Positions 1-64,000 of a stretch of 64,000 bases of DNA are shown one piece after another. The number at the start of each line of letters is the position of its first letter. Within the stretch, counting starts at the first letter, position 1. The notes beneath the pieces were generated by a model. That model was not told where the DNA came from. It searched no databases and worked only from the letters and a program-made list of their open reading frames with translations. A program made the position numbers and the translations under genes. The stretch comes from Corynebacterium sp. SCR221107. Lineage in GTDB: Bacteria; Actinomycetota; Actinomycetes; Mycobacteriales; Mycobacteriaceae. The DNA lies in the NCBI RefSeq assembly GCF_027886475.1, contig NZ_CP115670.1, positions 1,240,001 to 1,304,000 of the forward strand. The letters are read 5' to 3'.

Positions 1-581
1 CCGCGTTGGATGAGCCTTTACGAGATACGTTGAGGCGTGAGTTGGTCTCGTTGACCAGAAAAGCAGGGCTCACGGCCGTGCATGTCACCCATGATCGCTC
101 TGAAGCACTCGCCATTGCCGATCGGGTTGCTGTGATGTCGCGCGGCAATATCCTCCAATGTGCAACGCCACAGGAGATCATTTCTCGCCCGAAGACACCC
201 GAGGTGGCAGCCTTCCTACTGGATGCAACTCTACTTAAGGCAGTGCATTCCGACGCCAAGGTGATTTGCCGGGAACTCGGACTTGCTTGGCCAGCGGAGG
301 AATTTGATCCGGTCCCGACCATACCGAAGAAATCGGATCTCACTCTGGCGGTCCTATCCCGCCACGTAAGCATCCAACCGAACACAGTACGGGGGGACAA
401 CATAATAAGTGCGGAAGTGACGAGCGTGTTATTCAATGGCGGCAGCTATTCCGTTACTGCGATGAGCCGAGGCCAGTCGTTTCGGGTAGATTGCAGCCAC
501 CGCCCGGAAATCGGAGAAGCAGTTCAGCTGAAGGTCGACAACCCACTCGTATACTCTCACGCTTCTACTTCCTGCGATTGA
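1..581 (+). CDS. ABC transporter ATP-binding protein, 5'-truncated by window edge (iron/polyamine/sulfate importer type)
   Basis: Only the C-terminal part is present; the reading frame is already open at base 1 (codons from base 3 read A-LDEPL, the end of Walker B and the D-loop). It continues through the H-loop (VHVTHDRSEALAIADRVAVM) and ends in a TOBE-like region of about 80 residues. This layout is typical of the cytoplasmic ATPases of the FbpC/PotA/CysA group, which energise binding-protein-dependent import. The FbpC (ferric iron) assignment is an inference; the substrate-specific partners lie outside the window. The TTG at base 6 should not be read as a start. Base composition is closer to the next, AT-richer genes than to the core genes after 4.5 kb. 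Confidence 0.8.
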   Translation, partial: ALDEPLRDTLRRELVSLTRKAGLTAVHVTHDRSEALAIADRVAVMSRGNILQCATPQEIISRPKTPEVAAFLLDATLLKAVHSDAKVICRELGLAWPAEEFDPVPTIPKKSDLTLAVLSRHVSIQPNTVRGDNIISAEVTSVLFNGGSYSVTAMSRGQSFRVDCSHRPEIGEAVQLKVDNPLVYSHASTSCD

Positions 582-733
582 GTGCCTGATTGAATGGACC
601 AATGGGGATGTCACCGCATTAGTAGAGGCCGATTGCGGTGACGTACTGTGCTTTTCTTTCGAAGGGACCCTTACGAACCTCGGGCAAGGCTGCAGTGGGC
701 TTTCCGGATTAATATTTCTCATGATGGCAATCA

Positions 734-3700
734 TTAAGCCACGGTACGACCTTCCAAGAACAGCCTTTGCGGCATTTCCCTGTGAAGTCTCAACTCGAAT
801 TGAATGGGTTTTTCATTCTTGTGCGAAACATATTCTGCTTGCCCGAGGAGCGTGAATGCTTCGGCTAGTCCAAGTGAGTTATTGTTCGAGCTTCGGACAG
901 CTAACAACAACGAGTGGCTGAGTTCTTTGTGATGGATATATCGTTGTGCGGTCTTCGACTTGAGAGAAGTCTGTGACTGAGATTCCCAGTGGAATAGGTC
1001 GGGAGAAATTGGATAATCCTTGTAGGAGGTGGTCTCGGTAAAGTGCCTCTCGTCCTTGTTGAGGGTGACCAAGAAGAGGTCTGTGCCTTGGTCCGGGAGA
1101 TAACACACTCCCTCCCTCGGCAGACTTGCCAGCTTCTTTAACTCGTCATCCTTGAGTGCTCCCATGAGTTCAGCTAGGGAGTAACGTGCGTGGCTCCGCA
1201 AAGGTGAGTTGGCCAAAGGACCGGTCAATCCTTTGGGGTTTGCTTTACTCTCTTCGACCTGAATCTTGAGAAGCTCGGTGAGTTCAGTACAGAAGTTCGT
1301 ATTTCTCCGGACCTGATCCAAGGCATTTTCGAAAGAATCCGGAACCGATGCCAGCGGGCGGTTTCCCCAAATGTTCAGCAAGAACATTCGAGCGTAGGCT
1401 TTCTCAGATTGGGAAAGATTACCAAAAGACGGACCATCCGGATTGAGGAGCCGCGTGTACTCGCGTGCACGCTCAAGATCATTGACGTGGACAAAGGCTC
1501 GCACCCGATTGACGAGGGGATCCTTTTTCGCTTCATAACGATCGATCAGATTCGCCTCGCTTAGGTAATAGGTCCAGCTAGCGTTGGTTGGCCGGTAGAT
1601 TTCAAAAACGGACAGTCCCGTGTCACCCAAGAAATCGGTAAGCGAGGTGGTCCGGGTGATTCGTGCCAGTTCGACGATTCGTTTAGACGTGGCCTTGGTG
1701 ACTTGCTTGAGGTTTTGCAGTACTTGTTCTTTGGTTAGCTTGTCTAATGAAATGCTGCTTCCTGCGGGGAGAAGTGGAAAATCTGCTTCGGCTTGCTGGA
1801 CCAATCGGCGACCACCGAGACCTGTGAGGGCTCGGAAACGCCGCTCCATATCGAATTCGGAATTGTGAAGACCGACGAAGTCGAGAATGAGGCAGGATTC
1901 TTTTCCAGGGGATAGGCGAAGTCCACGACCAATTTGCTGAAGGAAAAGGACCGGGCTTTGAGTTGGTCGCAGCAGTAGAACTGTGTTGATCTCGGGGATA
2001 TCGAGTCCCTCATTGAAAAGGTCTACGGAAAAGACTACTTTTATGGCACCACTTCGAAGTTCGGTAAGTGTGCGATTTCTCTCGTCTGCGGTGCTTTGTC
2101 CCGTGAGCACCGCAGATGGCACGCCCATCTCGTTGAAGTAAGCGTTCATGAATGTGGCGTGTTCGATGGAAACACAAAACGCAAGGGCCTTGATGCTGCT
2201 CAAATCGAAGGCATACTTTTCGAGATTTTGCAGGATGATTTTTGCGCGCTGGTTTCCGCGCGCGACATAGAGGTCATTCAACGCGGCTGTGGAATACTCG
2301 CGCTTTCGCTTGTCCCACTCCACCTGTTGCAGATCGGTTCCGTCGTTGACTCCGAAATACTGCATTGGTGCGAGAAGTTGGAGTGACAGTGCATCCCAAA
2401 TGCGAAGTTCGTGAGCAACCCGGTAGTCGAAGAACTCCATGACATTAGCGCCGTCACCGAGTTCTGGTGTGGCAGTGAGACCCAGTAGTTCTTTTGGAGT
2501 GAAGTAGTTGAGGACCCGGCGGTAAGTGCTGGCCTCGGCATGGTGAAACTCGTCGATGATAATGAACTCGAAGTGGTCCTTTGCCAGCTTTTCCAAGCGA
2601 CTGCTATTCAGTGATTGGATGCTCGCAAAGACGTGGGTCCATTGTTTAGGTTCCATACCGTCAACAAGTAGTTCGCCGAAACTTCCGTCTTTGAGCACTT
2701 CTCGGAAGGATCGAAGAGCTTGGCTGAGGATCTCTTTTCGGTGGGCGACAAAAAGAAGCTTAGGACGGCGCGAAAGCTTGTCGCACATGTTTCGGTAATC
2801 GAGGGCAGCGACGATGGTTTTACCGGTACCGGTCGCTGCGACGAGAAGATTCTTATGTCGATCGTGTTGTTCCCGTTCCGCTTGCAAGTCTTCCAGCATT
2901 TCCTGCTGGTAGGGGAATGGCGTGACGGTCAAACCTGCAATGGTAATTTCCGACGCAGTTGGGTCACCAGCGAAACGTTCCCTTTGGAGGGCTTTGCGGA
3001 GTTGTTCTCCATCGGTTTTGGGATTGTAGCTAAGGAAATGTTTGTCGGCCCAGTAAGTGTCGAATGTGGCAATGAACTTGTTGACGATCTCGGGTGACTT
3101 TCCGCTTGAAGTGCGGACATTCCACTCCATGCCACTGACGAGTGCGGAATTCGACAGATTTGAGCTTCCGATGTAGGCGGTGTCGAATCCAGAGTTTCGT
3201 CGAAAAAGCCACGCCTTTGCATGGAGGCGGGTCATGCTTGACTCGTAGGAGACCTTTACCTCGGCACCGTACTCGTTCACTAGTCGATCGATTGCAGCCT
3301 TATCGGAGGCACCGCAATAGGTCGTTGTTATGACGCGGAAGGGGATTCCGCGATCTCTCAACTTCGCGAGTGGATCGTGGAGGACTCGCAGACCGCTGGT
3401 CTTAATGAACGCGAGCAGTAAGTCCACGGAATCTGCTGTTTCGAGCTCTCTACGAAGTTCAATGTGGAGATTCGATTCGTTTCTCGCGTTTGTCAGAAGC
3501 GCCAGGGAAGATAGTGGAAGTTCAGGAGGCCGGGGAGCTGCTTCTAAAGCTGATTGACGAATCGAAGTTAGCAATTGTTCGGAATCAACAACCGAATCCT
3601 CATCAAGCAAAGATGCCAACGTGTTAATCAGATGAATGCGGTCACTCTGATCCTTGAGCTCTGAAAGTCGCGCCTCAAGACGGATGGAAAACTCACGGGC

Positions 3701-3889
3701 GATGGCATCGTTGAAACGGGGGCGGAGATCATCGTCGGGCTTGGATAACGCATGGACTTCCTCGGCATAGAAGGGATGCTGCTCATGAGTCGCTTCAAGA
3801 CGTTCTTTGATTCGCTTAGTTACTGGGGTTTCATAGATACCGAGGGCGAGTGCAGAGTCCCTGCTTGCCTTGGAATCCCTTGATGCCAT
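734..3889 (-). CDS. HKD-family nuclease fused to DEAD/DEAH-box helicase with C-terminal DUF3427-like region
   Basis: A cytoplasmic protein of 1051 residues. An N-terminal phospholipase-D-like nuclease module carries H-A-K at residues 223-225 and GSSN at 241-244. A superfamily-2 helicase core follows, with Walker A ATGTGKT (352-358), DEFH box (446-449), motif III LTATP (471-475) and motif VI QIGRGLR near 690. The last 350 residues correspond to the DUF3427 region usually attached to such proteins. The start at 3889 (ATG GCA TCA) is preferred. The upstream extension to 4060 would overlap the NUDIX gene in another frame, and the chosen ATG lies 8 bp after that gene's stop with AAAGG upstream. 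Known: this fusion (COG3886 + COG1061) is widespread and patchy. Role in repair or defence is inference. The gene is visibly more AT-rich than the flanking core genes, suggesting transfer. Confidence 0.88.
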   Translation of the reverse strand: MASRDSKASRDSALALGIYETPVTKRIKERLEATHEQHPFYAEEVHALSKPDDDLRPRFNDAIAREFSIRLEARLSELKDQSDRIHLINTLASLLDEDSVVDSEQLLTSIRQSALEAAPRPPELPLSSLALLTNARNESNLHIELRRELETADSVDLLLAFIKTSGLRVLHDPLAKLRDRGIPFRVITTTYCGASDKAAIDRLVNEYGAEVKVSYESSMTRLHAKAWLFRRNSGFDTAYIGSSNLSNSALVSGMEWNVRTSSGKSPEIVNKFIATFDTYWADKHFLSYNPKTDGEQLRKALQRERFAGDPTASEITIAGLTVTPFPYQQEMLEDLQAEREQHDRHKNLLVAATGTGKTIVAALDYRNMCDKLSRRPKLLFVAHRKEILSQALRSFREVLKDGSFGELLVDGMEPKQWTHVFASIQSLNSSRLEKLAKDHFEFIIIDEFHHAEASTYRRVLNYFTPKELLGLTATPELGDGANVMEFFDYRVAHELRIWDALSLQLLAPMQYFGVNDGTDLQQVEWDKRKREYSTAALNDLYVARGNQRAKIILQNLEKYAFDLSSIKALAFCVSIEHATFMNAYFNEMGVPSAVLTGQSTADERNRTLTELRSGAIKVVFSVDLFNEGLDIPEINTVLLLRPTQSPVLFLQQIGRGLRLSPGKESCLILDFVGLHNSEFDMERRFRALTGLGGRRLVQQAEADFPLLPAGSSISLDKLTKEQVLQNLKQVTKATSKRIVELARITRTTSLTDFLGDTGLSVFEIYRPTNASWTYYLSEANLIDRYEAKKDPLVNRVRAFVHVNDLERAREYTRLLNPDGPSFGNLSQSEKAYARMFLLNIWGNRPLASVPDSFENALDQVRRNTNFCTELTELLKIQVEESKANPKGLTGPLANSPLRSHARYSLAELMGALKDDELKKLASLPREGVCYLPDQGTDLFLVTLNKDERHFTETTSYKDYPISPDLFHWESQSQTSLKSKTAQRYIHHKELSHSLLLAVRSSNNNSLGLAEAFTLLGQAEYVSHKNEKPIQFELRLHREMPQRLFLEGRTVA

Positions 3890-3897
3890 TTTGCTTG

Positions 3898-4320
3898 CTA
3901 CCTTTCTTGCAACGAGCTTGATGAATAGTTTCCAGACTGAAGGATTTCCACTGTCGGGATGTCCGCCGGCGCCCAATCGAGGGTGGCCAGCTCCTCGGGT
4001 TTCATCCAACGAATTTCTTGATGCTCGGTAAGGCGAGGGGCATTGCCAAGGAGCGTACAAAAATAAGTCGACAAGACAATTGTGGCGTGTTCGTATGTGT
4101 GTTCGGAAGTAGTGATTAGGTCACCAATCTTGGCGTCACAAAGTAGCTCTTCTTTTAGTTCTCGGGCAAGGCTCTGTTCTGGTGTTTCGCCTGGTTCTAC
4201 CTTGCCGCCTGGAAACTCCCATAGACCGCCTTGGGATTTAGTAAGGCTTCGTTGAGCAGCAAGGATGAGTCCATCTTTTACAAGAACAGCGCCTGTGACC
4301 TGGATTTTCTGTCGAGTCAT
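3898..4320 (-). CDS. NUDIX hydrolase, MutT-type (deoxy)nucleoside triphosphate pyrophosphohydrolase
   Basis: A small cytoplasmic enzyme of about 140 residues that should hydrolyse (oxidised or modified) nucleoside triphosphates to the monophosphate and pyrophosphate. The NUDIX box GX5EX7REUXEEXGU is clear at about residues 39-60 (GGKVEPGETPEQSLARELKE). The usual N-terminal strand VTGAVLVKDGLILAAQR precedes it. The start at 4320 (MTRQKIQ) agrees with the usual family N-terminus; an alternative ATG lies at 4344, and the longer frame to 4485 adds non-homologous residues. No strong ribosome binding site is visible for either. It is the promoter-proximal gene of a two-gene unit with the HKD-helicase 8 bp downstream, so the two are probably co-transcribed and functionally linked. 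House-cleaning of the nucleotide pool (MutT) is the family role; the specific substrate is unknown. Confidence 0.85.
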   Translation of the reverse strand: MTRQKIQVTGAVLVKDGLILAAQRSLTKSQGGLWEFPGGKVEPGETPEQSLARELKEELLCDAKIGDLITTSEHTYEHATIVLSTYFCTLLGNAPRLTEHQEIRWMKPEELATLDWAPADIPTVEILQSGNYSSSSLQER

Positions 4321-4414
4321 CTTCGGTATCTTTTCGGTAAGCATGAGAAGTTCTTGGAACAAGTAAAACAAAAGGGGGCGACTATTGTCCTCACCGAGTG
4401 GTTTACAAGCTTTA

Positions 4415-4428
4415 GCCGTCGGCAAGCA
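4415..4428 (+). repeat. Copy of dispersed intergenic motif
   Basis: GCCGTCGGCAAGCA in the divergent region between the NUDIX gene and deaD. One of about nine intergenic copies in this window; see the findings for the full list. Confidence 0.5.
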
Positions 4429-4533
4429 TGCAAAGTTGCGTCCGTGACCGCGATCGCATGTTTGTGAACTGTGTGGGGTGGTCACCTTTATCGCAATAAC
4501 TAGGAAAAATGGGGTGTTATAGCGTAAGTTTGA

Positions 4534-6693
4534 GTGGCAATGAGTATTACCGATGACGCCACCAGCGGCGAGAACGAGCTGGACGTGAATAATGTGTCGG
4601 AATCTCAGGAAAATTCGCAGGTAGACAATGGTCCAATGTCCGTTGAGGACGTTTTGGGCGATGTAGACGACTCCAGGGTTGCGAACACTTCTGAGGCCAC
4701 CGGCTCCGCTGAAGACGCGGACAATGATGTTGAAAATGTAGAGATGGGTGACTCAGAAAGTGACTCCTCAAACGAGGAGGCCCAGGGCGAGTCGACAAAT
4801 GAGAATCAGGGACCAAGTTTCGATAACTTGGGGTTGCCCGCAGAGGTTCTGAAGGCCGTTGCGAAGGTGGGGTTTGAAACCCCGTCGCCGATTCAGGCGC
4901 AGACCATCCCCGTGCTGATGGAAGGCCATGACGTATTGGGTCTGGCCCAGACCGGTACCGGTAAGACGGCTGCGTTTGCGCTGCCGATCCTGTCGCGGAT
5001 TGACCGCTCCGTGCGTCACCCGCAGGCACTGGTGCTGGCACCGACCCGTGAGCTGGCACTGCAGGTTGCAGACTCCTTCCAGTCCTTCGCCGATCACCTC
5101 GGCGACATTCACATTCTGCCGATCTACGGCGGTCAGGCATACGGCATCCAGCTGTCCGGCTTGCGCCGCGGCGCGCAGATCATCGTGGGCACCCCAGGTC
5201 GCGTCATCGACCACCTGGAAAAGGGCTCGCTGGACATCTCCGAGCTGCGCTTCCTCGTGCTTGACGAGGCTGACGAGATGCTCAACATGGGCTTCCAAGA
5301 AGATGTCGAGCGCATCCTCGAGGACACCCCAGAAGACAAGCAGGTTGCGCTGTTCTCCGCGACAATGCCGAACGGCATTCGCCGCATCTCTCGTGACTAC
5401 ATGAAGGATCCGCACGAGATCCAGGTCAAGAGTGAGACCCGCACCAACACGAACATCACCCAGCGCTACCTCAACGTTGCTCACCGCAACAAGCTCGATG
5501 CGCTGACCCGAATCCTCGAAGTCACCGAGTTCGAGGCAATGATCATGTTCGTGCGCACCAAGCACGAGACCGAGGAGCTGGCCGAAAAGCTGCGCGCCCG
5601 TGGCTTCTCCGCCGCTGCCATCAACGGCGATATCGCCCAGGCGCAGCGCGAGCGCACCGTGGATCAGCTCAAGGACGGTCGCTTGGACATCCTGGTTGCC
5701 ACCGACGTCGCGGCCCGCGGCCTCGACGTTGAGCGCATCACCCACGTGTTCAACTACGACATCCCGAACGACACCGAGTCCTACGTCCACCGCATTGGTC
5801 GCACCGGCCGCGCCGGACGTTCGGGTGAGGCGATTTTGTTCGTGACCCCGCGCGAGCGTCGCATGCTGCGCTCCATCGAGCGGGCTACCAACGCCACGCT
5901 GGTGGAGATGGACCTGCCTACCGTGGACGAGGTCAATGAGTCCCGCAAGGCCAAGTTCGCGGACTCCATCACGGAGTCGCTGGAGGATTCGCAGATCGAC
6001 GTCTTCCGCTCGCTGGTCAAGCAGTACTCCGAGGAGCACGACGTGCCGCTCGAGGACATCGCAGCTGCGCTGGCTACCCAGGCTCGCGCCGGCGACGAGT
6101 TCCTCATGAAGGAGCCGCCGCCAGAGAAGCGTCGCGAGCGCCGTGAACGCTTCGATCGCGATGACCGCCGTGGTGGTCGCGATCGCGGGGACCGCTCCGA
6201 TCGTGGTGATCGCTTCGACCGTGGCGATCGTGGCGGACGCTTTGAGCGTTCCGACAAGGACATGACCACCTACCGCCTGGCAGTGGGCAAGCGTCAGCAC
6301 GTGCGCCCAGGTGCCATCGTCGGTGCGTTGGCTAATGAGGGCGGGCTCAACCACAAGGACTTCGGCCGCATCACCATCGCCGTGGATCACACCCTGGTGG
6401 AGCTGCCTTCTGACTTGCCGAAGTCCGTCTTCGACAACCTGCGCGATACCCGCATTTCCGGACAGCTCATCCACCTGGAAAAGGACTCCGGCGCACCGCG
6501 CGGAGGCCGTGGTGGCTACCGCGACCGTGAAGACCGCGGCGCCCGCGGTTACCGTGGTGGCGATCGCGAGGAGCGTCGTGGCGGTTACCGCGACCGTGAC
6601 GATCGCCGCGGTGGCCGTGGTGGCTACCGCGACCGCGATGATCGCCGCGGCCGCGCCGATCGTGAACGTGGCGAGCGTGGCTGGCGCGACTAG
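4534..6693 (+). CDS. deaD: DEAD-box ATP-dependent RNA helicase DeaD/CsdA
   Basis: A 719-residue RNA helicase expected to act in ribosome assembly and mRNA unwinding, especially in the cold. An acidic, low-complexity N-terminus of about 95 residues precedes the Q motif (FDNLGLPAEVL...IQAQTIP). Then come Walker A AQTGTGKT, PTRELALQV, TPGRVIDHL, the DEAD box (VLDEADEML), SAT, VATDVAARGLD and HRIGRTGR. A DbpA-like RNA-binding domain (from about nt 6262, TTYRLAVGKRQ...) is followed by a tail of Arg/Gly/Asp repeats of the GYRDRDDRRG type. The start is uncertain: GTG at 4534 or ATG at 4540. No Shine-Dalgarno is visible, but TATAGC lies about 10 nt upstream, so the message could be leaderless. A strong hairpin terminator follows. 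Confidence 0.95.
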   Translation: MAMSITDDATSGENELDVNNVSESQENSQVDNGPMSVEDVLGDVDDSRVANTSEATGSAEDADNDVENVEMGDSESDSSNEEAQGESTNENQGPSFDNLGLPAEVLKAVAKVGFETPSPIQAQTIPVLMEGHDVLGLAQTGTGKTAAFALPILSRIDRSVRHPQALVLAPTRELALQVADSFQSFADHLGDIHILPIYGGQAYGIQLSGLRRGAQIIVGTPGRVIDHLEKGSLDISELRFLVLDEADEMLNMGFQEDVERILEDTPEDKQVALFSATMPNGIRRISRDYMKDPHEIQVKSETRTNTNITQRYLNVAHRNKLDALTRILEVTEFEAMIMFVRTKHETEELAEKLRARGFSAAAINGDIAQAQRERTVDQLKDGRLDILVATDVAARGLDVERITHVFNYDIPNDTESYVHRIGRTGRAGRSGEAILFVTPRERRMLRSIERATNATLVEMDLPTVDEVNESRKAKFADSITESLEDSQIDVFRSLVKQYSEEHDVPLEDIAAALATQARAGDEFLMKEPPPEKRRERRERFDRDDRRGGRDRGDRSDRGDRFDRGDRGGRFERSDKDMTTYRLAVGKRQHVRPGAIVGALANEGGLNHKDFGRITIAVDHTLVELPSDLPKSVFDNLRDTRISGQLIHLEKDSGAPRGGRGGYRDREDRGARGYRGGDREERRGGYRDRDDRRGGRGGYRDRDDRRGRADRERGERGWRD

Positions 6694-6766
6694 GCCGACG
6701 ACCGAGTCCGAGCTTGTGTGGCTCAGGCTCAAAGCCTAGGGCAGCTGGCTCATCCTTGAGAGAAAA

Positions 6767-6812
6767 AATGCTCCCCTCCCGAAAATGAACACGGGAGGGG
6801 AGCATTCTTGCA
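6767..6812. terminator. Bidirectional rho-independent terminator after deaD
   Basis: A 15-bp perfect inverted repeat (AATGCTCCCCTCCCG at 6767-6781, its complement at 6792-6806) with a 10-nt loop, an A-run before it and T-rich sequence after it. It separates deaD from the convergent minus-strand sulfurtransferase gene. Confidence 0.85.
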
Positions 6813-6819
6813 TTCTGGA

Positions 6820-7081
6820 GGTCGCTGACCTGCGAGGCTAGGCCCCACATCTTCGCTGATTTGCCCCTCATGTCCGGCACAGCGTGGCGGGGCTGGCTGT
6901 GCCAACTACTCCTGCGGCGTCGGTAATGAGAAAGTCGCGGGCGAAGGTGGATCACCCCGGCAGCGATACCGGCGGCGATGATGACAGCAAGGAGGGTAAT
7001 AAGACCAAGCGCTACGCGTAGCCACCGGGAGGGGCGAGGCGATGGTCTTTCGCCTGCAAGGGGAGGGTTAGCTGGTTTCAA
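6820..7081 (-). other. Possible small membrane-protein reading frame downstream of the sulfurtransferase
   Basis: On the minus strand a TTG at 7081 overlaps the end of the sulfurtransferase gene and opens a frame with a basic N-terminus followed by a convincing transmembrane stretch (VALGLITLLAVIIAAGIAAG) and then basic residues. The frame does not stop before the deaD terminator; it runs antisense into the deaD 3' end until about 6467. It is therefore either a decayed or frameshifted gene or a coincidence. Apart from this and the terminator, the 6813-7067 stretch shows nothing else. Confidence 0.25.
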
Positions 7082-7910
7082 CGTCGTAGCCGTCGGTGCC
7101 TTCCCACTCGGTCCAGGAACCGTCGAAGATGGCGACCTCCTCGATTCCTGCCAGGTGTGCGCCCAAGCCAATGATGGCTGCGGTGACACCAGAGCCGCAG
7201 GAGGTAACGATGGACTTGCTCTTGCCGGCAAGTCCTTCGAAGATTTCTTGAAGCTCTTCCTTGGACTTGTAGAGTCCATGTTCGTTGAGGACCTCGGTGA
7301 ACGGGAGGTTCTTTGCACCCGGCATGTGTCCGGAGCGAACGCCCTTGCGGGGCTCGGGTTCGGTGCCTGCGAACCTGCCTGCGGAGCGTGCATCCAGCAC
7401 CGGCTTCTCCTTGGTATCCAGCAGGCGCTTGACCTCAGCAATGGGCAGGATGAACCAGCGCGGGTTGAAGTGCGCAACGAAATTGCCCTCCGCGGTAGGC
7501 TGTTCGCGGTGATCGACGGTTTCGAATCCGGCGGCCTTCCAGGCGCGCATGCCACCGTCGAGCACGTAGGTCTCGGCATGGCCCATCGAGCGCAGCAGCC
7601 ACCAAGCGCGGGGGCTGGCGAACACGCCCTTGGACTCGTAGACGACGATGATCGAGTCATCGTTAAGCCCCAATTTGCGGGCTTGGGCCTGGAATTCCTC
7701 GGGGCTTTGAAGCCCATGCGGGAAGCGGTTGGAGTGATCGGAGAAGTCACCGTCGATGTCGAAGTAGCGGGCTCCCGGCAAGAACTCGGTGGCCTCGGCG
7801 GCTTTGGCCATCGATGCGTCGAGAATGACCAGCCTGGGGTTGTCCAGAATCTCGTGCAGTTGTACAGCGGAGATAATCGGCTTGGAGAAGGTGGTGCTTG
7901 GAGTAGTCAT
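7068..7910 (-). CDS. sseA: Sulfurtransferase (3-mercaptopyruvate/thiosulfate sulfurtransferase, two rhodanese domains)
   Basis: A 280-residue cytoplasmic protein with two tandem rhodanese domains. The first (residues ~15-130) is structural and contains the LVILDAS start and the FPGARYFDID-like segment. The second (~160-275) holds the active-site loop CGSGVTA, with the persulfide-forming Cys. The CGSG(V/T)TA loop is the form typical of 3-mercaptopyruvate sulfurtransferases; substrate preference cannot be settled from sequence alone. The length is that of the family. The ATG at 7910 is the natural start. The gene faces away from oleate hydratase, with 455 bp between them, and converges on deaD. 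Likely roles are sulfur transfer, cyanide detoxification or thiosulfate metabolism. Confidence 0.9.
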   Translation of the reverse strand: MTTPSTTFSKPIISAVQLHEILDNPRLVILDASMAKAAEATEFLPGARYFDIDGDFSDHSNRFPHGLQSPEEFQAQARKLGLNDDSIIVVYESKGVFASPRAWWLLRSMGHAETYVLDGGMRAWKAAGFETVDHREQPTAEGNFVAHFNPRWFILPIAEVKRLLDTKEKPVLDARSAGRFAGTEPEPRKGVRSGHMPGAKNLPFTEVLNEHGLYKSKEELQEIFEGLAGKSKSIVTSCGSGVTAAIIGLGAHLAGIEEVAIFDGSWTEWEGTDGYDVETS

Positions 7911-8366
7911 GGCGCCATCGTAACCCGATTCGAGGGCACAGCTGGTCGGTTTGAACCATCGCGTAAGTTATAAGGGCCGAAACGGGCACGGGGAGCGGAA
8001 CGCAAAACGACCGCGGCGGCGTCGGCATGCAAGAATACGGCCCGAAGTAAGCGATTTTTTCGCCCCCGATTTCGGGGAGCAGGTGACTTTCCTGTTCTGG
8101 TGTGTTAGTTGCAGAAATGCGCGAAAAAGGGAAAGAATTTTGCACAACAAGAGCAAAATTGCAGGGGAAATGCAATGTGCTTTCATGGGTGAAGGTTTCG
8201 GCTGGTAACGGCCGAAATATGGTCGGACAACCAACGGAGTGTATGGCCTGGGTTACTTCCTGTGGTGAGCCTGAAAAGCGGGCGTAACCTCGGTGTTGTC
8301 CACGAGGAAGAGCACACAATTTCGCTCGTAACTGGACTGCAACCCGTCACTTTTTGGAGGCTTGAA
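7911..8366. other. Divergent promoter region, sseA / oleate hydratase
   Basis: No gene. It holds a variant of the dispersed motif at 8018-8033, a small perfect palindrome CCCCGATTTCGGGG at 8064-8077 next to a T-run, and an inverted repeat TTTCGGC...GCCGAAA (8196-8202 and 8211-8217, 8-nt spacer) about 150 bp before the hydratase start. The palindromes are candidate operators; no specific regulator can be named. Confidence 0.4.
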
Positions 8367-10148
8367 ATGAGCATCTACCAGCGCACATACCCCACCGACA
8401 AGTACGGCAACCGCTTCGTCGGCAACGACATGGGCAAGTACACAGAAAACCTTCCCATGAAGCCAAAGGACATCGACAACCGCAAGGCATATTTCGTCGG
8501 TGGCGGCATCGGCAACCTCATCGCAGCCGGCTATCTCCTGCGCGACGCCCAGATGCCCGGAGCAAACATCACAATCTTCGAAAAGTCCTCCGTTACCGGC
8601 GGCGCCTTCGACGGCTCTGGCAACAACGAGATCGGCTTCCTCACCCGCGGCGGGCGTGAGATGGGGCAGCACTTCGAATGCTTCTGGGACATCATGAAAG
8701 ACGTCCCCGCCCGCGACATGCCAGCACCCTACAGCGTGCTCGACGAATACCGCGAGCTCAACGAGTCCGACCCGGTCAGCTCCAACTGTCGTATCATCCG
8801 CGATCAGGGATTCACGCGGTTGAAGCAACCGGACTTTGGCCTGTCGAAGAAGGCTCAGCGCGAGTTCATCAAGCTGCTCATGGCCAAGGAGGAGCACACC
8901 TACGGCAAGACGATTGATGACTGGTTCGGCGAGGACTTCCTCGGCTCCACCTTCTACACCCTGTGGAAGTCCATGTTCGCCTTCCAAGACTACTAGTCGC
9001 TGACAGAGATGAAGCGCTACATGCACCGCTTCCTGCAGTACCTGCCGGGGCTGTCTGACTTCTCTTGCTTGCGCTTTAGCCGCTATAACCAGTACACCAG
9101 CTTCATCGAGCCGCTGGAGAAGTTCCTCGTGTCCAAGGGTGTCGCATTCGTCCACGAGACCGTCATCGAGGATCTCGAAATCATGACCCAGGGCAAGACC
9201 TATACCGTCACCGCGCTCAAGGGCACGCAGGGAGGTGCGCCGTTTACCCTCGAGGTGGAGCCCACCGACCTTGTCATCGTCACCAACGGCTCGCTGGTCG
9301 AAGGCAGCACCTACGGCGATATGGATCACCCGGCACCGCTCAAGGAGGAGGTCGGTCCCGCCTTTACCCTGTGGCAAAACATCGCCGCCAAGGTCCCCAA
9401 TTGTGGCCGCCCGGAGGTGTTTTGCTCCACCCCGGAAAAGACCGCGTGGGAGTCGGTGTCCTTCAACTTCTACGGCGGCTATGCCAACCCGTTCAACGCC
9501 AAGCTGCGTGAGCTAAGCGGGCGCGACGTATTCAGCGGCAAGACCGTCACGGGAGGAATCATCACCGTGGATGATTCCCCGTGGCTGGCCTCGCTCACCG
9601 TCAACCGTCAGCCCCACTTCCCAGGCCAGGAAGACGGCCTGTGCGTGGCCTGGGCCTATGGCTTGGAGTGGTGGAACAACGGCACCGTCACCGGCAAGCC
9701 GATGATCGAATGCACCGGCGAGGAAATCCTGCGCGAGTACTGCTATCACTTCGGCATCGATGACGTGGAGACCGTCATCTCCATGACCAAGGTTCGCCTG
9801 TGCACCATGCCGTTTATCACCTCCCAGTTCATGCCGCGCACCGCGGGCGACCGGCCTGAACCGGTCCCGGACGGCTCGGTGAACTTGGGCTTTACCGGCC
9901 AGTTCGTGGAAACCCCCGACGACTGCGTGTTCACCGTCGAAGGCTCGGCGCGCACCGGCCAGATGGTGGTCTACCAGCTGCTCGACCTGCACCGCGACAT
10001 CCCGCCGATCTTCCCCGTGCAATACGACATCCGCGCGCTCGTGCACTCCGCCGCGGCCCTCAACGATGGCAAGCTCCCCGGCGAGGCCGTGCTGCGCAGG
10101 AAGCTGCGCGGAACCTACTTCGAGGACATCCTGCCCAAGGGGAAGTAA
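8367..10148 (+). pseudogene. ohyA: Oleate hydratase (myosin-cross-reactive antigen family) interrupted by an in-frame amber codon
   Basis: FAD-dependent fatty acid double-bond hydratase that turns oleate and related host fatty acids into 10-hydroxy acids. The start ATG 8367 follows GGAGG. The N-terminal dinucleotide-binding motif GGGIGNLIAAGYLLRD is intact. The frame stops at TAG 8994-8996 within the conserved segment ...FAFQDY-stop-SLTEMKRYMHRF and continues in the same frame without any gap to the normal C-terminus at 10148, giving about 593 codons in total, the full family length. Only this one codon breaks it; a CAG-to-TAG transition is the simplest origin, although many homologues have His at this point. 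The remainder looks under normal coding constraint, so the lesion is recent, a sequencing error, or suppressed. A restart at ATG 9009 would lack the FAD-binding domain. Confidence 0.88.
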
Positions 10149-10177
10149 GCCCCTATAGGACACGGAGCCCGAAAGCG

Positions 10178-10236
10178 AGCCGCAGCGGTCACCCCACGGA
10201 TTCATTCGTGAGCGTGACCCCTGCGGCTTTTCTTGC
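10178..10236 (+). terminator. Rho-independent terminator after oleate hydratase
   Basis: Stem AGCCGCAGCGGTCAC (10178-10192) pairs with 10214-10228 with one central mismatch, followed by a TTTTCTT tail. Confidence 0.8.
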
Positions 10237-10308
10237 TTGGCTGTGCCATCCTGCGGACAGGTGCGCACGGCGATCGTGTGGACGGAACGTCTCTTTAAGA
10301 ACGTGCCC

Positions 10309-11322
10309 CTACATCATGGTGCCATGCCAGCGGGCGAGGCGATCAAGCAGTACTACCTGTGACTGGCGATAAGCCTGGGCGGCACCGGCAGCTGTGCCGC
10401 CGAACATTATCTCCCAGCCGGTGCCCACGGATGCGATATCCTCGGCAAACAGGTGTCCGGCGCCGGGATAGGTAAACACCTCGAAGGTATCGCTGACTCC
10501 TGCCAACGTGGTCGCGGCGATCTCCGATTGCCACATCGCGTCCGCTTCACCGGCGAAAAACAGGGCGTGGCCTCGAAAACCCGAGAGATCGATGGCTGCT
10601 GCGGGATCACTTCGCCGGGCGGCCGCGAGGTAACTCTCCCGGTATCTCGGCGGCCGGCTGATGATGAGATCCCACATCATAGGCACAAAGGTTGCGGCGC
10701 CGACGTTGCGGAATGAAGCAAAGGGGACGGGCGAACCGCGATGGCTAAAAGAGGGCTTTTCCTCGCGGGAGCTAAAGTCCAGGCCGGGGTAGGAGTGGTC
10801 GGCTGGCGCGTAATTGGCAATGTTGTCGACGGCGTAGCCGTTCGCGGCCAGTTCGGCGGTAAACTCCGCGCCCTTGGAGGTGCCAATAACAGTGATCGGC
10901 GTGGGGTGGTCGATGGTCGTGTGGATGTATGCCTCAATTTCATCGAACTGGTCCAAAGGGACACGAGCCAGCCTGGCAACCTGGTTGGGTTGGCCGAAAA
11001 AGAACAAGGACAACACCTCATAGCCCTGGGCACATAGCGCCCGTGCCTGCTCATAGGCGGGAGATCCCTCCGAGCCACCGAAGACGACGACGGTGCCCGG
11101 GTGCCGGCGGGGTTGAGGGATGAAGCGGAACCCGTTGAGATACTTGCCTTCGATGGCCACTATGTGATCGTTGGTCTCGTAGCGCGATTTATCCGACAGT
11201 TCGGCCGCTCGTTGCATGATCGTGTAAGCGTTCTTGTTGTGCCTGCGCACGAGCTGCAAGCACAATCCCCCAAGACCCGCCGCGAGAGCAGTGCCGCCAA
11301 GGGTGGGAAGTGCCTTTGTCAT
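10309..11322 (-). CDS. Alpha/beta hydrolase, BAAT / acyl-CoA thioester hydrolase C-terminal-like
   Basis: 337 residues. The N-terminus (residues ~5-25) is a hydrophobic segment that could anchor the protein in the membrane. The fold then shows VVVFGGSEGS (oxyanion-hole strand) and the nucleophile elbow GTSKGAE. A late Asp lies in FFAGEADAMW and the catalytic His in YPGAGHLFAED. This pattern and spacing match the C-terminal catalytic domain shared by acyl-CoA thioesterases and bile-acid-CoA:amino acid N-acyltransferases. In bacteria these usually act as hydrolases on acyl-thioesters or unknown esters. The nucleophile is Ser rather than Cys, which favours hydrolase over acyltransferase activity. 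It converges on the oleate hydratase gene; a joint fatty-acid role is tempting but unproven. Confidence 0.75.
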   Translation of the reverse strand: MTKALPTLGGTALAAGLGGLCLQLVRRHNKNAYTIMQRAAELSDKSRYETNDHIVAIEGKYLNGFRFIPQPRRHPGTVVVFGGSEGSPAYEQARALCAQGYEVLSLFFFGQPNQVARLARVPLDQFDEIEAYIHTTIDHPTPITVIGTSKGAEFTAELAANGYAVDNIANYAPADHSYPGLDFSSREEKPSFSHRGSPVPFASFRNVGAATFVPMMWDLIISRPPRYRESYLAAARRSDPAAAIDLSGFRGHALFFAGEADAMWQSEIAATTLAGVSDTFEVFTYPGAGHLFAEDIASVGTGWEIMFGGTAAGAAQAYRQSQVVLLDRLARWHGTMM

Positions 11323-11488
11323 CGCCCGGCCTGCCTTCGATTATCGGGATGTGTGTTCAGCTTCAGTGTAGGCAGCAACGGGTGGGAATTTCGACAGATG
11401 TGGCAAGGAGATCACCTTGCTTTCTCTCTCGGTCGAAGGCTTGGAAGGCATGGAGGGCGGAGGTGAACAAATCAATCAGCAACCGGTG

Positions 11489-11502
11489 GGCGTCGGAAAG
11501 CA
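11489..11502 (+). repeat. Copy of dispersed intergenic motif
   Basis: GGCGTCGGAAAGCA, placed directly beyond the T-tract of the minus-strand terminator at 11500-11532. Confidence 0.5.
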
Positions 11503-11532
11503 AAAAAACCGGCCCCCTCCAGGGACCGGTTC
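11500..11532 (-). terminator. Terminator of the DUF2269-like gene
   Basis: Stem AACCGGCCCC (11507-11516) with GGGACCGGTT (11522-11531), one mismatch, followed on the minus strand by seven T (A-run at 11502-11508). Confidence 0.8.
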
Positions 11533-11565
11533 CAGCCGTGCGCGGTGTTCGCGCCTAGGTCTTGA

Positions 11566-12036
11566 TTAGAGCAGCATGAGGATCGCGATGATGACCCACA
11601 GCAGGGAGAAGATGCCGCCGAACATGGACAGTTGGCTCTTGGCCTTGTCCCAGTCCGCTACCTCGAAGGAACCCTCGGCCTGCTCGTCGGCCTCTAGGAG
11701 GCCGAGTGCACCCATCATCTTCTTTTGGCGGGGGTAGATGAGGAAGTACAAGATGACCCAGGCAACCACCGACAAGGCGATGGAGGCGTGGAAGCGGCCA
11801 TCGGACCAGTAGTCATCGCCGGTGAACATGACGGCGAAGCCGATCAGCGGCACCAGCAGGGAGAGGTTGCCGTAGGTCTGAGTGACCTTGTAGAGCGTGG
11901 TGGCGCCGCCCTTGGCCTGCTCATCGCCGTTGTGTGCAGCAACGGCACGGGTGTGGAAAGAAGAAACGGCCACGGTGACCGGGCCCAGGAACAAGATTGC
12001 CGCCAGAACGTGCAAGAGGATAAGGATCGTACCCAC
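11566..12036 (-). CDS. DUF2269-like integral membrane protein, four transmembrane segments
   Basis: 156 residues with four hydrophobic segments: residues ~3-25 (LILLHVLAAILFLGPVTVAV), ~58-75, ~83-102 and ~134-156. The first helix carries a His and a Pro in an otherwise apolar stretch, as in the DUF2269 (COG5528) family. No catalytic motif is visible and the function is unknown. The GTG start at 12036 has AGGAAGG six bases upstream. A minus-strand terminator follows. About 110 bp upstream lies a small inverted repeat GTTGTCAACAAC (12143-12154) that resembles one half of the RosR site found before rosR, which could suggest redox control, but the match is only a half-site. Confidence 0.75.
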   Translation of the reverse strand: MGTILILLHVLAAILFLGPVTVAVSSFHTRAVAAHNGDEQAKGGATTLYKVTQTYGNLSLLVPLIGFAVMFTGDDYWSDGRFHASIALSVVAWVILYFLIYPRQKKMMGALGLLEADEQAEGSFEVADWDKAKSQLSMFGGIFSLLWVIIAILMLL

Positions 12037-12294
12037 GAAGTGACCTTCCTAAAAGGAGACGAAGAAAACAAGAACGCAAAATTAATGGCAACCCACGTAT
12101 TTACCTGCCAGCGCCACAAGTGACGCAGTAGTCAAAAAGTTGGTTGTCAACAACGAACAATCGTATCCCACCGCGGGCAGGTGGGCGAATGCAGTCGCCT
12201 ATGGGCGTGATACCTCGGATACCTCAGGGCACAGGCGGGGTCTTTTAGAGGGCCGTGTGCTGTAAGAAAACCGTGGCTGCGGTGGCACCTGGTG

Positions 12295-13020
12295 CTAGAA
12301 AGGCAGGCACTGTCGTTTCATCACCCGGATGTCGTCCTGGGGAAGTGGTAGCCCGTATTTGAGAGCTACCTGCGCCAACCTTCCCACGTACCAGCAGCGG
12401 TTGCTGCGCTCCGGTGGCAGCCAGGCGGCGGGCAGCTGATCCGACTTGGCCTGGTTGTTGCTGCGGGAGACCGCGATGAGGTTCAACGGATCATTGGCGA
12501 AGACCTGGCGCATCTCCTGTGACCAGGCGGCCGCGCCCATATCCCAGGCGGCGGCCAGCGGATAGATATGGTCTATTTCCACCTGCGCGCGCCGGTCGGG
12601 ATCGAAGTCGATGTCTTGCCCGGAGTAGGGGTCATATAGTTGGCCGGCGTGGAGGTCGCACGCCGGAATAGCGCCGGCGCCGCGTTCGGTGGCCGGGAGG
12701 TTGTCCGCCGAGGGCGCTGTGGGCGGGGCATCGTTGCCAAGTGCCAAGGCGTGCTTGTGGTGGTTGCTGCTGGTTGCCAAGGCGTGGGCGATGACGATGG
12801 CGCGCATATCGCAGCCCGATCCCGCCGGGGTGAGCCAGCCGGTGCCGAAGGCGGCGCGCTCATAACCAGGGATCTTCACGCGATTAGCGGCCACGGCCAC
12901 GGAATCCACCGCGGGGTCGGCGCGCTCGCTGGGGAGGAAACGTGCCGCATACAACACGGTGCACATGATGAGAAGGAAATACACTCGCCGCACGTCCAAA
13001 GTAGACGAGGTTGAAGCCAT
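12295..13020 (-). CDS. Membrane-anchored or secreted HNH endonuclease family protein (DUF1524-like)
   Basis: 241 residues. An N-terminal hydrophobic segment (residues ~11-28, RRVYFLLIMCTVLYAARF) acts as signal anchor or signal peptide, so the nuclease domain is outside the membrane. The C-terminal domain has the HNH core EIDHIYPLAAAWDMG (D150, H151), followed by NDPLNLIAVSRSNNQAKSD (N180, N188) and an LPP segment. These are the hallmarks of the DUF1524/HNH group that includes GmrSD C-termini and secreted corynebacterial and mycobacterial HNH proteins. Start ATG 13020 is preferred to GTG 13041 because AGGGA lies seven bases before it. Known relatives are single-gene and constitutive; roles proposed include nutrient DNA scavenging or interbacterial competition. 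It stands alone, with no immunity gene visible beside it. Confidence 0.78.
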   Translation of the reverse strand: MASTSSTLDVRRVYFLLIMCTVLYAARFLPSERADPAVDSVAVAANRVKIPGYERAAFGTGWLTPAGSGCDMRAIVIAHALATSSNHHKHALALGNDAPPTAPSADNLPATERGAGAIPACDLHAGQLYDPYSGQDIDFDPDRRAQVEIDHIYPLAAAWDMGAAAWSQEMRQVFANDPLNLIAVSRSNNQAKSDQLPAAWLPPERSNRCWYVGRLAQVALKYGLPLPQDDIRVMKRQCLPF

Positions 13021-13167
13021 CTTGGTTCCCTGGCAGAACACAGAAGTCTCATTCGCCCGCCAGGCGCGGGTCGCTGCCTATCGCTGTTAGTTCGGCAACG
13101 GCTAGCTAGGCCTGAACAAGAGTTTCCGCGAGGGGCACGGGGCAGGCAGCGGCTGCGGGGCAGGTGG

Positions 13168-13181
13168 GGCGTCGGCAAGCA
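13168..13181 (+). repeat. Copy of dispersed intergenic motif
   Basis: GGCGTCGGCAAGCA, again just past the T-tract of a minus-strand terminator (13182-13230). Confidence 0.5.
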
Positions 13182-13230
13182 AGAAAAAAGAAAGCCACCG
13201 CTGCAAGGAAATCGTCCCTGCAACGGTGGC
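13182..13230 (-). terminator. Terminator of putP
   Basis: Stem GCCACCG-C-TGCA (13194-13205) with TGCA-A-CGGTGGC (13219-13230), followed on the minus strand by a T-rich tract (13182-13193). Confidence 0.8.
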
Positions 13231-13303
13231 AGAAAAAGGGTCATACGGCGTGCGACCTTGCGGTCACGCGAGCCTTTAATGAAGCCCTTGCCCCAGGCAG
13301 TGC

Positions 13304-14866
13304 TTAGGATTCCTGGTAGGCCTTGTCGAAGTCCAGGTCCGGGCGGGCCGCGGCCTCGCTGGCGCGGGTCTTCGCCGTATCGAAGGTGTCCGTGATCGTC
13401 GCAGACGGCTGCTTGGTCAGCAACGTGACCACCACGGTAACAATGGTGGCCGAAAGGAAGCCCGGAACCATCTCATACAGCGAATCCGACAGCGCGGACT
13501 GGCCCCACACGAAGGCGACCACCGCGCCGGTGACCATGCCCGCCACCGCGCCGGGAACGTTGAGGCGACGCCAGTACAGCATGAACAACACGAGCGGGCC
13601 AAACGCCGAGCCGAAGCCAGCCCACGCGAAGGAGACCAGGCCGAGGATGGAGTCCGAGGGGTTGACGGCCAAGACACCAGCAATCACGGCGACGGCCACC
13701 ACCGCGGTGCGCGAGAGGTTGATCATGATGTTCTCGCTGGGCAGATCCTTCTTCATCAGCTTGAACAGGTCCTCGATGAGGGAGGTGGAGGTCACCAGCA
13801 GCTGCGAGGAGATCGTCGACATGATCGCCGCCAGCACGGCGGTGAGGATAAGACCTGCGATCAGCGGGTGGAAGAGCACGCGGCCCATGTCCAAGAAGAT
13901 CGTCTCGAAGGAGGTCTGATCCACGATGGCGATGTCGGGGTTTTGCCCGAAGAAGGCGGTGCCCACGATCGCCACGAAGGTGGCGCCGGCGATGGAAAAC
14001 AGCATCCACCCCACGCCGATGAGCCGGCCGCGCTTGGCGTCGGCAGGCGAGCGCAGCGCCATAAAGCGGACGATAATGTGCGGCTGGCCGAAGTAGCCCA
14101 GGCCCCAGGCGAGGTTGCCGATGATCGCCGCGGCGGAGACGCCCTTGATCATGGAGAAATACGAGGGATTGCCCACCCCGTCAGTGTAGGGGCCGTAGTC
14201 GTGGCTGGTGGCCCAGGTCCAAATGTCGCCCGGGTTGTCCAGGTACAACAGCGCTGCCACCGGCACGATGATCAAGGAGACGAACATCAAGGTGCCCTGG
14301 ACGGCGTCGGTGTAGCTCACGGCGAGGAAGCCGCCGATGAAGGTATAGGTCACGGTGATCACCGCGACGATCAACATGCCGTCGATATAGGCCGAGCCAA
14401 AGGTCGACTCGAAGTAGCGCCCACCGGAGACCATGCCGGAGGAGACGTAGAAGGTAAAGAACACGATGATGATAATCGAGCTGACCACGCGCAACAGGTG
14501 CGAGTTGTCTACGAGGCGGTTTTCGAAAAAGCTCGGCAGGGTAATCGAATCATCGGCGACCTCCGTGTAGGCGCGCAGTCGTGGTGCCACCCACTTCCAG
14601 TTCGCCCACGCGCCGATCAGCAAGCCGATGGCGATCCAGAGCTCCGACATGCCGGTGACAAACAATGCGCCTGGAAGGCCAAGCAGCAGCCAGCCGGACA
14701 TGTCCGATGCTCCCGCCGACAGTGCGGCCACAAAGGGGTTCAGGCCTCGGCCAGCGAGCACGTAATCGTCATACTCATTGGTTTGACGGTAGCTCCAGTA
14801 GCCAATCGCAAGCATCACCGCCATATAAATAATGATGGCGATGATGAACCAGGTGTTCTGGGTCAT
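13304..14866 (-). CDS. putP: Sodium/proline symporter PutP
   Basis: A 520-residue sodium:solute symporter (SSS family) with about 13 transmembrane helices that imports proline with Na+. The start ATG 14866 (MTQNTWF) has AAGGA upstream; the seven-residue longer frame has none. Recognisable PutP features include YDDYVLAGRGLNPFVAALSA near the N-terminus, GASDMSGWLLLGLPG in helix 2 (part of the Na+/proline site), LGYFGQPHI in the middle, and AIMSTISSQLLVTSTSLIED in the Na2-site helix. The C-terminal 30 residues are hydrophilic and cytoplasmic. Single transcription unit with its own terminator. Proline import serves osmoprotection as well as carbon and nitrogen supply in corynebacteria. Confidence 0.93.
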   Translation of the reverse strand: MTQNTWFIIAIIIYMAVMLAIGYWSYRQTNEYDDYVLAGRGLNPFVAALSAGASDMSGWLLLGLPGALFVTGMSELWIAIGLLIGAWANWKWVAPRLRAYTEVADDSITLPSFFENRLVDNSHLLRVVSSIIIIVFFTFYVSSGMVSGGRYFESTFGSAYIDGMLIVAVITVTYTFIGGFLAVSYTDAVQGTLMFVSLIIVPVAALLYLDNPGDIWTWATSHDYGPYTDGVGNPSYFSMIKGVSAAAIIGNLAWGLGYFGQPHIIVRFMALRSPADAKRGRLIGVGWMLFSIAGATFVAIVGTAFFGQNPDIAIVDQTSFETIFLDMGRVLFHPLIAGLILTAVLAAIMSTISSQLLVTSTSLIEDLFKLMKKDLPSENIMINLSRTAVVAVAVIAGVLAVNPSDSILGLVSFAWAGFGSAFGPLVLFMLYWRRLNVPGAVAGMVTGAVVAFVWGQSALSDSLYEMVPGFLSATIVTVVVTLLTKQPSATITDTFDTAKTRASEAAARPDLDFDKAYQES

Positions 14867-15148
14867 GGCCTCATCCTTTCTTCGCACGCACGCCGGGGCC
14901 TTGTCGTTGGGAAAGGCCCCCTCTCGTTGCGCTGGGTTCGTGGTATCTGTTTGCCTGCTTTCCGACGCTCACCTGCGGCCAGCGCACCGCACCTCCTTCG
15001 CCGTTCCGCGGCCACGTTGGAGGGTGTGCACCCGGGAAAACGAGCTGGGGCGGTACAAGCAGGAGCAGGGATCCGCCGTCAATGAGCATGGATAGCAGCG
15101 TGGGCGCAGGTGCCTACAAACAATTATCCGGATTGTTCAACGATGTGG

Positions 15149-15207
15149 AACTCTTAAGACTCTAGTAGGGACCACCTATAAACCAATAGGTAGCCCCCTG
15201 AAGAGTT
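15149..15207. other. Nested stem-loop element
   Basis: Three concentric inverted repeats: AACTCTT/AAGAGTT (15149-15155, 15201-15207), AGGG/CCCT (15167-15170, 15196-15199) and ACCTAT/ATAGGT (15174-15179, 15186-15191) around a six-base loop. No T-tract, so not a simple terminator. Confidence 0.5.
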
Positions 15208-15564
15208 GCCCACGATTCTATTGCATGGTTTGCATGTATGTGAAGCTAATAATCAATTACGTTCACAGATTCGCAAGAGCGTCGCAGGCATATGCCTTGC
15301 ACTGTTGCCTGTGTATCCCGGTCGTGCGCCTTGCTGGGGCTGCGATCGAAGGTCTGTGTCGCCAGGGGTTTTGAAGGCAAAGACAATGGAGGAGTGCAGG
15401 CGGAGAGTAGTCGAGCGCGCGGGGGCGCGAGACAGCGGGCTGCGGATTGTTGACCGCGGACTGTTGCCACACTGTTTGGCCGCGGCCGTGGGCTTGCCGA
15501 CCTTGGCGTCGGAAAGCAGCGCGGCGAGGCGGCTATGGCAGGAATGGTCCAAGCGAACTCAGGG

Positions 15565-15659
15565 GAACGCGGCAATGGGGGACCGCTGCAATGGGGGAAT
15601 GCAGCAACAGGGGAAATATGGCGCTGGGGGGCGCAGCAACGGGGAAGCGTAGCTTTGGG
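15565..15659 (+). repeat. Degenerate 15-17-bp tandem repeat, six units
   Basis: Units of 16, 16, 17, 16, 15 and 15 bp each ending in a G-run after a GCAAYG-like core (for example gaccgctGCAATGGGG). Units start at 15565, 15581, 15597, 15614, 15630 and 15645. There are no spacers of CRISPR type. Confidence 0.6.
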
Positions 15660-16061
15660 AAAACGGCATGGCGCGACACGCGGCAGGTGGTGTGCGCGAC
15701 CGACTGTGCAAGAGGCGACGCAAGAAACTGTGCAGGAGGGGCGCACCTAGCTGCACCAATGACGGGGCACGAACAAGGGCAAGGAACCTTTCGCATGGCT
15801 GCACACACGGACTCTGGGGGTGTGTGGGTCTAGCAACAATGACAACCGAACGTGCCAGTTAAGGATTCTTTTCAATGGGTGCTGTGTTCTGACATTTTCT
15901 CGCGGGGTGCAGTGGGGTGGTCGTGTCCTTTAGTGTGGTGGGCGTCGGATAGCCTCAAAGGGGTGGGAAAAGGGGCGCTTGGGGCGGAAGTCAGACGTGG
16001 CTGTGCAACAGGTGTTCGAAAAAAGGTGGCTCGTGGCTGAAGCGGTGGTAGAAATATAAGA

Positions 16062-19000
16062 ATGACTTCGCATCTTATTCACGGGCTCTGGCACAAAGAT
16101 AGTGGCCTGCACCTGTGGATCGAGCAAGTCGAAGGACACCGCATCGTGACTCCTAAGGACGTCCCGGAAGGGGTCTTTCCTTCCGTCATCGAGGCCGTGA
16201 TCCGTGGCAAGCAGTTCCGGCCACGGCTACGCGCCACGCTGCTGACGCCCAAGGGGCGCAAAGTGCAACTCCCCATGCCCACGGTGGCATTCGCCCCGGC
16301 GCAAGCGGTGGAAATCCTAGCGCAGATTCACCAGATCTCCCCGGTGACCGCGAGCAAGGAACAACGTGAGACCTTAGCGCAGGACCTCATGTGGCTGGCG
16401 CACATGGAGGCGGGGCTGGAGCAATTCGTGCGCGCCGGGCGCGTGACCATCAAACTGGGCTTCTACGACCACCAATGGTGGCCTTCCTGGCAACTGGCAA
16501 GCGGGCTATCGGAACGCGGCTGGGTTGCGCAGATGACGGCGGCAGCGCCCGGGGTGCTCATCGCCAACGGCGGGGCCGCGGTGGCTGAAGACATTGCCGC
16601 GGAGCTGCCGCATTGGATCGCCACCCGCATCCTCAGCGAGCTCGCCGAGACCCCGCGGCCGAGCCCCTGGCACGACTTTTCCAAAGCCCTCCTGGACACA
16701 AAGCCGCTGCGCCGTGGCTCCGCGCAGCTGGTCACCGCCCTCGGTGCATGGAAGGACTCCATCAAGTCCGCCGACCTGCAGCTGGTGTTTATCGTCGAGG
16801 AACCGCCCCGAGACATCGAAGAATTTGACGTCGACGATGTCACGAACATGGTCTGGCCGGTGCGCGTGCAGGTGCGCTCCGGGGTGGATTCGCCGATCCC
16901 CATCCACCCAGGCCAGCTCGACCGCTCCTCCATGCAGCGCCTGGAGGTGCTGCACCGGGAGGCGCTGCTTTATGCCCCCGTGCTTGACCCGAATCGGGAG
17001 CTGGCCTTCGGCCACCCCGCCAACGGCACCGCCATGCGCTGGGGGCTCGAGGCCGAGGATAACGCAGGCAAGTGGGACGCCTACCTTTCCACCGACGAGT
17101 TGGTCGAGTTCATCCGAACCGGCGTGCCCGCGCTGCGTAAGCAGCGTTTCACCGTCCTGCTGCCGCGCGCCTGGAACACTCAGGAAACCGTGGCCCGGAT
17201 CAACATCGGGGAGAAGGCAGACGGCCCCACCCAGTCGATGGTGGGGATGAACCAGATCGTCGACTACAACTGGCGCGTGTCGGTGGGCGATGTGGAACTT
17301 TCCGATACCGAAATGCGGGAGCTCATCAACTCCAAGTCCGGTCTCATCCGCCTGCGCGGGGACTGGGTCATGGCCGACACCAACGCGGTCAAAAGGGTCG
17401 GCGAGTACATGGAACAGCTCGCGCAGATGCAAAAGAAGAAGCGCGAAGCGGAGGTCAACGCCGCCCTCATGAAGGCGGAGATGGCACGCCAGCTCGAGCA
17501 GCCAGGCTGGCAGCTGCTTGCGATCAAGGCCGAGAAATTAGCGAAGGAATTCGAGGACTCCTTCGCAGTCGACGGCTCGGTGACCATCGCCGACCTGCGC
17601 AAGCTTGCCCTCGAACACCTCAAAGACGAGCCGATCGAATATACCGGCAACAACTGGCAGGCAGCGCTTGCCGGCGGGGTGCCCGACTTCGACTCTCCCG
17701 CGCCGGTGCGCGTGGACATTCCCGATACCGTCCATGCACAGCTGCGCGACTATCAGCGCCGTGGCGTGGACTGGATCCACTGGATGGCACGAAACCACTT
17801 AGGCGCCGTGCTTGCCGACGACATGGGTCTTGGCAAAACCCTGCAATTGCTCACGGTCGAGGCAGCGGAGCGCGCGGAGGCGGCAGCAGAGGCAGACCAC
17901 GCTGGGGAGCGCGGCGGACTTGGGCCCTCGTTGGTCGTGGCTCCGACGTCGGTGGTGGGCAACTGGGCGCGGGAGGTGGCCAAGTTTGTGCCCAGTTTTA
18001 AGGTGCTCGTCCACCACGGGACTGGGCGCGCCAAAGACGAGGATTTCATCGAGCACGTCGGGGACTACGACCTGGTGATCACCAGCTACGGAACCATGTC
18101 TCGCGACCACAAGACCTTGGCGCAGGTGCGCTGGCACCGGGTGACCTTGGACGAGGCTCAGCAGATCAAAAACTCCGGCACTAAGGTCTCCAAGGCCGTG
18201 CGTTCTTTGGTCTCCGCTCAGCGCGTGGCGCTGACCGGAACGCCGGTGGAAAACCGGCTGTCTGAGCTGCGCAACATCATGGACTTTTGCAACCCGGGAA
18301 TTTTGGGCGATGCCTCCACTTTCCGCAATCACTTCGCCTCCGCTATCGAAAAGAGCAAGGACGAGCAGCAAACCGAGCGCCTGCGTGCCCTGACCGCGCC
18401 TTTTATCCTGCGCCGGTTGAAGACGGATCCCGCGATCATCGACGATCTGCCGGAGAAGACGGAGGTCGTAATCACAGTAGACATGACCACCGAGCAGGCA
18501 GCGCTGTACCAGGCCTTCGTGGAATCGCTTGAGCAGGCGCTCAGCTCCGCGGTGGGCATGGCGCGCCGCGGATTGGTGTTGGCATCGTTGACGAAGATCA
18601 AGCAGATCTGCAATCATCCGGCGCACTTCCTCGGGGATGGCTCGTCCATGCTGATCAAGGGCAAGCACCGCTCCGGCAAGGTCGCGGAGTTGATGAACCT
18701 CATCGAGGAGGCGCAGCAGTCCGGGCAGCGCATGCTCATCTTCACCCAGTACAAGGTCTTCGGTGAGATGCTTGCCGAGTACCTCTCGGATTTTTTTGGG
18801 CGAAGCATCCCCTTCCTGCACGGCGGGGTTTCCAAAACTGGGCGTGACACGATGGTGGAAGAATTCCAATCGCCCGACGGGCCGCCGGTGATGGTGTTGT
18901 CGCTCAAGGCGGGCGGCACCGGCTTGAATCTCACGGCCGCCTCCATCGTGGTTCACATGGATCGCTGGTGGAACCCCGCGGTGGAAAACCAAGCCACCGA

Positions 19001-19208
19001 CCGGGCCTTCCGCATCGGGCAGATGAAAAATGTCACCGTCTACAAGATGATTACCGCCGGTACCCTCGAGCAATCCATCCAGGATCTGCTCGACGGAAAG
19101 ACCAAACTGGCTAACGCCGTTGTGAGTGAGGGCGAAGGATGGCTTACTGAGCTTTCTACTGAGGAGCTGTCCTTGCTCATGAGCTACAAGGGAGGATCGA
19201 CCGTATGA
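16062..19208 (+). CDS. SNF2-family DNA helicase/translocase with N-terminal SNF2-associated domain
   Basis: 1048 residues. Residues 1-~480 form the SNF2-helicase-associated region found in bacterial HepA/HelZ-like proteins. The SNF2_N domain begins near 570 with LRDYQRRGVDWIHWM and Walker A ADDMGLGKT at about 585. It continues with the DEAQ box (TLDEAQQIKN) at about 696 and motif III ALTGTPVENRLSEL. The helicase C domain (~880-1020) contains LIFTQYKVF, LSLKAGGTGLNL, DRWWNPAVENQATDRAFRIG and the TLEQ ending. It should be a double-strand DNA translocase that remodels protein-DNA complexes. Its stop overlaps the start of the downstream SWIM gene by 4 bp (ATGA), so translation is coupled. No good Shine-Dalgarno is seen before ATG 16062. 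Confidence 0.9.
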   Translation: MTSHLIHGLWHKDSGLHLWIEQVEGHRIVTPKDVPEGVFPSVIEAVIRGKQFRPRLRATLLTPKGRKVQLPMPTVAFAPAQAVEILAQIHQISPVTASKEQRETLAQDLMWLAHMEAGLEQFVRAGRVTIKLGFYDHQWWPSWQLASGLSERGWVAQMTAAAPGVLIANGGAAVAEDIAAELPHWIATRILSELAETPRPSPWHDFSKALLDTKPLRRGSAQLVTALGAWKDSIKSADLQLVFIVEEPPRDIEEFDVDDVTNMVWPVRVQVRSGVDSPIPIHPGQLDRSSMQRLEVLHREALLYAPVLDPNRELAFGHPANGTAMRWGLEAEDNAGKWDAYLSTDELVEFIRTGVPALRKQRFTVLLPRAWNTQETVARINIGEKADGPTQSMVGMNQIVDYNWRVSVGDVELSDTEMRELINSKSGLIRLRGDWVMADTNAVKRVGEYMEQLAQMQKKKREAEVNAALMKAEMARQLEQPGWQLLAIKAEKLAKEFEDSFAVDGSVTIADLRKLALEHLKDEPIEYTGNNWQAALAGGVPDFDSPAPVRVDIPDTVHAQLRDYQRRGVDWIHWMARNHLGAVLADDMGLGKTLQLLTVEAAERAEAAAEADHAGERGGLGPSLVVAPTSVVGNWAREVAKFVPSFKVLVHHGTGRAKDEDFIEHVGDYDLVITSYGTMSRDHKTLAQVRWHRVTLDEAQQIKNSGTKVSKAVRSLVSAQRVALTGTPVENRLSELRNIMDFCNPGILGDASTFRNHFASAIEKSKDEQQTERLRALTAPFILRRLKTDPAIIDDLPEKTEVVITVDMTTEQAALYQAFVESLEQALSSAVGMARRGLVLASLTKIKQICNHPAHFLGDGSSMLIKGKHRSGKVAELMNLIEEAQQSGQRMLIFTQYKVFGEMLAEYLSDFFGRSIPFLHGGVSKTGRDTMVEEFQSPDGPPVMVLSLKAGGTGLNLTAASIVVHMDRWWNPAVENQATDRAFRIGQMKNVTVYKMITAGTLEQSIQDLLDGKTKLANAVVSEGEGWLTELSTEELSLLMSYKGGSTV

Positions 19209-20341
19209 CCACCGAGAAACCGGGCACCGGCGGGCGCAAGAAGGCCATCGTGGAAGACAACGTCATCCACGTCAACTTCGGGGCGCGCCGCGCCAAGCCC
19301 GAGCGCGGAAGCGTCAAGGGCACGGGCGACGGTGAGCACAAGCTGGCTACCACCACCTCGATCGCGAAAAACCGCAGGAAGCAGGTTGTTTTTCACCTCG
19401 GCCCCGATGATGACGTCGAGGACGAAACGATCGATGAGAAAAAGCCTCTGCGAAAGTCCCCGGGTGTCGACACACTCAGCGAGCACATTCGCCAGGCCGA
19501 CGAGGCTGAGCATGCCCAGAAAGAAGCAGAAGGCGAGGAATCGGACCCCGAACCAGCTGGATCCACCGGTGCAGAAACCGGAGGGTCGGACACGGGTTCG
19601 GATACCGAGCGCGACGTTGACCTCTCCGAATTTGGCGAGTCTGACAAGCCGGGGTCCTTCTTCATCGAGGCCGTCCGTCTCAACACGGATCCGGGCAGAT
19701 TTCGGCGCGGGAAGTCCTATGCCGGTGAGGGGCATGTCTTGAACCTCGCGTTCAAAGATGGCGTGATCAGCGCCGATGTGGCAGGATCCCAGCCGATGCC
19801 GTTCCACACCAGCTTCGTACTCGGCTACCGATCAGCCGATGACCTTGTGTCCGTGGAGAAATACCTGGGCGAGCACCCCCACGCCTTCAACGACATCCGC
19901 CAGGGCAGGCTGCCCTGGGCACTCCAGCAGGTGCTGTTCGCCGACGCGCCGGGCACCGTGCGTGTGCGCTGCAGCTGCCCAGACCCGCACCCGTGCTGCA
20001 AACACGGCGTGGCGCTCGCGTTTGCTGTTAGCGACGCCCTCGATAAGGACCTTCGCCTAGCCTTTAGGCTGCGCGGGATTGAGCTTGATGAGGTAGAGCA
20101 GCGGGTCGTCGCGCGAACGAAGCAGCTCGCCCAGGACAAGGCGGCGCTGTCACAGGAGAATTTCTGGGACGGCCCAGGCCTGCCGGATCTACCGAACCCG
20201 AAAACCGCCCCGGTCATCGACGACTCGGAGATGCCGCTGCTGCACAAGGCGATGCGCTTGATCAGCTACACCTCCATCGACGAGCTGCGGGCGGTGTCCG
20301 ACATAGAAGATATGTACGAATTCCTCACCCGCGAGCCCTAA
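19205..20341 (+). CDS. SWIM zinc-finger protein, partner of the SNF2 helicase
   Basis: 378 residues. The first ~150 residues are charged and probably disordered. The folded part carries a SWIM zinc finger near residues 253-268 (VRCSCPDPHPCCKHGVALA), the CxC...CxH pattern that binds zinc and is thought to contact DNA or protein. The 4-bp overlap with the SNF2 gene indicates translational coupling. The SNF2/SWIM pairing recurs in Actinobacteria, and the two probably act as a complex, most likely in DNA repair or chromosome maintenance; the exact role is unknown. The C-terminal ~100 residues have no motif I recognise. Confidence 0.85.
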   Translation: MTTEKPGTGGRKKAIVEDNVIHVNFGARRAKPERGSVKGTGDGEHKLATTTSIAKNRRKQVVFHLGPDDDVEDETIDEKKPLRKSPGVDTLSEHIRQADEAEHAQKEAEGEESDPEPAGSTGAETGGSDTGSDTERDVDLSEFGESDKPGSFFIEAVRLNTDPGRFRRGKSYAGEGHVLNLAFKDGVISADVAGSQPMPFHTSFVLGYRSADDLVSVEKYLGEHPHAFNDIRQGRLPWALQQVLFADAPGTVRVRCSCPDPHPCCKHGVALAFAVSDALDKDLRLAFRLRGIELDEVEQRVVARTKQLAQDKAALSQENFWDGPGLPDLPNPKTAPVIDDSEMPLLHKAMRLISYTSIDELRAVSDIEDMYEFLTREP

Positions 20342-20461
20342 GAAACCGGAGGCGATTGTGCAGCTTGAGGAAAAAGGGCGGAGTCGGCGCCAGTTGAAGG
20401 TATCCGGGAGGCGCACAGGCACAGGGGTAGGGCGCGTTTTGTCGAAAACTCGTGTCGTAGG

Positions 20462-20486
20462 TGCATGCTAAACATGTGAGCATGCA
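20462..20486 (+). promoter_or_regulatory. Inverted repeat spanning the start of the Mre11-like gene
   Basis: Perfect 8-bp inverted repeat TGCATGCT (20462-20469) and AGCATGCA (20479-20486) with a 9-nt spacer. The right arm contains the ATG at 20482. It could be an operator or an RNA hairpin that hides the start codon. Confidence 0.45.
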
Positions 20487-21669
20487 CGTGAAATTCCTCC
20501 ATTCCTCTGATCTTCAGATCGGCATGCGGCGCAGCTTCCTAGGCGAGGAAGCGCAGCCGCGTTTTGACGCCGCCCGGATTGACGCGATAGCGAAACTCGG
20601 TGAGATTGCAGTTGCACAGGGCTGCTCCTTTATCGTCATCGCCGGGGATGTCTTTGAGCACAACGCGTTGAAAGACCGCACCATCTTGCGCGCGCTGGAG
20701 CAACTGAAAAGCTTGGCCGTGCCGGTATACCTCTTGTCCGGTAACCACGACCCGCTGACCGCGGACTCCTATTTCTATAAGGCCCAAGAACTAGAAGGAG
20801 TCACTGTCTTCTTTGATTCCGAGCCGATCGAAGTGGAGGTACCTGGCGGAACCATTGAGCTCATCGGTGCGCCTTTGAAGAGTAAATACGCCTCGCACGA
20901 TCTGGTGGGTCAGGCGATTAAGGACCTTCAGCCCTCGAATCGCATCCGGATCGTGGTGGGGCATGGGCAGGTTGATTCCTATGGCACCGAAAACACCGCC
21001 GCCCTGGTGGATTTGGCGTTGGTGGAATCGAAGCTAAAGGATGGGAGTATCGACTATGTGGCCATGGGTGATACACACTCCGCGCAGCCGATTGGAACCA
21101 GCGCCAAGGTGTGGTTTTCGGGGGCGCCGGAAGTCACCGATTTCCACGAGATCCCAGGAGGCGGCGGTGAGAACAACTCCGGCCACGCGTTGGTAGTGGA
21201 GATCACGAAAAAAGAAAGCGCGGCGGGCGAGGGCGCTCAAGGGGTGTCGTCGGCCGTTGCCGTCACCGAGGTCCCAGTGGGCAGCTGGCGATTTGATGCA
21301 ATCACCAAGGAGATCAATTCCATGGCCGAGGCTGAGGAATTCATCGCCGAGCTCGACGCCTATCCGAGCAAAGATCGAACGGTTATCAAATACGCGCTCA
21401 TCGGCACCGTCGATATCGCCACCTATCGCTTCCTTGAGAATGAACTAGGCATCCGTTCCCAGGTCTTTGCGGCACTGTATGAACGCACCCGCCTGATGGA
21501 TCTGCACCTAGAGCCCAGCGAGGAAGACCTCGAAGCCCTAGGCGAGGGCGGATTTATCGCCCGCACGCTCGAGGAGCTGCTTGCCCTTGCCCGCATCGAC
21601 GATGCAAGTGACCAAGCAACTGCCCGCGACGCGCTGAACCTGCTTTTTCGGCTGAGCAAGGAGAACTAA
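20482..21669 (+). CDS. SbcD/Mre11-like metallophosphoesterase exonuclease subunit
   Basis: 395 residues from ATG 20482 (MHVKFLHSSDLQIGM); GTG codons at 20461 and 20476 are possible alternatives, but only the ATG start gives the conserved N-terminus. All calcineurin-like metal-binding motifs are present: SSDLQIG (with Gln where canonical SbcD has His, a common actinobacterial variant), GDVFEHN, LSGNHDP, VGHGQ and GDTHSA. Known relatives are Mn-dependent DNA end-processing nucleases that work with an SMC-like ATPase. The ATPase gene follows after 1 bp, confirming the pair. The C-terminal ~90 residues would be the ATPase-binding region. Confidence 0.88.
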   Translation: MHVKFLHSSDLQIGMRRSFLGEEAQPRFDAARIDAIAKLGEIAVAQGCSFIVIAGDVFEHNALKDRTILRALEQLKSLAVPVYLLSGNHDPLTADSYFYKAQELEGVTVFFDSEPIEVEVPGGTIELIGAPLKSKYASHDLVGQAIKDLQPSNRIRIVVGHGQVDSYGTENTAALVDLALVESKLKDGSIDYVAMGDTHSAQPIGTSAKVWFSGAPEVTDFHEIPGGGGENNSGHALVVEITKKESAAGEGAQGVSSAVAVTEVPVGSWRFDAITKEINSMAEAEEFIAELDAYPSKDRTVIKYALIGTVDIATYRFLENELGIRSQVFAALYERTRLMDLHLEPSEEDLEALGEGGFIARTLEELLALARIDDASDQATARDALNLLFRLSKEN

Positions 21670-21670
21670 C

Positions 21671-24250
21671 ATGCGGATTATTTCCCTCGAGATCACCAAC
21701 TACCGTTCCCTGAAAAAGCTCACGCTTAGCGAGCTCGATGACCATGGCGTGATCCTCATTAGCGGTGAGAATGAGCAGGGTAAGTCCACCGTGGTCGAGG
21801 CACTCAACAACGTGTTGTGGACAAAGTACTCCTCCAAGAACGCTTCGGTGCGCGCGGCTAAAACCATCAACGGTACGGAACCGCCGGAGGTGCGCCTGCA
21901 CGCGCGCATGGGATCCACGGAATTTGTGATCTACAAGCGATTTATCAATCGACCAGCAGCAACGTTGGAGATTATCAGCCCACGCAAGGCAAACTACTCG
22001 GACAATGAGGCAGACGATAAGCTGCGCGAGTTGCTCGCCGACAACCTGGATGTGGACTTAGCCAAGGCGATGTTCATCACCCCAGACAACGCTGGCCTGT
22101 CCTTCCAACCGGCCGCCCTAGGCGCGCTGACCAGCGCGCTAGACAAGCAATCCGGTGGGGACTCGGGCACGGATGCCACGGGCATCATAGCCGCGGCCCA
22201 GCAGGAGTTCGAACGTTACTACACCGCCAAGGGAAAGCCTCGCGCGGAACTGCTTGCGGCCCAAGAGGCTTTGGACAAGGCGCAGGCGCGCACGGCCGAG
22301 GCGCAGGCGCGCGTCGATGCCCTGACCCATGATGTCGCCGAGGTAGAAGCGCACACCATGCATAAGGCCAAGGCGGAGGCAGAGCTTCCAGGGGCAAGGG
22401 ACGTACTCCGGAAGGCCACCGAGGAACTCGAGGCGGCCGTGGCAGCCAGCGAGGTTGCCGACGGCGCCCGCAAACAGTGGGACCTTGCCCGAACGAATCT
22501 CGAGCTGGTCACCGAAAGGCTCACCGCGCGCCGGGAGTTGGTTGCCACGGTGCAAGCGCACGCCGCCGAGCTCACGGCGCTCGAGGCACAGCTCGAGGAA
22601 ATCACCGAGGCAGCCCAGGCGGAAGCCGCGCGCGTCGAGGAAGCAAACAAGGCCCACCTTGAGGCGGTAGAAAAGCGTAATGTGGCCCGCGAGCGTCGAG
22701 GGGAAGCCCAGGATATCGTGCGGCTGGCGAAGATCAAGAAGCAATCAGACGAGGACGCTGCGCTGCTAGAAGAGCTTTCCGCCTTGGAGGTTCCAGAGGT
22801 CCCCACTACGAAGGTCACCAAGGACGCACTCGAGCAGATTGCCGCGGCCGCCGAGGATCTGCGGGTGGCAGCCCGCGCGGTGGAGATGGCGGCGCCGAAA
22901 GTGGAAGTTTCCGCAGCCGAGCCCACCACCATTTCCCGCGACGATGAGGACCTCACCGTCGATTCGACTCCCCAGCAATTTGTTGCGGCTGCCGCTACTA
23001 CCTTGCGCATCGGCGGGGTCAGCGTACGCATCGACCCAGGCGATGTGGTCGATTCCCGCCACGTGGAACTGGCCCAGGCGCACCTTGATGGGTTGCTGGC
23101 CAGGGTCGGTTGCCTAAGCCTCGAGGCCGCCCGGCTGGAGCTTGAGCAGGTTGAAGCCGCCACGGCCCAGGCTGATGAAGTGCGCAAGCGTCGCAACGTA
23201 TTGCTCAAAGACCGCAGCATCGACTCCCTCAGGGAATCGGTTGAAGCTGCCCGTACAATGCTTGCCGACGCTGAAGTGCCAGAAGTTGGTGAGGCGGAAA
23301 AGGCTCTTGAGCAGGCGGAGGTCGCCGTTGACGCAGCCCAGCAGGAAGCAGATGCCGCCCAAGCACGAGTCCACGGCTTAAGCGAGCGGCCGGCAGCGGC
23401 GAAGCTGGAGCGGTTCAGCGGCGGGCTCGAGCGGGTGAAGCAACAGCTTGAGGCTCAGCGCGCCTGTTTGGACGAGCTGGAGAAGACGCAGTCGCTAGAG
23501 GATCTGGAGTCGAGCTTTGACTCGGCACAGCGTGCCGAAGCAGAAAAGAAGGTGGTCTTTGAGCAGGCTGCGGCGGAGGCCTGCAAGATTGACGTCGATA
23601 TTGCCAAGCGCACCGTGCAGGCTGCAGCCGCGAAAGAAGAAAAGGTTGCCGCGCGCATTCTCGAATCCGACTACGCCTTGGCGCGGCTGGAAGGTGCAAT
23701 CGCCCAGGCGGCAGGTAGCGCCGAGGAGCTTGACCTCGCCCGCAGCGAGGAGGAAATTGCAGCGCGGCACCATGAGCGGGTCGCGCGCAGGGCGCAGGCT
23801 GCCAGGCTGTTGCTGGAGACGTTGCTCAAGCACCGGGACGAGGCGAGGCGTAAATATGAGGCGCCGTTTATCGCGGAGCTAGAGAAGCTGGCGCGCCCGG
23901 TGTTTGGGACAGAGGTCAGCTTCACCCTCAACGACAATCTGGACGTGGTCTCCCGGACCATCGAGGGGGTGACGGTGGAGGTTGATCAACTCTCCGAGGG
24001 GGCCAAGGAGCAACTCAGCCTGCTTACCCGGTTCGCGGTGGCACGCTTGGTCTCTTCCGAGGGGGTACCCATCATCATCGACGATCAGCTGGGGTCCACC
24101 GACGATGTGCGTTTGATGCATATGGGTACGGTCGTGCAGATGCTGGGGGATACCGAACAGGTCATTATCTTGACCGCCGCACCGGCGCGCTTTGACTACA
24201 TCTCGGGCGCGGATGTGCGGGAGATGCGTTCCATCGCTGTCCCGGTTTAG
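21671..24250 (+). CDS. SbcC/Rad50-like SMC-family ATPase
   Basis: 859 residues. N-terminal Walker A GENEQGKSTVVEAL; ABC signature LSEGAKEQLSLL and Walker B VPIIIDDQLGSTDD near the C-terminus. Between them lies a long, Ala/Glu-rich coiled coil (residues ~180-750). The signature order and coiled coil are those of Rad50/SbcC, but no CxxC zinc hook is visible; the few Cys are isolated (RVGCLSL, RACLDEL). Length and hook loss place it with the shorter YhaN-like branch. It should bind DNA ends and control the nuclease encoded just upstream. Translation is likely coupled (stop and start 1 bp apart). A hairpin follows 13 bp after the stop. Confidence 0.87.
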   Translation: MRIISLEITNYRSLKKLTLSELDDHGVILISGENEQGKSTVVEALNNVLWTKYSSKNASVRAAKTINGTEPPEVRLHARMGSTEFVIYKRFINRPAATLEIISPRKANYSDNEADDKLRELLADNLDVDLAKAMFITPDNAGLSFQPAALGALTSALDKQSGGDSGTDATGIIAAAQQEFERYYTAKGKPRAELLAAQEALDKAQARTAEAQARVDALTHDVAEVEAHTMHKAKAEAELPGARDVLRKATEELEAAVAASEVADGARKQWDLARTNLELVTERLTARRELVATVQAHAAELTALEAQLEEITEAAQAEAARVEEANKAHLEAVEKRNVARERRGEAQDIVRLAKIKKQSDEDAALLEELSALEVPEVPTTKVTKDALEQIAAAAEDLRVAARAVEMAAPKVEVSAAEPTTISRDDEDLTVDSTPQQFVAAAATTLRIGGVSVRIDPGDVVDSRHVELAQAHLDGLLARVGCLSLEAARLELEQVEAATAQADEVRKRRNVLLKDRSIDSLRESVEAARTMLADAEVPEVGEAEKALEQAEVAVDAAQQEADAAQARVHGLSERPAAAKLERFSGGLERVKQQLEAQRACLDELEKTQSLEDLESSFDSAQRAEAEKKVVFEQAAAEACKIDVDIAKRTVQAAAAKEEKVAARILESDYALARLEGAIAQAAGSAEELDLARSEEEIAARHHERVARRAQAARLLLETLLKHRDEARRKYEAPFIAELEKLARPVFGTEVSFTLNDNLDVVSRTIEGVTVEVDQLSEGAKEQLSLLTRFAVARLVSSEGVPIIIDDQLGSTDDVRLMHMGTVVQMLGDTEQVIILTAAPARFDYISGADVREMRSIAVPV

Positions 24251-24262
24251 ATGCGTAAAAGC

Positions 24263-24298
24263 CGTGGGGCCTCGACCGGTCTTGGTCGAGGCTCCACG
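24263..24298. terminator. Hairpin after the Rad50-like gene
   Basis: Stem CGTGGgGCCTCGACC (24263-24277) with its complement (24284-24298), one internal mismatch and a 6-nt loop. There is no clear T-tract. Confidence 0.55.
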
Positions 24299-24354
24299 GG
24301 TGCAAGAGAAGCAAAAGATGAGGCAATGCCACAATCATCTTTTCCACGTTTCCC

Positions 24355-24417
24355 GGGCTAGGCAGCTGGAGGAAGGATGTCTGCCTAGCCCCAACACTCA
24401 GGCCCCAAAAGCCTGAG
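24355..24417. terminator. Two further hairpins between the convergent Rad50-like and yceI genes
   Basis: Perfect 11-bp repeat GGGCTAGGCAG/CTGCCTAGCCC (24355-24365, 24381-24391) and 7-bp CTCAGGC/GCCTGAG (24397-24403, 24411-24417). Likely transcription stops for the convergent genes, though neither has a good T-tract. Confidence 0.5.
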
Positions 24418-24453
24418 GTGGTCGTACACAGTAGCTCTAGAGAAAGCGAGCCA

Positions 24454-24990
24454 TTAGGCCTGCTTGGTAGCGGAGCCGACGATCTCGATCTTGATTTCCT
24501 CGGACAGTAGGACGCCACCGGTCTTCATCGGGGCGTTGAAGTCAACACCGAAGTCCTTGCGGTTGATCTTGGTCTTGGCCTCGAAGCCCAGGCGGGTAAC
24601 ACCGAACGGATCCTCGGCGATGCCGTCGATCTCGACGTCCAAGGTGACCTCCTTAGTAACACCCTTGATGGTCAGGTCGCCGGTGACGGTGCCCTCGTCG
24701 CCCTTGATGTCGAACTTGGTGGCGTTGAAGGTCAGGGTCGGGAACTGCTCGACGGAGAAGAAGTCATCGCCCTTGACGTGTGCGTCGCGGTCATCGTTGC
24801 CGGTGTTAATGGAAGCGGACTGGATGGTGGCGGTAGCGGTGGAAGCTGCCTGATCCTCTTCGTTGAAGGTGAAGGAAGCCTCGAACTCGTCGAACTTGCC
24901 ACGAACCTTGGTGACCATTGCGTGGCGGGTAATGAAGGAGATGGTGGAGTGTACCGGATCCAGGGTGAAGGTGCCGTTGAAGTTGCTCAT
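24454..24990 (-). CDS. YceI-family polyisoprenoid-binding protein
   Basis: 178 residues forming a lipocalin-like beta-barrel of the YceI type, recognisable from FTLDPVHSTISFITRHAM near the start, the central TGNDDRDAHVKGDDFFSVEQFPTLTF segment and VTGDLTIKGVTKEVTLDVE. Family members bind isoprenoids such as ubiquinone or menaquinone precursors or polyprenols. There is no signal peptide, so it is cytoplasmic, as is usual for the actinobacterial type. It is transcribed divergently from a MarR regulator, matching the C. glutamicum arrangement of cg1322 and rosR, where RosR represses this gene. A near-consensus RosR box lies between them. Confidence 0.9.
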   Translation of the reverse strand: MSNFNGTFTLDPVHSTISFITRHAMVTKVRGKFDEFEASFTFNEEDQAASTATATIQSASINTGNDDRDAHVKGDDFFSVEQFPTLTFNATKFDIKGDEGTVTGDLTIKGVTKEVTLDVEIDGIAEDPFGVTRLGFEAKTKINRKDFGVDFNAPMKTGGVLLSEEIKIEIVGSATKQA

Positions 24991-25152
24991 GATGAAGCCT
25001 CTTTCTTAATGAAGTGTATTTTTATAAAGATATTTGTGCTGTGACCGCCAGTTTTCATCCTTGGCGTGAGTCATGGTGTGGTCACGGTTACCTGCCCCAC
25101 AAGCCCATCCCGAAGGGGTGCTCCGTGGCGCTGGGGATAACTATACACCTTG

Positions 25153-25170
25153 TTGGTGATGTGTCAACAA
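25153..25170. promoter_or_regulatory. RosR-type operator
   Basis: TTGGTGATGTGTCAACAA agrees at 17 of 18 positions with the published C. glutamicum RosR consensus TTGTTGAYRYRTCAACWA. It lies in the divergent yceI/rosR promoter region, 89 bp before the rosR start, so it probably controls both genes. Confidence 0.75.
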
Positions 25171-25258
25171 CAATGGGAAAATTCCGAGAAAGTTTCTTTA
25201 TCACCGCAGGTGGAGGTGGCATTTTGCCATTGCGAAACAGACCGCTACTGTGTATGGC

Positions 25259-25840
25259 ATGGAAGCTGAGCTGAATAAGAACGCCAGTTTTGGCGCTGCT
25301 GAAACTACACCTACTTCGGAGACAAGCTCCGAGCCCACCAACGCTGAAGGAAAGACCCCGCGTTGGTTAAACGAGCAGGAGCAGGAGTTCTGGCGCCTGC
25401 TGCTTGCCGCAAACCGCAAGATCGATCGCACCATCGACATTGCCCTCCAACAGGCCAACGGACTCACCTCGTCCGAGTTCGCCGTGTTGGTGACCTTATC
25501 CGAGGCCCCGTCGCGCGAGATGCGCTTGCGCGATCTGTGTGCTGAGCTGGACTGGGATCGCAGCCGCGCCTCCCACCAAATCACCCGCATGGAACGACGG
25601 GGTTTGGTGAACAAGTTTAAATGCGAGGCCGACGGCCGCGGCGTGATCATTACGCTGACCGCGGATGGCATGGAGCGCCTCAAAGAGGCCGCCCCCAGCC
25701 ATGTGGAGACGGTTCGCCGCCTGGTGATCGATGACCTCAACCACGAGGACATTCCGGTACTCAACCGCTTCTATCGTGGCATCCTGGCCGAGGACGTCCT
25801 CGGCGCGGGTCTATACAGCACCTATTTCGAAAAAAAGTAA
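25259..25840 (+). CDS. rosR: MarR-family redox-sensitive regulator, RosR homologue
   Basis: 193 residues from ATG 25259. A winged-helix MarR domain spans ~45-175, with recognition region LRDLCAELDWDRSRASHQITRMERRGLV and the wing KCEADGRGVIITLT. Cys94 and Cys122 are 28 residues apart, the same spacing as Cys64 and Cys92 in C. glutamicum RosR, which respond to hydrogen peroxide. The third RosR cysteine (Cys151) has no equivalent here. The N-terminus is about 30 residues longer than the C. glutamicum protein. Divergent from yceI, with a RosR box in the shared promoter: probable autorepression and repression of yceI, relieved by peroxide. In C. glutamicum RosR also activates nar, which is not found in this window. 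Confidence 0.82.
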   Translation: MEAELNKNASFGAAETTPTSETSSEPTNAEGKTPRWLNEQEQEFWRLLLAANRKIDRTIDIALQQANGLTSSEFAVLVTLSEAPSREMRLRDLCAELDWDRSRASHQITRMERRGLVNKFKCEADGRGVIITLTADGMERLKEAAPSHVETVRRLVIDDLNHEDIPVLNRFYRGILAEDVLGAGLYSTYFEKK

Positions 25841-25973
25841 ACACCAAGCGGGCTGCCTTATGAGCCTGTGTGCTTGAAAGTGGGTTCCTTAGCTTTCTTT
25901 TGGGGCAGACGCTTTCGCCTTTTCCTAAGTTCACGCTTCCGGCTTCTTTTGTCCAATGCAAGCACAAGCTAAC

Positions 25974-26022
25974 ACCACCTCGACTAAGTCCGCCAGGGCT
26001 TCAGCGGGGTGGTCTTTCTTTT
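25974..26022 (+). terminator. Terminator downstream of rosR
   Basis: Stem ACCACCTCG (25974-25982) with CGGGGTGGT (26005-26013), followed by CTTTCTTTT. It lies 130 bp after the rosR stop. The rest of 25841-26383 shows no gene; a dispersed-motif copy is at 26183-26196. Confidence 0.65.
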
Positions 26023-26383
26023 CCCATCGCCTTCTCACGATCAGCGGTGTGAGGCCAGAAATGGAGCAGACGAAGGACGGTGATATTCAGCGGGTGACGT
26101 TTCCTGCGGTTACAAGCTCGCGGTGACCCTTAGGGGTAGAAAATCAGGGAATTTCTAGGTGGGATTCCCGATGCGCGCTATAGCCGTCGGCAAGCACAAT
26201 GGAAACCGTAAGACAAAGCAAGCCGCACACGTTCGTGCGCACATGCCAGGCGCGGTGCCCTGTATACGTCTCAAGGTGCGGGGAAACGACGCTGCTGCGT
26301 CGCGGACCTGCTGCTATGCCGCTCGGGAACCGGGCAGTCGCTCACGAAGTTGCATCATCCATAACATTTCAAGGAGCTCCACC

Positions 26384-26740
26384 ATGAATTCCGCCTATCC
26401 ATTTGGCCAGCCCACCGACAACGCCAACGCCTATGCTGCAGGCTCATCCGGGGACTACTCTGGCGCATCGAGTGACGACACTTTTGCCAACGGCTTAACC
26501 GGTGGCACGACGGCGTCCGTGGGATCGGGCACGGGACTGCTGCAGCGCAGGCTGCGCCGATCGAGCACACAAAACCTCGTCGGCGGGGTGCTTTCCGGCA
26601 TCGGTGAGACCTACAACATCAACACCACCTTGTTGCGGGTGGGGTTCATCGCCTCCATGCTGCTGCCTGGCCCGCAACTCCTGGCGTACGCGGCCGCATG
26701 GCTGATCATGCCCAGTGACACCACAACACGCCTGGTGTGA
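26384..26740 (+). CDS. PspC-domain small membrane protein
   Basis: 118 residues from ATG 26384, preceded by AAGGAG at 26371. The longer open frame back to 26159 has no ribosome binding site and is not protein-like. The first ~55 residues are Ser/Gly/Ala/Thr-rich and disordered. The PspC domain begins at RLRRSSTQNLVGGVLSGIGETYNINTTLLRVGFI and contains one or two membrane segments (VGFIASMLLPGPQLLAYAAAWLIMP). PspC proteins take part in envelope-stress responses in other bacteria, but small stand-alone actinobacterial versions have no defined role. No Psp partners are adjacent. The next gene's riboswitch promoter lies 70 bp downstream. Confidence 0.85.
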   Translation: MNSAYPFGQPTDNANAYAAGSSGDYSGASSDDTFANGLTGGTTASVGSGTGLLQRRLRRSSTQNLVGGVLSGIGETYNINTTLLRVGFIASMLLPGPQLLAYAAAWLIMPSDTTTRLV

Positions 26741-26806
26741 TGAGATCGTTGCAGGCAAGGATGGATTTTTCTCCGCCGGTGCCGTGCGATGAGCTGGAGT
26801 GCCAAG

Positions 26807-26835
26807 TTGCGCAGATAAATGAAAATGCTTAAGCT
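26807..26835 (+). promoter_or_regulatory. Putative promoter of the Mn-riboswitch/CDF transcript
   Basis: TTGCGC (26807-26812), 17-bp spacer, TAAGCT (26830-26835). Transcription would start near 26842, just ahead of the riboswitch aptamer. Confidence 0.5.
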
Positions 26836-26842
26836 AATGTCT

Positions 26843-27040
26843 CTTGAAGGGGAGTAGTTTACGCAGGCGATGTCCTTGCGTGGCTGGTCGACATACTGGC
26901 GGGTCCGTGCCTGCCCGGCCATCCAGCTTCGACGGGCGCGAGCACGTGTCGAAAGACACGCTCATTGCTTGGCGCGCTGTGTAGGAGTGAACGAGACCTT
27001 CGGATCGACCCAGTGGTGTCGGCCGAGGTCTCGATTTTTT
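26843..27040 (+). ncRNA. yybP-ykoY (Mn2+) riboswitch with intrinsic terminator
   Basis: The conserved 5' strand TTGAAGGGGAGTAG begins near 26844, followed by the internal GTCGACATACT, the GTCCGTGCCTGCC segment and the 3' conserved strand GAACGAGACCTTCGG (26989-27003), all hallmarks of this family. P1 pairs TGAAGG with CCTTCG. The same 3' strand CGAGACCT (26992-26999) can instead pair with AGGTCTCG (27026-27033) to form a hairpin followed by TTTTTT (27035-27040). Mn2+ binding should therefore favour anti-termination and switch on the downstream exporter gene. The start is 57 bp after the terminator. Confidence 0.88.
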
Positions 27041-27097
27041 ATGCCCTCGACGCCGGTTCACCCTGCCTTGAGCTTCGTTTAAGGAAGGTGCCAATCC

Positions 27098-28018
27098 GTG
27101 GCCACACTTCAATCCGAGCAGCGCATTCTCGAGCTGTTTATGAAACTGTCCATCGCCACCGCCGTCGCCACCATCGCCTTGAAGGTGTGGGCCGCCGTTG
27201 CCACCGGCTCCGTGGGCTTTTTGTCCGATGCCATGGAGTCCGGCGTCAACCTTGCCGCCGCGGTGGTGGGCTTTATCGCGCTGAAGGTCTCTAGCAAACC
27301 AGCTGACGCCAACCATCACTTCGGCCACGGCAAGGCTGAGTACGTCTCCGCGCTCGTCGAGGGCGCGATGATCTTCGTGGCCTCCGGGGCGATTATTTAC
27401 ACCGCCATCGAGCGCCTCATGGCGCCGCAGCCCCTTGAGCAGCCCGGCATCGGCCTGCTGTTATCGACCGCCGCCTCCGTCCTTAACCTCATTGTCGGCG
27501 TGGCCTTGCTGCGCGCCGGCAAGAAGTACCGTTCGGCCACCCTTGAGGCCGACGGGCATCATTTGCTTACCGACGTCTGGACGTCCGTTGGCGTCCTTGT
27601 TGGCATTGCCGCGGTGGCTGTGACGGGCTGGCTGTGGCTCGACCCGGTTATCGCCTTGGCCGTCGGCGTCAACATCTTATATACCGGCTTTAAACTGTTG
27701 CGCCAGTCGCTGTCCGGGCTGCTGTCGGAGTCGCTGCCGAAGGAGGAAAACGATCACATTCGCGCCTACATCACACAATTCGGCAAAGACAACGACGTAG
27801 TGTTTACCTCCATGCGCTCGATCGCCTCGGGTCGCCAGCGTTTCGTCTACCTCATCATGGAGGTTGCCGGGGACATGTCGGTGGGGCGCAGCCATGAGAT
27901 CTCCGATGCGATCGAGGAGGGGATCGACGAGCTTCTTGGCGGCGCCGAGACCTTTGTGCACATCGAGCCCAAGGGGCACTCGCGTCCTGAACGGGTGACC
28001 GTCCGCCACTCGCGTTAA
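27098..28018 (+). CDS. Cation diffusion facilitator (CDF) exporter, probably manganese
   Basis: 306 residues. Six transmembrane helices (residues ~12-210) and a cytoplasmic C-terminal domain of about 95 residues ending in VHIEPKGHS. Metal-site residues are seen in GFLSDAMES in helix 2 and EADGHHLLTDVWTS in helix 5, and HHFGHGKAEY follows helix 2. GTG start at 27098 with AAGGAAGG upstream. CDF proteins exchange protons for Zn, Fe or Mn. The leader is a Mn-sensing yybP-ykoY riboswitch and the next gene is a Mn importer, so manganese is the likely cargo (MntE-like role), inferred from context rather than from selectivity residues. In other bacteria this riboswitch also controls MntP or P-type exporters. 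Confidence 0.88.
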   Translation: MATLQSEQRILELFMKLSIATAVATIALKVWAAVATGSVGFLSDAMESGVNLAAAVVGFIALKVSSKPADANHHFGHGKAEYVSALVEGAMIFVASGAIIYTAIERLMAPQPLEQPGIGLLLSTAASVLNLIVGVALLRAGKKYRSATLEADGHHLLTDVWTSVGVLVGIAAVAVTGWLWLDPVIALAVGVNILYTGFKLLRQSLSGLLSESLPKEENDHIRAYITQFGKDNDVVFTSMRSIASGRQRFVYLIMEVAGDMSVGRSHEISDAIEEGIDELLGGAETFVHIEPKGHSRPERVTVRHSR

Positions 28019-28076
28019 CGCCTGCTCGCGGCACGGTCGCCGCGTGATTGAGAGGCATGTGATTGATTGGCACGGC

Positions 28077-28104
28077 CTAATTAACTCAACTTGTTGTTAG
28101 GCTT
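28077..28104 (+). promoter_or_regulatory. Candidate operator/promoter region of mntH
   Basis: Inverted repeat GCCTAA (28077-28082) / TTAGGC (28099-28104) enclosing CAACTTGTTG (28089-28098). It lies 39 bp before the mntH start, as expected for a metal-dependent repressor site. The match to any known MntR or DtxR box is not close. Confidence 0.35.
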
Positions 28105-28142
28105 ACCGTTCTGGCAGCCCGCGCCAGCAAGGTGGTAAGTTG

Positions 28143-29399
28143 ATGAGAGTGAATAGGCCACGTACAAACAAGCCCCAGCCTCGGCGCAATGCCGGGGTGG
28201 GGCTTGTCGGCTTATTGGGGCCGGCTTTCGTAGCCTCGGTCGCCTATGTTGACCCCGGCAACGTGGCAGCCAACATTACCGCGGGCGCGCGCTATGGCTA
28301 CCTATTGGTTTGGGTGCTGGTCTTGTCCAACCTCATGGCCGTGTTCATCCAGTACCAATCCGCGAAGCTGGGAATCGTTACGGGCAAATCCCTACCCGCA
28401 ATGATGGGGGATAGACTCCCCCGCGGCACCCGCATCGTGATGTGGGCTCAGGCCGAGTTCGTTGCCATCGCTACTGACCTCGCTGAGGTCGTTGGTGGCG
28501 CAATCGCGCTCAACCTGCTCTTCGACCTGCCACTGCTGTGGGGTGCCGTTATCACCGGTGCCGTCTCCTTTGCCTTGCTCTTGTTCCAAGGTCGAAAGCA
28601 GCGCGTATTAGAACGCGTGGTCATCGGCCTGCTCGTCATCATCGCCTTTGGCTTTCTGGCCGGAATACTCATTGACCCGCCAGCCCCGGCGGCGGTGGCC
28701 ACTGGGCTTATCCCTCGCTTCGCAGGCGCGGATTCGGTGTTGCTTTCAGCCTCGATGCTGGGTGCCACCGTGATGCCGCACGCGATCTACCTGCACTCCG
28801 CCTTGGTAAACGATCGATTCGGGTCAGGATCGACGGCTGACGGAAGCCGGATCGCGCGTCTGCTGCAAGCAACGAAGGTCGATGTGGTGTGGGCCTTGGC
28901 GATTGCCGGCGCGGTCAATATTGGCCTGCTCGTACTCGCCGCCAATGCCTTCTACGGCATGACGGGCACAGACTCCATCGAGGGGGCGCATGCCGCGATC
29001 GTCGCAACGCTTGGCGATGCGGTAGGTGTCATCTTTGCGGTTGGCCTTCTGGCATCCGGACTCGCGTCGACGAGCGTTGGCGCCTACGCTGGCGCGGAAA
29101 TCATCAGGGGCATGCTCAAAGTCAGCGTTCCCATGTGGGTGCTGCGCCTTATCTCACTGATTCCGGCACTGGTGGTCCTCGCCTTCAAGGTTTCCCCCAC
29201 GACCGCGCTGGTGTGGAGTCAGGCCATTTTGTCGCTGGGTATCCCCTTTGCCATCGTGCCACTGTTTCTCGCAACCGGTTCGAGGCGTGTCATGGGAAAG
29301 TACGCCGACAAGTTGGGAACCAAACTGATCGCCTGGATCCTTGCCGGATTGATCATCGCGCTCAATGTTGCACTCGTGATTTACTCCGTTGACGGCTAG
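28143..29399 (+). CDS. mntH: NRAMP-family Mn2+/divalent metal importer
   Basis: 418 residues with about 11 transmembrane helices. The NRAMP signatures are intact: VDPGNVAANI in helix 1 (Asp and Asn ligands) and ATVMPHAIYLHSAL in helix 6 (Met and His ligands). The proton-coupled transporter takes up Mn2+ (and Fe2+). ATG 28143 has AGGTGG upstream; the TTG three bases earlier is unlikely. It follows the riboswitch-controlled CDF exporter after 124 bp and probably has its own promoter, so that import and export can be regulated in opposite directions. The sequence is collinear with family members and has no defects. Confidence 0.92.
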   Translation: MRVNRPRTNKPQPRRNAGVGLVGLLGPAFVASVAYVDPGNVAANITAGARYGYLLVWVLVLSNLMAVFIQYQSAKLGIVTGKSLPAMMGDRLPRGTRIVMWAQAEFVAIATDLAEVVGGAIALNLLFDLPLLWGAVITGAVSFALLLFQGRKQRVLERVVIGLLVIIAFGFLAGILIDPPAPAAVATGLIPRFAGADSVLLSASMLGATVMPHAIYLHSALVNDRFGSGSTADGSRIARLLQATKVDVVWALAIAGAVNIGLLVLAANAFYGMTGTDSIEGAHAAIVATLGDAVGVIFAVGLLASGLASTSVGAYAGAEIIRGMLKVSVPMWVLRLISLIPALVVLAFKVSPTTALVWSQAILSLGIPFAIVPLFLATGSRRVMGKYADKLGTKLIAWILAGLIIALNVALVIYSVDG

Positions 29400-29532
29400 G
29401 CGGCAGTGAGCCCAGGAACTCACAGGAGCACTGAGCAAGCTGGGGTCGCGATGTGAGAATACTTCAGGCTACGCGGAGAAGTTTCGCGCGAATGGGGAGA
29501 CAGGAATCCGAAAAACCGCACTTATCGACGAA

Positions 29533-29569
29533 CAGCCCCCGCCTTCATGGTGAAGACGGGGGGGGGCTA
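29533..29569. terminator. Hairpin downstream of tRNA-Arg
   Basis: AGCCCCCGCCTTCA - TGG - TGAAG-A-CGGGGGGG form an imperfect stem between mntH and the tRNA 3' end; probably the minus-strand tRNA stop. Confidence 0.45.
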
Positions 29570-29577
29570 GAAGAAAG

Positions 29578-29650
29578 TGTCCCCGACAGGATTCGAACCT
29601 GCGACCTTTGGTACCGGAAACCAATGCTCTATCCACTGAGCTACGGAGAC
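29578..29650 (-). tRNA. tRNA-Arg (anticodon CCG)
   Basis: A 73-nt cloverleaf on the minus strand. Acceptor stem GTCTCCG/CGGGGAC (one G-T pair), D-arm with AGCTCAGTGGATAGAGC, anticodon stem TTGGT/ACCAA with loop TTCCGGT (anticodon CCG, codon CGG), T-arm GGTTCGAATCC. CCA is not encoded. Confidence 0.95.
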
Positions 29651-30205
29651 ATTGCGTACAGGTGCTTTTCAGGCTGGCGAAGCCGCCGAAACGAGGAACA
29701 TCCCCGTCGCTTGCACGCCTTAGCGATACTACCACTCCTGTATCGGGGGTTAGAAATTCCGGTCGCCTTGGAGTGTTTTGTACCGACATTATCCATCGCT
29801 TATGGCGCTTGCTTGGCGATGAAACTTGATCAATCAGGGCTTGCTGGAACTAGTTGGAGGCGATCCGTGGCGATCGGAGGATCCTGCAATTTCTGGGCCG
29901 CCGAACGCGCCGCTAGGCCATCATCCACCGTGAGGTTTCCGAGGGGCTAGCCACCGGCGGCCTCTGGATTCCCAGCATCGGCGGAGAACGGAGAACTGAG
30001 AACGCAGAATAGAGGCATTCTTCTTGGGCTGGCATTCGATACCTCATCACTTTCCACCGCTGCTTGAACAGCGGTGAACGGATCGCAAATACTCCTGAAA
30101 TACCTCTACAGATACCTCTTGGCCGTCTTGGTTGGATGCGGATGCAGGGGCGTGACCAGTGGACTCTAGACCTGCGGCGGTCTTTGATGGAAAGTCCGCG
30201 GTTGC
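29651..30205. other. Intergenic region without a supported gene
   Basis: Open frames here are antisense or compositional accidents. The only structure seen is a 7-bp tandem repeat at 29983-30010 (GGAGAAC, GGAGAAC, TGAGAAC, GCAGAAT). Confidence 0.5.
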
Positions 30206-30364
30206 TTAGGTGCGTGATGCTTTAGCTGGGGTCGCACTAGTAGTCGAATCAGTTGAACTGGAATCATTCGTGCAGCCGACAAGCAGCGGGGCCGCAACGA
30301 TGGCAATAGCGGTAATGGCCGGGCCGTATCGCAGGTAGGAGGTGCATTTTTTCTCATTATTCAA
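30206..30364 (-). CDS. Possible small lipoprotein (or remnant of one)
   Basis: 52 residues if begun at TTG 30364. The sequence reads as a basic n-region, a hydrophobic stretch YGPAITAIAIVAAPLLVGC with lipobox LVGC, and then a Ser/Thr-rich tail (TNDSSSTDSTTSATPAKAS), the classic beginning of a corynebacterial lipoprotein. The protein ends almost immediately, no ribosome binding site is visible and the start is non-standard. It may be a genuine short lipoprotein or the first part of a truncated gene. Confidence 0.35.
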   Translation of the reverse strand: MNNEKKCTSYLRYGPAITAIAIVAAPLLVGCTNDSSSTDSTTSATPAKASRT

Positions 30365-30525
30365 GGCAGCAGGAGGGTGCGGCTGTGGCAGCCATTGCAT
30401 GCATCACCTAGCGCACTGGACTTTGTCATGGCGCATCGTGGCTTTTTGACGCAGCCTGAGTCGTTGCAGCCCGCTATGCGGATGTCCCAACCGCCCTTGT
30501 CTGTGTTAAGCGTTGTGCTTGGACA

Positions 30526-30568
30526 GAAGAAGACCCCAGCCGTGCAGTGATGCACGCTGGGGTCTTCA
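30526..30568 (-). terminator. Terminator of the lutABC operon
   Basis: Long stem GAAGACCCCAGC-C-GTGCA (30528-30545) with TGCACGCTGGGGTCTTC (30550-30567ish), 4-nt loop and one bulge. The minus-strand tail is TTCTTCTGTCC. Confidence 0.8.
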
Positions 30569-30579
30569 GTGGCTCGTGC

Positions 30580-31209
30580 TTAGTCGACGACCACGCAAAT
30601 CAGGGTGCGCGGGCCATGCACGCCCTCAACGCGATTGAGCTCGATGTCGGAGGTTGCCGACGGACCCGAGATCATCGTGTTGGGTAGGGAGGGGTTGAGG
30701 CGAGCAACCATCTCTGGCACACCGTAGACGACGTTTTCCATACGCACGATGCAGACGTGGCAATCGGGAACCAACGTCAGCGCGCGACGGCCACAGTCTG
30801 GACCGGACTCCAGACAGATGGTGCCCGTCTGGGCGGAAGCCACGTGGGAGTCGGTGACCACGGCATCAACGTCGTTGAGCAAACGCGGATCCGAATCGGC
30901 GCTGTCCGCGGTAGCGGAACCTTCGAACGCCTCGAACAGGGACGCATCCAGGCCAGGTGCGTAGCGAACGTCCTTGGCGCCACGATCGTCCAGGATCTGG
31001 GCGATGTCGAGGGCGAGGGTGTCCTTGGTGGAGCGAACAACCTGTGCTTTGTAGTCAATGAGGCGGTCGATCAAAAGATCGCGCAGCTCATCGTGGGGCA
31101 GCTCGGTGGACTGGATGTAGTCGCGGGAGGTGGGGTAGGCACCCTCCGGAACCTTGGCCAGCTTGTTGGCATTGCGGATGCGGGTGAGGATCTCAGTTTT
31201 TGCGTCCAT
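30580..31209 (-). CDS. lutC: Lactate utilization protein C
   Basis: 209 residues of the LutC/YkgG (DUF162) family, the third subunit of the LutABC L-lactate oxidation complex. Conserved segments seen include the N-terminal [34 protein letters not shown] (the family core) and [27 protein letters not shown] near the C-terminus. ATG 31209 has AAGGAG at good distance and lies 14 bp after the lutB stop, so it is the last gene of the operon, followed by a strong terminator. The complex oxidises lactate to pyruvate in the cytoplasm or on the inner membrane face. Confidence 0.92.
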
Positions 31210-31223
31210 CTCGCATTACTCCT

Positions 31224-32753
31224 TTACGCTTCGTCAGCGTCGGTCGAAGGAACGCCCTCGCGGCGTGCGTCAGCAAGCAACTTCTGGGCTTCGTCGGTGT
31301 CGAACCACTGGCGGAAGGACTTCTTCGGCGGCACGGCGGTGTCGCGGACATCTGTCCAGCCGGCCAAGAAGCTCGGCAGGTGGGTGATCTTTCCGTTCGT
31401 GCCACCCAGCACGCGACCTAGGAAGACCATCTTGGTGACGGTGTTCCACAGGTTCTTGTTGCCCCATGCCAGCTGCATGGCACCCATGATGCCGGCCTCG
31501 ATCTTCGGCTTGTCCGTCTCAATCTTCTGGTGGCGCAGCTCCAGGAGGATGTCGGTGAACGGAATCTTCACAGGGCAAACCTCGTTGCAGCGGCCGCACA
31601 GGGAGGAAGCATACGGCAGGTAAGCCGAAGGATCGTGCTTGTCCTTGATGCCCGTCAACTGCGGAGTCAAGATGGCGCCGATCGGGCCGGGGTAGGTAGA
31701 GCCGTAGGCGTGGCCACCAGCGCGCTCATAAACCGGGCAGACATTCAGGCAGGCGGAGCAACGGATGCACTTGAGGGCCTCACGGCCTTGCTCGTCGGCA
31801 AGCACGGCGGTACGACCGTTATCGACAAGGACGATGTGGAAGTTCTTCGGCCCATCGCCGTCGGTGACACCCGACCACGTGGAAACATACGGTGCCTGGC
31901 GCTCGCCGGTGGAGGAACGCGGCAGCAGCTGCAAGAAGACCTCGAGGTCGCGGAAGGTCGGCAAGATCTTCTCAATGCCCATGACCGAGATCAGGGTCTC
32001 CGGCAGGGTCAGGCACATACGGCCGTTACCCTCGGATTCCATGATGGTGACGGTGCCGGTCTCGGCGATGCCGAAGTTGGCGCCGGAGATGGCGACCTTG
32101 GCCTTCATGAACTGCTCGCGTAGGAAGGTACGCGAGGCCTCGGCCAGGTCGGCGGGTTCAGTGGTCAAAGACTCATCGGTGTGCGGCATCTCGCGGATGA
32201 AGATGTCACGGATCTCGGCGCGGTTGCGGTGGATAGCCGGAACCAGGATGTGGGACGGGCGATCCTTACCCAGCTGCACAATGAGCTCGGCGAGGTCGGT
32301 CTCACGAGCGCCGATGCCTTCCTTCTTGAGGTGCTCGTTGAGGCCTATCTCCATGGTGGCCATGGACTTGATCTTGACCACGTTCTTCTCGCCGGTTTCC
32401 TTGACCAGGCCGGTGATGATCCGGCAGGCCTCTTCCGCATCGCGAGCCCAGTGGACGTGGCCGCCGCGGGCGGTGACAGCCTCTTCGAACTGCACGAGCA
32501 GCTCGTCCAAGCGGGCTCCCACGTCGCGTTTGATGTCCGAACCAGCCTGGCGCAGCGCCTCCCAGTCGGAGATCTCGCTGGTGACGCGCATACGCTTGTC
32601 ACGAATGGTGGTGGTGGCCTTGGTCAGGTTGCGGCGCTGAGTGGCATTGTTCAGGCCCTCATTGGCGGCCTTAACGAAGTTGTCGCCGAGGCGCAGCTCC
32701 GAGGACTCAGAGGCGCGCGGGGGCAGGGTCGGGGTGCCGAGAAAGACGCTCAC
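31224..32753 (-). CDS. lutB: Lactate utilization iron-sulfur protein B
   Basis: 509 residues. The N-terminal two-thirds form a DUF162 domain (ISGANFGIAETGTVTIMESEGNGRM is the conserved core). Near residues 330-400 two 4Fe-4S motifs occur, CIRCSACLNVCPVY and CGRCNEVCPVKIP, typical of LutB/YkgF electron-transfer subunits. The start is GTG 32753, whose first bases overlap the lutA stop (GTGA); the longer frame upstream is antisense-like and lies inside lutA. The C-terminal ~100 residues match the usual LutB tail. With LutA and LutC it forms the NAD-independent L-lactate dehydrogenase complex. Confidence 0.93.
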   Translation of the reverse strand: MSVFLGTPTLPPRASESSELRLGDNFVKAANEGLNNATQRRNLTKATTTIRDKRMRVTSEISDWEALRQAGSDIKRDVGARLDELLVQFEEAVTARGGHVHWARDAEEACRIITGLVKETGEKNVVKIKSMATMEIGLNEHLKKEGIGARETDLAELIVQLGKDRPSHILVPAIHRNRAEIRDIFIREMPHTDESLTTEPADLAEASRTFLREQFMKAKVAISGANFGIAETGTVTIMESEGNGRMCLTLPETLISVMGIEKILPTFRDLEVFLQLLPRSSTGERQAPYVSTWSGVTDGDGPKNFHIVLVDNGRTAVLADEQGREALKCIRCSACLNVCPVYERAGGHAYGSTYPGPIGAILTPQLTGIKDKHDPSAYLPYASSLCGRCNEVCPVKIPFTDILLELRHQKIETDKPKIEAGIMGAMQLAWGNKNLWNTVTKMVFLGRVLGGTNGKITHLPSFLAGWTDVRDTAVPPKKSFRQWFDTDEAQKLLADARREGVPSTDADEA

Positions 32754-33535
32754 AGCATGAACTCCTTCGAGTAGACAGCCGAGGTGGGGGTCCACGGGTG
32801 CTCCTTGGTGGAGGCGAGGATCTCGGCGAGGTGGATAGCGCGGATGCCCACGTGCTGGCGAGAAAGAGCGCCGGCGATGTTCATCAGGCAAGAGGAATCG
32901 CCGCCGGTGACGTACTCGACGCCGGTGGACTCGATGTTGCGGGCTTTGTCAGAGACCATGGCCGCAGAGGTAGCGGCATTTTTCAGCGAGAAGGTGCCGC
33001 CGAAGCCACAGCATTCTTCCTTATTGGGCAGGTCGATAAGCTGCAGGCCCTCGACGTTCTCCAACAGACGGTATGGGCGATCGCCAAGCCCAATGAAACG
33101 CAGGCCGTGGCAGGAGGGGTGGTAGGTGACCTTGTGCGGGAAGAAGGCACCGACGTTATCAACGCCAGCGACATCGATGAGGAATTCCGGCAGGTCCAGG
33201 GACTTCTTGGCGGCGGTCTTGGCGCCGTCCTGCAAAGCCTTGGAACCATAACGGTGAGCAATGTGCTCGTGCTGTTCGCGCACGGCGCCGATGCAGGAAC
33301 CGGAAGGGGCTACGACGTAATCGATCGAAGGATCGGAGAAAGCGTCGACGTAGTTCTCGATCAGCGGGATGGCTTCCTTCTGGTAGCCGGTATTGACGTG
33401 CATCTGGCCGCAGCAAGTCTGCTCCGGTGGGAACACGACCTCATAACCCAGGCGGGAAAGGATAACAGCGGTTGCCTTGGAAGCATCGGGGAACATGGCA
33501 TCGCCGATGCAGGTAGAAAAGAGCGCAACTCTCAC
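32750..33535 (-). CDS. lutA: Lactate utilization protein A (CCG-domain Fe-S oxidoreductase)
   Basis: 261 residues of the LutA/YkgE family with two cysteine-rich CCG domains: TCIGDAMFP...PEQTCCGQMHVNTGY in the first half and TYHPSCHGLR...KEECCGFGGTFSLKN in the second, each expected to bind an iron-sulfur centre. GTG start 33535 with AAGGAG upstream. It is the first gene of lutABC, overlapping lutB by 4 bp. The promoter must lie in the large non-coding region before it, which contains LldR-like and GlxR-like sites, suggesting lactate induction and carbon-status control. Confidence 0.93.
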   Translation of the reverse strand: MRVALFSTCIGDAMFPDASKATAVILSRLGYEVVFPPEQTCCGQMHVNTGYQKEAIPLIENYVDAFSDPSIDYVVAPSGSCIGAVREQHEHIAHRYGSKALQDGAKTAAKKSLDLPEFLIDVAGVDNVGAFFPHKVTYHPSCHGLRFIGLGDRPYRLLENVEGLQLIDLPNKEECCGFGGTFSLKNAATSAAMVSDKARNIESTGVEYVTGGDSSCLMNIAGALSRQHVGIRAIHLAEILASTKEHPWTPTSAVYSKEFML

Positions 33536-33862
33536 GGTTTCAAGCTCCTTTGAGTTGGGGGCTGATTTTATTGCCGGAATGCACGTTTATTCATACGTAC
33601 GGGCGGCATTTAACGGACGTCTTTCATCCTAGCGAATTTTTAGAAATGATGAATCCAAAAAAAGGTGGCTAAGCAGGAATTATTTACGCAACGTTAGTGT
33701 TTCTAAAAGGCGTTCAAAGCTCAAAAACCCCATGCCATGGTTGGTGATGCCAGTTACTTTTCTGGATGGAAAGTGGCCGTTACGGTGCATGAAACCGGGC
33801 ATGATGGGCAGTCGCTGGGGTGCATTGGTGGGGGTGCTTTCGGCGTAAGGCCGGGGTGCGAT

Positions 33863-33873
33863 TGGTCTGACCA
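33863..33873. promoter_or_regulatory. LldR-type operator candidate
   Basis: TGGTCTGACCA fits exactly the corynebacterial LldR (GntR family) core TNGTNNNACNA and is a perfect palindrome around its centre. It lies between the lutA and lldP genes. Confidence 0.55.
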
Positions 33874-33922
33874 GAATGGCTTAGCTGCGAAAACATGTGG
33901 CGAATCTTGTAGAAAAACGTGT

Positions 33923-33938
33923 GGTGACGGTTCTCACA
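33923..33938. promoter_or_regulatory. GlxR-like (cAMP receptor) site
   Basis: GGTGACGGTTCTCACA fits TGTGAN6TCACA at 9 of 10 fixed positions. Confidence 0.45.
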
Positions 33939-34042
33939 TACAGTAAGCCAGTGTTAAGTGCTCACAGGATTGGCGTGATGTGGGGTGGTGCATAGTACAG
34001 TTGTCGGCAGAGGCGCATGGCCCAAGCTGTGGTGAGAACTGT

Positions 34043-34064
34043 CATTTAAATTTATGTTTAAATG
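34043..34064. repeat. AT-rich palindrome
   Basis: CATTTAAA (34043-34050) and TTTAAATG (34057-34064), perfect, 6-bp spacer. Confidence 0.5.
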
Positions 34065-34164
34065 TGTTTTCCTTGGGGAAAGCGCTTAGTTGAGAACTGA
34101 ATATAGAAGCAAAATATAGTGCTAATAGTTGGACTATTTTCCGGTCGCATGGCGTTGTTATTTT

Positions 34165-34194
34165 TTTTAAAAGGCGAATTTTCGGCTTTTAAAA
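34165..34194. repeat. 30-bp AT-rich palindrome
   Basis: TTTTAAAAGGCGAA and TTCGGCTTTTAAAA around TT form a 14-bp stem with a single G-G mismatch, flanked by a T-run on the left and an A/T run on the right. No proper terminator tail on either strand. Confidence 0.5.
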
Positions 34195-34249
34195 ATTTTG
34201 TTTCTGAGGCACTTTAAATCGGCAGCAATTTGCCGTGGTCGGGACACTA

Positions 34250-34260
34250 CGGTCTGACCA
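34250..34260. promoter_or_regulatory. Second LldR-like operator candidate
   Basis: CGGTCTGACCA, one base off the TNGTNNNACNA core and sharing GGTCTGACCA with the site at 33863. Confidence 0.4.
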
Positions 34261-35268
34261 TTGCGTCCGTGACCTTGATTGGTCAAGGTCTTCTGGAGTG
34301 GTGGCGGGGCGGTAATACCGCGCTGACCAGTGGTTGTTCGAGTTCACCTCACCGCGTGGAGGGCTGCTGAAAGAGGCATTTGGGGACTACCGAAAACAAT
34401 GAGAAATGCTCGAAATGACGGGGAATTGGTTGCTAATGGCGCGAAAAATCCGGCAAGATACGGGCACATTCAGTGTTGTATCTTTTTGGTTTTGCTATTT
34501 TTTGCTTCAAAAATCAATCGGGCAAAGCAGTGCAAACGATTTTTCGGACGTAAAAACGTTTGAATTTTGTGCGGTAAGTGCACTTGTGGCAGCCGACACG
34601 CCGGATTAAAGGTTATAACCATCGAGGTCGAAACGGTTTTTTCTGGATGGAATGGCTCAGCCTGTGGGATGGAATCGCCTCGAGTGACAAAGTCCAGTTC
34701 AGGCTGGCTTGGTTGGGCAATGCTTGCACCAGCTTATGAATGGGCTTTCACTGTGCTTGCCGGTAACAACCAGTGGGCACTCGCGCCCCATGTGCTTTCC
34801 GGCTGGCGATGGAGTGCCCCAGCGTCACCCCGGTTGATCCCCCAATTCGGGGCTAGAGGCTTTTTTCTTGGTCTTGCCGACCGACTGCCAGCATCCCCTA
34901 TCCGCTGCCAGCCGTTCCCCATGATCTTCTTGGCTCAGACGGACCACAGAATTAAGGACAACTTCATACTGAATCACTTAAAAGATTGCTCAAGGTACTC
35001 GCGTGAGTCCCCCCAGCATGGCTGGCTTGCCGCCCGATGCGTTCGGACGCAGGCCTTATCCTCCGCAGCCCGGAGGAAATCGACATGGAAAGGGTCATTC
35101 CTTATAAATAGTGAAGCTTGGTGCAGCAGCCAAAGGTGCTTTCAATCACCGGCTTGCGCGCATGCAGGTTGCTGAGGGGAATGACGTGGGGGAGTAGCCC
35201 AGCTGCGGCTGGCAGATGGGCAATCAATCGACTTCATCACTTCGACGCTGAAATGAGGCACCGAAAAC

Positions 35269-36918
35269 ATGTTTACATCCTCGACGAACGCGGTGGGAGG
35301 CAGCCTAGGGTTGTCCGCGCTGTGTGCCATCGTGCCCCTTTTCGCCTTCTTCATCTTCCTTATGGTTTTGAAATGGAAGGCACACTGGTCAGCGCTGGCA
35401 TCGGTCGCGGTGGCGCTGCTGGTGGGCATTGTGGCCTTCAAGATGCCCGCCGGGCTTGCCGTGTTGTCGTTTACACAAGGCGCGGCGTTTGGCCTGTTCC
35501 CAATCGTGTACATCATCTGGATGGCCGTGTGGATCTACGATCTCACGGTGAAAACGGGCCGCTTTGAGGATATGCGCACGATCTTCTCCAAGATCGGCCG
35601 CGGTGACATGCGCGTCCAGGCGATGCTGATCGGCTTCGCCTTTGGTGGCCTCCTCGAGGCCCTGGCCGGCTTCGGCGCGCCGATTGCCATCGTGGCGGCC
35701 ATGCTGCTGGCCATCGGCCTGAAGCCCATGAAGGCCGTTCTTGTCACCTTCGTCGCCAACTGTGCGCCGGTGGCCTTCGGCGCGATGGGCATTCCGGTGG
35801 CAACCGGTGGCTTGCTTACCGGCATCCCCGGTGAAGACGTCGCCGCCATGGCCGGACGCCAGCTGTCCCTCGTCGCACTGATCGTGCCGTTTATTCTGGC
35901 CTTCATCATGGATGGCAAGCGCGGCATGCGCCAGACCTGGCCGATGGCCCTGTTGCTGGGCATCACATTCGGCGGCGGCCAGTTCCTGGCCTCCAACTAC
36001 TTCAGCTTCGTGCTTACCGACGTCGTAGCGTGCCTGTTGTCACTGATTGCAGGCGTGGTCTTCCTTCGCTTCTGGAAGCCAGTCACCCCCGAGGATCAGG
36101 CCTCGGCCATCGACGCGGATTCCATTCACCTGACCACCGAGCGCACCGTGCTCGCACTGTTCCCATACCTGCTCATCGTCGTGGTCTTCTCCTTCACCAG
36201 CCTCTGGAAGCTCGGAGTGGATGTGCCCGGCGCACTGAAGTCCACGGACATCCGCTTCGGATGGCCAGGACTCAACGGCCACGTCCTCGACGCGGCCGGC
36301 GAACCAGTTGCCAACACCATGTTCAACTTCAACTGGCTGTCCACGCCAGGCACCATCTTGTTCCTGTGTGGCGTGATCACCGTGTTGGTTTACACCTTTA
36401 ATAACGGGCAGGGCAAGTACCCGCTGGGTATCGGCGCGGGCTTTGCCGAGCTCGGTCGCGGCGGCTATAAGATGCGCTACTCGGCGCTGACGATCGCCTC
36501 TGTGATGGGCCTGGCTTATGTCATGAACATGTCTGGGCAGACCGCCTCCATCGGCGCCTTCCTCGCAGGTGCTGGCAGCATCTTCCCGTTGATCTCCCCG
36601 GTCCTGGGCTGGATCGGCACCTGGGTGACCGGCTCCGCAACCTCCGCCAACGCACTGTTTGCTCAGATGCAGGCCACCACCGCAAGCCAGGTGGGTGTCA
36701 GCCCGACCCTGCTCGTAGGCGCGAACACGGCCGGTGCCACGCTGGGCAAGATGATGAGCCCGCAGACGCTGACCATCGCCGCGACCGCCGTGAACATGGA
36801 AAACGGCGAAGCCAAGATCATGGGCCAGGCGTGGAAGTACTCCCTCGGCCTGCTGGTTTATGTCTGCATCCTCGTGTTCCTGCAGTCTACAGTTCTTGGT
36901 TTCATGGTTGTGGGCTAA
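35269..36918 (+). CDS. lldP: L-lactate permease
   Basis: 549 residues, about 13 transmembrane helices, lactate:H+ symporter of the LctP family. Conserved stretches include [86 protein letters not shown] and [17 protein letters not shown]. The start ATG 35269 has a distant GAGG (about 14 nt). It is oriented away from lutABC and supplies their substrate. argS starts 12 bp after its stop but has its own promoter inside the lldP 3' end. Confidence 0.93.
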
Positions 36919-36921
36919 ACT
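36893..36921 (+). promoter_or_regulatory. Promoter of argS, probably giving a leaderless mRNA
   Basis: TTCTTG (36893-36898), 17-bp spacer, TAAACT (36916-36921). The argS ATG is at 36930, so transcription would begin at or next to the start codon. No Shine-Dalgarno is present. Confidence 0.5.
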
Positions 36922-36929
36922 GCCTATTC

Positions 36930-38582
36930 ATGACACCAGCGGATCTTTCATCTCTCATCAAGGACACAGCAATCGCCGTTCTCCAGGAGCGTGACCTGGA
37001 CACCACCGCACTGCCGGAGAAGGTAGTGGTGGAGCGTCCACGCAACCCGGAGCACGGCGATTACGCCACTAACGTGGCACTGCAGGTAGCCAAGAAGGTG
37101 GGAATGAACCCGCGCGAGTTGGGCCAGCTTTTGGCTGATGCCCTGGCAGGTTCGGATGCCGTGGATACCGCCGAGATCGCGGGCCCGGGCTTTATCAATA
37201 TTCGCCTTGCCGCCGCGGCTCAGGGCGCGATCGTCGGGCAGATCATCGCGGCGGGCGCGGCGTATGGCCACTCGGATCTCTACGCAGGCAAGCGCATCAA
37301 CCTGGAGTTCGTCTCCGCTAACCCCACCGGCCCCATCCACCTAGGTGGTACCCGCTGGGCCGCGGTGGGTGATTCTTTGGGGCGCGTGCTCGCCGCCTCC
37401 GGCGCGCAGGTTACCCGCGAGTACTACTTCAATGACCACGGTCGCCAGATTGACCGCTTCTCCAATTCCCTGATGGCCGCCGCCAAGGGCGAGCCCACCC
37501 CAGAGGACGGTTACGGCGGAGAATACATCAAGGACATCGCAGCCCGCGTCGTCGAAAAGCAACCGGACGTGCTGACGCAGCAGCCGGAGCAGATGCAAGA
37601 AACCTTCCGTGAACTCGGCGTGGACATGATGTTTAGCCATATCAAGGAGTCCCTGCACGAATTCGGCACCGACTTCGACGTCTACTTCCACGAGAACTCC
37701 CTGTTTGAGTCCGGGGCGGTGGACCGCGCGGTGGCCAAGCTCAAAGACAACGGCAACCTGTATGAAAAGGACGGCGCTTGGTGGCTGCGCTCCTCCAACT
37801 ACGGTGATGATAAGGACCGCGTGGTCATCAAGTCTGACGGTGATGCAGCCTACATCGCCGGCGACATCGCCTACGTTGCCGACAAGTTTGACCGCGGTCA
37901 CGACCTGTGCATCTACATGCTCGGCGCCGATCACCACGGATACATCTCCCGCCTGCGTGCCGCGGCCGCGGCCATGGGCTATGACCCGGAGGCAGTCGAG
38001 GTGCTGATCGGCCAGATGGTCAACCTCGTGCGCGACGGCAAGGCCGTGCGTATGTCCAAGCGTGCCGGTACCGTGATCACCCTCGATGACCTCGTCGAGG
38101 CAATCGGCGTGGATGCTGCCCGCTACTCGATGATCCGCTCCTCGGTGGACTCCTCCCTCGATATCGACCTTGCGCTGTGGGCTTCCCAGTCCTCCGACAA
38201 CCCGGTCTACTACGTTCAGTACGGCCATGCCCGCCTGTGTTCGATCGCACGCAAGGCTGCTGACCTCGGCGTTTCCGCCGAGGGGGCGGACTACTCCTTG
38301 CTCACCCACGAGCGCGAGGGCGATCTCATCCGTACCCTGGGTGAATTCCCAGCCGTGGTCAAGGCCGCCGCCGAGCTGCGCGAGCCTCACCGCGTGGCCC
38401 GCTACGCCGAGGAATTGGCCGGTACCTTCCACCGCTTCTACGATGCCTGCCAGATTCTGCCCAAGCAGGACGAGGAGGCAACGCCGCTGCACACCGCGCG
38501 CTTGGCACTGGCCAAGGCCACCCGCCAGGTGCTGGCCAATGCACTCGGATTGGTTGGCGTGGGCGCACCGGAGCGGATGTAA
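36930..38582 (+). CDS. argS: Arginyl-tRNA synthetase
   Basis: 550 residues, class I synthetase charging tRNA-Arg. N-terminal Add1-like domain (residues 1-~110), HIGH-type motif [14 protein letters not shown] near 130, catalytic Rossmann fold, MSKS-type motif VRMSKRAGT near 375, and a C-terminal DALR anticodon-binding domain with final residues VGAPERM. The start at ATG 36930 gives the normal length; the longer open frame begins within lldP. lysA follows 1 bp after the stop, an arrangement conserved in corynebacteria, where argS-lysA form an operon. Confidence 0.97.
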
Positions 38583-38583
38583 C

Positions 38584-39912
38584 GTGAGCTTCGATCAGAT
38601 CCCAGCCCACGTGTGGCCGCGCACCGCGAAGCGACGGGCCGACGGCACTGTTGAGATCGCAGGCGTCAGCCTCGTCGATCTCGCGCGGGAGTACGGCACC
38701 CCGCTCATGGTGATGGACAAGCAGGACTTTGTTTCGCGCTGCCGTGACATGGCCCAGGCCTTCGGCGGCGGACACAATGTCCACTACGCTTCCAAGGCCT
38801 TCCTGACCTCGGAAATCGCCCGCTGGGTCGCGGCCGAAGGGTTGCACTTGGACGTGGCCTCAGCCGGTGAATTGGCTGTCGCACTGCGCGCCGACTTCCC
38901 GCCCGCGGATATCACGGCCCACGGCAATAACAAGTCCCTGGAGTTTCTGCGCACCTGCGTGGTCCGCGGGGTGGGTACGGTAGTGCTGGATTCCTTCCAG
39001 GAATTGGAACGGCTGAACACGGTAGCTGCTGGGGCCGGCGTGGTTCAAGAGGTGCTTGTCCGCGTAAAGCCCGGCGTGGAGGCTCACACCCATGAGTTCA
39101 TTGCCACCAGCCACGAGGATCAGAAGTTCGGTTTCTCGCTCGCATCGGGGCGCGCCTATGAAGCAGCCGTTGCAGCCCACGAGGCCCCCAACCTCAAGCT
39201 GAAGGGATTGCACTGCCACGTAGGCAGCCAGGTCTTCGATGCCGAAGGCTTCAAGCTTGCCGCCGAGCGCATCCTCGAGCTGTACAAGCAGTTGGTCGAT
39301 GTCGTCGGCGCAGACGATCTCACCGTGCTCGACCTTGGCGGCGGCTACGGCATTGCCTACACCGAAGATGAGGAACCCCTGGACGTTGACGCCGTGGCGC
39401 ACGACCTCATCACGGCCGTGGACAAGACCGCCGCCGAGCTGGGTATCGAGGCGCCGCAGGTGATGGTGGAGCCCGGGCGCGCGATCGCGGGACCATCCAC
39501 GGTGACCATTTACGAGGTAGGTACGGTCAAGGACGTCCACATCGATGCCGACACCACCCGCCGCTATCTCGCGGTTGACGGCGGAATGAGCGATAACATC
39601 CGTCCCGCGCTCTACGATGCCGCCTATGACGTGCGCGTGGTCGACGGCACCGTTTCCGGCGCGCTGATTGCCACCCGCATCGTCGGTTCCCACTGCGAGT
39701 CCGGTGATATTTTGCTTTCCGACGCCCAGCTGCCCGACGATATCACCGCCGGCCGTCTGGTAGGTTTCGCGGCCACCGGGGCCTACTGCTACGCCATGAG
39801 CTCGCGCTATAACATGGCTCTGCGCCCGGCAGTCGTGGTTGTTGAGGGCGGCCGAGCATCGTTGATGCTGCGGCGCGAGACCATGGACGACTACTTCGCG
39901 CTCGAGGTCTAA
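38584..39912 (+). CDS. lysA: Diaminopimelate decarboxylase
   Basis: 442 residues, PLP-dependent last enzyme of lysine synthesis (meso-diaminopimelate to L-lysine). The PLP lysine lies in HYASKAFLT, followed by HCHVGSQ, the phosphate-binding [21 protein letters not shown] and the C-terminal HCESGDILL and [10 protein letters not shown] segments. GTG start at 38584 with GGAG upstream, 1 bp after the argS stop; the longer open frame is out of phase with conserved sequence. A strong terminator follows. Confidence 0.97.
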
Positions 39913-39922
39913 GAAGCACTCC

Positions 39923-39963
39923 CCGCTGGGTTCCACGGTGGTGTGGAACCCAGCGGTTAATTT
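39923..39963 (+). terminator. Terminator of argS-lysA
   Basis: Perfect 14-bp stem CCGCTGGGTTCCAC (39923-39936) with 39943-39956, 6-nt loop, TTAATTT tail. Confidence 0.9.
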
Positions 39964-40399
39964 ATGAAGTCTGGTGGGGCTTTAAGGGAAGTAGCATTGG
40001 CAACAGCGAAGCTGCTTCTTAAGCCCAGTCTTTTCCGCGTCTCCTGCGTAAGCGGTGCCGGTTGCTGGGCAGGGGGGTAGGTGGGGGAAGTTTTCTTCCT
40101 GCCAACCTGCTATTTCCTTGCGCGTGGAATAGAATCGGGCAGTTGTAGTCTACTTCGCACACCCTTGAAATTGTTCTTCCCACCGCTGCTTTGCAGGCCT
40201 GAGCATAGGTGGCTGATCAGGTAAAAGGCGGTGTGCAGGTACAGACACATCAATGAACTTTGTACCTTCAACCCTCGACGTTCAATGATCCACCGCGCGA
40301 GGGCATGCGCCCTTGTGAGGTAGTGACTTGCCAATTGCAGCCTTGCGCGGGACACGTGCTCGACAAGCAGGGCGGGACCGTCTACTAGACTGGAGCACC
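39964..40399. other. Promoter region of hom
   Basis: No gene. An inverted repeat AGGTACA/TGTACCT lies at 40237-40243 and 40261-40267. An 11-bp palindrome GTCTACTAGAC (40380-40390) overlaps a likely -10 box (TAGACT) 10 bp before the hom start; it could be a repressor site. Confidence 0.45.
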
Positions 40400-41752
40400 A
40401 TGACGAACGCAACGACCACACCAGCCCAGACCTTCAACCCCGGCAAGGGAGCTGGCGAGCCCGTGGGTATCGCCATCCTCGGCTACGGCACTGTCGGCAG
40501 CCAGGTGCTTCGTCTGATGACGGAGAACGCGGATGCCTTCGAGCACCGCTCTGGTGGCCCTCTTGAGGTCAAGGGCGTAGCCGTGAGCAACGTCGACAAG
40601 CACAAGGGTTCTCTGGCCGATCAGATGGGTCTGCTGACCACGGATGCCCGCTCGCTGATCGCGCGCGACGACGTGGACATCGTCGTCGAGGTCATCGGTG
40701 GCATCGACTACCCGCGCGAGCTGGTCTTGAACGCCCTGCGCAACGGCAAGTCCGTGGTCACAGCCAACAAGGCCTTGGTTGCTGCACACTCCGCCGAGCT
40801 GGGCGAGGCAGCCGACGCTGCGGGCGTGGACCTGTACTTCGAGGCAGCCGTGGCCGCAGCCATCCCAGTCGTGGGCCCGCTGCGCCGCTCTTTGGCTGGT
40901 GATCAGGTGCAGTCTGTTGCCGGTATTGTCAACGGCACCACCAACTTCATCCTCGATGCGATGGACTCCACCGGCGCCTCCTACGATGACATGCTCGCCG
41001 AGGCCACCCGTTTGGGCTATGCCGAGGCCGACCCGACGGCCGACGTTGAGGGCTATGACGCAGCCTCCAAGGCCGCGATCCTTGCCTCGCTTGCCTTCCA
41101 CACCCGCGTGACCGCAGACGATGTCTACCGCGAGGGCATTTCCGCGATCACCTCCAAGGACATCGAGGCCGCCAAGCAGGCCGGCAACACCATCAAGCTT
41201 CTGGCCATCTGCGAGCGCCTGGTCGACGAGAACGGCAACGAGTCCATCTCCGCGCGCGTGCACCCCACCCTCATCCCGCGTTCCCACCCGCTGGCCAGCG
41301 TGGATAAGTCCTTCAACGCCGTGTTCGTTGAGGCCGAGGCCGCCGGCCGGCTCATGTTCTACGGCAACGGCGCTGGCGGTAACCCCACCGCCTCGGCTGT
41401 TCTCGGCGATATCGTCGGTGCCGCCCGCAACAAGGTCTTCGGCGGCCGTGCACCAGGCGAGTCCACCTACGCCAACCTGCCGATCGCAGACTTTGGCGAG
41501 GTTCCGACCCGCTACCACATTGACATGGAGGTCGAAGACCGCATCGGTGTGCTCGCTGAGCTGACCCAGATGTTCGCCCAGCACCAGATCTCCCTACGCA
41601 CCGTGCGCCAAGAAGAAAAAGACGGCTCCGCGCGCCTCATCTTGGTCACGCACACCGCCAAGGAACGCGACCTGGCCAAGGTTGTCGAGGAGGTCAAGGC
41701 GCTGCCGAGCGTCAAGGACGTCAACTCGGTCATCCGCATGGCAGGCGAGTAA
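40400..41752 (+). CDS. hom: Homoserine dehydrogenase
   Basis: 450 residues; NAD(P)H-dependent reduction of aspartate semialdehyde to homoserine, branch point to threonine and methionine. NAD-binding GYGTVGSQV at ~30; catalytic domain with GIVNGTTNFILDAM and the EADPTADVEGYDAASKAAILASLAF signature; C-terminal ACT domain (IDMEVEDRIGVLAELTQMF...) from about residue 372, the site of threonine feedback inhibition. ATG 40400 has GGAG upstream; the longer frame adds unrelated residues. thrB is 167 bp downstream. Confidence 0.97.
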   Translation: MTNATTTPAQTFNPGKGAGEPVGIAILGYGTVGSQVLRLMTENADAFEHRSGGPLEVKGVAVSNVDKHKGSLADQMGLLTTDARSLIARDDVDIVVEVIGGIDYPRELVLNALRNGKSVVTANKALVAAHSAELGEAADAAGVDLYFEAAVAAAIPVVGPLRRSLAGDQVQSVAGIVNGTTNFILDAMDSTGASYDDMLAEATRLGYAEADPTADVEGYDAASKAAILASLAFHTRVTADDVYREGISAITSKDIEAAKQAGNTIKLLAICERLVDENGNESISARVHPTLIPRSHPLASVDKSFNAVFVEAEAAGRLMFYGNGAGGNPTASAVLGDIVGAARNKVFGGRAPGESTYANLPIADFGEVPTRYHIDMEVEDRIGVLAELTQMFAQHQISLRTVRQEEKDGSARLILVTHTAKERDLAKVVEEVKALPSVKDVNSVIRMAGE

Positions 41753-41791
41753 CCCTCTTAAGAAGCTCTGCCCGATAAACCAGCCTGCCTA

Positions 41792-41830
41792 GGGCATCGG
41801 TCATAATGGTGACAGGCCGATGCCCCTTTG
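41792..41830 (+). terminator. Hairpin between hom and thrB
   Basis: Perfect 9-bp stem GGGCATCGG (41792-41800) / CCGATGCCC (41817-41825) followed by CTTTGTGGTTTTC. May act as a partial terminator or mRNA processing site separating hom and thrB expression. Confidence 0.5.
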
Positions 41831-41919
41831 TGGTTTTCTGGGGGCGAAAAAACTTGTCTGGCTGGGCTGGCGGATGCCGGTTCGGCAAATGGAACGAAAA
41901 CGAAAGGCTTGCATTCACG

Positions 41920-42846
41920 ATGGCGATTGAGATTCCGGTCGGCGCAAAGGTAACCGTCACGGTACCTGCTTCTTCGGCCAACCTTGGTCCGGGCTTCGAC
42001 ACGCTGGGCATGGCGCTGTCTTTGTATGACACGGTTGAGGTTGAGGTCATCGCCTCGGGGCTGCAGGTTGAGGTTTTCGGCGAGGGGCAAGGCGAGTTGC
42101 CGCTCGACGGCTCCCATCTGGTGGTCAAGGCCATCCGCTCTGGGCTCAAGGCCGCTGACGTGGACGTGCCGGGTCTGCGCGTGGTCTGCCACAATAACAT
42201 TCCGCAGGCCCGTGGCCTGGGATCGTCGGCGGCCGCCGCGGTGGCTGGCGTCAGCGCCGCCAACGGCCTTGCCGGTTTCCCGCTTACCGACGATCAGGTA
42301 GTCCAGCTCTCCTCAGCCTTTGAGGGGCACCCCGACAATGCTGCGGCCTCGGTGTTGGGCAACGCTGTGGTCTCCTGGACAGAGATCCCGGTCGATGGGC
42401 GCACCGAACCGCAGTACCGCGCGGTGTCGATCCCGGTTCACGAGTCGATCAAGGCCACCGCCTTGGTGCCGAGCTTCCACGCCTCTACCGAGGCCGTGCG
42501 TCGGGTGCTGCCCAGCGACGTGACCCACGTGGATGCCCGGTTTAACGTCTCCCGCGTGGCGGTGATGACCGTGGCCCTGCAGCAGCACCCTGAATTGCTG
42601 TGGGAGGGAACCCGTGATCGCCTGCACCAGCCCTACCGTGCCGATGTTCTTCCGGTCACCGCGGAATGGGTCAATCGTCTTCGTAACCGTGGCTATGCCG
42701 CCTACCTTTCCGGTGCCGGGCCCACCATCATGGTGCTGTCCACAAAGCCGGTGGAGGAGAAGATTCTCAACCAGGCCCGCGATGAAGGCCTGCGGGTTCT
42801 CCCTCTTGACGTCGCAGGACCCGTCAGGGTGGAGCGCAACGCCTAA
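41920..42846 (+). CDS. thrB: Homoserine kinase
   Basis: 308 residues, GHMP kinase that phosphorylates homoserine in threonine synthesis. GHMP motifs: [19 protein letters not shown] at the N-terminus, ATP-binding [15 protein letters not shown] near 100, and [11 protein letters not shown] near 265. ATG 41920 gives the conserved start ([20 protein letters not shown]), with GAAAGG 13 nt upstream. The longer open frame to 41806 is not conserved-looking. Together with hom it provides the two middle steps of threonine synthesis. A terminator follows. Confidence 0.97.
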
Positions 42847-42853
42847 GAAGAAA

Positions 42854-42894
42854 GACAAGGGCGCGGGGACGACGATCGTCCTCGCGCCTTTGTC
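42854..42894 (+). terminator. Terminator of thrB
   Basis: Imperfect 17-19-bp stem from GACAAGGGCGCGGGGACGA (42854-42872) with TCGTCCTCGCGCCTTTGTC (42876-42894), 3-nt loop. Confidence 0.75.
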
Positions 42895-43009
42895 AGTTCT
42901 AGCCCGGGTTCACATCCTCTCGGTCAATTCGGTCCCACTTGTGAAGTCGGCCCCGAGATTCTCTTTTGTCGGCCCTAGTGGAGACCAAGACGGCGAGCGA
43001 GCCATTAAG

Positions 43010-43052
43010 GCACATGGCGCACCCGACCAGAAAAGGTGGGTGCGCCATGTGC
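43010..43052 (-). terminator. Perfect 15-bp inverted repeat after the ArnR-like gene
   Basis: GCACATGGCGCACCC (43010-43024) and its exact complement (43038-43052), 13-nt loop. It lies between convergent thrB and the regulator gene; probable terminator, without a strong T-tract. Confidence 0.6.
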
Positions 43053-43100
43053 TGCGAGCCTGTCAGCCCAGGCCTTGTCGATAAGGAAAGGGCAATTGCC

Positions 43101-43883
43101 TTAAACACCTGCGTTGTTCAAGGTGTGCGATACCTCCAAGGAGGAGCCCAGGCAGGAAGCCGGTCCCTGGCATTGTGCGAACGGGTTATCCAGCGTCAGG
43201 GTGCACGGGCCGGATGAGGTAAACGGCTCGAGATTGGCTTCTGCGGAGGTGGTCTTGAGCATCTCATCGAGCACACCTCGGTGAATGGCACACATGATAG
43301 GAGATGGGGTAGTGCCTTGGGCCATGAATGGGCAGGAGTTGAGATGCATGGTCAGTGAATTCTCTGAAGCGTCCTCTGACCGCTGGTTTTCTACTTTCGG
43401 ATCGAATCCCATCTGAGTATGATGCGACTTGATGGCTTTTAGCGCGGTGGGGGTGTCTTGGGAGAATAGGCCATCCTCGCGAAGCCGGCTGCCCCAGCGA
43501 CGTCCGATTTCCCGCGCGGCCTTGTGAGCTTCCTCCGAGTCGGACTCCTCAAGGTAGCTGGTCAAGATGCCGATGAGGCTTACGTATTCGTTGGCCACGG
43601 TGCGATTATCGGGAACCCGAATTGAGTAGAGCAATGAAGGCCGTCCCCGACCTGGGCTGCGGGTGGGGACGGCCACCACCGCGTTACGGTCAAGCAGTTC
43701 ATCCAGATGTCCGCGCGCGGTATTGACATGAACTCCCATTGCCTCGGCGATTTCACCTACCTTTGCGCCCTGAGGGAAGCGCTTGAGTACCTCGAGGACG
43801 CTGCGCTGCTTAGGGCTGAGGTTCAAGGACTCCGGGAATAACTCCAAGGCGGGGCGTGGAGCAGGATGTACGGCGAGGTTCAT
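43101..43883 (-). CDS. ArnR-like winged-helix regulator with C-terminal Fe-S cysteines
   Basis: 260 residues. The N-terminal winged helix (residues ~20-90: LSPKQRSVLEVLKRFPQGAKVGEIAEAMGVHVNTARGHLDELL) resembles ArsR/DeoR-type HTH domains of SufR-like proteins. The C-terminal half carries Cys184, 198, 227, 238 and 244 in NSCPFMAQ, IMCAIHRG, GPCTLTL and AQCQGPASCLG, suited to an iron-sulfur cluster. Its position directly after thrB is that of arnR in C. glutamicum, whose product uses an Fe-S cluster to respond to NO and represses narKGHJI and hmp. Here no nar genes follow; the divergent neighbour is a membrane protein of the copper nitrite reductase type. Start ATG 43883 with AGGAAG upstream. 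ArnR orthology is inferred from position, size and cysteines. Confidence 0.78.
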   Translation of the reverse strand: MNLAVHPAPRPALELFPESLNLSPKQRSVLEVLKRFPQGAKVGEIAEAMGVHVNTARGHLDELLDRNAVVAVPTRSPGRGRPSLLYSIRVPDNRTVANEYVSLIGILTSYLEESDSEEAHKAAREIGRRWGSRLREDGLFSQDTPTALKAIKSHHTQMGFDPKVENQRSEDASENSLTMHLNSCPFMAQGTTPSPIMCAIHRGVLDEMLKTTSAEANLEPFTSSGPCTLTLDNPFAQCQGPASCLGSSLEVSHTLNNAGV

Positions 43884-44462
43884 ACGTTCTTCCTGTCAAA
43901 TGTTGGTGCACTGCTCTTTGGGAATGGATTGGTACATGCTGGTGCCTTCGACGACAAGACGTGAAAGCCTTCATCGCCCCAATGCGTCCTGGTTCGGAAA
44001 CCTTCCCACTTCGCAAGGTCGACGGAATTTCAGCGTTGCGGAAGATCTTATTAGCTGGGAAAGTGAATTAGAAATCCCTGTTGGGGTCATCTGTGGGATC
44101 TATCCAACGGGGCTCAGTTTCTAAATATGAAAAAGCGGCTATAGACTGTGCAAGCGTGAAACTATGGCCTCCGTCATATCTATTTCTAATAAAAGCATAA
44201 GAACCTGCACATCCCACATTTCTGGGGGTGAACGATGGTCGTATCGGGCAAGTAGAGCCGAGACTGTCTCCGTCTTGAGGGTGATTGCGGGCGATTGCTC
44301 AATGGCTATTAACCTTTTTGGTGTACGGTTTTTCCGGCGTTTCGCATCCTAGAAGCTCCTCTTTATTGAAACGAAAAATGGCTGGTAAAATGGCTGCGTT
44401 GGCTCGGCTGGGGAAGTGGTGTATGTGTGCTTCGTCGATGTTTTATGAGTTGCTGAGGTCTT
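43884..44462. other. Divergent control region between the ArnR-like gene and the membrane protein
   Basis: No gene. A long hairpin is possible at 44068-44124: TTAGAAA/TTTCTAA outer stem (44068-44074, 44118-44124) and CCCTGTTGG/CCAACGGGG inner stem (44076-44084, 44104-44112). It may be an operator region or an RNA structure in a leader. Confidence 0.45.
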
Positions 44463-46058
44463 GTGGGTCTTTTTGAGGGACTTGGTTCAATTCGGGACAT
44501 GTGCAATTGTCAACAAATGCAGGGATGCGAGCGGAAAAGTTTGCTTGTGGGCAATGATGAGAGGCGAGAGTTGTCGGTTTCCGGGCAGGAGAATCCCATT
44601 TCTCTCAGTTTAAGCTCAGGAATAAGACCGGGAAAAGCCGGTGAAAAACAAGGCCGTGGCGCGCTTGGAATCGGCCCGCCACTGCCGATGCGGGGCCCAT
44701 CCCTCAACAACTCGTGGGGTGTGGGTCGGTGGCACCTTGCCCTCGGCGGAGTTGCCGGGGTGTGGGCGCTGACGGGCTTTGCACTTTCGCTGGCTTTTTC
44801 TCAAGGCGTTGCGGTGAGCTGGTGGGCGAGCGTGCATGCCTTTACGTTGGGGGCCGTGGTCACCGCCATTATGGTCTACACCCAGCATTTCGCTGGCGCG
44901 CTGACCCGAATGAAGCAGGACCCTGCCACCGTCGTCCGCGGGGTCGGGATCCGTATCGCCATGGTACAGATTGGCCTGGCCTGCCTTGTGCTGGGGCGTG
45001 CCGGATACGAATGGTCGGGGCTTGCTGACTTCGGCGCCATCCTCGTTTTGGTGGCATTGACCATCCATTTTGGTGGGATCCTAGACTCCTGCCTGGAAGG
45101 GATGGGCGGGCAGTATTCCTTCCTGGCGCGATTTTATGTAGCGGCAGGTGGTTGTGCCGTTGGTGCCATCATGCTCGCGATTGCGGCGGCCCATTCCGCA
45201 GGAGATTATGACCTGCTTATTTCCGCGCATGCTCGGGCCATGGTGTGGGGCTTTGTTTTCCCCATCGTGCTGATAACCGTGCTTACCTTGTTGCCCACGA
45301 TGAAAGGCCAGAGGGTAGCGCCAGGAGTGAAAAGACTTTCCCGCACGCTGTTGACCGTGTATTTCACCAGTATCGGGATTGCGGTTGGTGCTGTGTGTAT
45401 CAAGGCGGCGCCGTTAGCCGGGAATGCACATCTCGATTGGTTGCTCGCCGTGGCCGGTGCCGCGGAGATTCTCGCAGGTAGTGCGGGTCTGGCACTGCTT
45501 GTAGTGGCATCTTCGCCTCGCCGGGCGCGCCTTGATGATGCAGGCACGAAGGCTGCGGGCGCATCCCCACCTCCTGCGCCCGCAGGCTCGCGTGCTCGCC
45601 TTGCCGTCTACGCCGGTGTGGTCTGGCTCGCGGTGTGTTTGCTTGCCGACGGCCTGGGCGTGGCCAGCGCCATGACGGGAGAAATAAGCCCCCGGGATCT
45701 TTTTGCCGCACTTGCTCCGGTGGTGGTGGGCGCGGGGCTGCTCCCCATGATTGTCCAGGTGCTGGGCTTTCTGCTTCCCGTGGTCGCCGGAGGCGGCCCA
45801 GATGTCATCAAGCATCGCCGAATCGCGGCAACGCGCGGGCTGCGAACCCGCCTGGTTATCACCGGGTGCGGAGCTATGCTTACCATCGTGGGGAAGGTGC
45901 CGGTGGGAGAGCATGTGCCGCAGATAGCCGTGGTGTCCATGGGCATCGCACTCATGGCCGTGAGCTTCCTATGGGCGGCGGCGGCAGTGGTGCGCGCATT
46001 TCTACCGCATCACTGGTGGGGGTGTGGCGGCAGGCCGAGGCAAGCTCCGGCGAGCTAG
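44463..46058 (+). CDS. Multi-pass membrane protein resembling the membrane domain of actinobacterial copper nitrite reductases
   Basis: Up to 531 residues. The start is unclear: the frame opens at GTG 44463, ATG 44499 gives an odd Cys cluster (MCNCQQMQGC), and ATG 44688 (MRGPSLNNSWGVGRWHLALGG) starts just before the first membrane helix and is the most natural. About 12 transmembrane helices follow. Conserved-looking His residues occur in WWASVHAFTLGAVVTAIMVYTQHFAGAL, AHARAMVWGFV and the loop GGGPDVIKHRR. The pattern is that of the N-terminal membrane region of multicopper oxidase/NirK proteins in Actinobacteria, but the cupredoxin domains are absent: the gene ends right after the last helix. 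Divergent from the ArnR-like regulator; a role in nitrite/NO or haem-copper chemistry is inference. It converges with the acyl-CoA synthetase gene with 1 bp between stops. Confidence 0.7.
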   Translation: MGLFEGLGSIRDMCNCQQMQGCERKSLLVGNDERRELSVSGQENPISLSLSSGIRPGKAGEKQGRGALGIGPPLPMRGPSLNNSWGVGRWHLALGGVAGVWALTGFALSLAFSQGVAVSWWASVHAFTLGAVVTAIMVYTQHFAGALTRMKQDPATVVRGVGIRIAMVQIGLACLVLGRAGYEWSGLADFGAILVLVALTIHFGGILDSCLEGMGGQYSFLARFYVAAGGCAVGAIMLAIAAAHSAGDYDLLISAHARAMVWGFVFPIVLITVLTLLPTMKGQRVAPGVKRLSRTLLTVYFTSIGIAVGAVCIKAAPLAGNAHLDWLLAVAGAAEILAGSAGLALLVVASSPRRARLDDAGTKAAGASPPPAPAGSRARLAVYAGVVWLAVCLLADGLGVASAMTGEISPRDLFAALAPVVVGAGLLPMIVQVLGFLLPVVAGGGPDVIKHRRIAATRGLRTRLVITGCGAMLTIVGKVPVGEHVPQIAVVSMGIALMAVSFLWAAAAVVRAFLPHHWWGCGGRPRQAPAS

Positions 46059-46059
46059 G

Positions 46060-47859
46060 CTAGTCGTCTTCGGCAGGTGCCACCGGGTCTTCGAGGGGGC
46101 TTGCGGCCTGGTTGATGATGGGGCTCGACGAACGGTTGGTGCTGCGGTGGCCTGGCCCTTGCAGGGCGATGACCTCGAAATCGCCATTCTTGACGTGTTC
46201 GCGCAGGTCAATCTTGTCGAACTTGCCCACCGAGGTCTTGTCGATGGAGTCGACGAAGGCCCAGTATTCGGGAAGCATCCAGCCGGGAAACTTCTCTCGC
46301 AATTTGTCGCGCAGGCGCTCGGCGGTATCGCGATCGCGGGCAATGCCGGCCGCCAGAACGGTGACCGCCAGCGGCCGCTCGCCCCACTTTTTATCTGGGT
46401 AGCCGATCACGGCGCATTCGACGACCACGGCGGCAGCCATGATCTCATTTTCCAGCAAGGCGGAGTAGATCCACTCACCACCCGATCGGATGACGTCGCG
46501 GGCGCGATCGTGGATGGTCAAGAAGCCATCGGAGGTTACCGACCCCACGTCGCCGGTACGCAGCCAACCATCGGCGGTGAACTGCTCTGGTGCGTCATCG
46601 ACCTCCTTGTTGCGGAAGGTGTGCGCAACCCCGGAGTCTTCCTCGGTGGGGGAATGGTAGTACTGGGAGGTCACCCAATTGCCTCGCACCTGGATCTCGC
46701 CTTGATTGCGGTCGGTAGAGGCGACGACCTCGCCGTCGTTGACCACACGGTATTCCAGGGAAGCCGGGAACCGTCCCTGGGATTCGCGGTAGCTTTGTCG
46801 CGTCTCACCGGAGGCTCCCGAAGGCGGGCGCGCCACGGTGCCGATGGATAAGGTCTCTGTCATGCCCCACACGTGGACGATGTCCACGCCGTAGCGCTCC
46901 TCCCACAGGTGAATCAGCGCCGGGGGCACGGCGGACCCACCGACGAAGATTTCCTGCAGGCTCATGCGCTCGGGCGGATTGTGGATGTAGTGGACCATGA
47001 GCTGAATCCACAAGGTCGGGACGCCATGAGCCACGCGCGGATGTGAGTTGGCGATGATGGTGGCCAGAGCCTGCGGCGACATGTCCGAACCAGGAAAGAC
47101 TAATGGGGTGCCCGACATGAAGGCGGCAACGGGCACGCACCACGACAAGATGTGATAAATCGGCACGCAACACAAAAAGGTCTGTCCGTGTGTGATGGCC
47201 AATGAGTCTGTGGTCCGCAGGTTCATGCACTGCAAATAGATGGAGCGATGGGAATACAACACGCCTTTGGGTGCGCCGGTGGTTCCGGTGGAATAACACA
47301 GCGCCGCGGCGTGGGTTTCGGGCACGACCGGCCATGGGTAGTCGGTGCTGCGGCCGTCGAGAAGCCTCTCATAAGAGTGGCAATTGATCGTCGAGGGGAT
47401 AAAGCTGGCTGGCTCGGTGATGTCGTGAATGCCAATGAAAACTACCGCGCGCACGCTGGGGCAGCCGCCGTCCAAGATGGCTCCGAGCTGTTTAGCAAAG
47501 CGCGGGTCGGCGATGATGACCTCATCTTCGGCGTGGTTGATGATGTGCCGAATTTGGTCATTCATGAGCTGCCTATTGAGCGGATTGAACACGGCACCCA
47601 TGCAGGCAACGGCGAAGAGGGTCTCAAGATGCTCGGCGCAGTTGTTCATGAAACTGGCCACGCGCTTGTCACCGGTGATGCCAAGCTCATCGCGCAAACC
47701 GTGGGCGAGCGCCGCCGCCCGTGCAGCGACCTCGTGGTAGGTGGTTTCGGCGTGCTGAGGCCCGTCCCAGGTGGTGATCTTGGTGTTGGCATGAATCGTC
47801 GATCCGTAGGTGAGGATGCGTGAGAGATTCAGTGGCAAGTCCTGCATCGTTGAGTGCAT
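46060..47859 (-). CDS. AMP-dependent (long-chain fatty) acyl-CoA synthetase
   Basis: 599 residues of the ANL superfamily, which activates carboxylic acids by adenylation and thioester formation. P-loop CYSTGTTGAPKGVLYSHRS at ~195, VWGMTETLSIG (A5), GWLRTGDVGSVTSDGFLTIHDRARDVIRSGGEWI (A7-A8) and the C-terminal lysine in IDKTSVGKFDKIDL. The last ~30 residues are an extra hydrophilic tail. Sequence and position upstream of rho correspond to the C. glutamicum fatty-acid-CoA ligase gene at this locus; medium- or long-chain fatty acids are the likely substrates. ATG 47859 or ATG 47847 may be the start; no strong ribosome binding site decides between them. Confidence 0.9.
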   Translation of the reverse strand: MHSTMQDLPLNLSRILTYGSTIHANTKITTWDGPQHAETTYHEVAARAAALAHGLRDELGITGDKRVASFMNNCAEHLETLFAVACMGAVFNPLNRQLMNDQIRHIINHAEDEVIIADPRFAKQLGAILDGGCPSVRAVVFIGIHDITEPASFIPSTINCHSYERLLDGRSTDYPWPVVPETHAAALCYSTGTTGAPKGVLYSHRSIYLQCMNLRTTDSLAITHGQTFLCCVPIYHILSWCVPVAAFMSGTPLVFPGSDMSPQALATIIANSHPRVAHGVPTLWIQLMVHYIHNPPERMSLQEIFVGGSAVPPALIHLWEERYGVDIVHVWGMTETLSIGTVARPPSGASGETRQSYRESQGRFPASLEYRVVNDGEVVASTDRNQGEIQVRGNWVTSQYYHSPTEEDSGVAHTFRNKEVDDAPEQFTADGWLRTGDVGSVTSDGFLTIHDRARDVIRSGGEWIYSALLENEIMAAAVVVECAVIGYPDKKWGERPLAVTVLAAGIARDRDTAERLRDKLREKFPGWMLPEYWAFVDSIDKTSVGKFDKIDLREHVKNGDFEVIALQGPGHRSTNRSSSPIINQAASPLEDPVAPAEDD

Positions 47860-48514
47860 AGATGAAGCTTAACGCAGCCGGTGAAGCGGGGGAGCTATTA
47901 CTTCGAACGCTGCGGGGCGTGCTTTCCGACGCCCGCAGGTTCCGGATGCGCGAAGTCACTGCGCCGGCGCGGCGATGTATAAAAAATGGCGTCAAACTTC
48001 TCCATGATTACGTCTGTGGGCTACACTTGAGCGTGAACCTTCGTTTTACGCGTTCGTGCGCGCCCAGTCGTGGTTCGGTTTTTGGTGGTCAGCCCCTAAA
48101 ACTGCGCTAATACACACTTTTTAGTGCTCCACCTTGGGTGCCATGAAAATAAACGCGCTTGCCTGAACCCCGTTGCTTGTTTGCCTGGGTTAGGCCTTCC
48201 CATTTCACCCTGAAAATTGTCGGGCTGCGGTTGCCACGAAGGGCAGGACGAAGGTTCCGGTCATGTCACCTTTAACGCCATGTGCATGGCTGCCAACAAA
48301 ATCTGTCGATCATCGCGTATCGATCATCGACCAACTTCCATAAGGATGCTGCCAAGCTTGACGGAATAATCCCACAAGTACCATGCGCAAGCACTGTTAT
48401 TGCAATTGCGCGTTGATCCTCGTACGCCTCGTTCATCGTCGCGTACCCACTATTCACGGTGGCAAGGATTAGTGGTGGGATGTCGCTTTGGTACAAGCAC
48501 ACGAAAGGACATCT
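47860..48514. other. Intergenic region before rho
   Basis: No supported gene. It holds a dispersed-motif copy on the minus strand (47920-47933), and a direct repeat TCGATCATCG at 48306-48315 and 48320-48329. The rho leader probably includes autoregulatory sequence, as in other bacteria, but I cannot define it. Confidence 0.45.
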
Positions 48515-50839
48515 GTGACTGATACAGATACCGGCGCACAGCGTAATCTCGCTGCCATGCGTCTTCCCGAGCTGCGCAAGATCGCTGCCGAGATGGGCCT
48601 GAAGGGGACCTCGGCGCTGCGCAAGGGTGACCTCATTGCGGCCATTAATGGCGCTGGCGCCGCCAAGAGCGCGCCGAAGTCCGACAAGGCCAGCAAGGCC
48701 GAGAAAGTAGAACAGGCTGAGATCACCGCAGATTCAGCTGCCACGGATGTCGCGGAGAAGCCGACTTCCGCACGCAAGACCACTCGCCGTGCCACGAAGG
48801 CTGCAACCGCCTCGGCGCAGACTGAAACGGCACAGGAGTCCGCTCCTGCTGCTGAAGACAAGCCGGCCACCACGCGCCGCCGTCGCGCAACTAAGGCTTC
48901 CGGCGCGGCCACCGCCACCGCCACCGCCGCAGTCGACAACGCCCAGGGTGAGTCCACAGGCATGGGTGCCGAGACCACTGTCGAGACCCAGGCTGTGGTG
49001 CAGGCTGATGCAAACACTGAGGCGCGCACCGAAGCCGCCGAAGCCCCCACCGCCGGCCGTCGCCGTCGCGCCGTGCGCCACGACAGCAAGGAACTTGCCG
49101 CGGGTGCCGAGCATGCCACAGCAGGAGCCACCGAGCATGCCGCAGCCAATGATGCACAGGTGAGCGCTGAAGGCGCAGCAGAGGGCGAGGGGACTGCCGC
49201 CGGTGTGGATGAGCAGCACTTCGAGTCCCGCTCCGCTGCACGTCGCGCCCGCCGCAACCGTGCTCGTCGTGAGCAGCGCGAAGGACGTGAGCAGCGTTCG
49301 CGCCGTGGCAACGAGGACCAGGACACAGCCCCAGCCCACGAGTCGGCCGCCGCATCCGAGGCCTCCGCGCCAACGGGCGTCGATAAGCAAACTGGGGAGG
49401 CAACGGACAACGCCGCTGGTGCAGACCAGGTCGAGCGCGGTGAGCGCAGTGACCGCGGCGAGCGCGCAGAACGCAATAGCCGTGAGGACCGCAATGAGCG
49501 CGGGGACCGCAACGAGCGCAATGAACGAAATGAACGCGGCGAGCGAGGCGAGCGCGGGGACCGAAACGAACGCAACAACCGCGAGGACCGCAACAACCGC
49601 CGAAACCGCCGGAACCGCCGTGGTCGTGACCGCGATGGACAGGGGGACAACTACAACGAGCCGCGTGAAGACGAGGTGCTGCAAAACATCGCGGGCATCG
49701 TGGACGTGGTAGATAACAACGTGGCCTTTGTGCGCACCACCGGCTACCACGCAGGCCCTGCCGATGTGTACGTCAGCTCCCAGATGCTGCGCCGTTTTGG
49801 CCTGCGTCCAGGCGATGCCATCACCGGACAGGTGCGCATGCAGGGCGAGCAGCACAGCTCTGGCCGCGGACGCAATCGCCAGAAGTACAACCCGCTGGTG
49901 CGTGTGGAGTCCGTCAACGGCATGACCGTGGAAGAAGCCAAGGCGCGCCCCGAGTTCGCCAAGCTGACCCCGCTGTACCCGAACCAGCGCCTGCACCTGG
50001 AGACGGATCCGAAGATCTTGACCACGCGCGTCATCGACCTCATCATGCCCATCGGCAAGGGTCAGCGCGCGCTGATCGTCTCCCCGCCGAAGGCCGGTAA
50101 GACCACGATCCTGCAAAACATCGCCAACGCGATCGCCACCAATAACCCTGAGTGCTACCTCATGGTCGTGCTTGTCGATGAGCGCCCCGAAGAGGTCACC
50201 GACATGCAGCGCAGCGTCAAGGGCGAGGTCATCGCCTCCACCTTCGACCGCCCGCCGGCAGAGCACACCGCCGTGGCAGAACTTGCCATCGAGCGCGCCA
50301 AGCGCCTGGTGGAGCAGGGCCAGGACGTGGTTATCCTCCTGGACTCTATCACCCGCCTGGGCCGTGCCTACAACAACTCCTCCCCGGCATCCGGACGCAT
50401 CCTGTCCGGTGGTGTGGACTCCAACGCCCTCTACCCACCCAAGCGCTTCTTGGGTGCTGCCCGCAACATCGAAAACGGCGGCTCGCTCACGATCATCGCC
50501 ACTGCGATGGTCGAAACCGGCTCGGCCGGTGACACCGTCATCTTCGAGGAGTTCAAGGGCACCGGCAACGCCGAGCTCAAGCTGGATCGCAAGATTGCTG
50601 AGCGTCGCGTGTTCCCGGCGGTGGATGTCAACCCGTCGGGCACCCGTAAGGACGAGCTGCTGCTGCCGCCGGATGAGGCAAAGATCATGCACAAGCTGCG
50701 TCGCATCCTCTCTGCGCTTGACCCGCAGCAGGCCATCGACCTGCTCATCAAGCAGCTGAAGAAGACCAAGTCCAACGGCGAGTTCCTCATGCAGATCGCA
50801 TCGTCTGCTCCGATGGCCGGCCTGTCCGAGGAGGACTAA
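48515..50839 (+). CDS. rho: Transcription termination factor Rho
   Basis: 774 residues. Start GTG 48515 with AAAGGA upstream. Rho_N helical domain ([30 protein letters not shown]) at 10-45, then a ~330-residue low-complexity insertion: first Ala/Glu/Thr-rich, then Arg/Asn/Asp/Glu/Gly-rich ([18 protein letters not shown]) as in other high-GC Gram-positive Rho proteins. The RNA-binding cold-shock-like domain follows ([20 protein letters not shown]), then the ATPase with [15 protein letters not shown] (Walker A), [12 protein letters not shown] and the R-loop region [16 protein letters not shown] hexameric helicase that ends transcription at rho-dependent sites. prfA overlaps its stop by 1 bp (TAATG). 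Confidence 0.97.
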
Positions 50840-51921
50840 TGGCAGGGGCAACAAACCAGGTTTCCGCCGTCGACGACATCGTTTCCGAATATCAGGGCAT
50901 CGAGATGCAGATGGCCGATCCGGAGACGATGGGGGATCAGACGCTTTTCCGCAAGCTGTCGAAGCGCTACTCGGAACTCCAGCCGATCATCAACGTCAAT
51001 AACGCGCTGGTGCAGGCCCGCGAGGATCTCGAGGTTGCCCGCGAGATGGCCCATGAAGACCACGATTTCCAGGCCGAGGTCACCCGCCTCGAGCAGGAGG
51101 TCGTGGACAACGAGGAAAAACTGGCCGACCTGTTGGCGCCGCGCGATCCGCATGACGGCGACGACATCGTCATGGAGGTCAAGGCCGGTGCAGGCGGCGA
51201 GGAGGCCGCGCTGTTTGCCGGCGAGCTGGTGCGCATGTACCAGCGCTACGCCGACAAGCACGGCTTTTCCACCGAGGTCCTCGACGTCTCCGAGTCCGAT
51301 CTCGGCGGTGTCAAGGACATGACCTTGTCGATTCGCTCGAAGCAGCCGTCGCGTGACGGAGCCTGGAGCGTGTTCAAGTTCGAGGGCGGTGTCCACCGCG
51401 TGCAGCGCGTCCCGGTGACCGAGTCCCAGGGGCGCATCCAAACCTCGGCCGCCGGCGTGCTGGTCTACCCCGAGCCGGACGAGGTCGGCGAGGTGGAGAT
51501 CGATGACAAGGACCTGCGCATCGATGTCTACCGTTCCTCCGGCAAGGGCGGCCAGGGTGTGAACACGACCGACTCAGCCGTGCGCATCACCCACCTGCCC
51601 ACCGGCATCGTGGTGACCTGTCAGAAGGAACGCTCACAGATCCAGAACAAGGCGCGCGCCATGCAGGTGCTCGCCGCCCGCCTCCAGGCTCTCGCCGAGG
51701 AGGCCGCGGATGCCGAGGCCGCCGAGGGGCGCGCCGCACAGATCCGTACCCTGGATCGCTCCGAGCGCATCCGCACCTACAACTTCCCGGAAAACCGCAT
51801 CACCGATCACCGCATCGGATTCAAGGCCAACAACCTTGACTCCGTCCTCGGCGGCGACCTCGATGATCTGTTCACCGCGCTGCGCGCCGCCGAGCGTGCC
51901 GAGCGCCTGGAAGCTGAATAA
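50839..51921 (+). CDS. prfA: Peptide chain release factor 1
   Basis: 360 residues. Recognises UAA/UAG stop codons through the PVT tripeptide ([15 protein letters not shown]) and triggers hydrolysis with the GGQ motif in [17 protein letters not shown], whose Gln is methylated by PrmC encoded next. Start ATG 50839 shares its A with the rho stop, so translation is coupled. RF1 reads amber codons, so the interrupted oleate hydratase in this window would be terminated normally. Confidence 0.97.
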
Positions 51922-52038
51922 TCCGCCCGCGCGACACGGACGTCAAAGAAAACGAAGGGGCCTTGCCTGTGGCGAGGTCCCTTCGATGTATTCCTTCCTC
52001 AAGCAGAACAGTAGGAGAAAGCAGGAAAGCAGGAGCCC

Positions 52039-52929
52039 ATGAACCCCCTCGACCGGACCGAAGTAACCGTCCACCAGGCATTGTTGGAGGCTACCGCCAC
52101 GCTTGAGCAGGCCGGAGTGGATACCCCTGCGGTCGATGCCCGGGCGCTGGTGGCGCATGTCTTGGGCATCGAGCCGCTGGAAGTGGGGCTGCGACGCCGG
52201 GACGTGCTCGCCGCCCCCGATTACGATCGCCTCGTACATCTGGTTGCTTCCCGACGCCTTCGGCATCCACTCCAACACCTCATCGGCACTGCCTGGTTCG
52301 GCCCGCTCGAACTCAAGGTGGGCCCAGGGGTATTCATTCCGCGCCCGGAAACTGAAGTACTAGCCGACTGGGCTGCGCGGCGTCTGCGCAATGCTCGCAA
52401 CCCCAAGGTACTGGATCTGTGTACCGGTTCCGGTGCCCTAGCCGGCTATCTCGCCCACGAGCTGCCCCAGGCTCAGGTTAGTGCGGTAGAACTTTCCGAG
52501 CAGGCCTATTCCTATGCGCAGCTCAATATCGGACAACACGTGCGCTTGGTGCGCGCCGACGCTGTGGATCCCGCCCTTTTCTACGGCGAGCTCTTCGACG
52601 CGGTGGTCTCCAATCCGCCATACGTCCCGGAGACACCTGATCTTGCGCCGGAGGTGTACTTCGACCCCCACGAGGCCGTATTCTCCGGCGCCGATGGCAT
52701 GGAATTCATAAGGAAGCTGGTGCCCCAGATGGCCCGGCTGGCGGCACCGGGCGCAATCATCGGTATCGAACACGATGACTCCACCAGCCAGCAGGTCCAC
52801 CACCTGGTTGCTGAAAGCGGCTATTTCGACGACGTCGCGGTCCTTGTGGACCTCACCGGAAGGGCTCGCTTCGTGACCGCAACCCGCAACGCGCGCGACT
52901 ATGAAGTCAATAAACCAAAGGATCAATAG
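52039..52929 (+). CDS. prmC: Release factor N5-glutamine methyltransferase
   Basis: 296 residues; SAM-dependent methylation of the GGQ glutamine of release factors. N-terminal helical domain (1-~85), SAM-binding LDLCTGSGALAGYLA near 125, and the catalytic VVSNPPYVPE near 195. ATG 52039 has AGGAG upstream. It lies 117 bp after prfA, the usual order. Confidence 0.95.
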   Translation: MNPLDRTEVTVHQALLEATATLEQAGVDTPAVDARALVAHVLGIEPLEVGLRRRDVLAAPDYDRLVHLVASRRLRHPLQHLIGTAWFGPLELKVGPGVFIPRPETEVLADWAARRLRNARNPKVLDLCTGSGALAGYLAHELPQAQVSAVELSEQAYSYAQLNIGQHVRLVRADAVDPALFYGELFDAVVSNPPYVPETPDLAPEVYFDPHEAVFSGADGMEFIRKLVPQMARLAAPGAIIGIEHDDSTSQQVHHLVAESGYFDDVAVLVDLTGRARFVTATRNARDYEVNKPKDQ

Positions 52930-53311
52930 GTCTTTCAACCCACAGGCCGCATCCCGGCCGATGCCCAGAGGCTCTCAGTGGGCATTCGTGTACGAGATAG
53001 ACGCATCCACAGACGGCGCCCCGGGACACGTGCCCTAAAAGGGTGCCGGTTTACTCCTTGCGAATGAGACTAGTGACCTGTAATCGAGCAGCCGGCATGG
53101 GAATTGTGGCGGCCGGGTAGGCGTCGGCAAGCTCGGGCAAATGCAGACCCACCGCGAGCTTGGCGGGCGGTGAGGGGTAGAATGCTTGGGAGTGTGTGGC
53201 GCTGCTGCGTCGCGTTCAAACCCCGCCAAGGTTGCGGCAACGTGGGTAGAAGACGGTGCTGAACGTGAGAATAGGCGGGCGGGGGAAGTGAAAGCTACTA
53301 GGGAAGAGACG
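52930..53311. other. Intergenic region before tsaC
   Basis: No supported gene. It contains a dispersed-motif copy at 53120-53132 and presumably the promoter for tsaC-wecA. The open frame extending the tsaC reading frame back to 53186 is not conserved-looking. Confidence 0.5.
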
Positions 53312-53962
53312 ATGAGCAGAATCTACAACTGTGCCGATGCCGATACTCGAGCAACCGCCATCACCGCTGCGGTGAGTGCGGTTAAATCCGGGCGCCTCGT
53401 CGTACTGCCGACGGACACTCTTTATGGCCTTGGCTGCGATGCCTTCGATAATGAAGCCGTGGCAAAGCTGTTGGCCACCAAGCACCGTGGGCCCGACATG
53501 CCGGTGCCCGTGCTCGTGGGAAGCTGGGATACAGCCCGCGGGCTCGTGGCCAACTATACCGACCAGATGCGCACGCTGATCGAGGCATTCTGGCCAGGCG
53601 GGCTGTCGCTGGTGGTACCACAGGCGCCAAGCCTGCCGTGGAATCTCGGCGACACCCGTGGCACCGTCATGCTGCGTATGCCCTTGCACCCAGTTGCCAT
53701 CGAGCTCCTACGCGAGACCGGCCCGATGGCCGTGTCCAGCGCCAACATCTCCGGTCAGGCGCCTGCAACGACCGCCCAGGCAGCCAAGGAACAACTGGGG
53801 GCAGCGGTCAACGTCTATCTCGATGGCGGTGAAACTCCAGTGGGTGTTGCCTCCACGATCATTGACCTTTCGGGCAACACCCCGAAGATTCTTCGTGAGG
53901 GCGCCATCAGTGCCGAGCGCGTGGCAGAGGTGCTCGAGCTGGATGTAGAGGCAATCCGCTAA
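53312..53962 (+). CDS. tsaC: L-threonylcarbamoyladenylate synthase (Sua5/YciO/YrdC family)
   Basis: 216 residues; makes threonylcarbamoyl-AMP from threonine, bicarbonate and ATP for t6A37 modification of tRNAs reading ANN codons. YrdC-domain signatures: LVVLPTDTLYGLGCDAF near 28, KHRGPDMPVPVLV near 58, FWPGGLSLVV, and MAVSSANISGQAP near 140. No C-terminal Sua5 domain, so the short TsaC type. ATG 53312 has GGGAAGAG upstream. wecA starts immediately after its stop (TAAATG), implying a shared transcript. Confidence 0.93.
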   Translation: MSRIYNCADADTRATAITAAVSAVKSGRLVVLPTDTLYGLGCDAFDNEAVAKLLATKHRGPDMPVPVLVGSWDTARGLVANYTDQMRTLIEAFWPGGLSLVVPQAPSLPWNLGDTRGTVMLRMPLHPVAIELLRETGPMAVSSANISGQAPATTAQAAKEQLGAAVNVYLDGGETPVGVASTIIDLSGNTPKILREGAISAERVAEVLELDVEAIR

Positions 53963-55144
53963 ATGGGAACCGGCGTAGCGGGCGTGCCGATGCGAGAACT
54001 GGCCTTGGTCATACTCGTCGCGGCGGCTTTTACGTACCTGCTCACCGGAATCGTCCGGCACTACATGGTCAAGACGGGACGGGTGGGGGAGATTCGCGAA
54101 CGCGACGCCCACACCCAACCCAAGCCGCGCCTAGGCGGTATCGCCATGTTCGCCGGGTTTCTCGCGGCGATTTTCCTCGCCAATCAATTGCCGGCGCTGA
54201 CCCGAGGCTTTCAGCCGATCACCCCGGAGATGTCCGCCGTGGTATCGGGCGCAGTGGTCATTGTGGTGGTCGGTGTGATCGATGATCTGTGGGATCTCGA
54301 TGCGCTCACCAAGCTTATCGGCCAGATTCTCGGGGCCGCCGTGATGAGCTTCATGGGGCTTACCTGGACCTTGCTGTATGTTCCCTTCGGGGATGGCACG
54401 ACATTATTGCTGGATCAAACGGTGTCCACTATTGTCACAGTGATTTTTACCGTCACCGTGATTAATGCGATCAACTTCGTCGACGGCCTCGACGGTTTGG
54501 CCGCGGGCCTCGGTATGATCGCCGCGGCCTCCATCCTCATCTTTTCGATGACGGTGCTCCATGATCAAGGCGGAATGGTCTCGGCCTATCCACCGGCCAT
54601 CATCGCTGCGGCCCTAGTGGGTATGTGCGCCGGATTTCTCCCGCACAATTTCGAGCCCGCTCGCATTTTTATGGGGGACTCAGGGGCAATGCTGATCGGC
54701 TTTTTGTTGGCGGCGGCGTCGACCTCGGCCAGTGGCAAGATCAACATGTCCTTGTATGGAACCGCCGACATGGTGGCACTCTTGTCGCCCATTATCGTCG
54801 TGGCCGCTGCGATCTCCGTGCCCATGCTCGACCTTGTCATGGCGGTGGTGCGCCGCGTGAGCAAGGGGCAATCGCCTTTCGCCGCCGACAAGATGCACCT
54901 GCATCACCGACTACTTTCTTTGGGGCACACGCACCGCCGCGTGGCCTTGGTGCTATACCTATGGGTCTCGGCCGTGGCCTTCGGCGCGGTGGCCTTCTCG
55001 GTGGTGCCGGCCAAGGTAGCCGTCGCAGGCACGGTCGTGGCCTTTATTCTCGCGGCACTTGCCACCCGGGGTCCCGCCAGGCGTGCGCGGGCGCAATCGG
55101 GGGCGCACAAGTCAACTGTGATAGAACAGGCCCCGCCCGAATAA
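53963..55144 (+). CDS. wecA: Decaprenyl-phosphate N-acetylglucosamine-1-phosphate transferase (WecA/Rfe/TagO family)
   Basis: 393 residues, about 11 transmembrane helices. Transfers GlcNAc-1-phosphate from UDP-GlcNAc to a polyprenyl phosphate; in Corynebacteriales this starts the linker between peptidoglycan and arabinogalactan. Family motifs: TQPKPRLGGIAMF, the Asp-rich VIDDLWDLDALTK, INFVDGLDGLAAGLG, IFMGDSGAMLIGFLLA and the cytoplasmic KMHLHHRLLSLGHTHRRVAL. The C-terminus is basic. ATG 53963 directly follows the tsaC stop. Confidence 0.93.
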   Translation: MGTGVAGVPMRELALVILVAAAFTYLLTGIVRHYMVKTGRVGEIRERDAHTQPKPRLGGIAMFAGFLAAIFLANQLPALTRGFQPITPEMSAVVSGAVVIVVVGVIDDLWDLDALTKLIGQILGAAVMSFMGLTWTLLYVPFGDGTTLLLDQTVSTIVTVIFTVTVINAINFVDGLDGLAAGLGMIAAASILIFSMTVLHDQGGMVSAYPPAIIAAALVGMCAGFLPHNFEPARIFMGDSGAMLIGFLLAAASTSASGKINMSLYGTADMVALLSPIIVVAAAISVPMLDLVMAVVRRVSKGQSPFAADKMHLHHRLLSLGHTHRRVALVLYLWVSAVAFGAVAFSVVPAKVAVAGTVVAFILAALATRGPARRARAQSGAHKSTVIEQAPPE

Positions 55145-55265
55145 CGATAGCCGTGGATAGGAGTAGTACCATGCGCTTGCTGAAATTTGTTGCGTAGCTT
55201 CGGCGCGGGCGCCGTGGGGGAAGAGACTTCGCGCCACGAACATCGGCACGGTAGTATGTCCCCTC

Positions 55266-55739
55266 GTGAACGAAGAAACCACCGCGGACAACACCTCAGG
55301 AAACATGGCAGTACAATCCACGGCCACGCCGGCCTCGGAATATGACGACCACCGCCGTCCATTGCAGCGTGCCTTGCGCATTGGCTCCATGTCGCTAGTT
55401 GTGATCACCATTGTTTCCCTGGCCGCCTGGGGCGCCGCCCGCGACCTGCCCGGAATTTGGGGAGTACTCATCGGCGCGGCCATCGGCGGAGGGTTTGTTT
55501 TGCTGACCGCCCTCAGTGTGTTGCTGACATCGAATACGAGCGTCTCTACAACCGGTGCGGTTGTCCTTGGGGGATGGTTGGTCAAGATCGTGGTCTTGAT
55601 TATTATCCTAGTACTCATTAGGAACCTAGAGTTTTATGATCACGTGGCGTTCTTTGTTACTGTCGTGCTCGCACTGGTGGCCACACTCGCCGCCGAAGTG
55701 TGGGCCGTAATCACGAGTAAGGTCACCTACATTGGGTAG
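55266..55739 (+). CDS. AtpI-like membrane protein upstream of the ATP synthase operon
   Basis: 157 residues from GTG 55266. A hydrophilic N-terminus of ~35 residues, then four transmembrane segments (residues ~40-60, 65-85, 95-115, 120-145). Small four-helix proteins at this position in Actinobacteria are called ATP synthase protein I; AtpI assists c-ring assembly in some bacteria, but it is not an enzyme subunit. Sequence similarity within the family is low, so the call rests on topology and position. A strong terminator at 55781 separates it from atpB, so it is not in the atp transcript. Confidence 0.75.
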   Translation: MNEETTADNTSGNMAVQSTATPASEYDDHRRPLQRALRIGSMSLVVITIVSLAAWGAARDLPGIWGVLIGAAIGGGFVLLTALSVLLTSNTSVSTTGAVVLGGWLVKIVVLIIILVLIRNLEFYDHVAFFVTVVLALVATLAAEVWAVITSKVTYIG

Positions 55740-55780
55740 AATCCGGGGGTAAGGCATCGACCCTAGGATTTAACACGTAC

Positions 55781-55825
55781 AAGCCGGGCTTCCCTGTTTG
55801 AGGGGAGCCCGGCTTGGCTTCTATT
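55781..55825 (+). terminator. Terminator between atpI-like gene and atpB
   Basis: A 14-bp stem AAGCCGGGCTTCCC (55781-55794) with GGGGAGCCCGGCTT (55802-55815), one G-T pair, 7-nt loop, TTCTATT tail. Confidence 0.85.
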
Positions 55826-56360
55826 AATCGCGGAATTGTGTTTTTTTATGTCTGGATGTTTCTGTGAGCTGGCATAAGTGAAAACAATCACTGTGTGCGC
55901 GTTGCGAAATATTGGGGATCCTGCAAACATTTCACGGGGTCAAACGGTGGGGAAAGGTGGGGAACTAGGGTGTTGATTTTTGAAATGTAACGGGAATAAG
56001 GGGGTAAAATTGGGGGTATTTTGTCATGCCTCATTGGTTTGTGACAGAGCTTACAAATCTCCGTTTTCCCCGCTAGATGGGCATACTTCGAAGTGGAAAG
56101 TTGCGAGTGGGATTAGCCCTGTTTAGCCGGACAGATTTTCCCAAAATGGACTGATAATCTAAGCAACGGGTTGGCTGAGATGGGACTCGTGTGAGCGAGT
56201 CTTGTTTCGTGCTCTAGGTCCCCTGCGATCGCCGTGCTGATGTGCGACGGAATCCACGGTCTTCGCAGAGAGTTTTTAGACGTCCATCGCACCGCTAAGT
56301 CTCCGAAAGAGTCTTACGGCCCGAACACGGGAGAGAACGCTGAGCGTTACAACACTGTCC
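55816..56360. other. Promoter/leader region of the atp operon
   Basis: No gene. Two GlxR-like sites lie here: AGTGAAAACAATCACT at 55877-55892 (8 of 10 fixed positions of TGTGAN6TCACA) and TGTGACAGAGCTTACA at 56040-56055 (9 of 10). The region is AT-rich, with G-runs around 55930-56020, and suits a regulated promoter with a leader of unknown length. Confidence 0.45.
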
Positions 56361-57149
56361 ATGAAGGGTGAATTCCACTCACCTTCACTGGGACACGAAT
56401 TTTTCCCGGAGCCCTTGTGGTTCGCCGATGTGGCGAACGGCTGGTTCACAATCGACCGTCTGATGTTCGTCCGTCTCTTGATGGCACTGGTCCTGATCAT
56501 CTTCTTTGCAGTGGCAATGCGCAGCCCGAAGCTCATTCCTTCCGGCCTGCAAAATGCTGCAGAGTACCTTCTGGACTTCGTCCGAATCCACATTGCAGAA
56601 GACATCCTGGGCAAGAAGGAAGGCAAGCGATTCCTGCCGGTTATCGCCACCATCTTCTTCGTCGTGCTGTTCTGCAACTTGCCTTCGGTCATTCCATTCC
56701 TGAACATTTCGCCTAACGCACGCATTGGTATGCCTTTGGTGCTGGCACTGTTCGGATACATTGCCTTCATCTACGCAGGTGCAAAGCAAAGTGGAGGCTT
56801 CTTCAAGTTTCTGAAGTCCTCGGTGGTTATCCCTAACCTGCCGCCAGCACTTCACATTCTTGTGGTTCCACTGGAGTTCCTCTCCACCTTCATTCTGCGG
56901 CCGGCCACGCTGACTATCCGTCTCATGGCCAACATGCTCGCAGGTCACCTGATTCTGGTTTTGCTCTTCTCTGCTACTAACTTCTTCTTCTGGCAGATGA
57001 GCGGCTGGACCGCACTTTCTGCAGTGACTCTGGTCGCCGCAGTTGCGTTCACTCTGTTCGAAATGTTGGTCATCTTCCTGCAGGCGTACATCTTCGCCCT
57101 GCTGTCGGCCGTCTACATCGAACTGTCGCTGCACGCAGACGAACACTGA
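56361..57149 (+). CDS. atpB: ATP synthase Fo subunit a
   Basis: 262 residues, membrane subunit forming the proton half-channels. Five to six transmembrane helices. The essential arginine lies in the conserved FILRPATLTIRLMANMLAGHL stretch of the penultimate helices, followed by FEMLVIFLQAYIFALLSAVYIELSLHADEH. First gene of the operon, preceded by a long leader. No clear ribosome binding site stands before ATG 56361. Confidence 0.96.
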   Translation: MKGEFHSPSLGHEFFPEPLWFADVANGWFTIDRLMFVRLLMALVLIIFFAVAMRSPKLIPSGLQNAAEYLLDFVRIHIAEDILGKKEGKRFLPVIATIFFVVLFCNLPSVIPFLNISPNARIGMPLVLALFGYIAFIYAGAKQSGGFFKFLKSSVVIPNLPPALHILVVPLEFLSTFILRPATLTIRLMANMLAGHLILVLLFSATNFFFWQMSGWTALSAVTLVAAVAFTLFEMLVIFLQAYIFALLSAVYIELSLHADEH

Positions 57150-57226
57150 CACCCCGCATCCCCACGGATCACAAGTCTCTACAACTTTTCAAATCTATAA
57201 AGCCCACGAAGGTCGTGGGCATCTAG

Positions 57227-57484
<258 letters not shown>

Positions 57485-57513
57485 TTTCCAACGACTACGA
57501 AAGTTCGAGACCC

Positions 57514-58086
57514 ATGACCAACGTCATTAACGTTTTGGCAGCTGGAGGTGAAGAGGCCCTGCCGCTGGAGGACCAGCCGTCGGTGCTTCTGCCCGCTGCT
57601 TATGACATCACCTGGTCGCTCGTCGTGCTCGTTGTCATTGGAATTCTCTTCTGGAAGCTCGTTCTTCCGAAGTTCCAGGAAGTCCTTTCCGAGCGTGAGG
57701 ACCGCATCAAGGGTGGCATCCAGCGCGCCGAAGCCGCACAGGCCGAGGCCAAGGCTGCCCTTGAGAAGTACAATGCTCAGCTCGCTGAGGCTCGCGCCGA
57801 GGCAGCCGAAATCCGCGAAGAGGCCCGCGCTAAGGGCAAGCAGATCGAGGCTGAGCTGAAGGCAAAGGCAACCGAGGAGAGCAACCGCATCATCGAGTCC
57901 GGTGAGAAGCAGCTGGCCGCTCAGCGTGAGCAGGTCGTCGCTGAGCTTCGCCGCGAGATGGGCCAGAACTCCATCAACCTGGCTGAGCGCCTGCTCGGAG
58001 ACCAGCTCTCCGACGATGTCAAGCGCTCCGGCACCATTGATAAGTTCCTGGCTGACCTCGACACCGTCACTCCCGCAGGAAAGTAG
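57514..58086 (+). CDS. atpF: ATP synthase Fo subunit b
   Basis: 190 residues. One N-terminal transmembrane helix (~28-48, [19 protein letters not shown]) and a long charged helix (~50-160) that dimerises as the peripheral stalk, ending in the delta-binding region. Starts 29 bp after atpE. Confidence 0.95.
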
Positions 58087-58091
58087 GCACC

Positions 58092-58910
58092 ATGCACGCA
58101 GCAAGCCGCGACGCACTAGCGAATGTTTCGACTCAGCTTGATACCGCGCTATCAGCGAGCGACAACGCAGTAGCCGTAGCTGCACAGACCGGCACTGAGC
58201 TCTTCGATGTTGTAGACGTCCTCGATGGCGACCGCCAGCTGCGCGTCGCTGTTGCCGATGCCTCCGCATCTGCTGATCAGCGCGCTGGTCTGGTGTCTGC
58301 TGTGTTTGCCAACAAGGTGTCCCAGTCCACGCTGGAGGTCTTGATCTCCGCTGCACGCCTGGTGTGGTCCACCCCGCGCGAATTCCGCGCAGGCTTGGTC
58401 CAGCTTGGCCGTCGTGCCCTGTTGCGCTCTGCCGAGAAGCAGGGCCAGCTCGCACAGGTTGAAGATGAGCTTTTCCGCTTGTCCCGCATCCTGGAGCGCG
58501 AGTCTGGTCTTACTTTGCTCCTCGACGATCGCTCGGCCGACGCAAACCGCAAGCGTGAACTGCTGGCAAAGGTGCTCTACGGCAAGGTCACCTCTGTGAC
58601 CGAGGCCTTGGCACTCCAGGTCATCGGACGTCGCGAAAGCAACGCGATTGACGACATCAACTCTCTTTCCAAGGAGGCCGCTGCATTGCAGGGGCGCGAG
58701 GTTGCAAACGTTGTGTCTGCAGCACCGCTAAATGATGGGCAGAATCAGGCACTGGCACAAAAGCTAGAGCGTATTTATGGTCGTGCGATGAACATCCACG
58801 CTGAGGTTGATCCCAGCCTCCTCGGTGGACTGATCATCCGTGTTGGCGACGAAGTGATCGACGGATCGACCTCGGGCAAACTCGAGCGTCTCCGCGCAAA
58901 CCTCGCCTAA
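58092..58910 (+). CDS. atpH: ATP synthase F1 subunit delta
   Basis: 272 residues, the long actinobacterial form of the stalk subunit that ties the F1 head to subunit b. Conserved C-terminal segment INIHAEVDPSLLGGLIIRVGDEVIDGSTSGKLERLRANL. ATG 58092 is 5 bp after the atpF stop; longer than the ~180-residue E. coli protein, as expected in this phylum. Confidence 0.95.
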   Translation: MHAASRDALANVSTQLDTALSASDNAVAVAAQTGTELFDVVDVLDGDRQLRVAVADASASADQRAGLVSAVFANKVSQSTLEVLISAARLVWSTPREFRAGLVQLGRRALLRSAEKQGQLAQVEDELFRLSRILERESGLTLLLDDRSADANRKRELLAKVLYGKVTSVTEALALQVIGRRESNAIDDINSLSKEAAALQGREVANVVSAAPLNDGQNQALAQKLERIYGRAMNIHAEVDPSLLGGLIIRVGDEVIDGSTSGKLERLRANLA

Positions 58911-58971
58911 CGCGACAACAAAAGTTAAAGAATAGAAATTGCTGGAAGAAACAACCGAGAGCAGGAAGAAC

Positions 58972-60600
58972 ATGGCGGAGCTTACGATCTCCTCCGATGA
59001 GATCCGTAGCGCGATTGCGAACTACACCTCGAGCTACTCCGCGGAGGCCTCCCGTGAGGAGGTCGGCGTGGTCATTTCGGCGGCTGACGGTATTGCCCAG
59101 GTATCTGGACTGCCATCAGTCATGGCGAATGAGCTCCTTGAGTTCCCAGGTGGCGTTATTGGCGTCGCACAGAACCTTGACACCGACCGCGTCGGCGTCG
59201 TGGTTTTGGGTAACTACGAGTCCCTCAAGGAGGGCGACGAAGTCAAGCGGACCGGTGAGGTCCTCTCCATTCCGGTCGGAGATAAGTTCCTCGGCCGCGT
59301 TATCAACCCACTGGGCCAGCCGATTGACGGCCTGGGGGCAATCGAGGCAGAGGAAAACCGCGTCCTCGAGCTGCAGGCACCATCCGTGCTGCAGCGTCAG
59401 CCAGTCGAGGAGCCGATGCAGACCGGCATCAAGGCTATCGACGCAATGACCCCAATCGGTCGCGGTCAGCGTCAGCTGATCATTGGTGACCGCAAGACCG
59501 GCAAGACTGCCGTCTGTATCGACACCATCCTTAACCAGAAGGCTAACTGGGAGTCCGGCGACAAGAAGAAGCAGGTTCGCTGCATCTACGTCGCTATCGG
59601 TCAGAAGGGCTCGACCATCGCAGCCGTTCGTAAGACCCTCGAGGAGCACGGCGCTCTCGAGTACACCACCATCGTCGCAGCTCCTGCATCCGACTCCGCA
59701 GGCTTCAAGTGGCTTGCTCCTTTCGCCGGTGCAGCCCTGGGTCAGCACTGGATGTACCAGGGCGACCACGTGCTGGTGATCTACGATGATCTGACCAAGC
59801 AGGCTGAGGCCTACCGCGCTATCTCCCTGCTGCTGCGTCGTCCGCCGGGACGCGAGGCTTACCCAGGTGACGTCTTCTACCTCCACTCCCGTTTGCTGGA
59901 GCGTGCTGCAAAGCTTTCCGACGACATGGGTGCAGGCTCCCTGACCGCTCTGCCGATCATTGAGACCAAGGCTAACGACGTCTCCGCCTTCATTCCGACC
60001 AACGTCATCTCCATTACCGATGGCCAGGTATTCCTCGAGTCCGACCTCTTCAACAAGGGTGTTCGCCCGGCTATTAACGTCGGTGTGTCCGTCTCCCGTG
60101 TTGGTGGTGCCGCTCAGACCAAGGGTATGAAGAAGGTTTCTGGCTCCCTGCGTCTGGACCTGGCTTCCTACCGCGACTTGGAGGCGTTTGCCGCCTTCGC
60201 GTCCGATCTGGATGCCGCTTCCAAGGCACAGCTCGAGCGTGGCGCTCGCCTCGTTGAGCTGCTGAAGCAGGCCGAGAACTCTCCGCAGTCCGTTGAGCAC
60301 CAGATCATCTCCATCTGGCTTGCCGGCGAAGGCCACTTCGACTCCGTTCCCGTCGAAGACATCCGTCGCTTCGAGGCAGAGCTCATCGAGACCCTGCGCT
60401 CCAACAACCCTGAGGTCTTTGAGCAGATCGCCGGCGGAACCCCGCTGTCCGAGGAGTCTCAGGCCACCTTGGTTGCCGCTACCGAAAACTTCAAGCGTGG
60501 TTTCCAGACCACCGATGGCACCCCAGTCATCAATGAGCCTGAGGTTGAGGCGCTGGCAGCCGAAGAGGTTAAGAAGAACCAGCTGAAGGTCAAGAAGTAA
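58972..60600 (+). CDS. atpA: ATP synthase F1 subunit alpha
   Basis: 542 residues from ATG 58972 ([11 protein letters not shown]), with AGGAAG upstream; the 11-residue longer frame lacks such a site. Nucleotide-binding [13 protein letters not shown] (~175), the arginine-finger region [14 protein letters not shown] (~380), and the usual beta-barrel N-domain. Non-catalytic nucleotide-binding subunit of F1. Confidence 0.97.
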
Positions 60601-60658
60601 AGCCAATTAGCTTTACTCGTACCACCATCAAAAGGAAAAGAAGGGAGGCGAAAGATCC

Positions 60659-61636
60659 ATGGCAAATCTTCGCGAATTGCGCGACCGCATCAAATCGGTC
60701 AACTCAACCAAGAAGATCACCAAGGCCCAAGAGCTGATTGCGACGTCTCGCATCACCAAGGCCCAGGCCCGGGTCGAGGCTGCACAGCCTTACGCCACCG
60801 AGATCCATAACGTGATGGAGCGTCTGGCCTCAGCTAGTTCCCTGGATCACCCGATGCTCCGCGAGCGTGAGGGCGCCAAGCGCGCCGCCTTGCTCGTGGT
60901 CACGAGTGACCGAGGCATGGCCGGTGGTTACAACTACAACGTCTTCAAGAAGGCTGCCGAGCTGCAGAAGCTTCTTGAGGAATCCGGCTATGAGGTTGTC
61001 CGCTACGTCACTGGTAATAAGGGCGTGGCCTACTACAAGTTCCGTGGCGAAGAGGTCGCGGGATCGTGGACTGGCTTCTCCCAGGATCCGACGTGGACTG
61101 AAACCCATGACGTTCGTCGTCACTTGATTGACGGCTTCAACGCCAGCTCCGACGGCACTGCAAAGTGGCGTAATGGACTCAATGTTGAGGAGGGCACTGA
61201 GGTTCAGGGCTTCGACCAGGTACACGTTGTGTACACCGAGTTCGAGTCCATGCTGACCCAGACCCCTCGTGCTTTCCAATTGCTCCCGATCGAGCCGGTG
61301 ATCGAAAACATCGAGATCGAGCAGGGCAAGGATATCCTCGACAAGTCCGGTGACCCTGAGCCGGATGTGGAGTTCGAACCGGACGCTGACACCCTGCTGG
61401 CAGCATTGCTCCCGCAGTACGTGTCGCGTTCCCTGTACTCCATGTTCCTCGAGGCGTCGGCTTCTGAGTCGGCATCGCGTCGAAATGCGATGAAGTCTGC
61501 AACTGATAACGCCACCGCACTCGTGAAGGATCTTTCACGTGTTGCTAACCAGGCACGTCAGGCACAGATTACCCAGGAAATCACAGAGATCGTCGGTGGC
61601 GCTGGCGCGCTCGCCGAAAGCGCAGAAAGTGACTAG
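60659..61636 (+). CDS. atpG: ATP synthase F1 subunit gamma
   Basis: 325 residues, central rotor shaft. Conserved N-terminal coiled coil (ANLRELRDRIKSVNSTKKITKAQELIATSRI), and C-terminal helix EASASESASRRNAMKSATDNA. A strong AGGGAGG site precedes ATG 60659. Confidence 0.97.
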   Translation: MANLRELRDRIKSVNSTKKITKAQELIATSRITKAQARVEAAQPYATEIHNVMERLASASSLDHPMLREREGAKRAALLVVTSDRGMAGGYNYNVFKKAAELQKLLEESGYEVVRYVTGNKGVAYYKFRGEEVAGSWTGFSQDPTWTETHDVRRHLIDGFNASSDGTAKWRNGLNVEEGTEVQGFDQVHVVYTEFESMLTQTPRAFQLLPIEPVIENIEIEQGKDILDKSGDPEPDVEFEPDADTLLAALLPQYVSRSLYSMFLEASASESASRRNAMKSATDNATALVKDLSRVANQARQAQITQEITEIVGGAGALAESAESD

Positions 61637-63082
<1,446 letters not shown>

Positions 63083-63095
63083 GGGAGGCACGAGC

Positions 63096-63467
63096 ATGGC
63101 TGACATCACCGTAGAACTCGTCTCCGTAGATCGCATGCTGTGGACCGGACAGGCCAGCATTGTCACTGCGCAGACCACCGAAGGTGAGATCGGCGTGCTG
63201 CCCGGCCACGAGCCGATGCTCGGCCAGTTGGTCGACAACGGTGTCGTGACCATCTGTCCGATCGGCGACGACAAGCTGGTCGCCGCTGTCCAGGGTGGCT
63301 TCCTCTCCGTCTCTAAGGAGAAGGTCTCCATCCTTGCAGAGTATGCAGTCTGGTCGACCGAGGTTAATACCTCCGAGGCCGAGGCTTCCTTGCAGGCAGA
63401 TGATGAAGTGTCGAAGGCACGTGCCGAGGCTGAGCTGAAGGCCGTGCGTCGTAGCGCGGAGAAGTAA
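63096..63467 (+). CDS. atpC: ATP synthase F1 subunit epsilon
   Basis: 123 residues. N-terminal beta-sandwich ([42 protein letters not shown]) and a short C-terminal helical part ([23 protein letters not shown]). Last gene of the operon, followed by a terminator 48 bp downstream. Couples the shaft to the c-ring and may inhibit hydrolysis. Confidence 0.96.
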
Positions 63468-63514
63468 TCCCACGATCGCTTTTCCACGGTAGCTACTGCA
63501 CAATTTCAGTCGAC

Positions 63515-63555
63515 AAAGCGCCACTTGATCCAAGTGATCGAGTGGCGCTTTCGCC
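63515..63555 (+). terminator. Terminator of the atp operon
   Basis: Perfect 11-bp stem AAAGCGCCACT (63515-63525) / AGTGGCGCTTT (63541-63551), with a short T-run at the end of the right arm. The remaining 63556-63825 holds no gene and presumably contains the next promoter. Confidence 0.8.
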
Positions 63556-63825
63556 ATTGTGAAGGTAGAGACGAAACAACATCCTCCCCGCCAAAGTGCC
63601 CCCATGTGCTCACAAAACCCCGCTTGATGGGGAAAAACTTGCGCTTTTTTGCGGAAGCCTTTGTTCGGACAACAACGGCAGTGCGGTGTTTTTCTTAGTT
63701 CTGGCTTGGCGAGTAGTATCTTTAATCATTAAGCACAGGTTTTCCCTTGCTTGATCGGAGTTGGGGAAACTGCCTTTTACTTGGTTACTTGATCTGTCAC
63801 TTTGGCGAAAAGGACGTTGTTTACG

Positions 63826-64000
63826 GTGGAGTACGTTTTCATTACTTGCGGCGTCGTCATCGCGCTCGCCATCGTCTTGGCAGCTTGGCGCTTCTTTACT
63901 CTCAGGTCCAACGGCACCCCTGTCATCTTGCGCCGTCTACCCGCCGAGGGTGGCCATGGTTGGCGCCACGGGGTGTTTCGCTATCATGGGGACGAGATTA
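63826..64000 (+). CDS. DUF2550 family membrane protein, cut by window end
   Basis: The first 58 codons from GTG 63826: a single N-terminal transmembrane helix (VFITCGVVIALAIVLAAWRFF), then RSNGTPVILRRLPAEGGHGWRHGVFRYHGDEI, the beginning typical of DUF2550 proteins, which follow atpC in corynebacteria and mycobacteria. AAAAGGA lies 12 bases before the GTG; an in-frame TTG at 63817 is an alternative. Function unknown. Confidence 0.82.
   Translation, partial: MEYVFITCGVVIALAIVLAAWRFFTLRSNGTPVILRRLPAEGGHGWRHGVFRYHGDEI

Follow-up and report, generated by a model that had tools for sequence, protein, structure and literature searches.

A yybP-ykoY-type riboswitch predicted to control a CDF-family exporter gene in Corynebacterium sp. 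SCR221107

In the 64,000-nucleotide stretch of the Corynebacterium sp. SCR221107 genome analyzed here (hereafter the window), a gene for a CDF-family cation exporter is preceded by a long leader and followed by the manganese importer gene mntH, which raises the question of whether this leader is a genuine yybP-ykoY riboswitch and, if so, by what mechanism and in response to which ion it governs the exporter. The answer that we favor, and hold to be very probable, is that the leader is a yybP-ykoY Mn2+ riboswitch working by antitermination as an ON switch for a Mn2+-exporting CDF protein, with mntH as a separate neighbor. The features of the locus are collected in Table 1.

Table 1. Features of the leader, the exporter gene and the neighboring importer gene (window coordinates).
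Feature	Position	Strand	Basis
yybP-ykoY aptamer (predicted ligand Mn2+)	26846..27001	+	R1 match and unconstrained fold of the aptamer alone
P1.1 (GAAGG/CCUUC)	26846-26850/26997-27001	+	unconstrained aptamer fold
P1.2	26857-26862/26987-26992	+	unconstrained aptamer fold
L1 strand, conserved, GGGGAGUAG (= GGGGAGTAG)	26849..26857	+	letters; invariant across 15 A1 leaders
P2 hairpin	26863..26879	+	fold, aptamer alone
P3 with internal loop L3 (GACAUAC 26890-26896)	26881..26925	+	fold; P3 covariation (helices 3-5)
P4	26927..26985	+	fold; exceeds most relatives in length
GAGACC-bearing 3' strand CGAGACCTTCGG	26992-27003	+	letters
Intrinsic terminator	stem 26992-27033, six T 27035-27040	+	hairpin -26.9 kcal/mol; shares P1.1 3' strand
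Terminator arms	26992-26999/27026-27033	+	letters
Shine-Dalgarno AAGGAAGG	27081..27088	+	letters
CDF-family cation exporter, 306 aa	27098..28018 (GTG start to stop)	+	Pfam PF01545, PF16916
Weak MntR-box-like palindrome CTCAA-CTTG-TTGTT, putative	28085..28098	+	by eye, upstream of mntH
mntH, Nramp Mn2+ importer	28143..29399 (ATG start; alternative start TTG 28140)	+	Pfam PF01566, NCBIfam MntH

Regarding the identity of the leader, the strands typical of the family are all present (the L1 strand GGGGAGUAG, an ACAUAC-type L3 and the GAGACC 3' strand, from the letters and the R1 alignment), and those that the first-pass annotation had placed here were all found again in the letters. Folded without constraint, the aptamer forms P1.1, P1.2, P2, P3 and P4 around a multi-helix junction. 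R1, a covariance model made from 15 other Corynebacterium CDF leaders with the window left out, matches positions 26843-27004 with 73.9 bits (E 5.7e-15) and finds nothing else at E ≤ 10 in the 64 kb of the window. Run on two regions of E. coli K-12, the same model scores highest on the riboswitch of mntP, which responds to Mn2+ (44.9 bits, E 1.3e-8; top unrelated match 10.6 bits), so that one and the same model recognizes both the window leader and an established member, as homology implies. Across 50 leaders, in an alignment fitted to the model, paired cells amount to 97.4% and both sides have changed in 18 of 23 pairs, a level reached by none of 500 shuffles. The leader is a genuine member of the yybP-ykoY family, as had been proposed. 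A chance likeness, that is, familiar-looking words and a terminator with no aptamer, could appeal to a score below the cut-off of RF00080, but it is refuted because an independently built model returns the E-value given above, and with the covariation and the conserved position before exporters also against it we regard it as vanishingly improbable. Plasmids searched for the leader gave no match.

The RF00080 score itself proved a poor yardstick. A hit above the gathering score had been proposed as a check and literally failed, the window leader receiving 15.1 bits against the 45 bits required and being unlisted even at E ≤ 10 in a search of 46.8 kb; however, E. coli mntP, at 41.6 bits, likewise falls short of 45. 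In addition, the P1.1 strands are left unpaired in the printed form of the present model, and for these reasons we set the test aside as uninformative. With RF00080, E. coli alx was unlisted at E ≤ 0.01, and 45 bits were reached at none of 15 loci of the genus and none of 14 further loci (11 from the phylum, 3 terC). The current cut-off (Rfam 15) overlooks the corynebacterial branch of yybP-ykoY, and even E. coli mntP.

For the platform of the switch, computation gives two competing structures. P1.1 is closed when the aptamer is folded alone (-67.4 kcal/mol), and in the longer leader the terminator is favored, at -92.6 kcal/mol versus -82.9 kcal/mol with P1.1 and P1.2 enforced. As the 3' strand of P1.1 is also the 5' arm of the terminator, followed by a U-tract, the leader has the transcriptional ON platform of the L. 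lactis type, and the mutual exclusion of aptamer and terminator claimed in the first-pass annotation is borne out by the shared strand and the competing energies, as a predicted ON switch. A scan for consensus promoters and terminators did not list this terminator and found no promoter on the + strand. At high cellular Mn2+, L1 and L3 would dock around the ion, and P1.1 would close early and withhold the strand CGAGACCUUCGG; no terminator should then form, RNA polymerase would continue into the CDF gene, and the CDF protein would export Mn2+. At low Mn2+, CGAGACCUUCGG would pair with CCGAGGUCUCG to build the six-U terminator, and the exporter would stay off. Within this scheme, the role of Mn2+ as ligand, its effect on termination and its export by the window CDF are inferred.

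The relatives bring another output into play. Classed by the minimum-free-energy folds of short stretches, 29 of 36 leaders from a genus survey fold as sequestering the Shine-Dalgarno (SD) sequence, and six, the window included, are of the terminator type. The window switch might thus act chiefly on translation or by way of Rho, as seems to be the case for most of its relatives in Corynebacterium, the six-T hairpin being minor: GAAGGU of its SD region (27084-27089) exactly complements ACCUUC (26996-27001) in the P1.1 3' strand, and the accessible text on E. coli mntP describes a translational riboswitch with involvement of Rho (PMC11647493). Against this we weigh the -26.9 kcal/mol hairpin that the window leader builds from its P1.1 strand, with six T, and the behavior of shuffled sequences: the terminator class is found in 6/30 distinct genus leaders and in shuffled versions at a rate of 1.0%. 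The SD class, found in 23/30, is weakly specific, as 41% of shuffles fall into it, or 23% when 8 or more paired nucleotides are required. Control chiefly at translation therefore appears to us quite unlikely here, and the GAAGGU/ACCUUC complementarity is possibly a relic of an SD-sequestering platform, although six nucleotides could also match by chance. In all 30 distinct leaders, the 3' strand of P1.1 has a downstream pairing partner of at least 8 nt, compared with 35% of shuffles. On a tree of the CDF proteins (37 rows), neither platform nor riboswitch presence clusters better than in shuffles (for the SD platform, 10 changes versus 11.2), and the two terminator-type CDF leaders sit apart.

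The survey covered 151 Corynebacterium genomes, with 24 prefiltered candidates scored per genome, and all of its 36 R1 matches precede an exporter-type gene: 25 CDF, 8 MntP and 3 Na_Ca_ex, the last two assigned by Pfam. With a riboswitch before CDF in at least 25 of the 151 genomes, the pairing that had been singled out as noteworthy stands, but it is not peculiar to this strain. These counts carry a bias, R1 being made from CDF leaders and the survey reporting no terC leader though R1 finds them directly; the view of CDF as the commonest partner in the genus was dropped on these grounds. A leader was present at 30/30 terC loci examined, 29 of them found by direct R1 search, and terC leaders look commoner in the genus than CDF leaders. 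The window genome itself holds a second yybP-ykoY-type leader before terC, about 0.6 Mb away (30.6 bits with R1, locus searched directly), and the notion of a single leader in this genome was wrong, the prefilter (150 of 2093 candidates scored) having lost it. From GGGGAG to GAGACC the window aptamer measures 150 nt, a length that none of the other 35 survey leaders reaches (84-148 nt); a fixed-spacing DNA pattern matched only the window genome among the 151, but its P4 length was too narrow for this to count as evidence of absence. CDF relatives occur in 61 genomes, and in 36 of these the survey gave no R1 match next to the gene; 12 such loci rescanned unfiltered gave none either (best 12.3 bits, E 0.44); the CDF gene therefore does not require the switch. 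No MntP was found in the window genome. Mutual exclusion of MntP and CDF was considered and not retained, the numbers being too few: MntP passes its cut-off in 13 genomes, of which 2 also have CDF versus about 5 expected (61/151), and MntP meets a riboswitch-borne CDF once versus about 2 expected. Five of the 13 MntP genes lack an R1 match, and by eye their upstream stretches show no such leader. In a phylum sample, 25 R1 matches lay outside the window genome, and the 20 whose downstream genes were read precede 15 GDT1-type and 5 Na/Ca-exchanger-type genes, 7 of these 20 partners being Pfam-confirmed.

The window protein belongs to the CDF family by both its Cation_efflux (PF01545, 157.4 bits, cut-off 26.6) and ZT_dimer (PF16916, 43.8 bits, cut-off 26.7) domains. 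Its best NCBIfam model is that of the MntE-type Mn2+ exporters known from S. pneumoniae (NF052621), yet with 260.9 bits it remains below the equivalog cut-off of 500 and the name mntE is therefore unwarranted; the FieF equivalog gives 165.7 bits, short of its cut-off of 420. FieF/YiiP, members of the same family, are the best solved relatives by sequence, and alignment to FieF places site A at E47, N51, H155 and D159, differing at two of four residues (E and N for D and D) from what we take to be the Asp-Asp-His-Asp site of FieF/YiiP. The E..N / H..D pattern is kept in all 37 CDF rows examined, 35 of them different, out of 63 CDF places in the genus. As far as the alignment tells, site A is neither that of FieF nor one that we can tie to Mn2+.

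It is hence conceivable that the switch is real and Mn2+-responsive while the main substrate of the CDF is Zn2+, Fe2+, Co2+ or Cd2+, Mn2+ inducing a general guard. CDF proteins are often broad in substrate, and those of solved structure that come nearest to the window protein (FieF/YiiP) pump Fe, Zn or Cd, to which the loss of the first two presumed FieF aspartates and the constancy of the replacing residues can be added; the same aptamer, however, precedes MntP in the genus (8/36) and GDT1 outside it, both Mn-exporter families, and MntE outscores FieF, so that we consider this reading unlikely, though of appreciable weight. That another divalent ion, such as Ca2+, is the physiological ligand seems very unlikely: three genus members do precede Na/Ca-exchanger-type genes, and one yybP-ykoY aptamer, from a streptococcus, reportedly binds Ca2+ more tightly than Mn2+, but the accessible text of the same work has Mn2+ outdoing Ca2+ in activating transcription in vitro (PMC9495176), and the partners include MntP and GDT1. 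An antitermination switch for a Mn2+-exporting CDF thus remains our preferred reading.

Coordinates and Pfam agree with the annotated order of the CDF gene and, 124 nt after its stop, mntH, whose product matches Nramp (PF01566, 352.4 bits) and NCBIfam MntH (NF001923, 452.1 bits, over the cut-off of 430); this adjacency was seen only at the window locus. The locus does not form the complete manganese homeostasis block once suggested, as the second leader lies with the distant terC and the DtxR-family matches of the genome (one gene over the cut-off, one match below) both fall outside the window. Opposite control of mntH could not be upheld either: what was found is the weak palindrome of Table 1, read by eye in comparison with TTCAANNNNTTGAA-like sites that lie upstream of some other mntH genes and against what we take to be the MntR-box form.

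As a joint reading, which we put forward tentatively and think somewhat likelier to be wrong than right, the corynebacterial Mn2+ riboswitch may be an exchangeable module whose aptamer serves three or more unrelated families of exporters (CDF, MntP and the Na/Ca-exchanger type), while a form with a related L3 precedes terC. Its output may have flipped between masking of the ribosome site and termination more than once, and the Glu-Asn/His-Asp CDF may be a new Mn2+-selective subtype replacing MntP in many species. Our main reading would connect a common corynebacterial CDF, unstudied in the literature searched, with manganese by way of an RNA sensor that is already well understood. Moreover, the sister leaders, in which one aptamer seemingly drives termination or translation, are a natural set useful for studying the evolution of riboswitch platforms.

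Among known systems, the L. lactis form (RF00080) has a P4 that we take to be much shorter than that of the window leader, which also differs in its CDF exporter and in lying below the Rfam 15 cut-off. The architecture is otherwise the same: in L. lactis, too, the P1.1 3' strand builds the terminator, and the accessible text describes a switch that Mn2+ turns ON through antitermination (PMC11087558). With the E. coli mntP riboswitch, the window leader shares the GGGGAGUAG, GUC[GA]ACAUACU and CGAGACC strands, but the downstream gene is MntP there and CDF here. Within the genus, yybP-ykoY has been predicted in C. glutamicum (three times, once before cg2157 terC) and in C. pseudotuberculosis (PMC3890552 Table 2; PMC4046766; PMC3917459; PMC3890534), and the accessible parts of these sources name terC or no gene, a CDF partner being absent from them. 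A CDF partner is undescribed in the literature searched, although the founding work (Dambach 2015; Price 2015) might mention one. The riboswitch class is thus one already predicted in Corynebacterium, and the CDF partner is its less usual type of exporter.

The leader of the CDF-family gene is a real member of the yybP-ykoY family of Mn2+ riboswitches, with an ordinary mechanism. Each leader strand named in the first-pass annotation was confirmed in its position by the letters, and the succession of the CDF gene and mntH, 124 nt apart, is borne out by the reading frames and by Pfam and NCBIfam scores. The window's genome is a single contig of 3.04 Mb, and its closest named relatives place it in Corynebacterium.

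Features of the riboswitch-CDF-mntH locus, neighbouring and other elements, and the second leader of the genome (window positions unless a locus is named; R1, the covariance model described in the text; G000, the window's genome)
Feature	Position	Strand	Basis or remark
PspC-domain protein	26384-26740		69 bits; ends about 105 bp upstream of the riboswitch
L1 strand GGGGAGTAG	26849-26857	+	letters read
GACATAC strand	26890-26896	+	letters read
3' strand CGAGACCTTCGG	26992-27003	+	letters read
Terminator arms	26992-26999 and 27026-27033	+	letters read
Six T after terminator	27035-27040	+	letters read
CDF-family gene	27098-28018	+	Pfam Cation_efflux 157.4 bits, ZT_dimer 43.8
mntH	28143-29399	+	Nramp 352.4; NCBIfam MntH 452.1, above cut-off 430
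tRNA gene	29578-29650	minus	directly past mntH
atpB RNA (RF02916)	56223-56353	+	curated cis-regulatory RNA, 121.3 bits
terC leader	fetched locus L223, 2648-2793 = G000:C1:1877296-1877441	minus	R1 30.6 bits

We built an independent covariance model, R1, from 15 distinct leaders that precede CDF relatives in genomes other than this one, the window being omitted; from these 15 leaders, RNAalifold recovered the helices P1.1, P1.2 and P3 together with the base of P4 without any supplied structure. R1 gave a single match in the 64-kb window at E<=10, at 26843-27004 with 73.9 bits and E 5.7e-15, its E-values being rough because the calibration was short. Run unfiltered on two E. coli K-12 regions and on the terC locus of the window's genome, it also detected the leaders of E. 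coli mntP (44.9 bits, E 1.3e-8), terC (30.6 bits, E 2.4e-5) and E. coli alx (17.7 bits, E 0.021), the top unrelated match reaching 10.6 bits. When 50 leaders, hand-picked from the fetched R1 matches with some near-identical ones omitted, were fitted to R1 itself, which favours the pairing result, 97.4% of cells were paired and both-sided change was present in 18 of 23 pairs. Pairing fell to 45-47% when partners were slid by one column, and none of 500 shuffles matched the real alignment in any of five covariation measures.

An RF00080 match over the gathering score, the check put forward in the first-pass annotation, failed: the window gave no match at gathering, and the 381 bases around the leader reached 15.1 bits versus 45, the 3' half being misaligned across the long P4. 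Across 15 loci carrying genus leaders, that of the window among them, the same model never attained 45 bits, and its list at E up to 10 contained two (17.9 and 15.3 bits). It also fell short at all 14 further loci, 11 from a phylum sample and three of terC; two phylum loci scored 35.3 and 21.1, and the three terC loci showed no match at E<=1. Even the E. coli mntP leader stood at 41.6 bits, below the gathering score, and alx was absent from the listing at E<=0.01. As printed, the release 15 model leaves the P1.1 strands unpaired and extends beyond the aptamer. Three C. glutamicum places are tabulated at 43.7-49.9 bits with an older Rfam model (PMC3890552 Table 2). For this branch of the family, the present RF00080 model is an unreliable yardstick, a blind spot that this leader exposes.

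Across 151 evenly drawn genomes of the genus, R1 at E<=0.01 returned 36 matches in 33 genomes, a lower bound given that 24 candidates were scored per genome under stricter filters, and a survey leaning to CDF because R1 was made from CDF leaders. Comparison of R1 coordinates with those of the CDF relatives, together with reading of the downstream genes, assigned 25 matches to CDF, eight to MntP (8/8 confirmed by Pfam) and three to Na/Ca-exchanger-type genes, so that an exporter-type gene lies behind all 36. The riboswitch-CDF pairing singled out earlier is real and is not unique to this strain. Within the genus and phylum samples it turned up only in Corynebacterium: R1 matched in 25 of 296 phylum genomes, the window's genome included, and of the 25 matches outside that genome, the 20 whose downstream genes were read precede 15 GDT1-type and five Na/Ca-exchanger-type genes (7/20 checked by Pfam) and no CDF gene.

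CDF relatives are present in 61 of the 151 genus genomes, and in 36 of these 61 no R1 match lies beside them; 12 such loci rescanned unfiltered yielded no leader (best 12.3 bits, E 0.44). Among close relatives, CDF genes without a leader (loci L004, L007 and L008) are near-identical to CDF genes with the riboswitch leader (L006, L009 and L010), so that gain or loss of the leader has happened repeatedly; the stretch in front of these genes appears to have been swapped.

A second leader of the family precedes terC at 1.88 Mb in the window's genome, where the U-run of the terminator ends beside the start codon and its 3' arm contains the Shine-Dalgarno-like GGAGGU. Among the 30 terC loci closest to this one, drawn from 150 genomes with terC, GAGGGGAGTA, TCGTCANCACG and GAGACCTCNGG occur together in 30/30, GACATAC is missing from all 30, and R1 recovers 29 leaders at E<=0.01. 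Judging by these core strands and R1 matches, the riboswitch family in this genus probably stands before terC more often than before any other gene, CDF being probably a frequent partner. The L3 strand of the terC leaders is nearer to that of E. coli alx (GATCGTCATTACG) than to the CDF/MntP type.

Regarding the CDF protein, MntE is the nearest NCBIfam model (260.9 bits, far below the cut-off of 500), the FieF model giving 165.7 (cut-off 420). Alignment to FieF places E47, N51, H155 and D159 at site A, in the positions that carry Asp, Asp, His and Asp in FieF; E..N and H..D are conserved in all 37 CDF rows examined (from 63 places). No MntP was found in the window's genome. Judged from the partners of its switch, Mn2+ export would be the likeliest reading of the CDF function. 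Relatives of mntH occur in 51/151 genus genomes (E<=1e-40), and both genes are present in 21, among which adjacency is seen in the window's genome only, though draft contigs could hide more. Palindrome-like CTCAACTTGTTGTT at 28085-28098 is similar by eye to sites before some other mntH genes; the DtxR family counts one gene above cut-off and one match below in the genome, neither inside the window. Opposite control of CDF and mntH is a reasonable guess.

Expression platforms were compared by folding each of the 36 genus leaders between CGAGACC and its start codon, start codons being picked by rule (by hand for genome G096). In 29 leaders, the P1.1 3' strand pairs with the ribosome-binding region; six carry a hairpin followed by a T-run, before CDF in the window's genome and G096 and before MntP in genomes G117, G044, G046 and G090; that of G067, terminator-like without T-run, falls in neither class. 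At least 8 nt of the P1.1 3' strand are paired in all 30 distinct leaders, whereas dinucleotide shuffles reach this in 35% of cases. Shuffles yield the terminator class in 1.0% of cases (leaders, 6/30) and the ribosome-site class in 41% (leaders, 23/30), or in 23% when 8 nt or more must pair, making the ribosome-site label the less secure. By these folds, the window leader is predicted to be of the rarer, transcriptional type. Its Shine-Dalgarno GAAGGU (27084-27089) still complements 26996-27001 without mismatch, perhaps as a relic, perhaps by chance. P4 also makes this leader longer than the other 35: its span between GGGGAG and GAGACC is 150 nt, theirs 84-148. At the MntP loci L134, L197, L199 and L200, near-identical short terminators (CGGCG..CGCCG, GGTCTATTTTTATG) immediately follow the aptamer, presumably forming a clean set of transcriptional Mn riboswitches.

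In print, yybP-ykoY has been predicted at three places in C. glutamicum, one before terC with a matching observed transcript (PMC3890552, PMC4046766), and in C. pseudotuberculosis (PMC3917459, PMC3890534). CDF is named among Mn-exporter families (PMC9334652, PMC8546581, PMC13274385), and the Salmonella CDF protein YiiP is treated as a Mn exporter, its promoter region being without mntP-type homology (PMC8754126). A CDF under the riboswitch is absent from the available parts of these four papers and of a description of the riboswitch (PMC9495176), as are reports of a CDF behind yybP-ykoY from the titles and abstract beginnings of the literature matches listed; the novelty of the pairing is provisional, the founding riboswitch papers lying outside the comparison. 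CDF is a less usual gene partner for the riboswitch, yet frequent in part of the genus. The mechanism itself is unsurprising, and a neglected, putative exporter is made testable by its riboswitch.

The aptamer alone (26843-27004) folds without constraint into P1.1, P1.2, P2, P3 and P4 (-67.4 kcal/mol). With the leader extended to 27060, the terminator is the best fold (-92.6 versus -82.9 with P1.1 and P1.2 enforced; -26.9 for the hairpin alone). Strand 26997-27001 is common to P1.1 and the terminator, which are therefore mutually exclusive, and the folds agree with the earlier proposal of a terminator made from the aptamer's 3' strand. By homology to the L. lactis riboswitch, Mn2+ would switch the CDF gene on: in L. 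lactis, P1.1 is stabilised by Mn2+ and the terminator is thereby prevented, an arrangement of P1.1 versus terminator that is the same in the window leader (PMC11087558).
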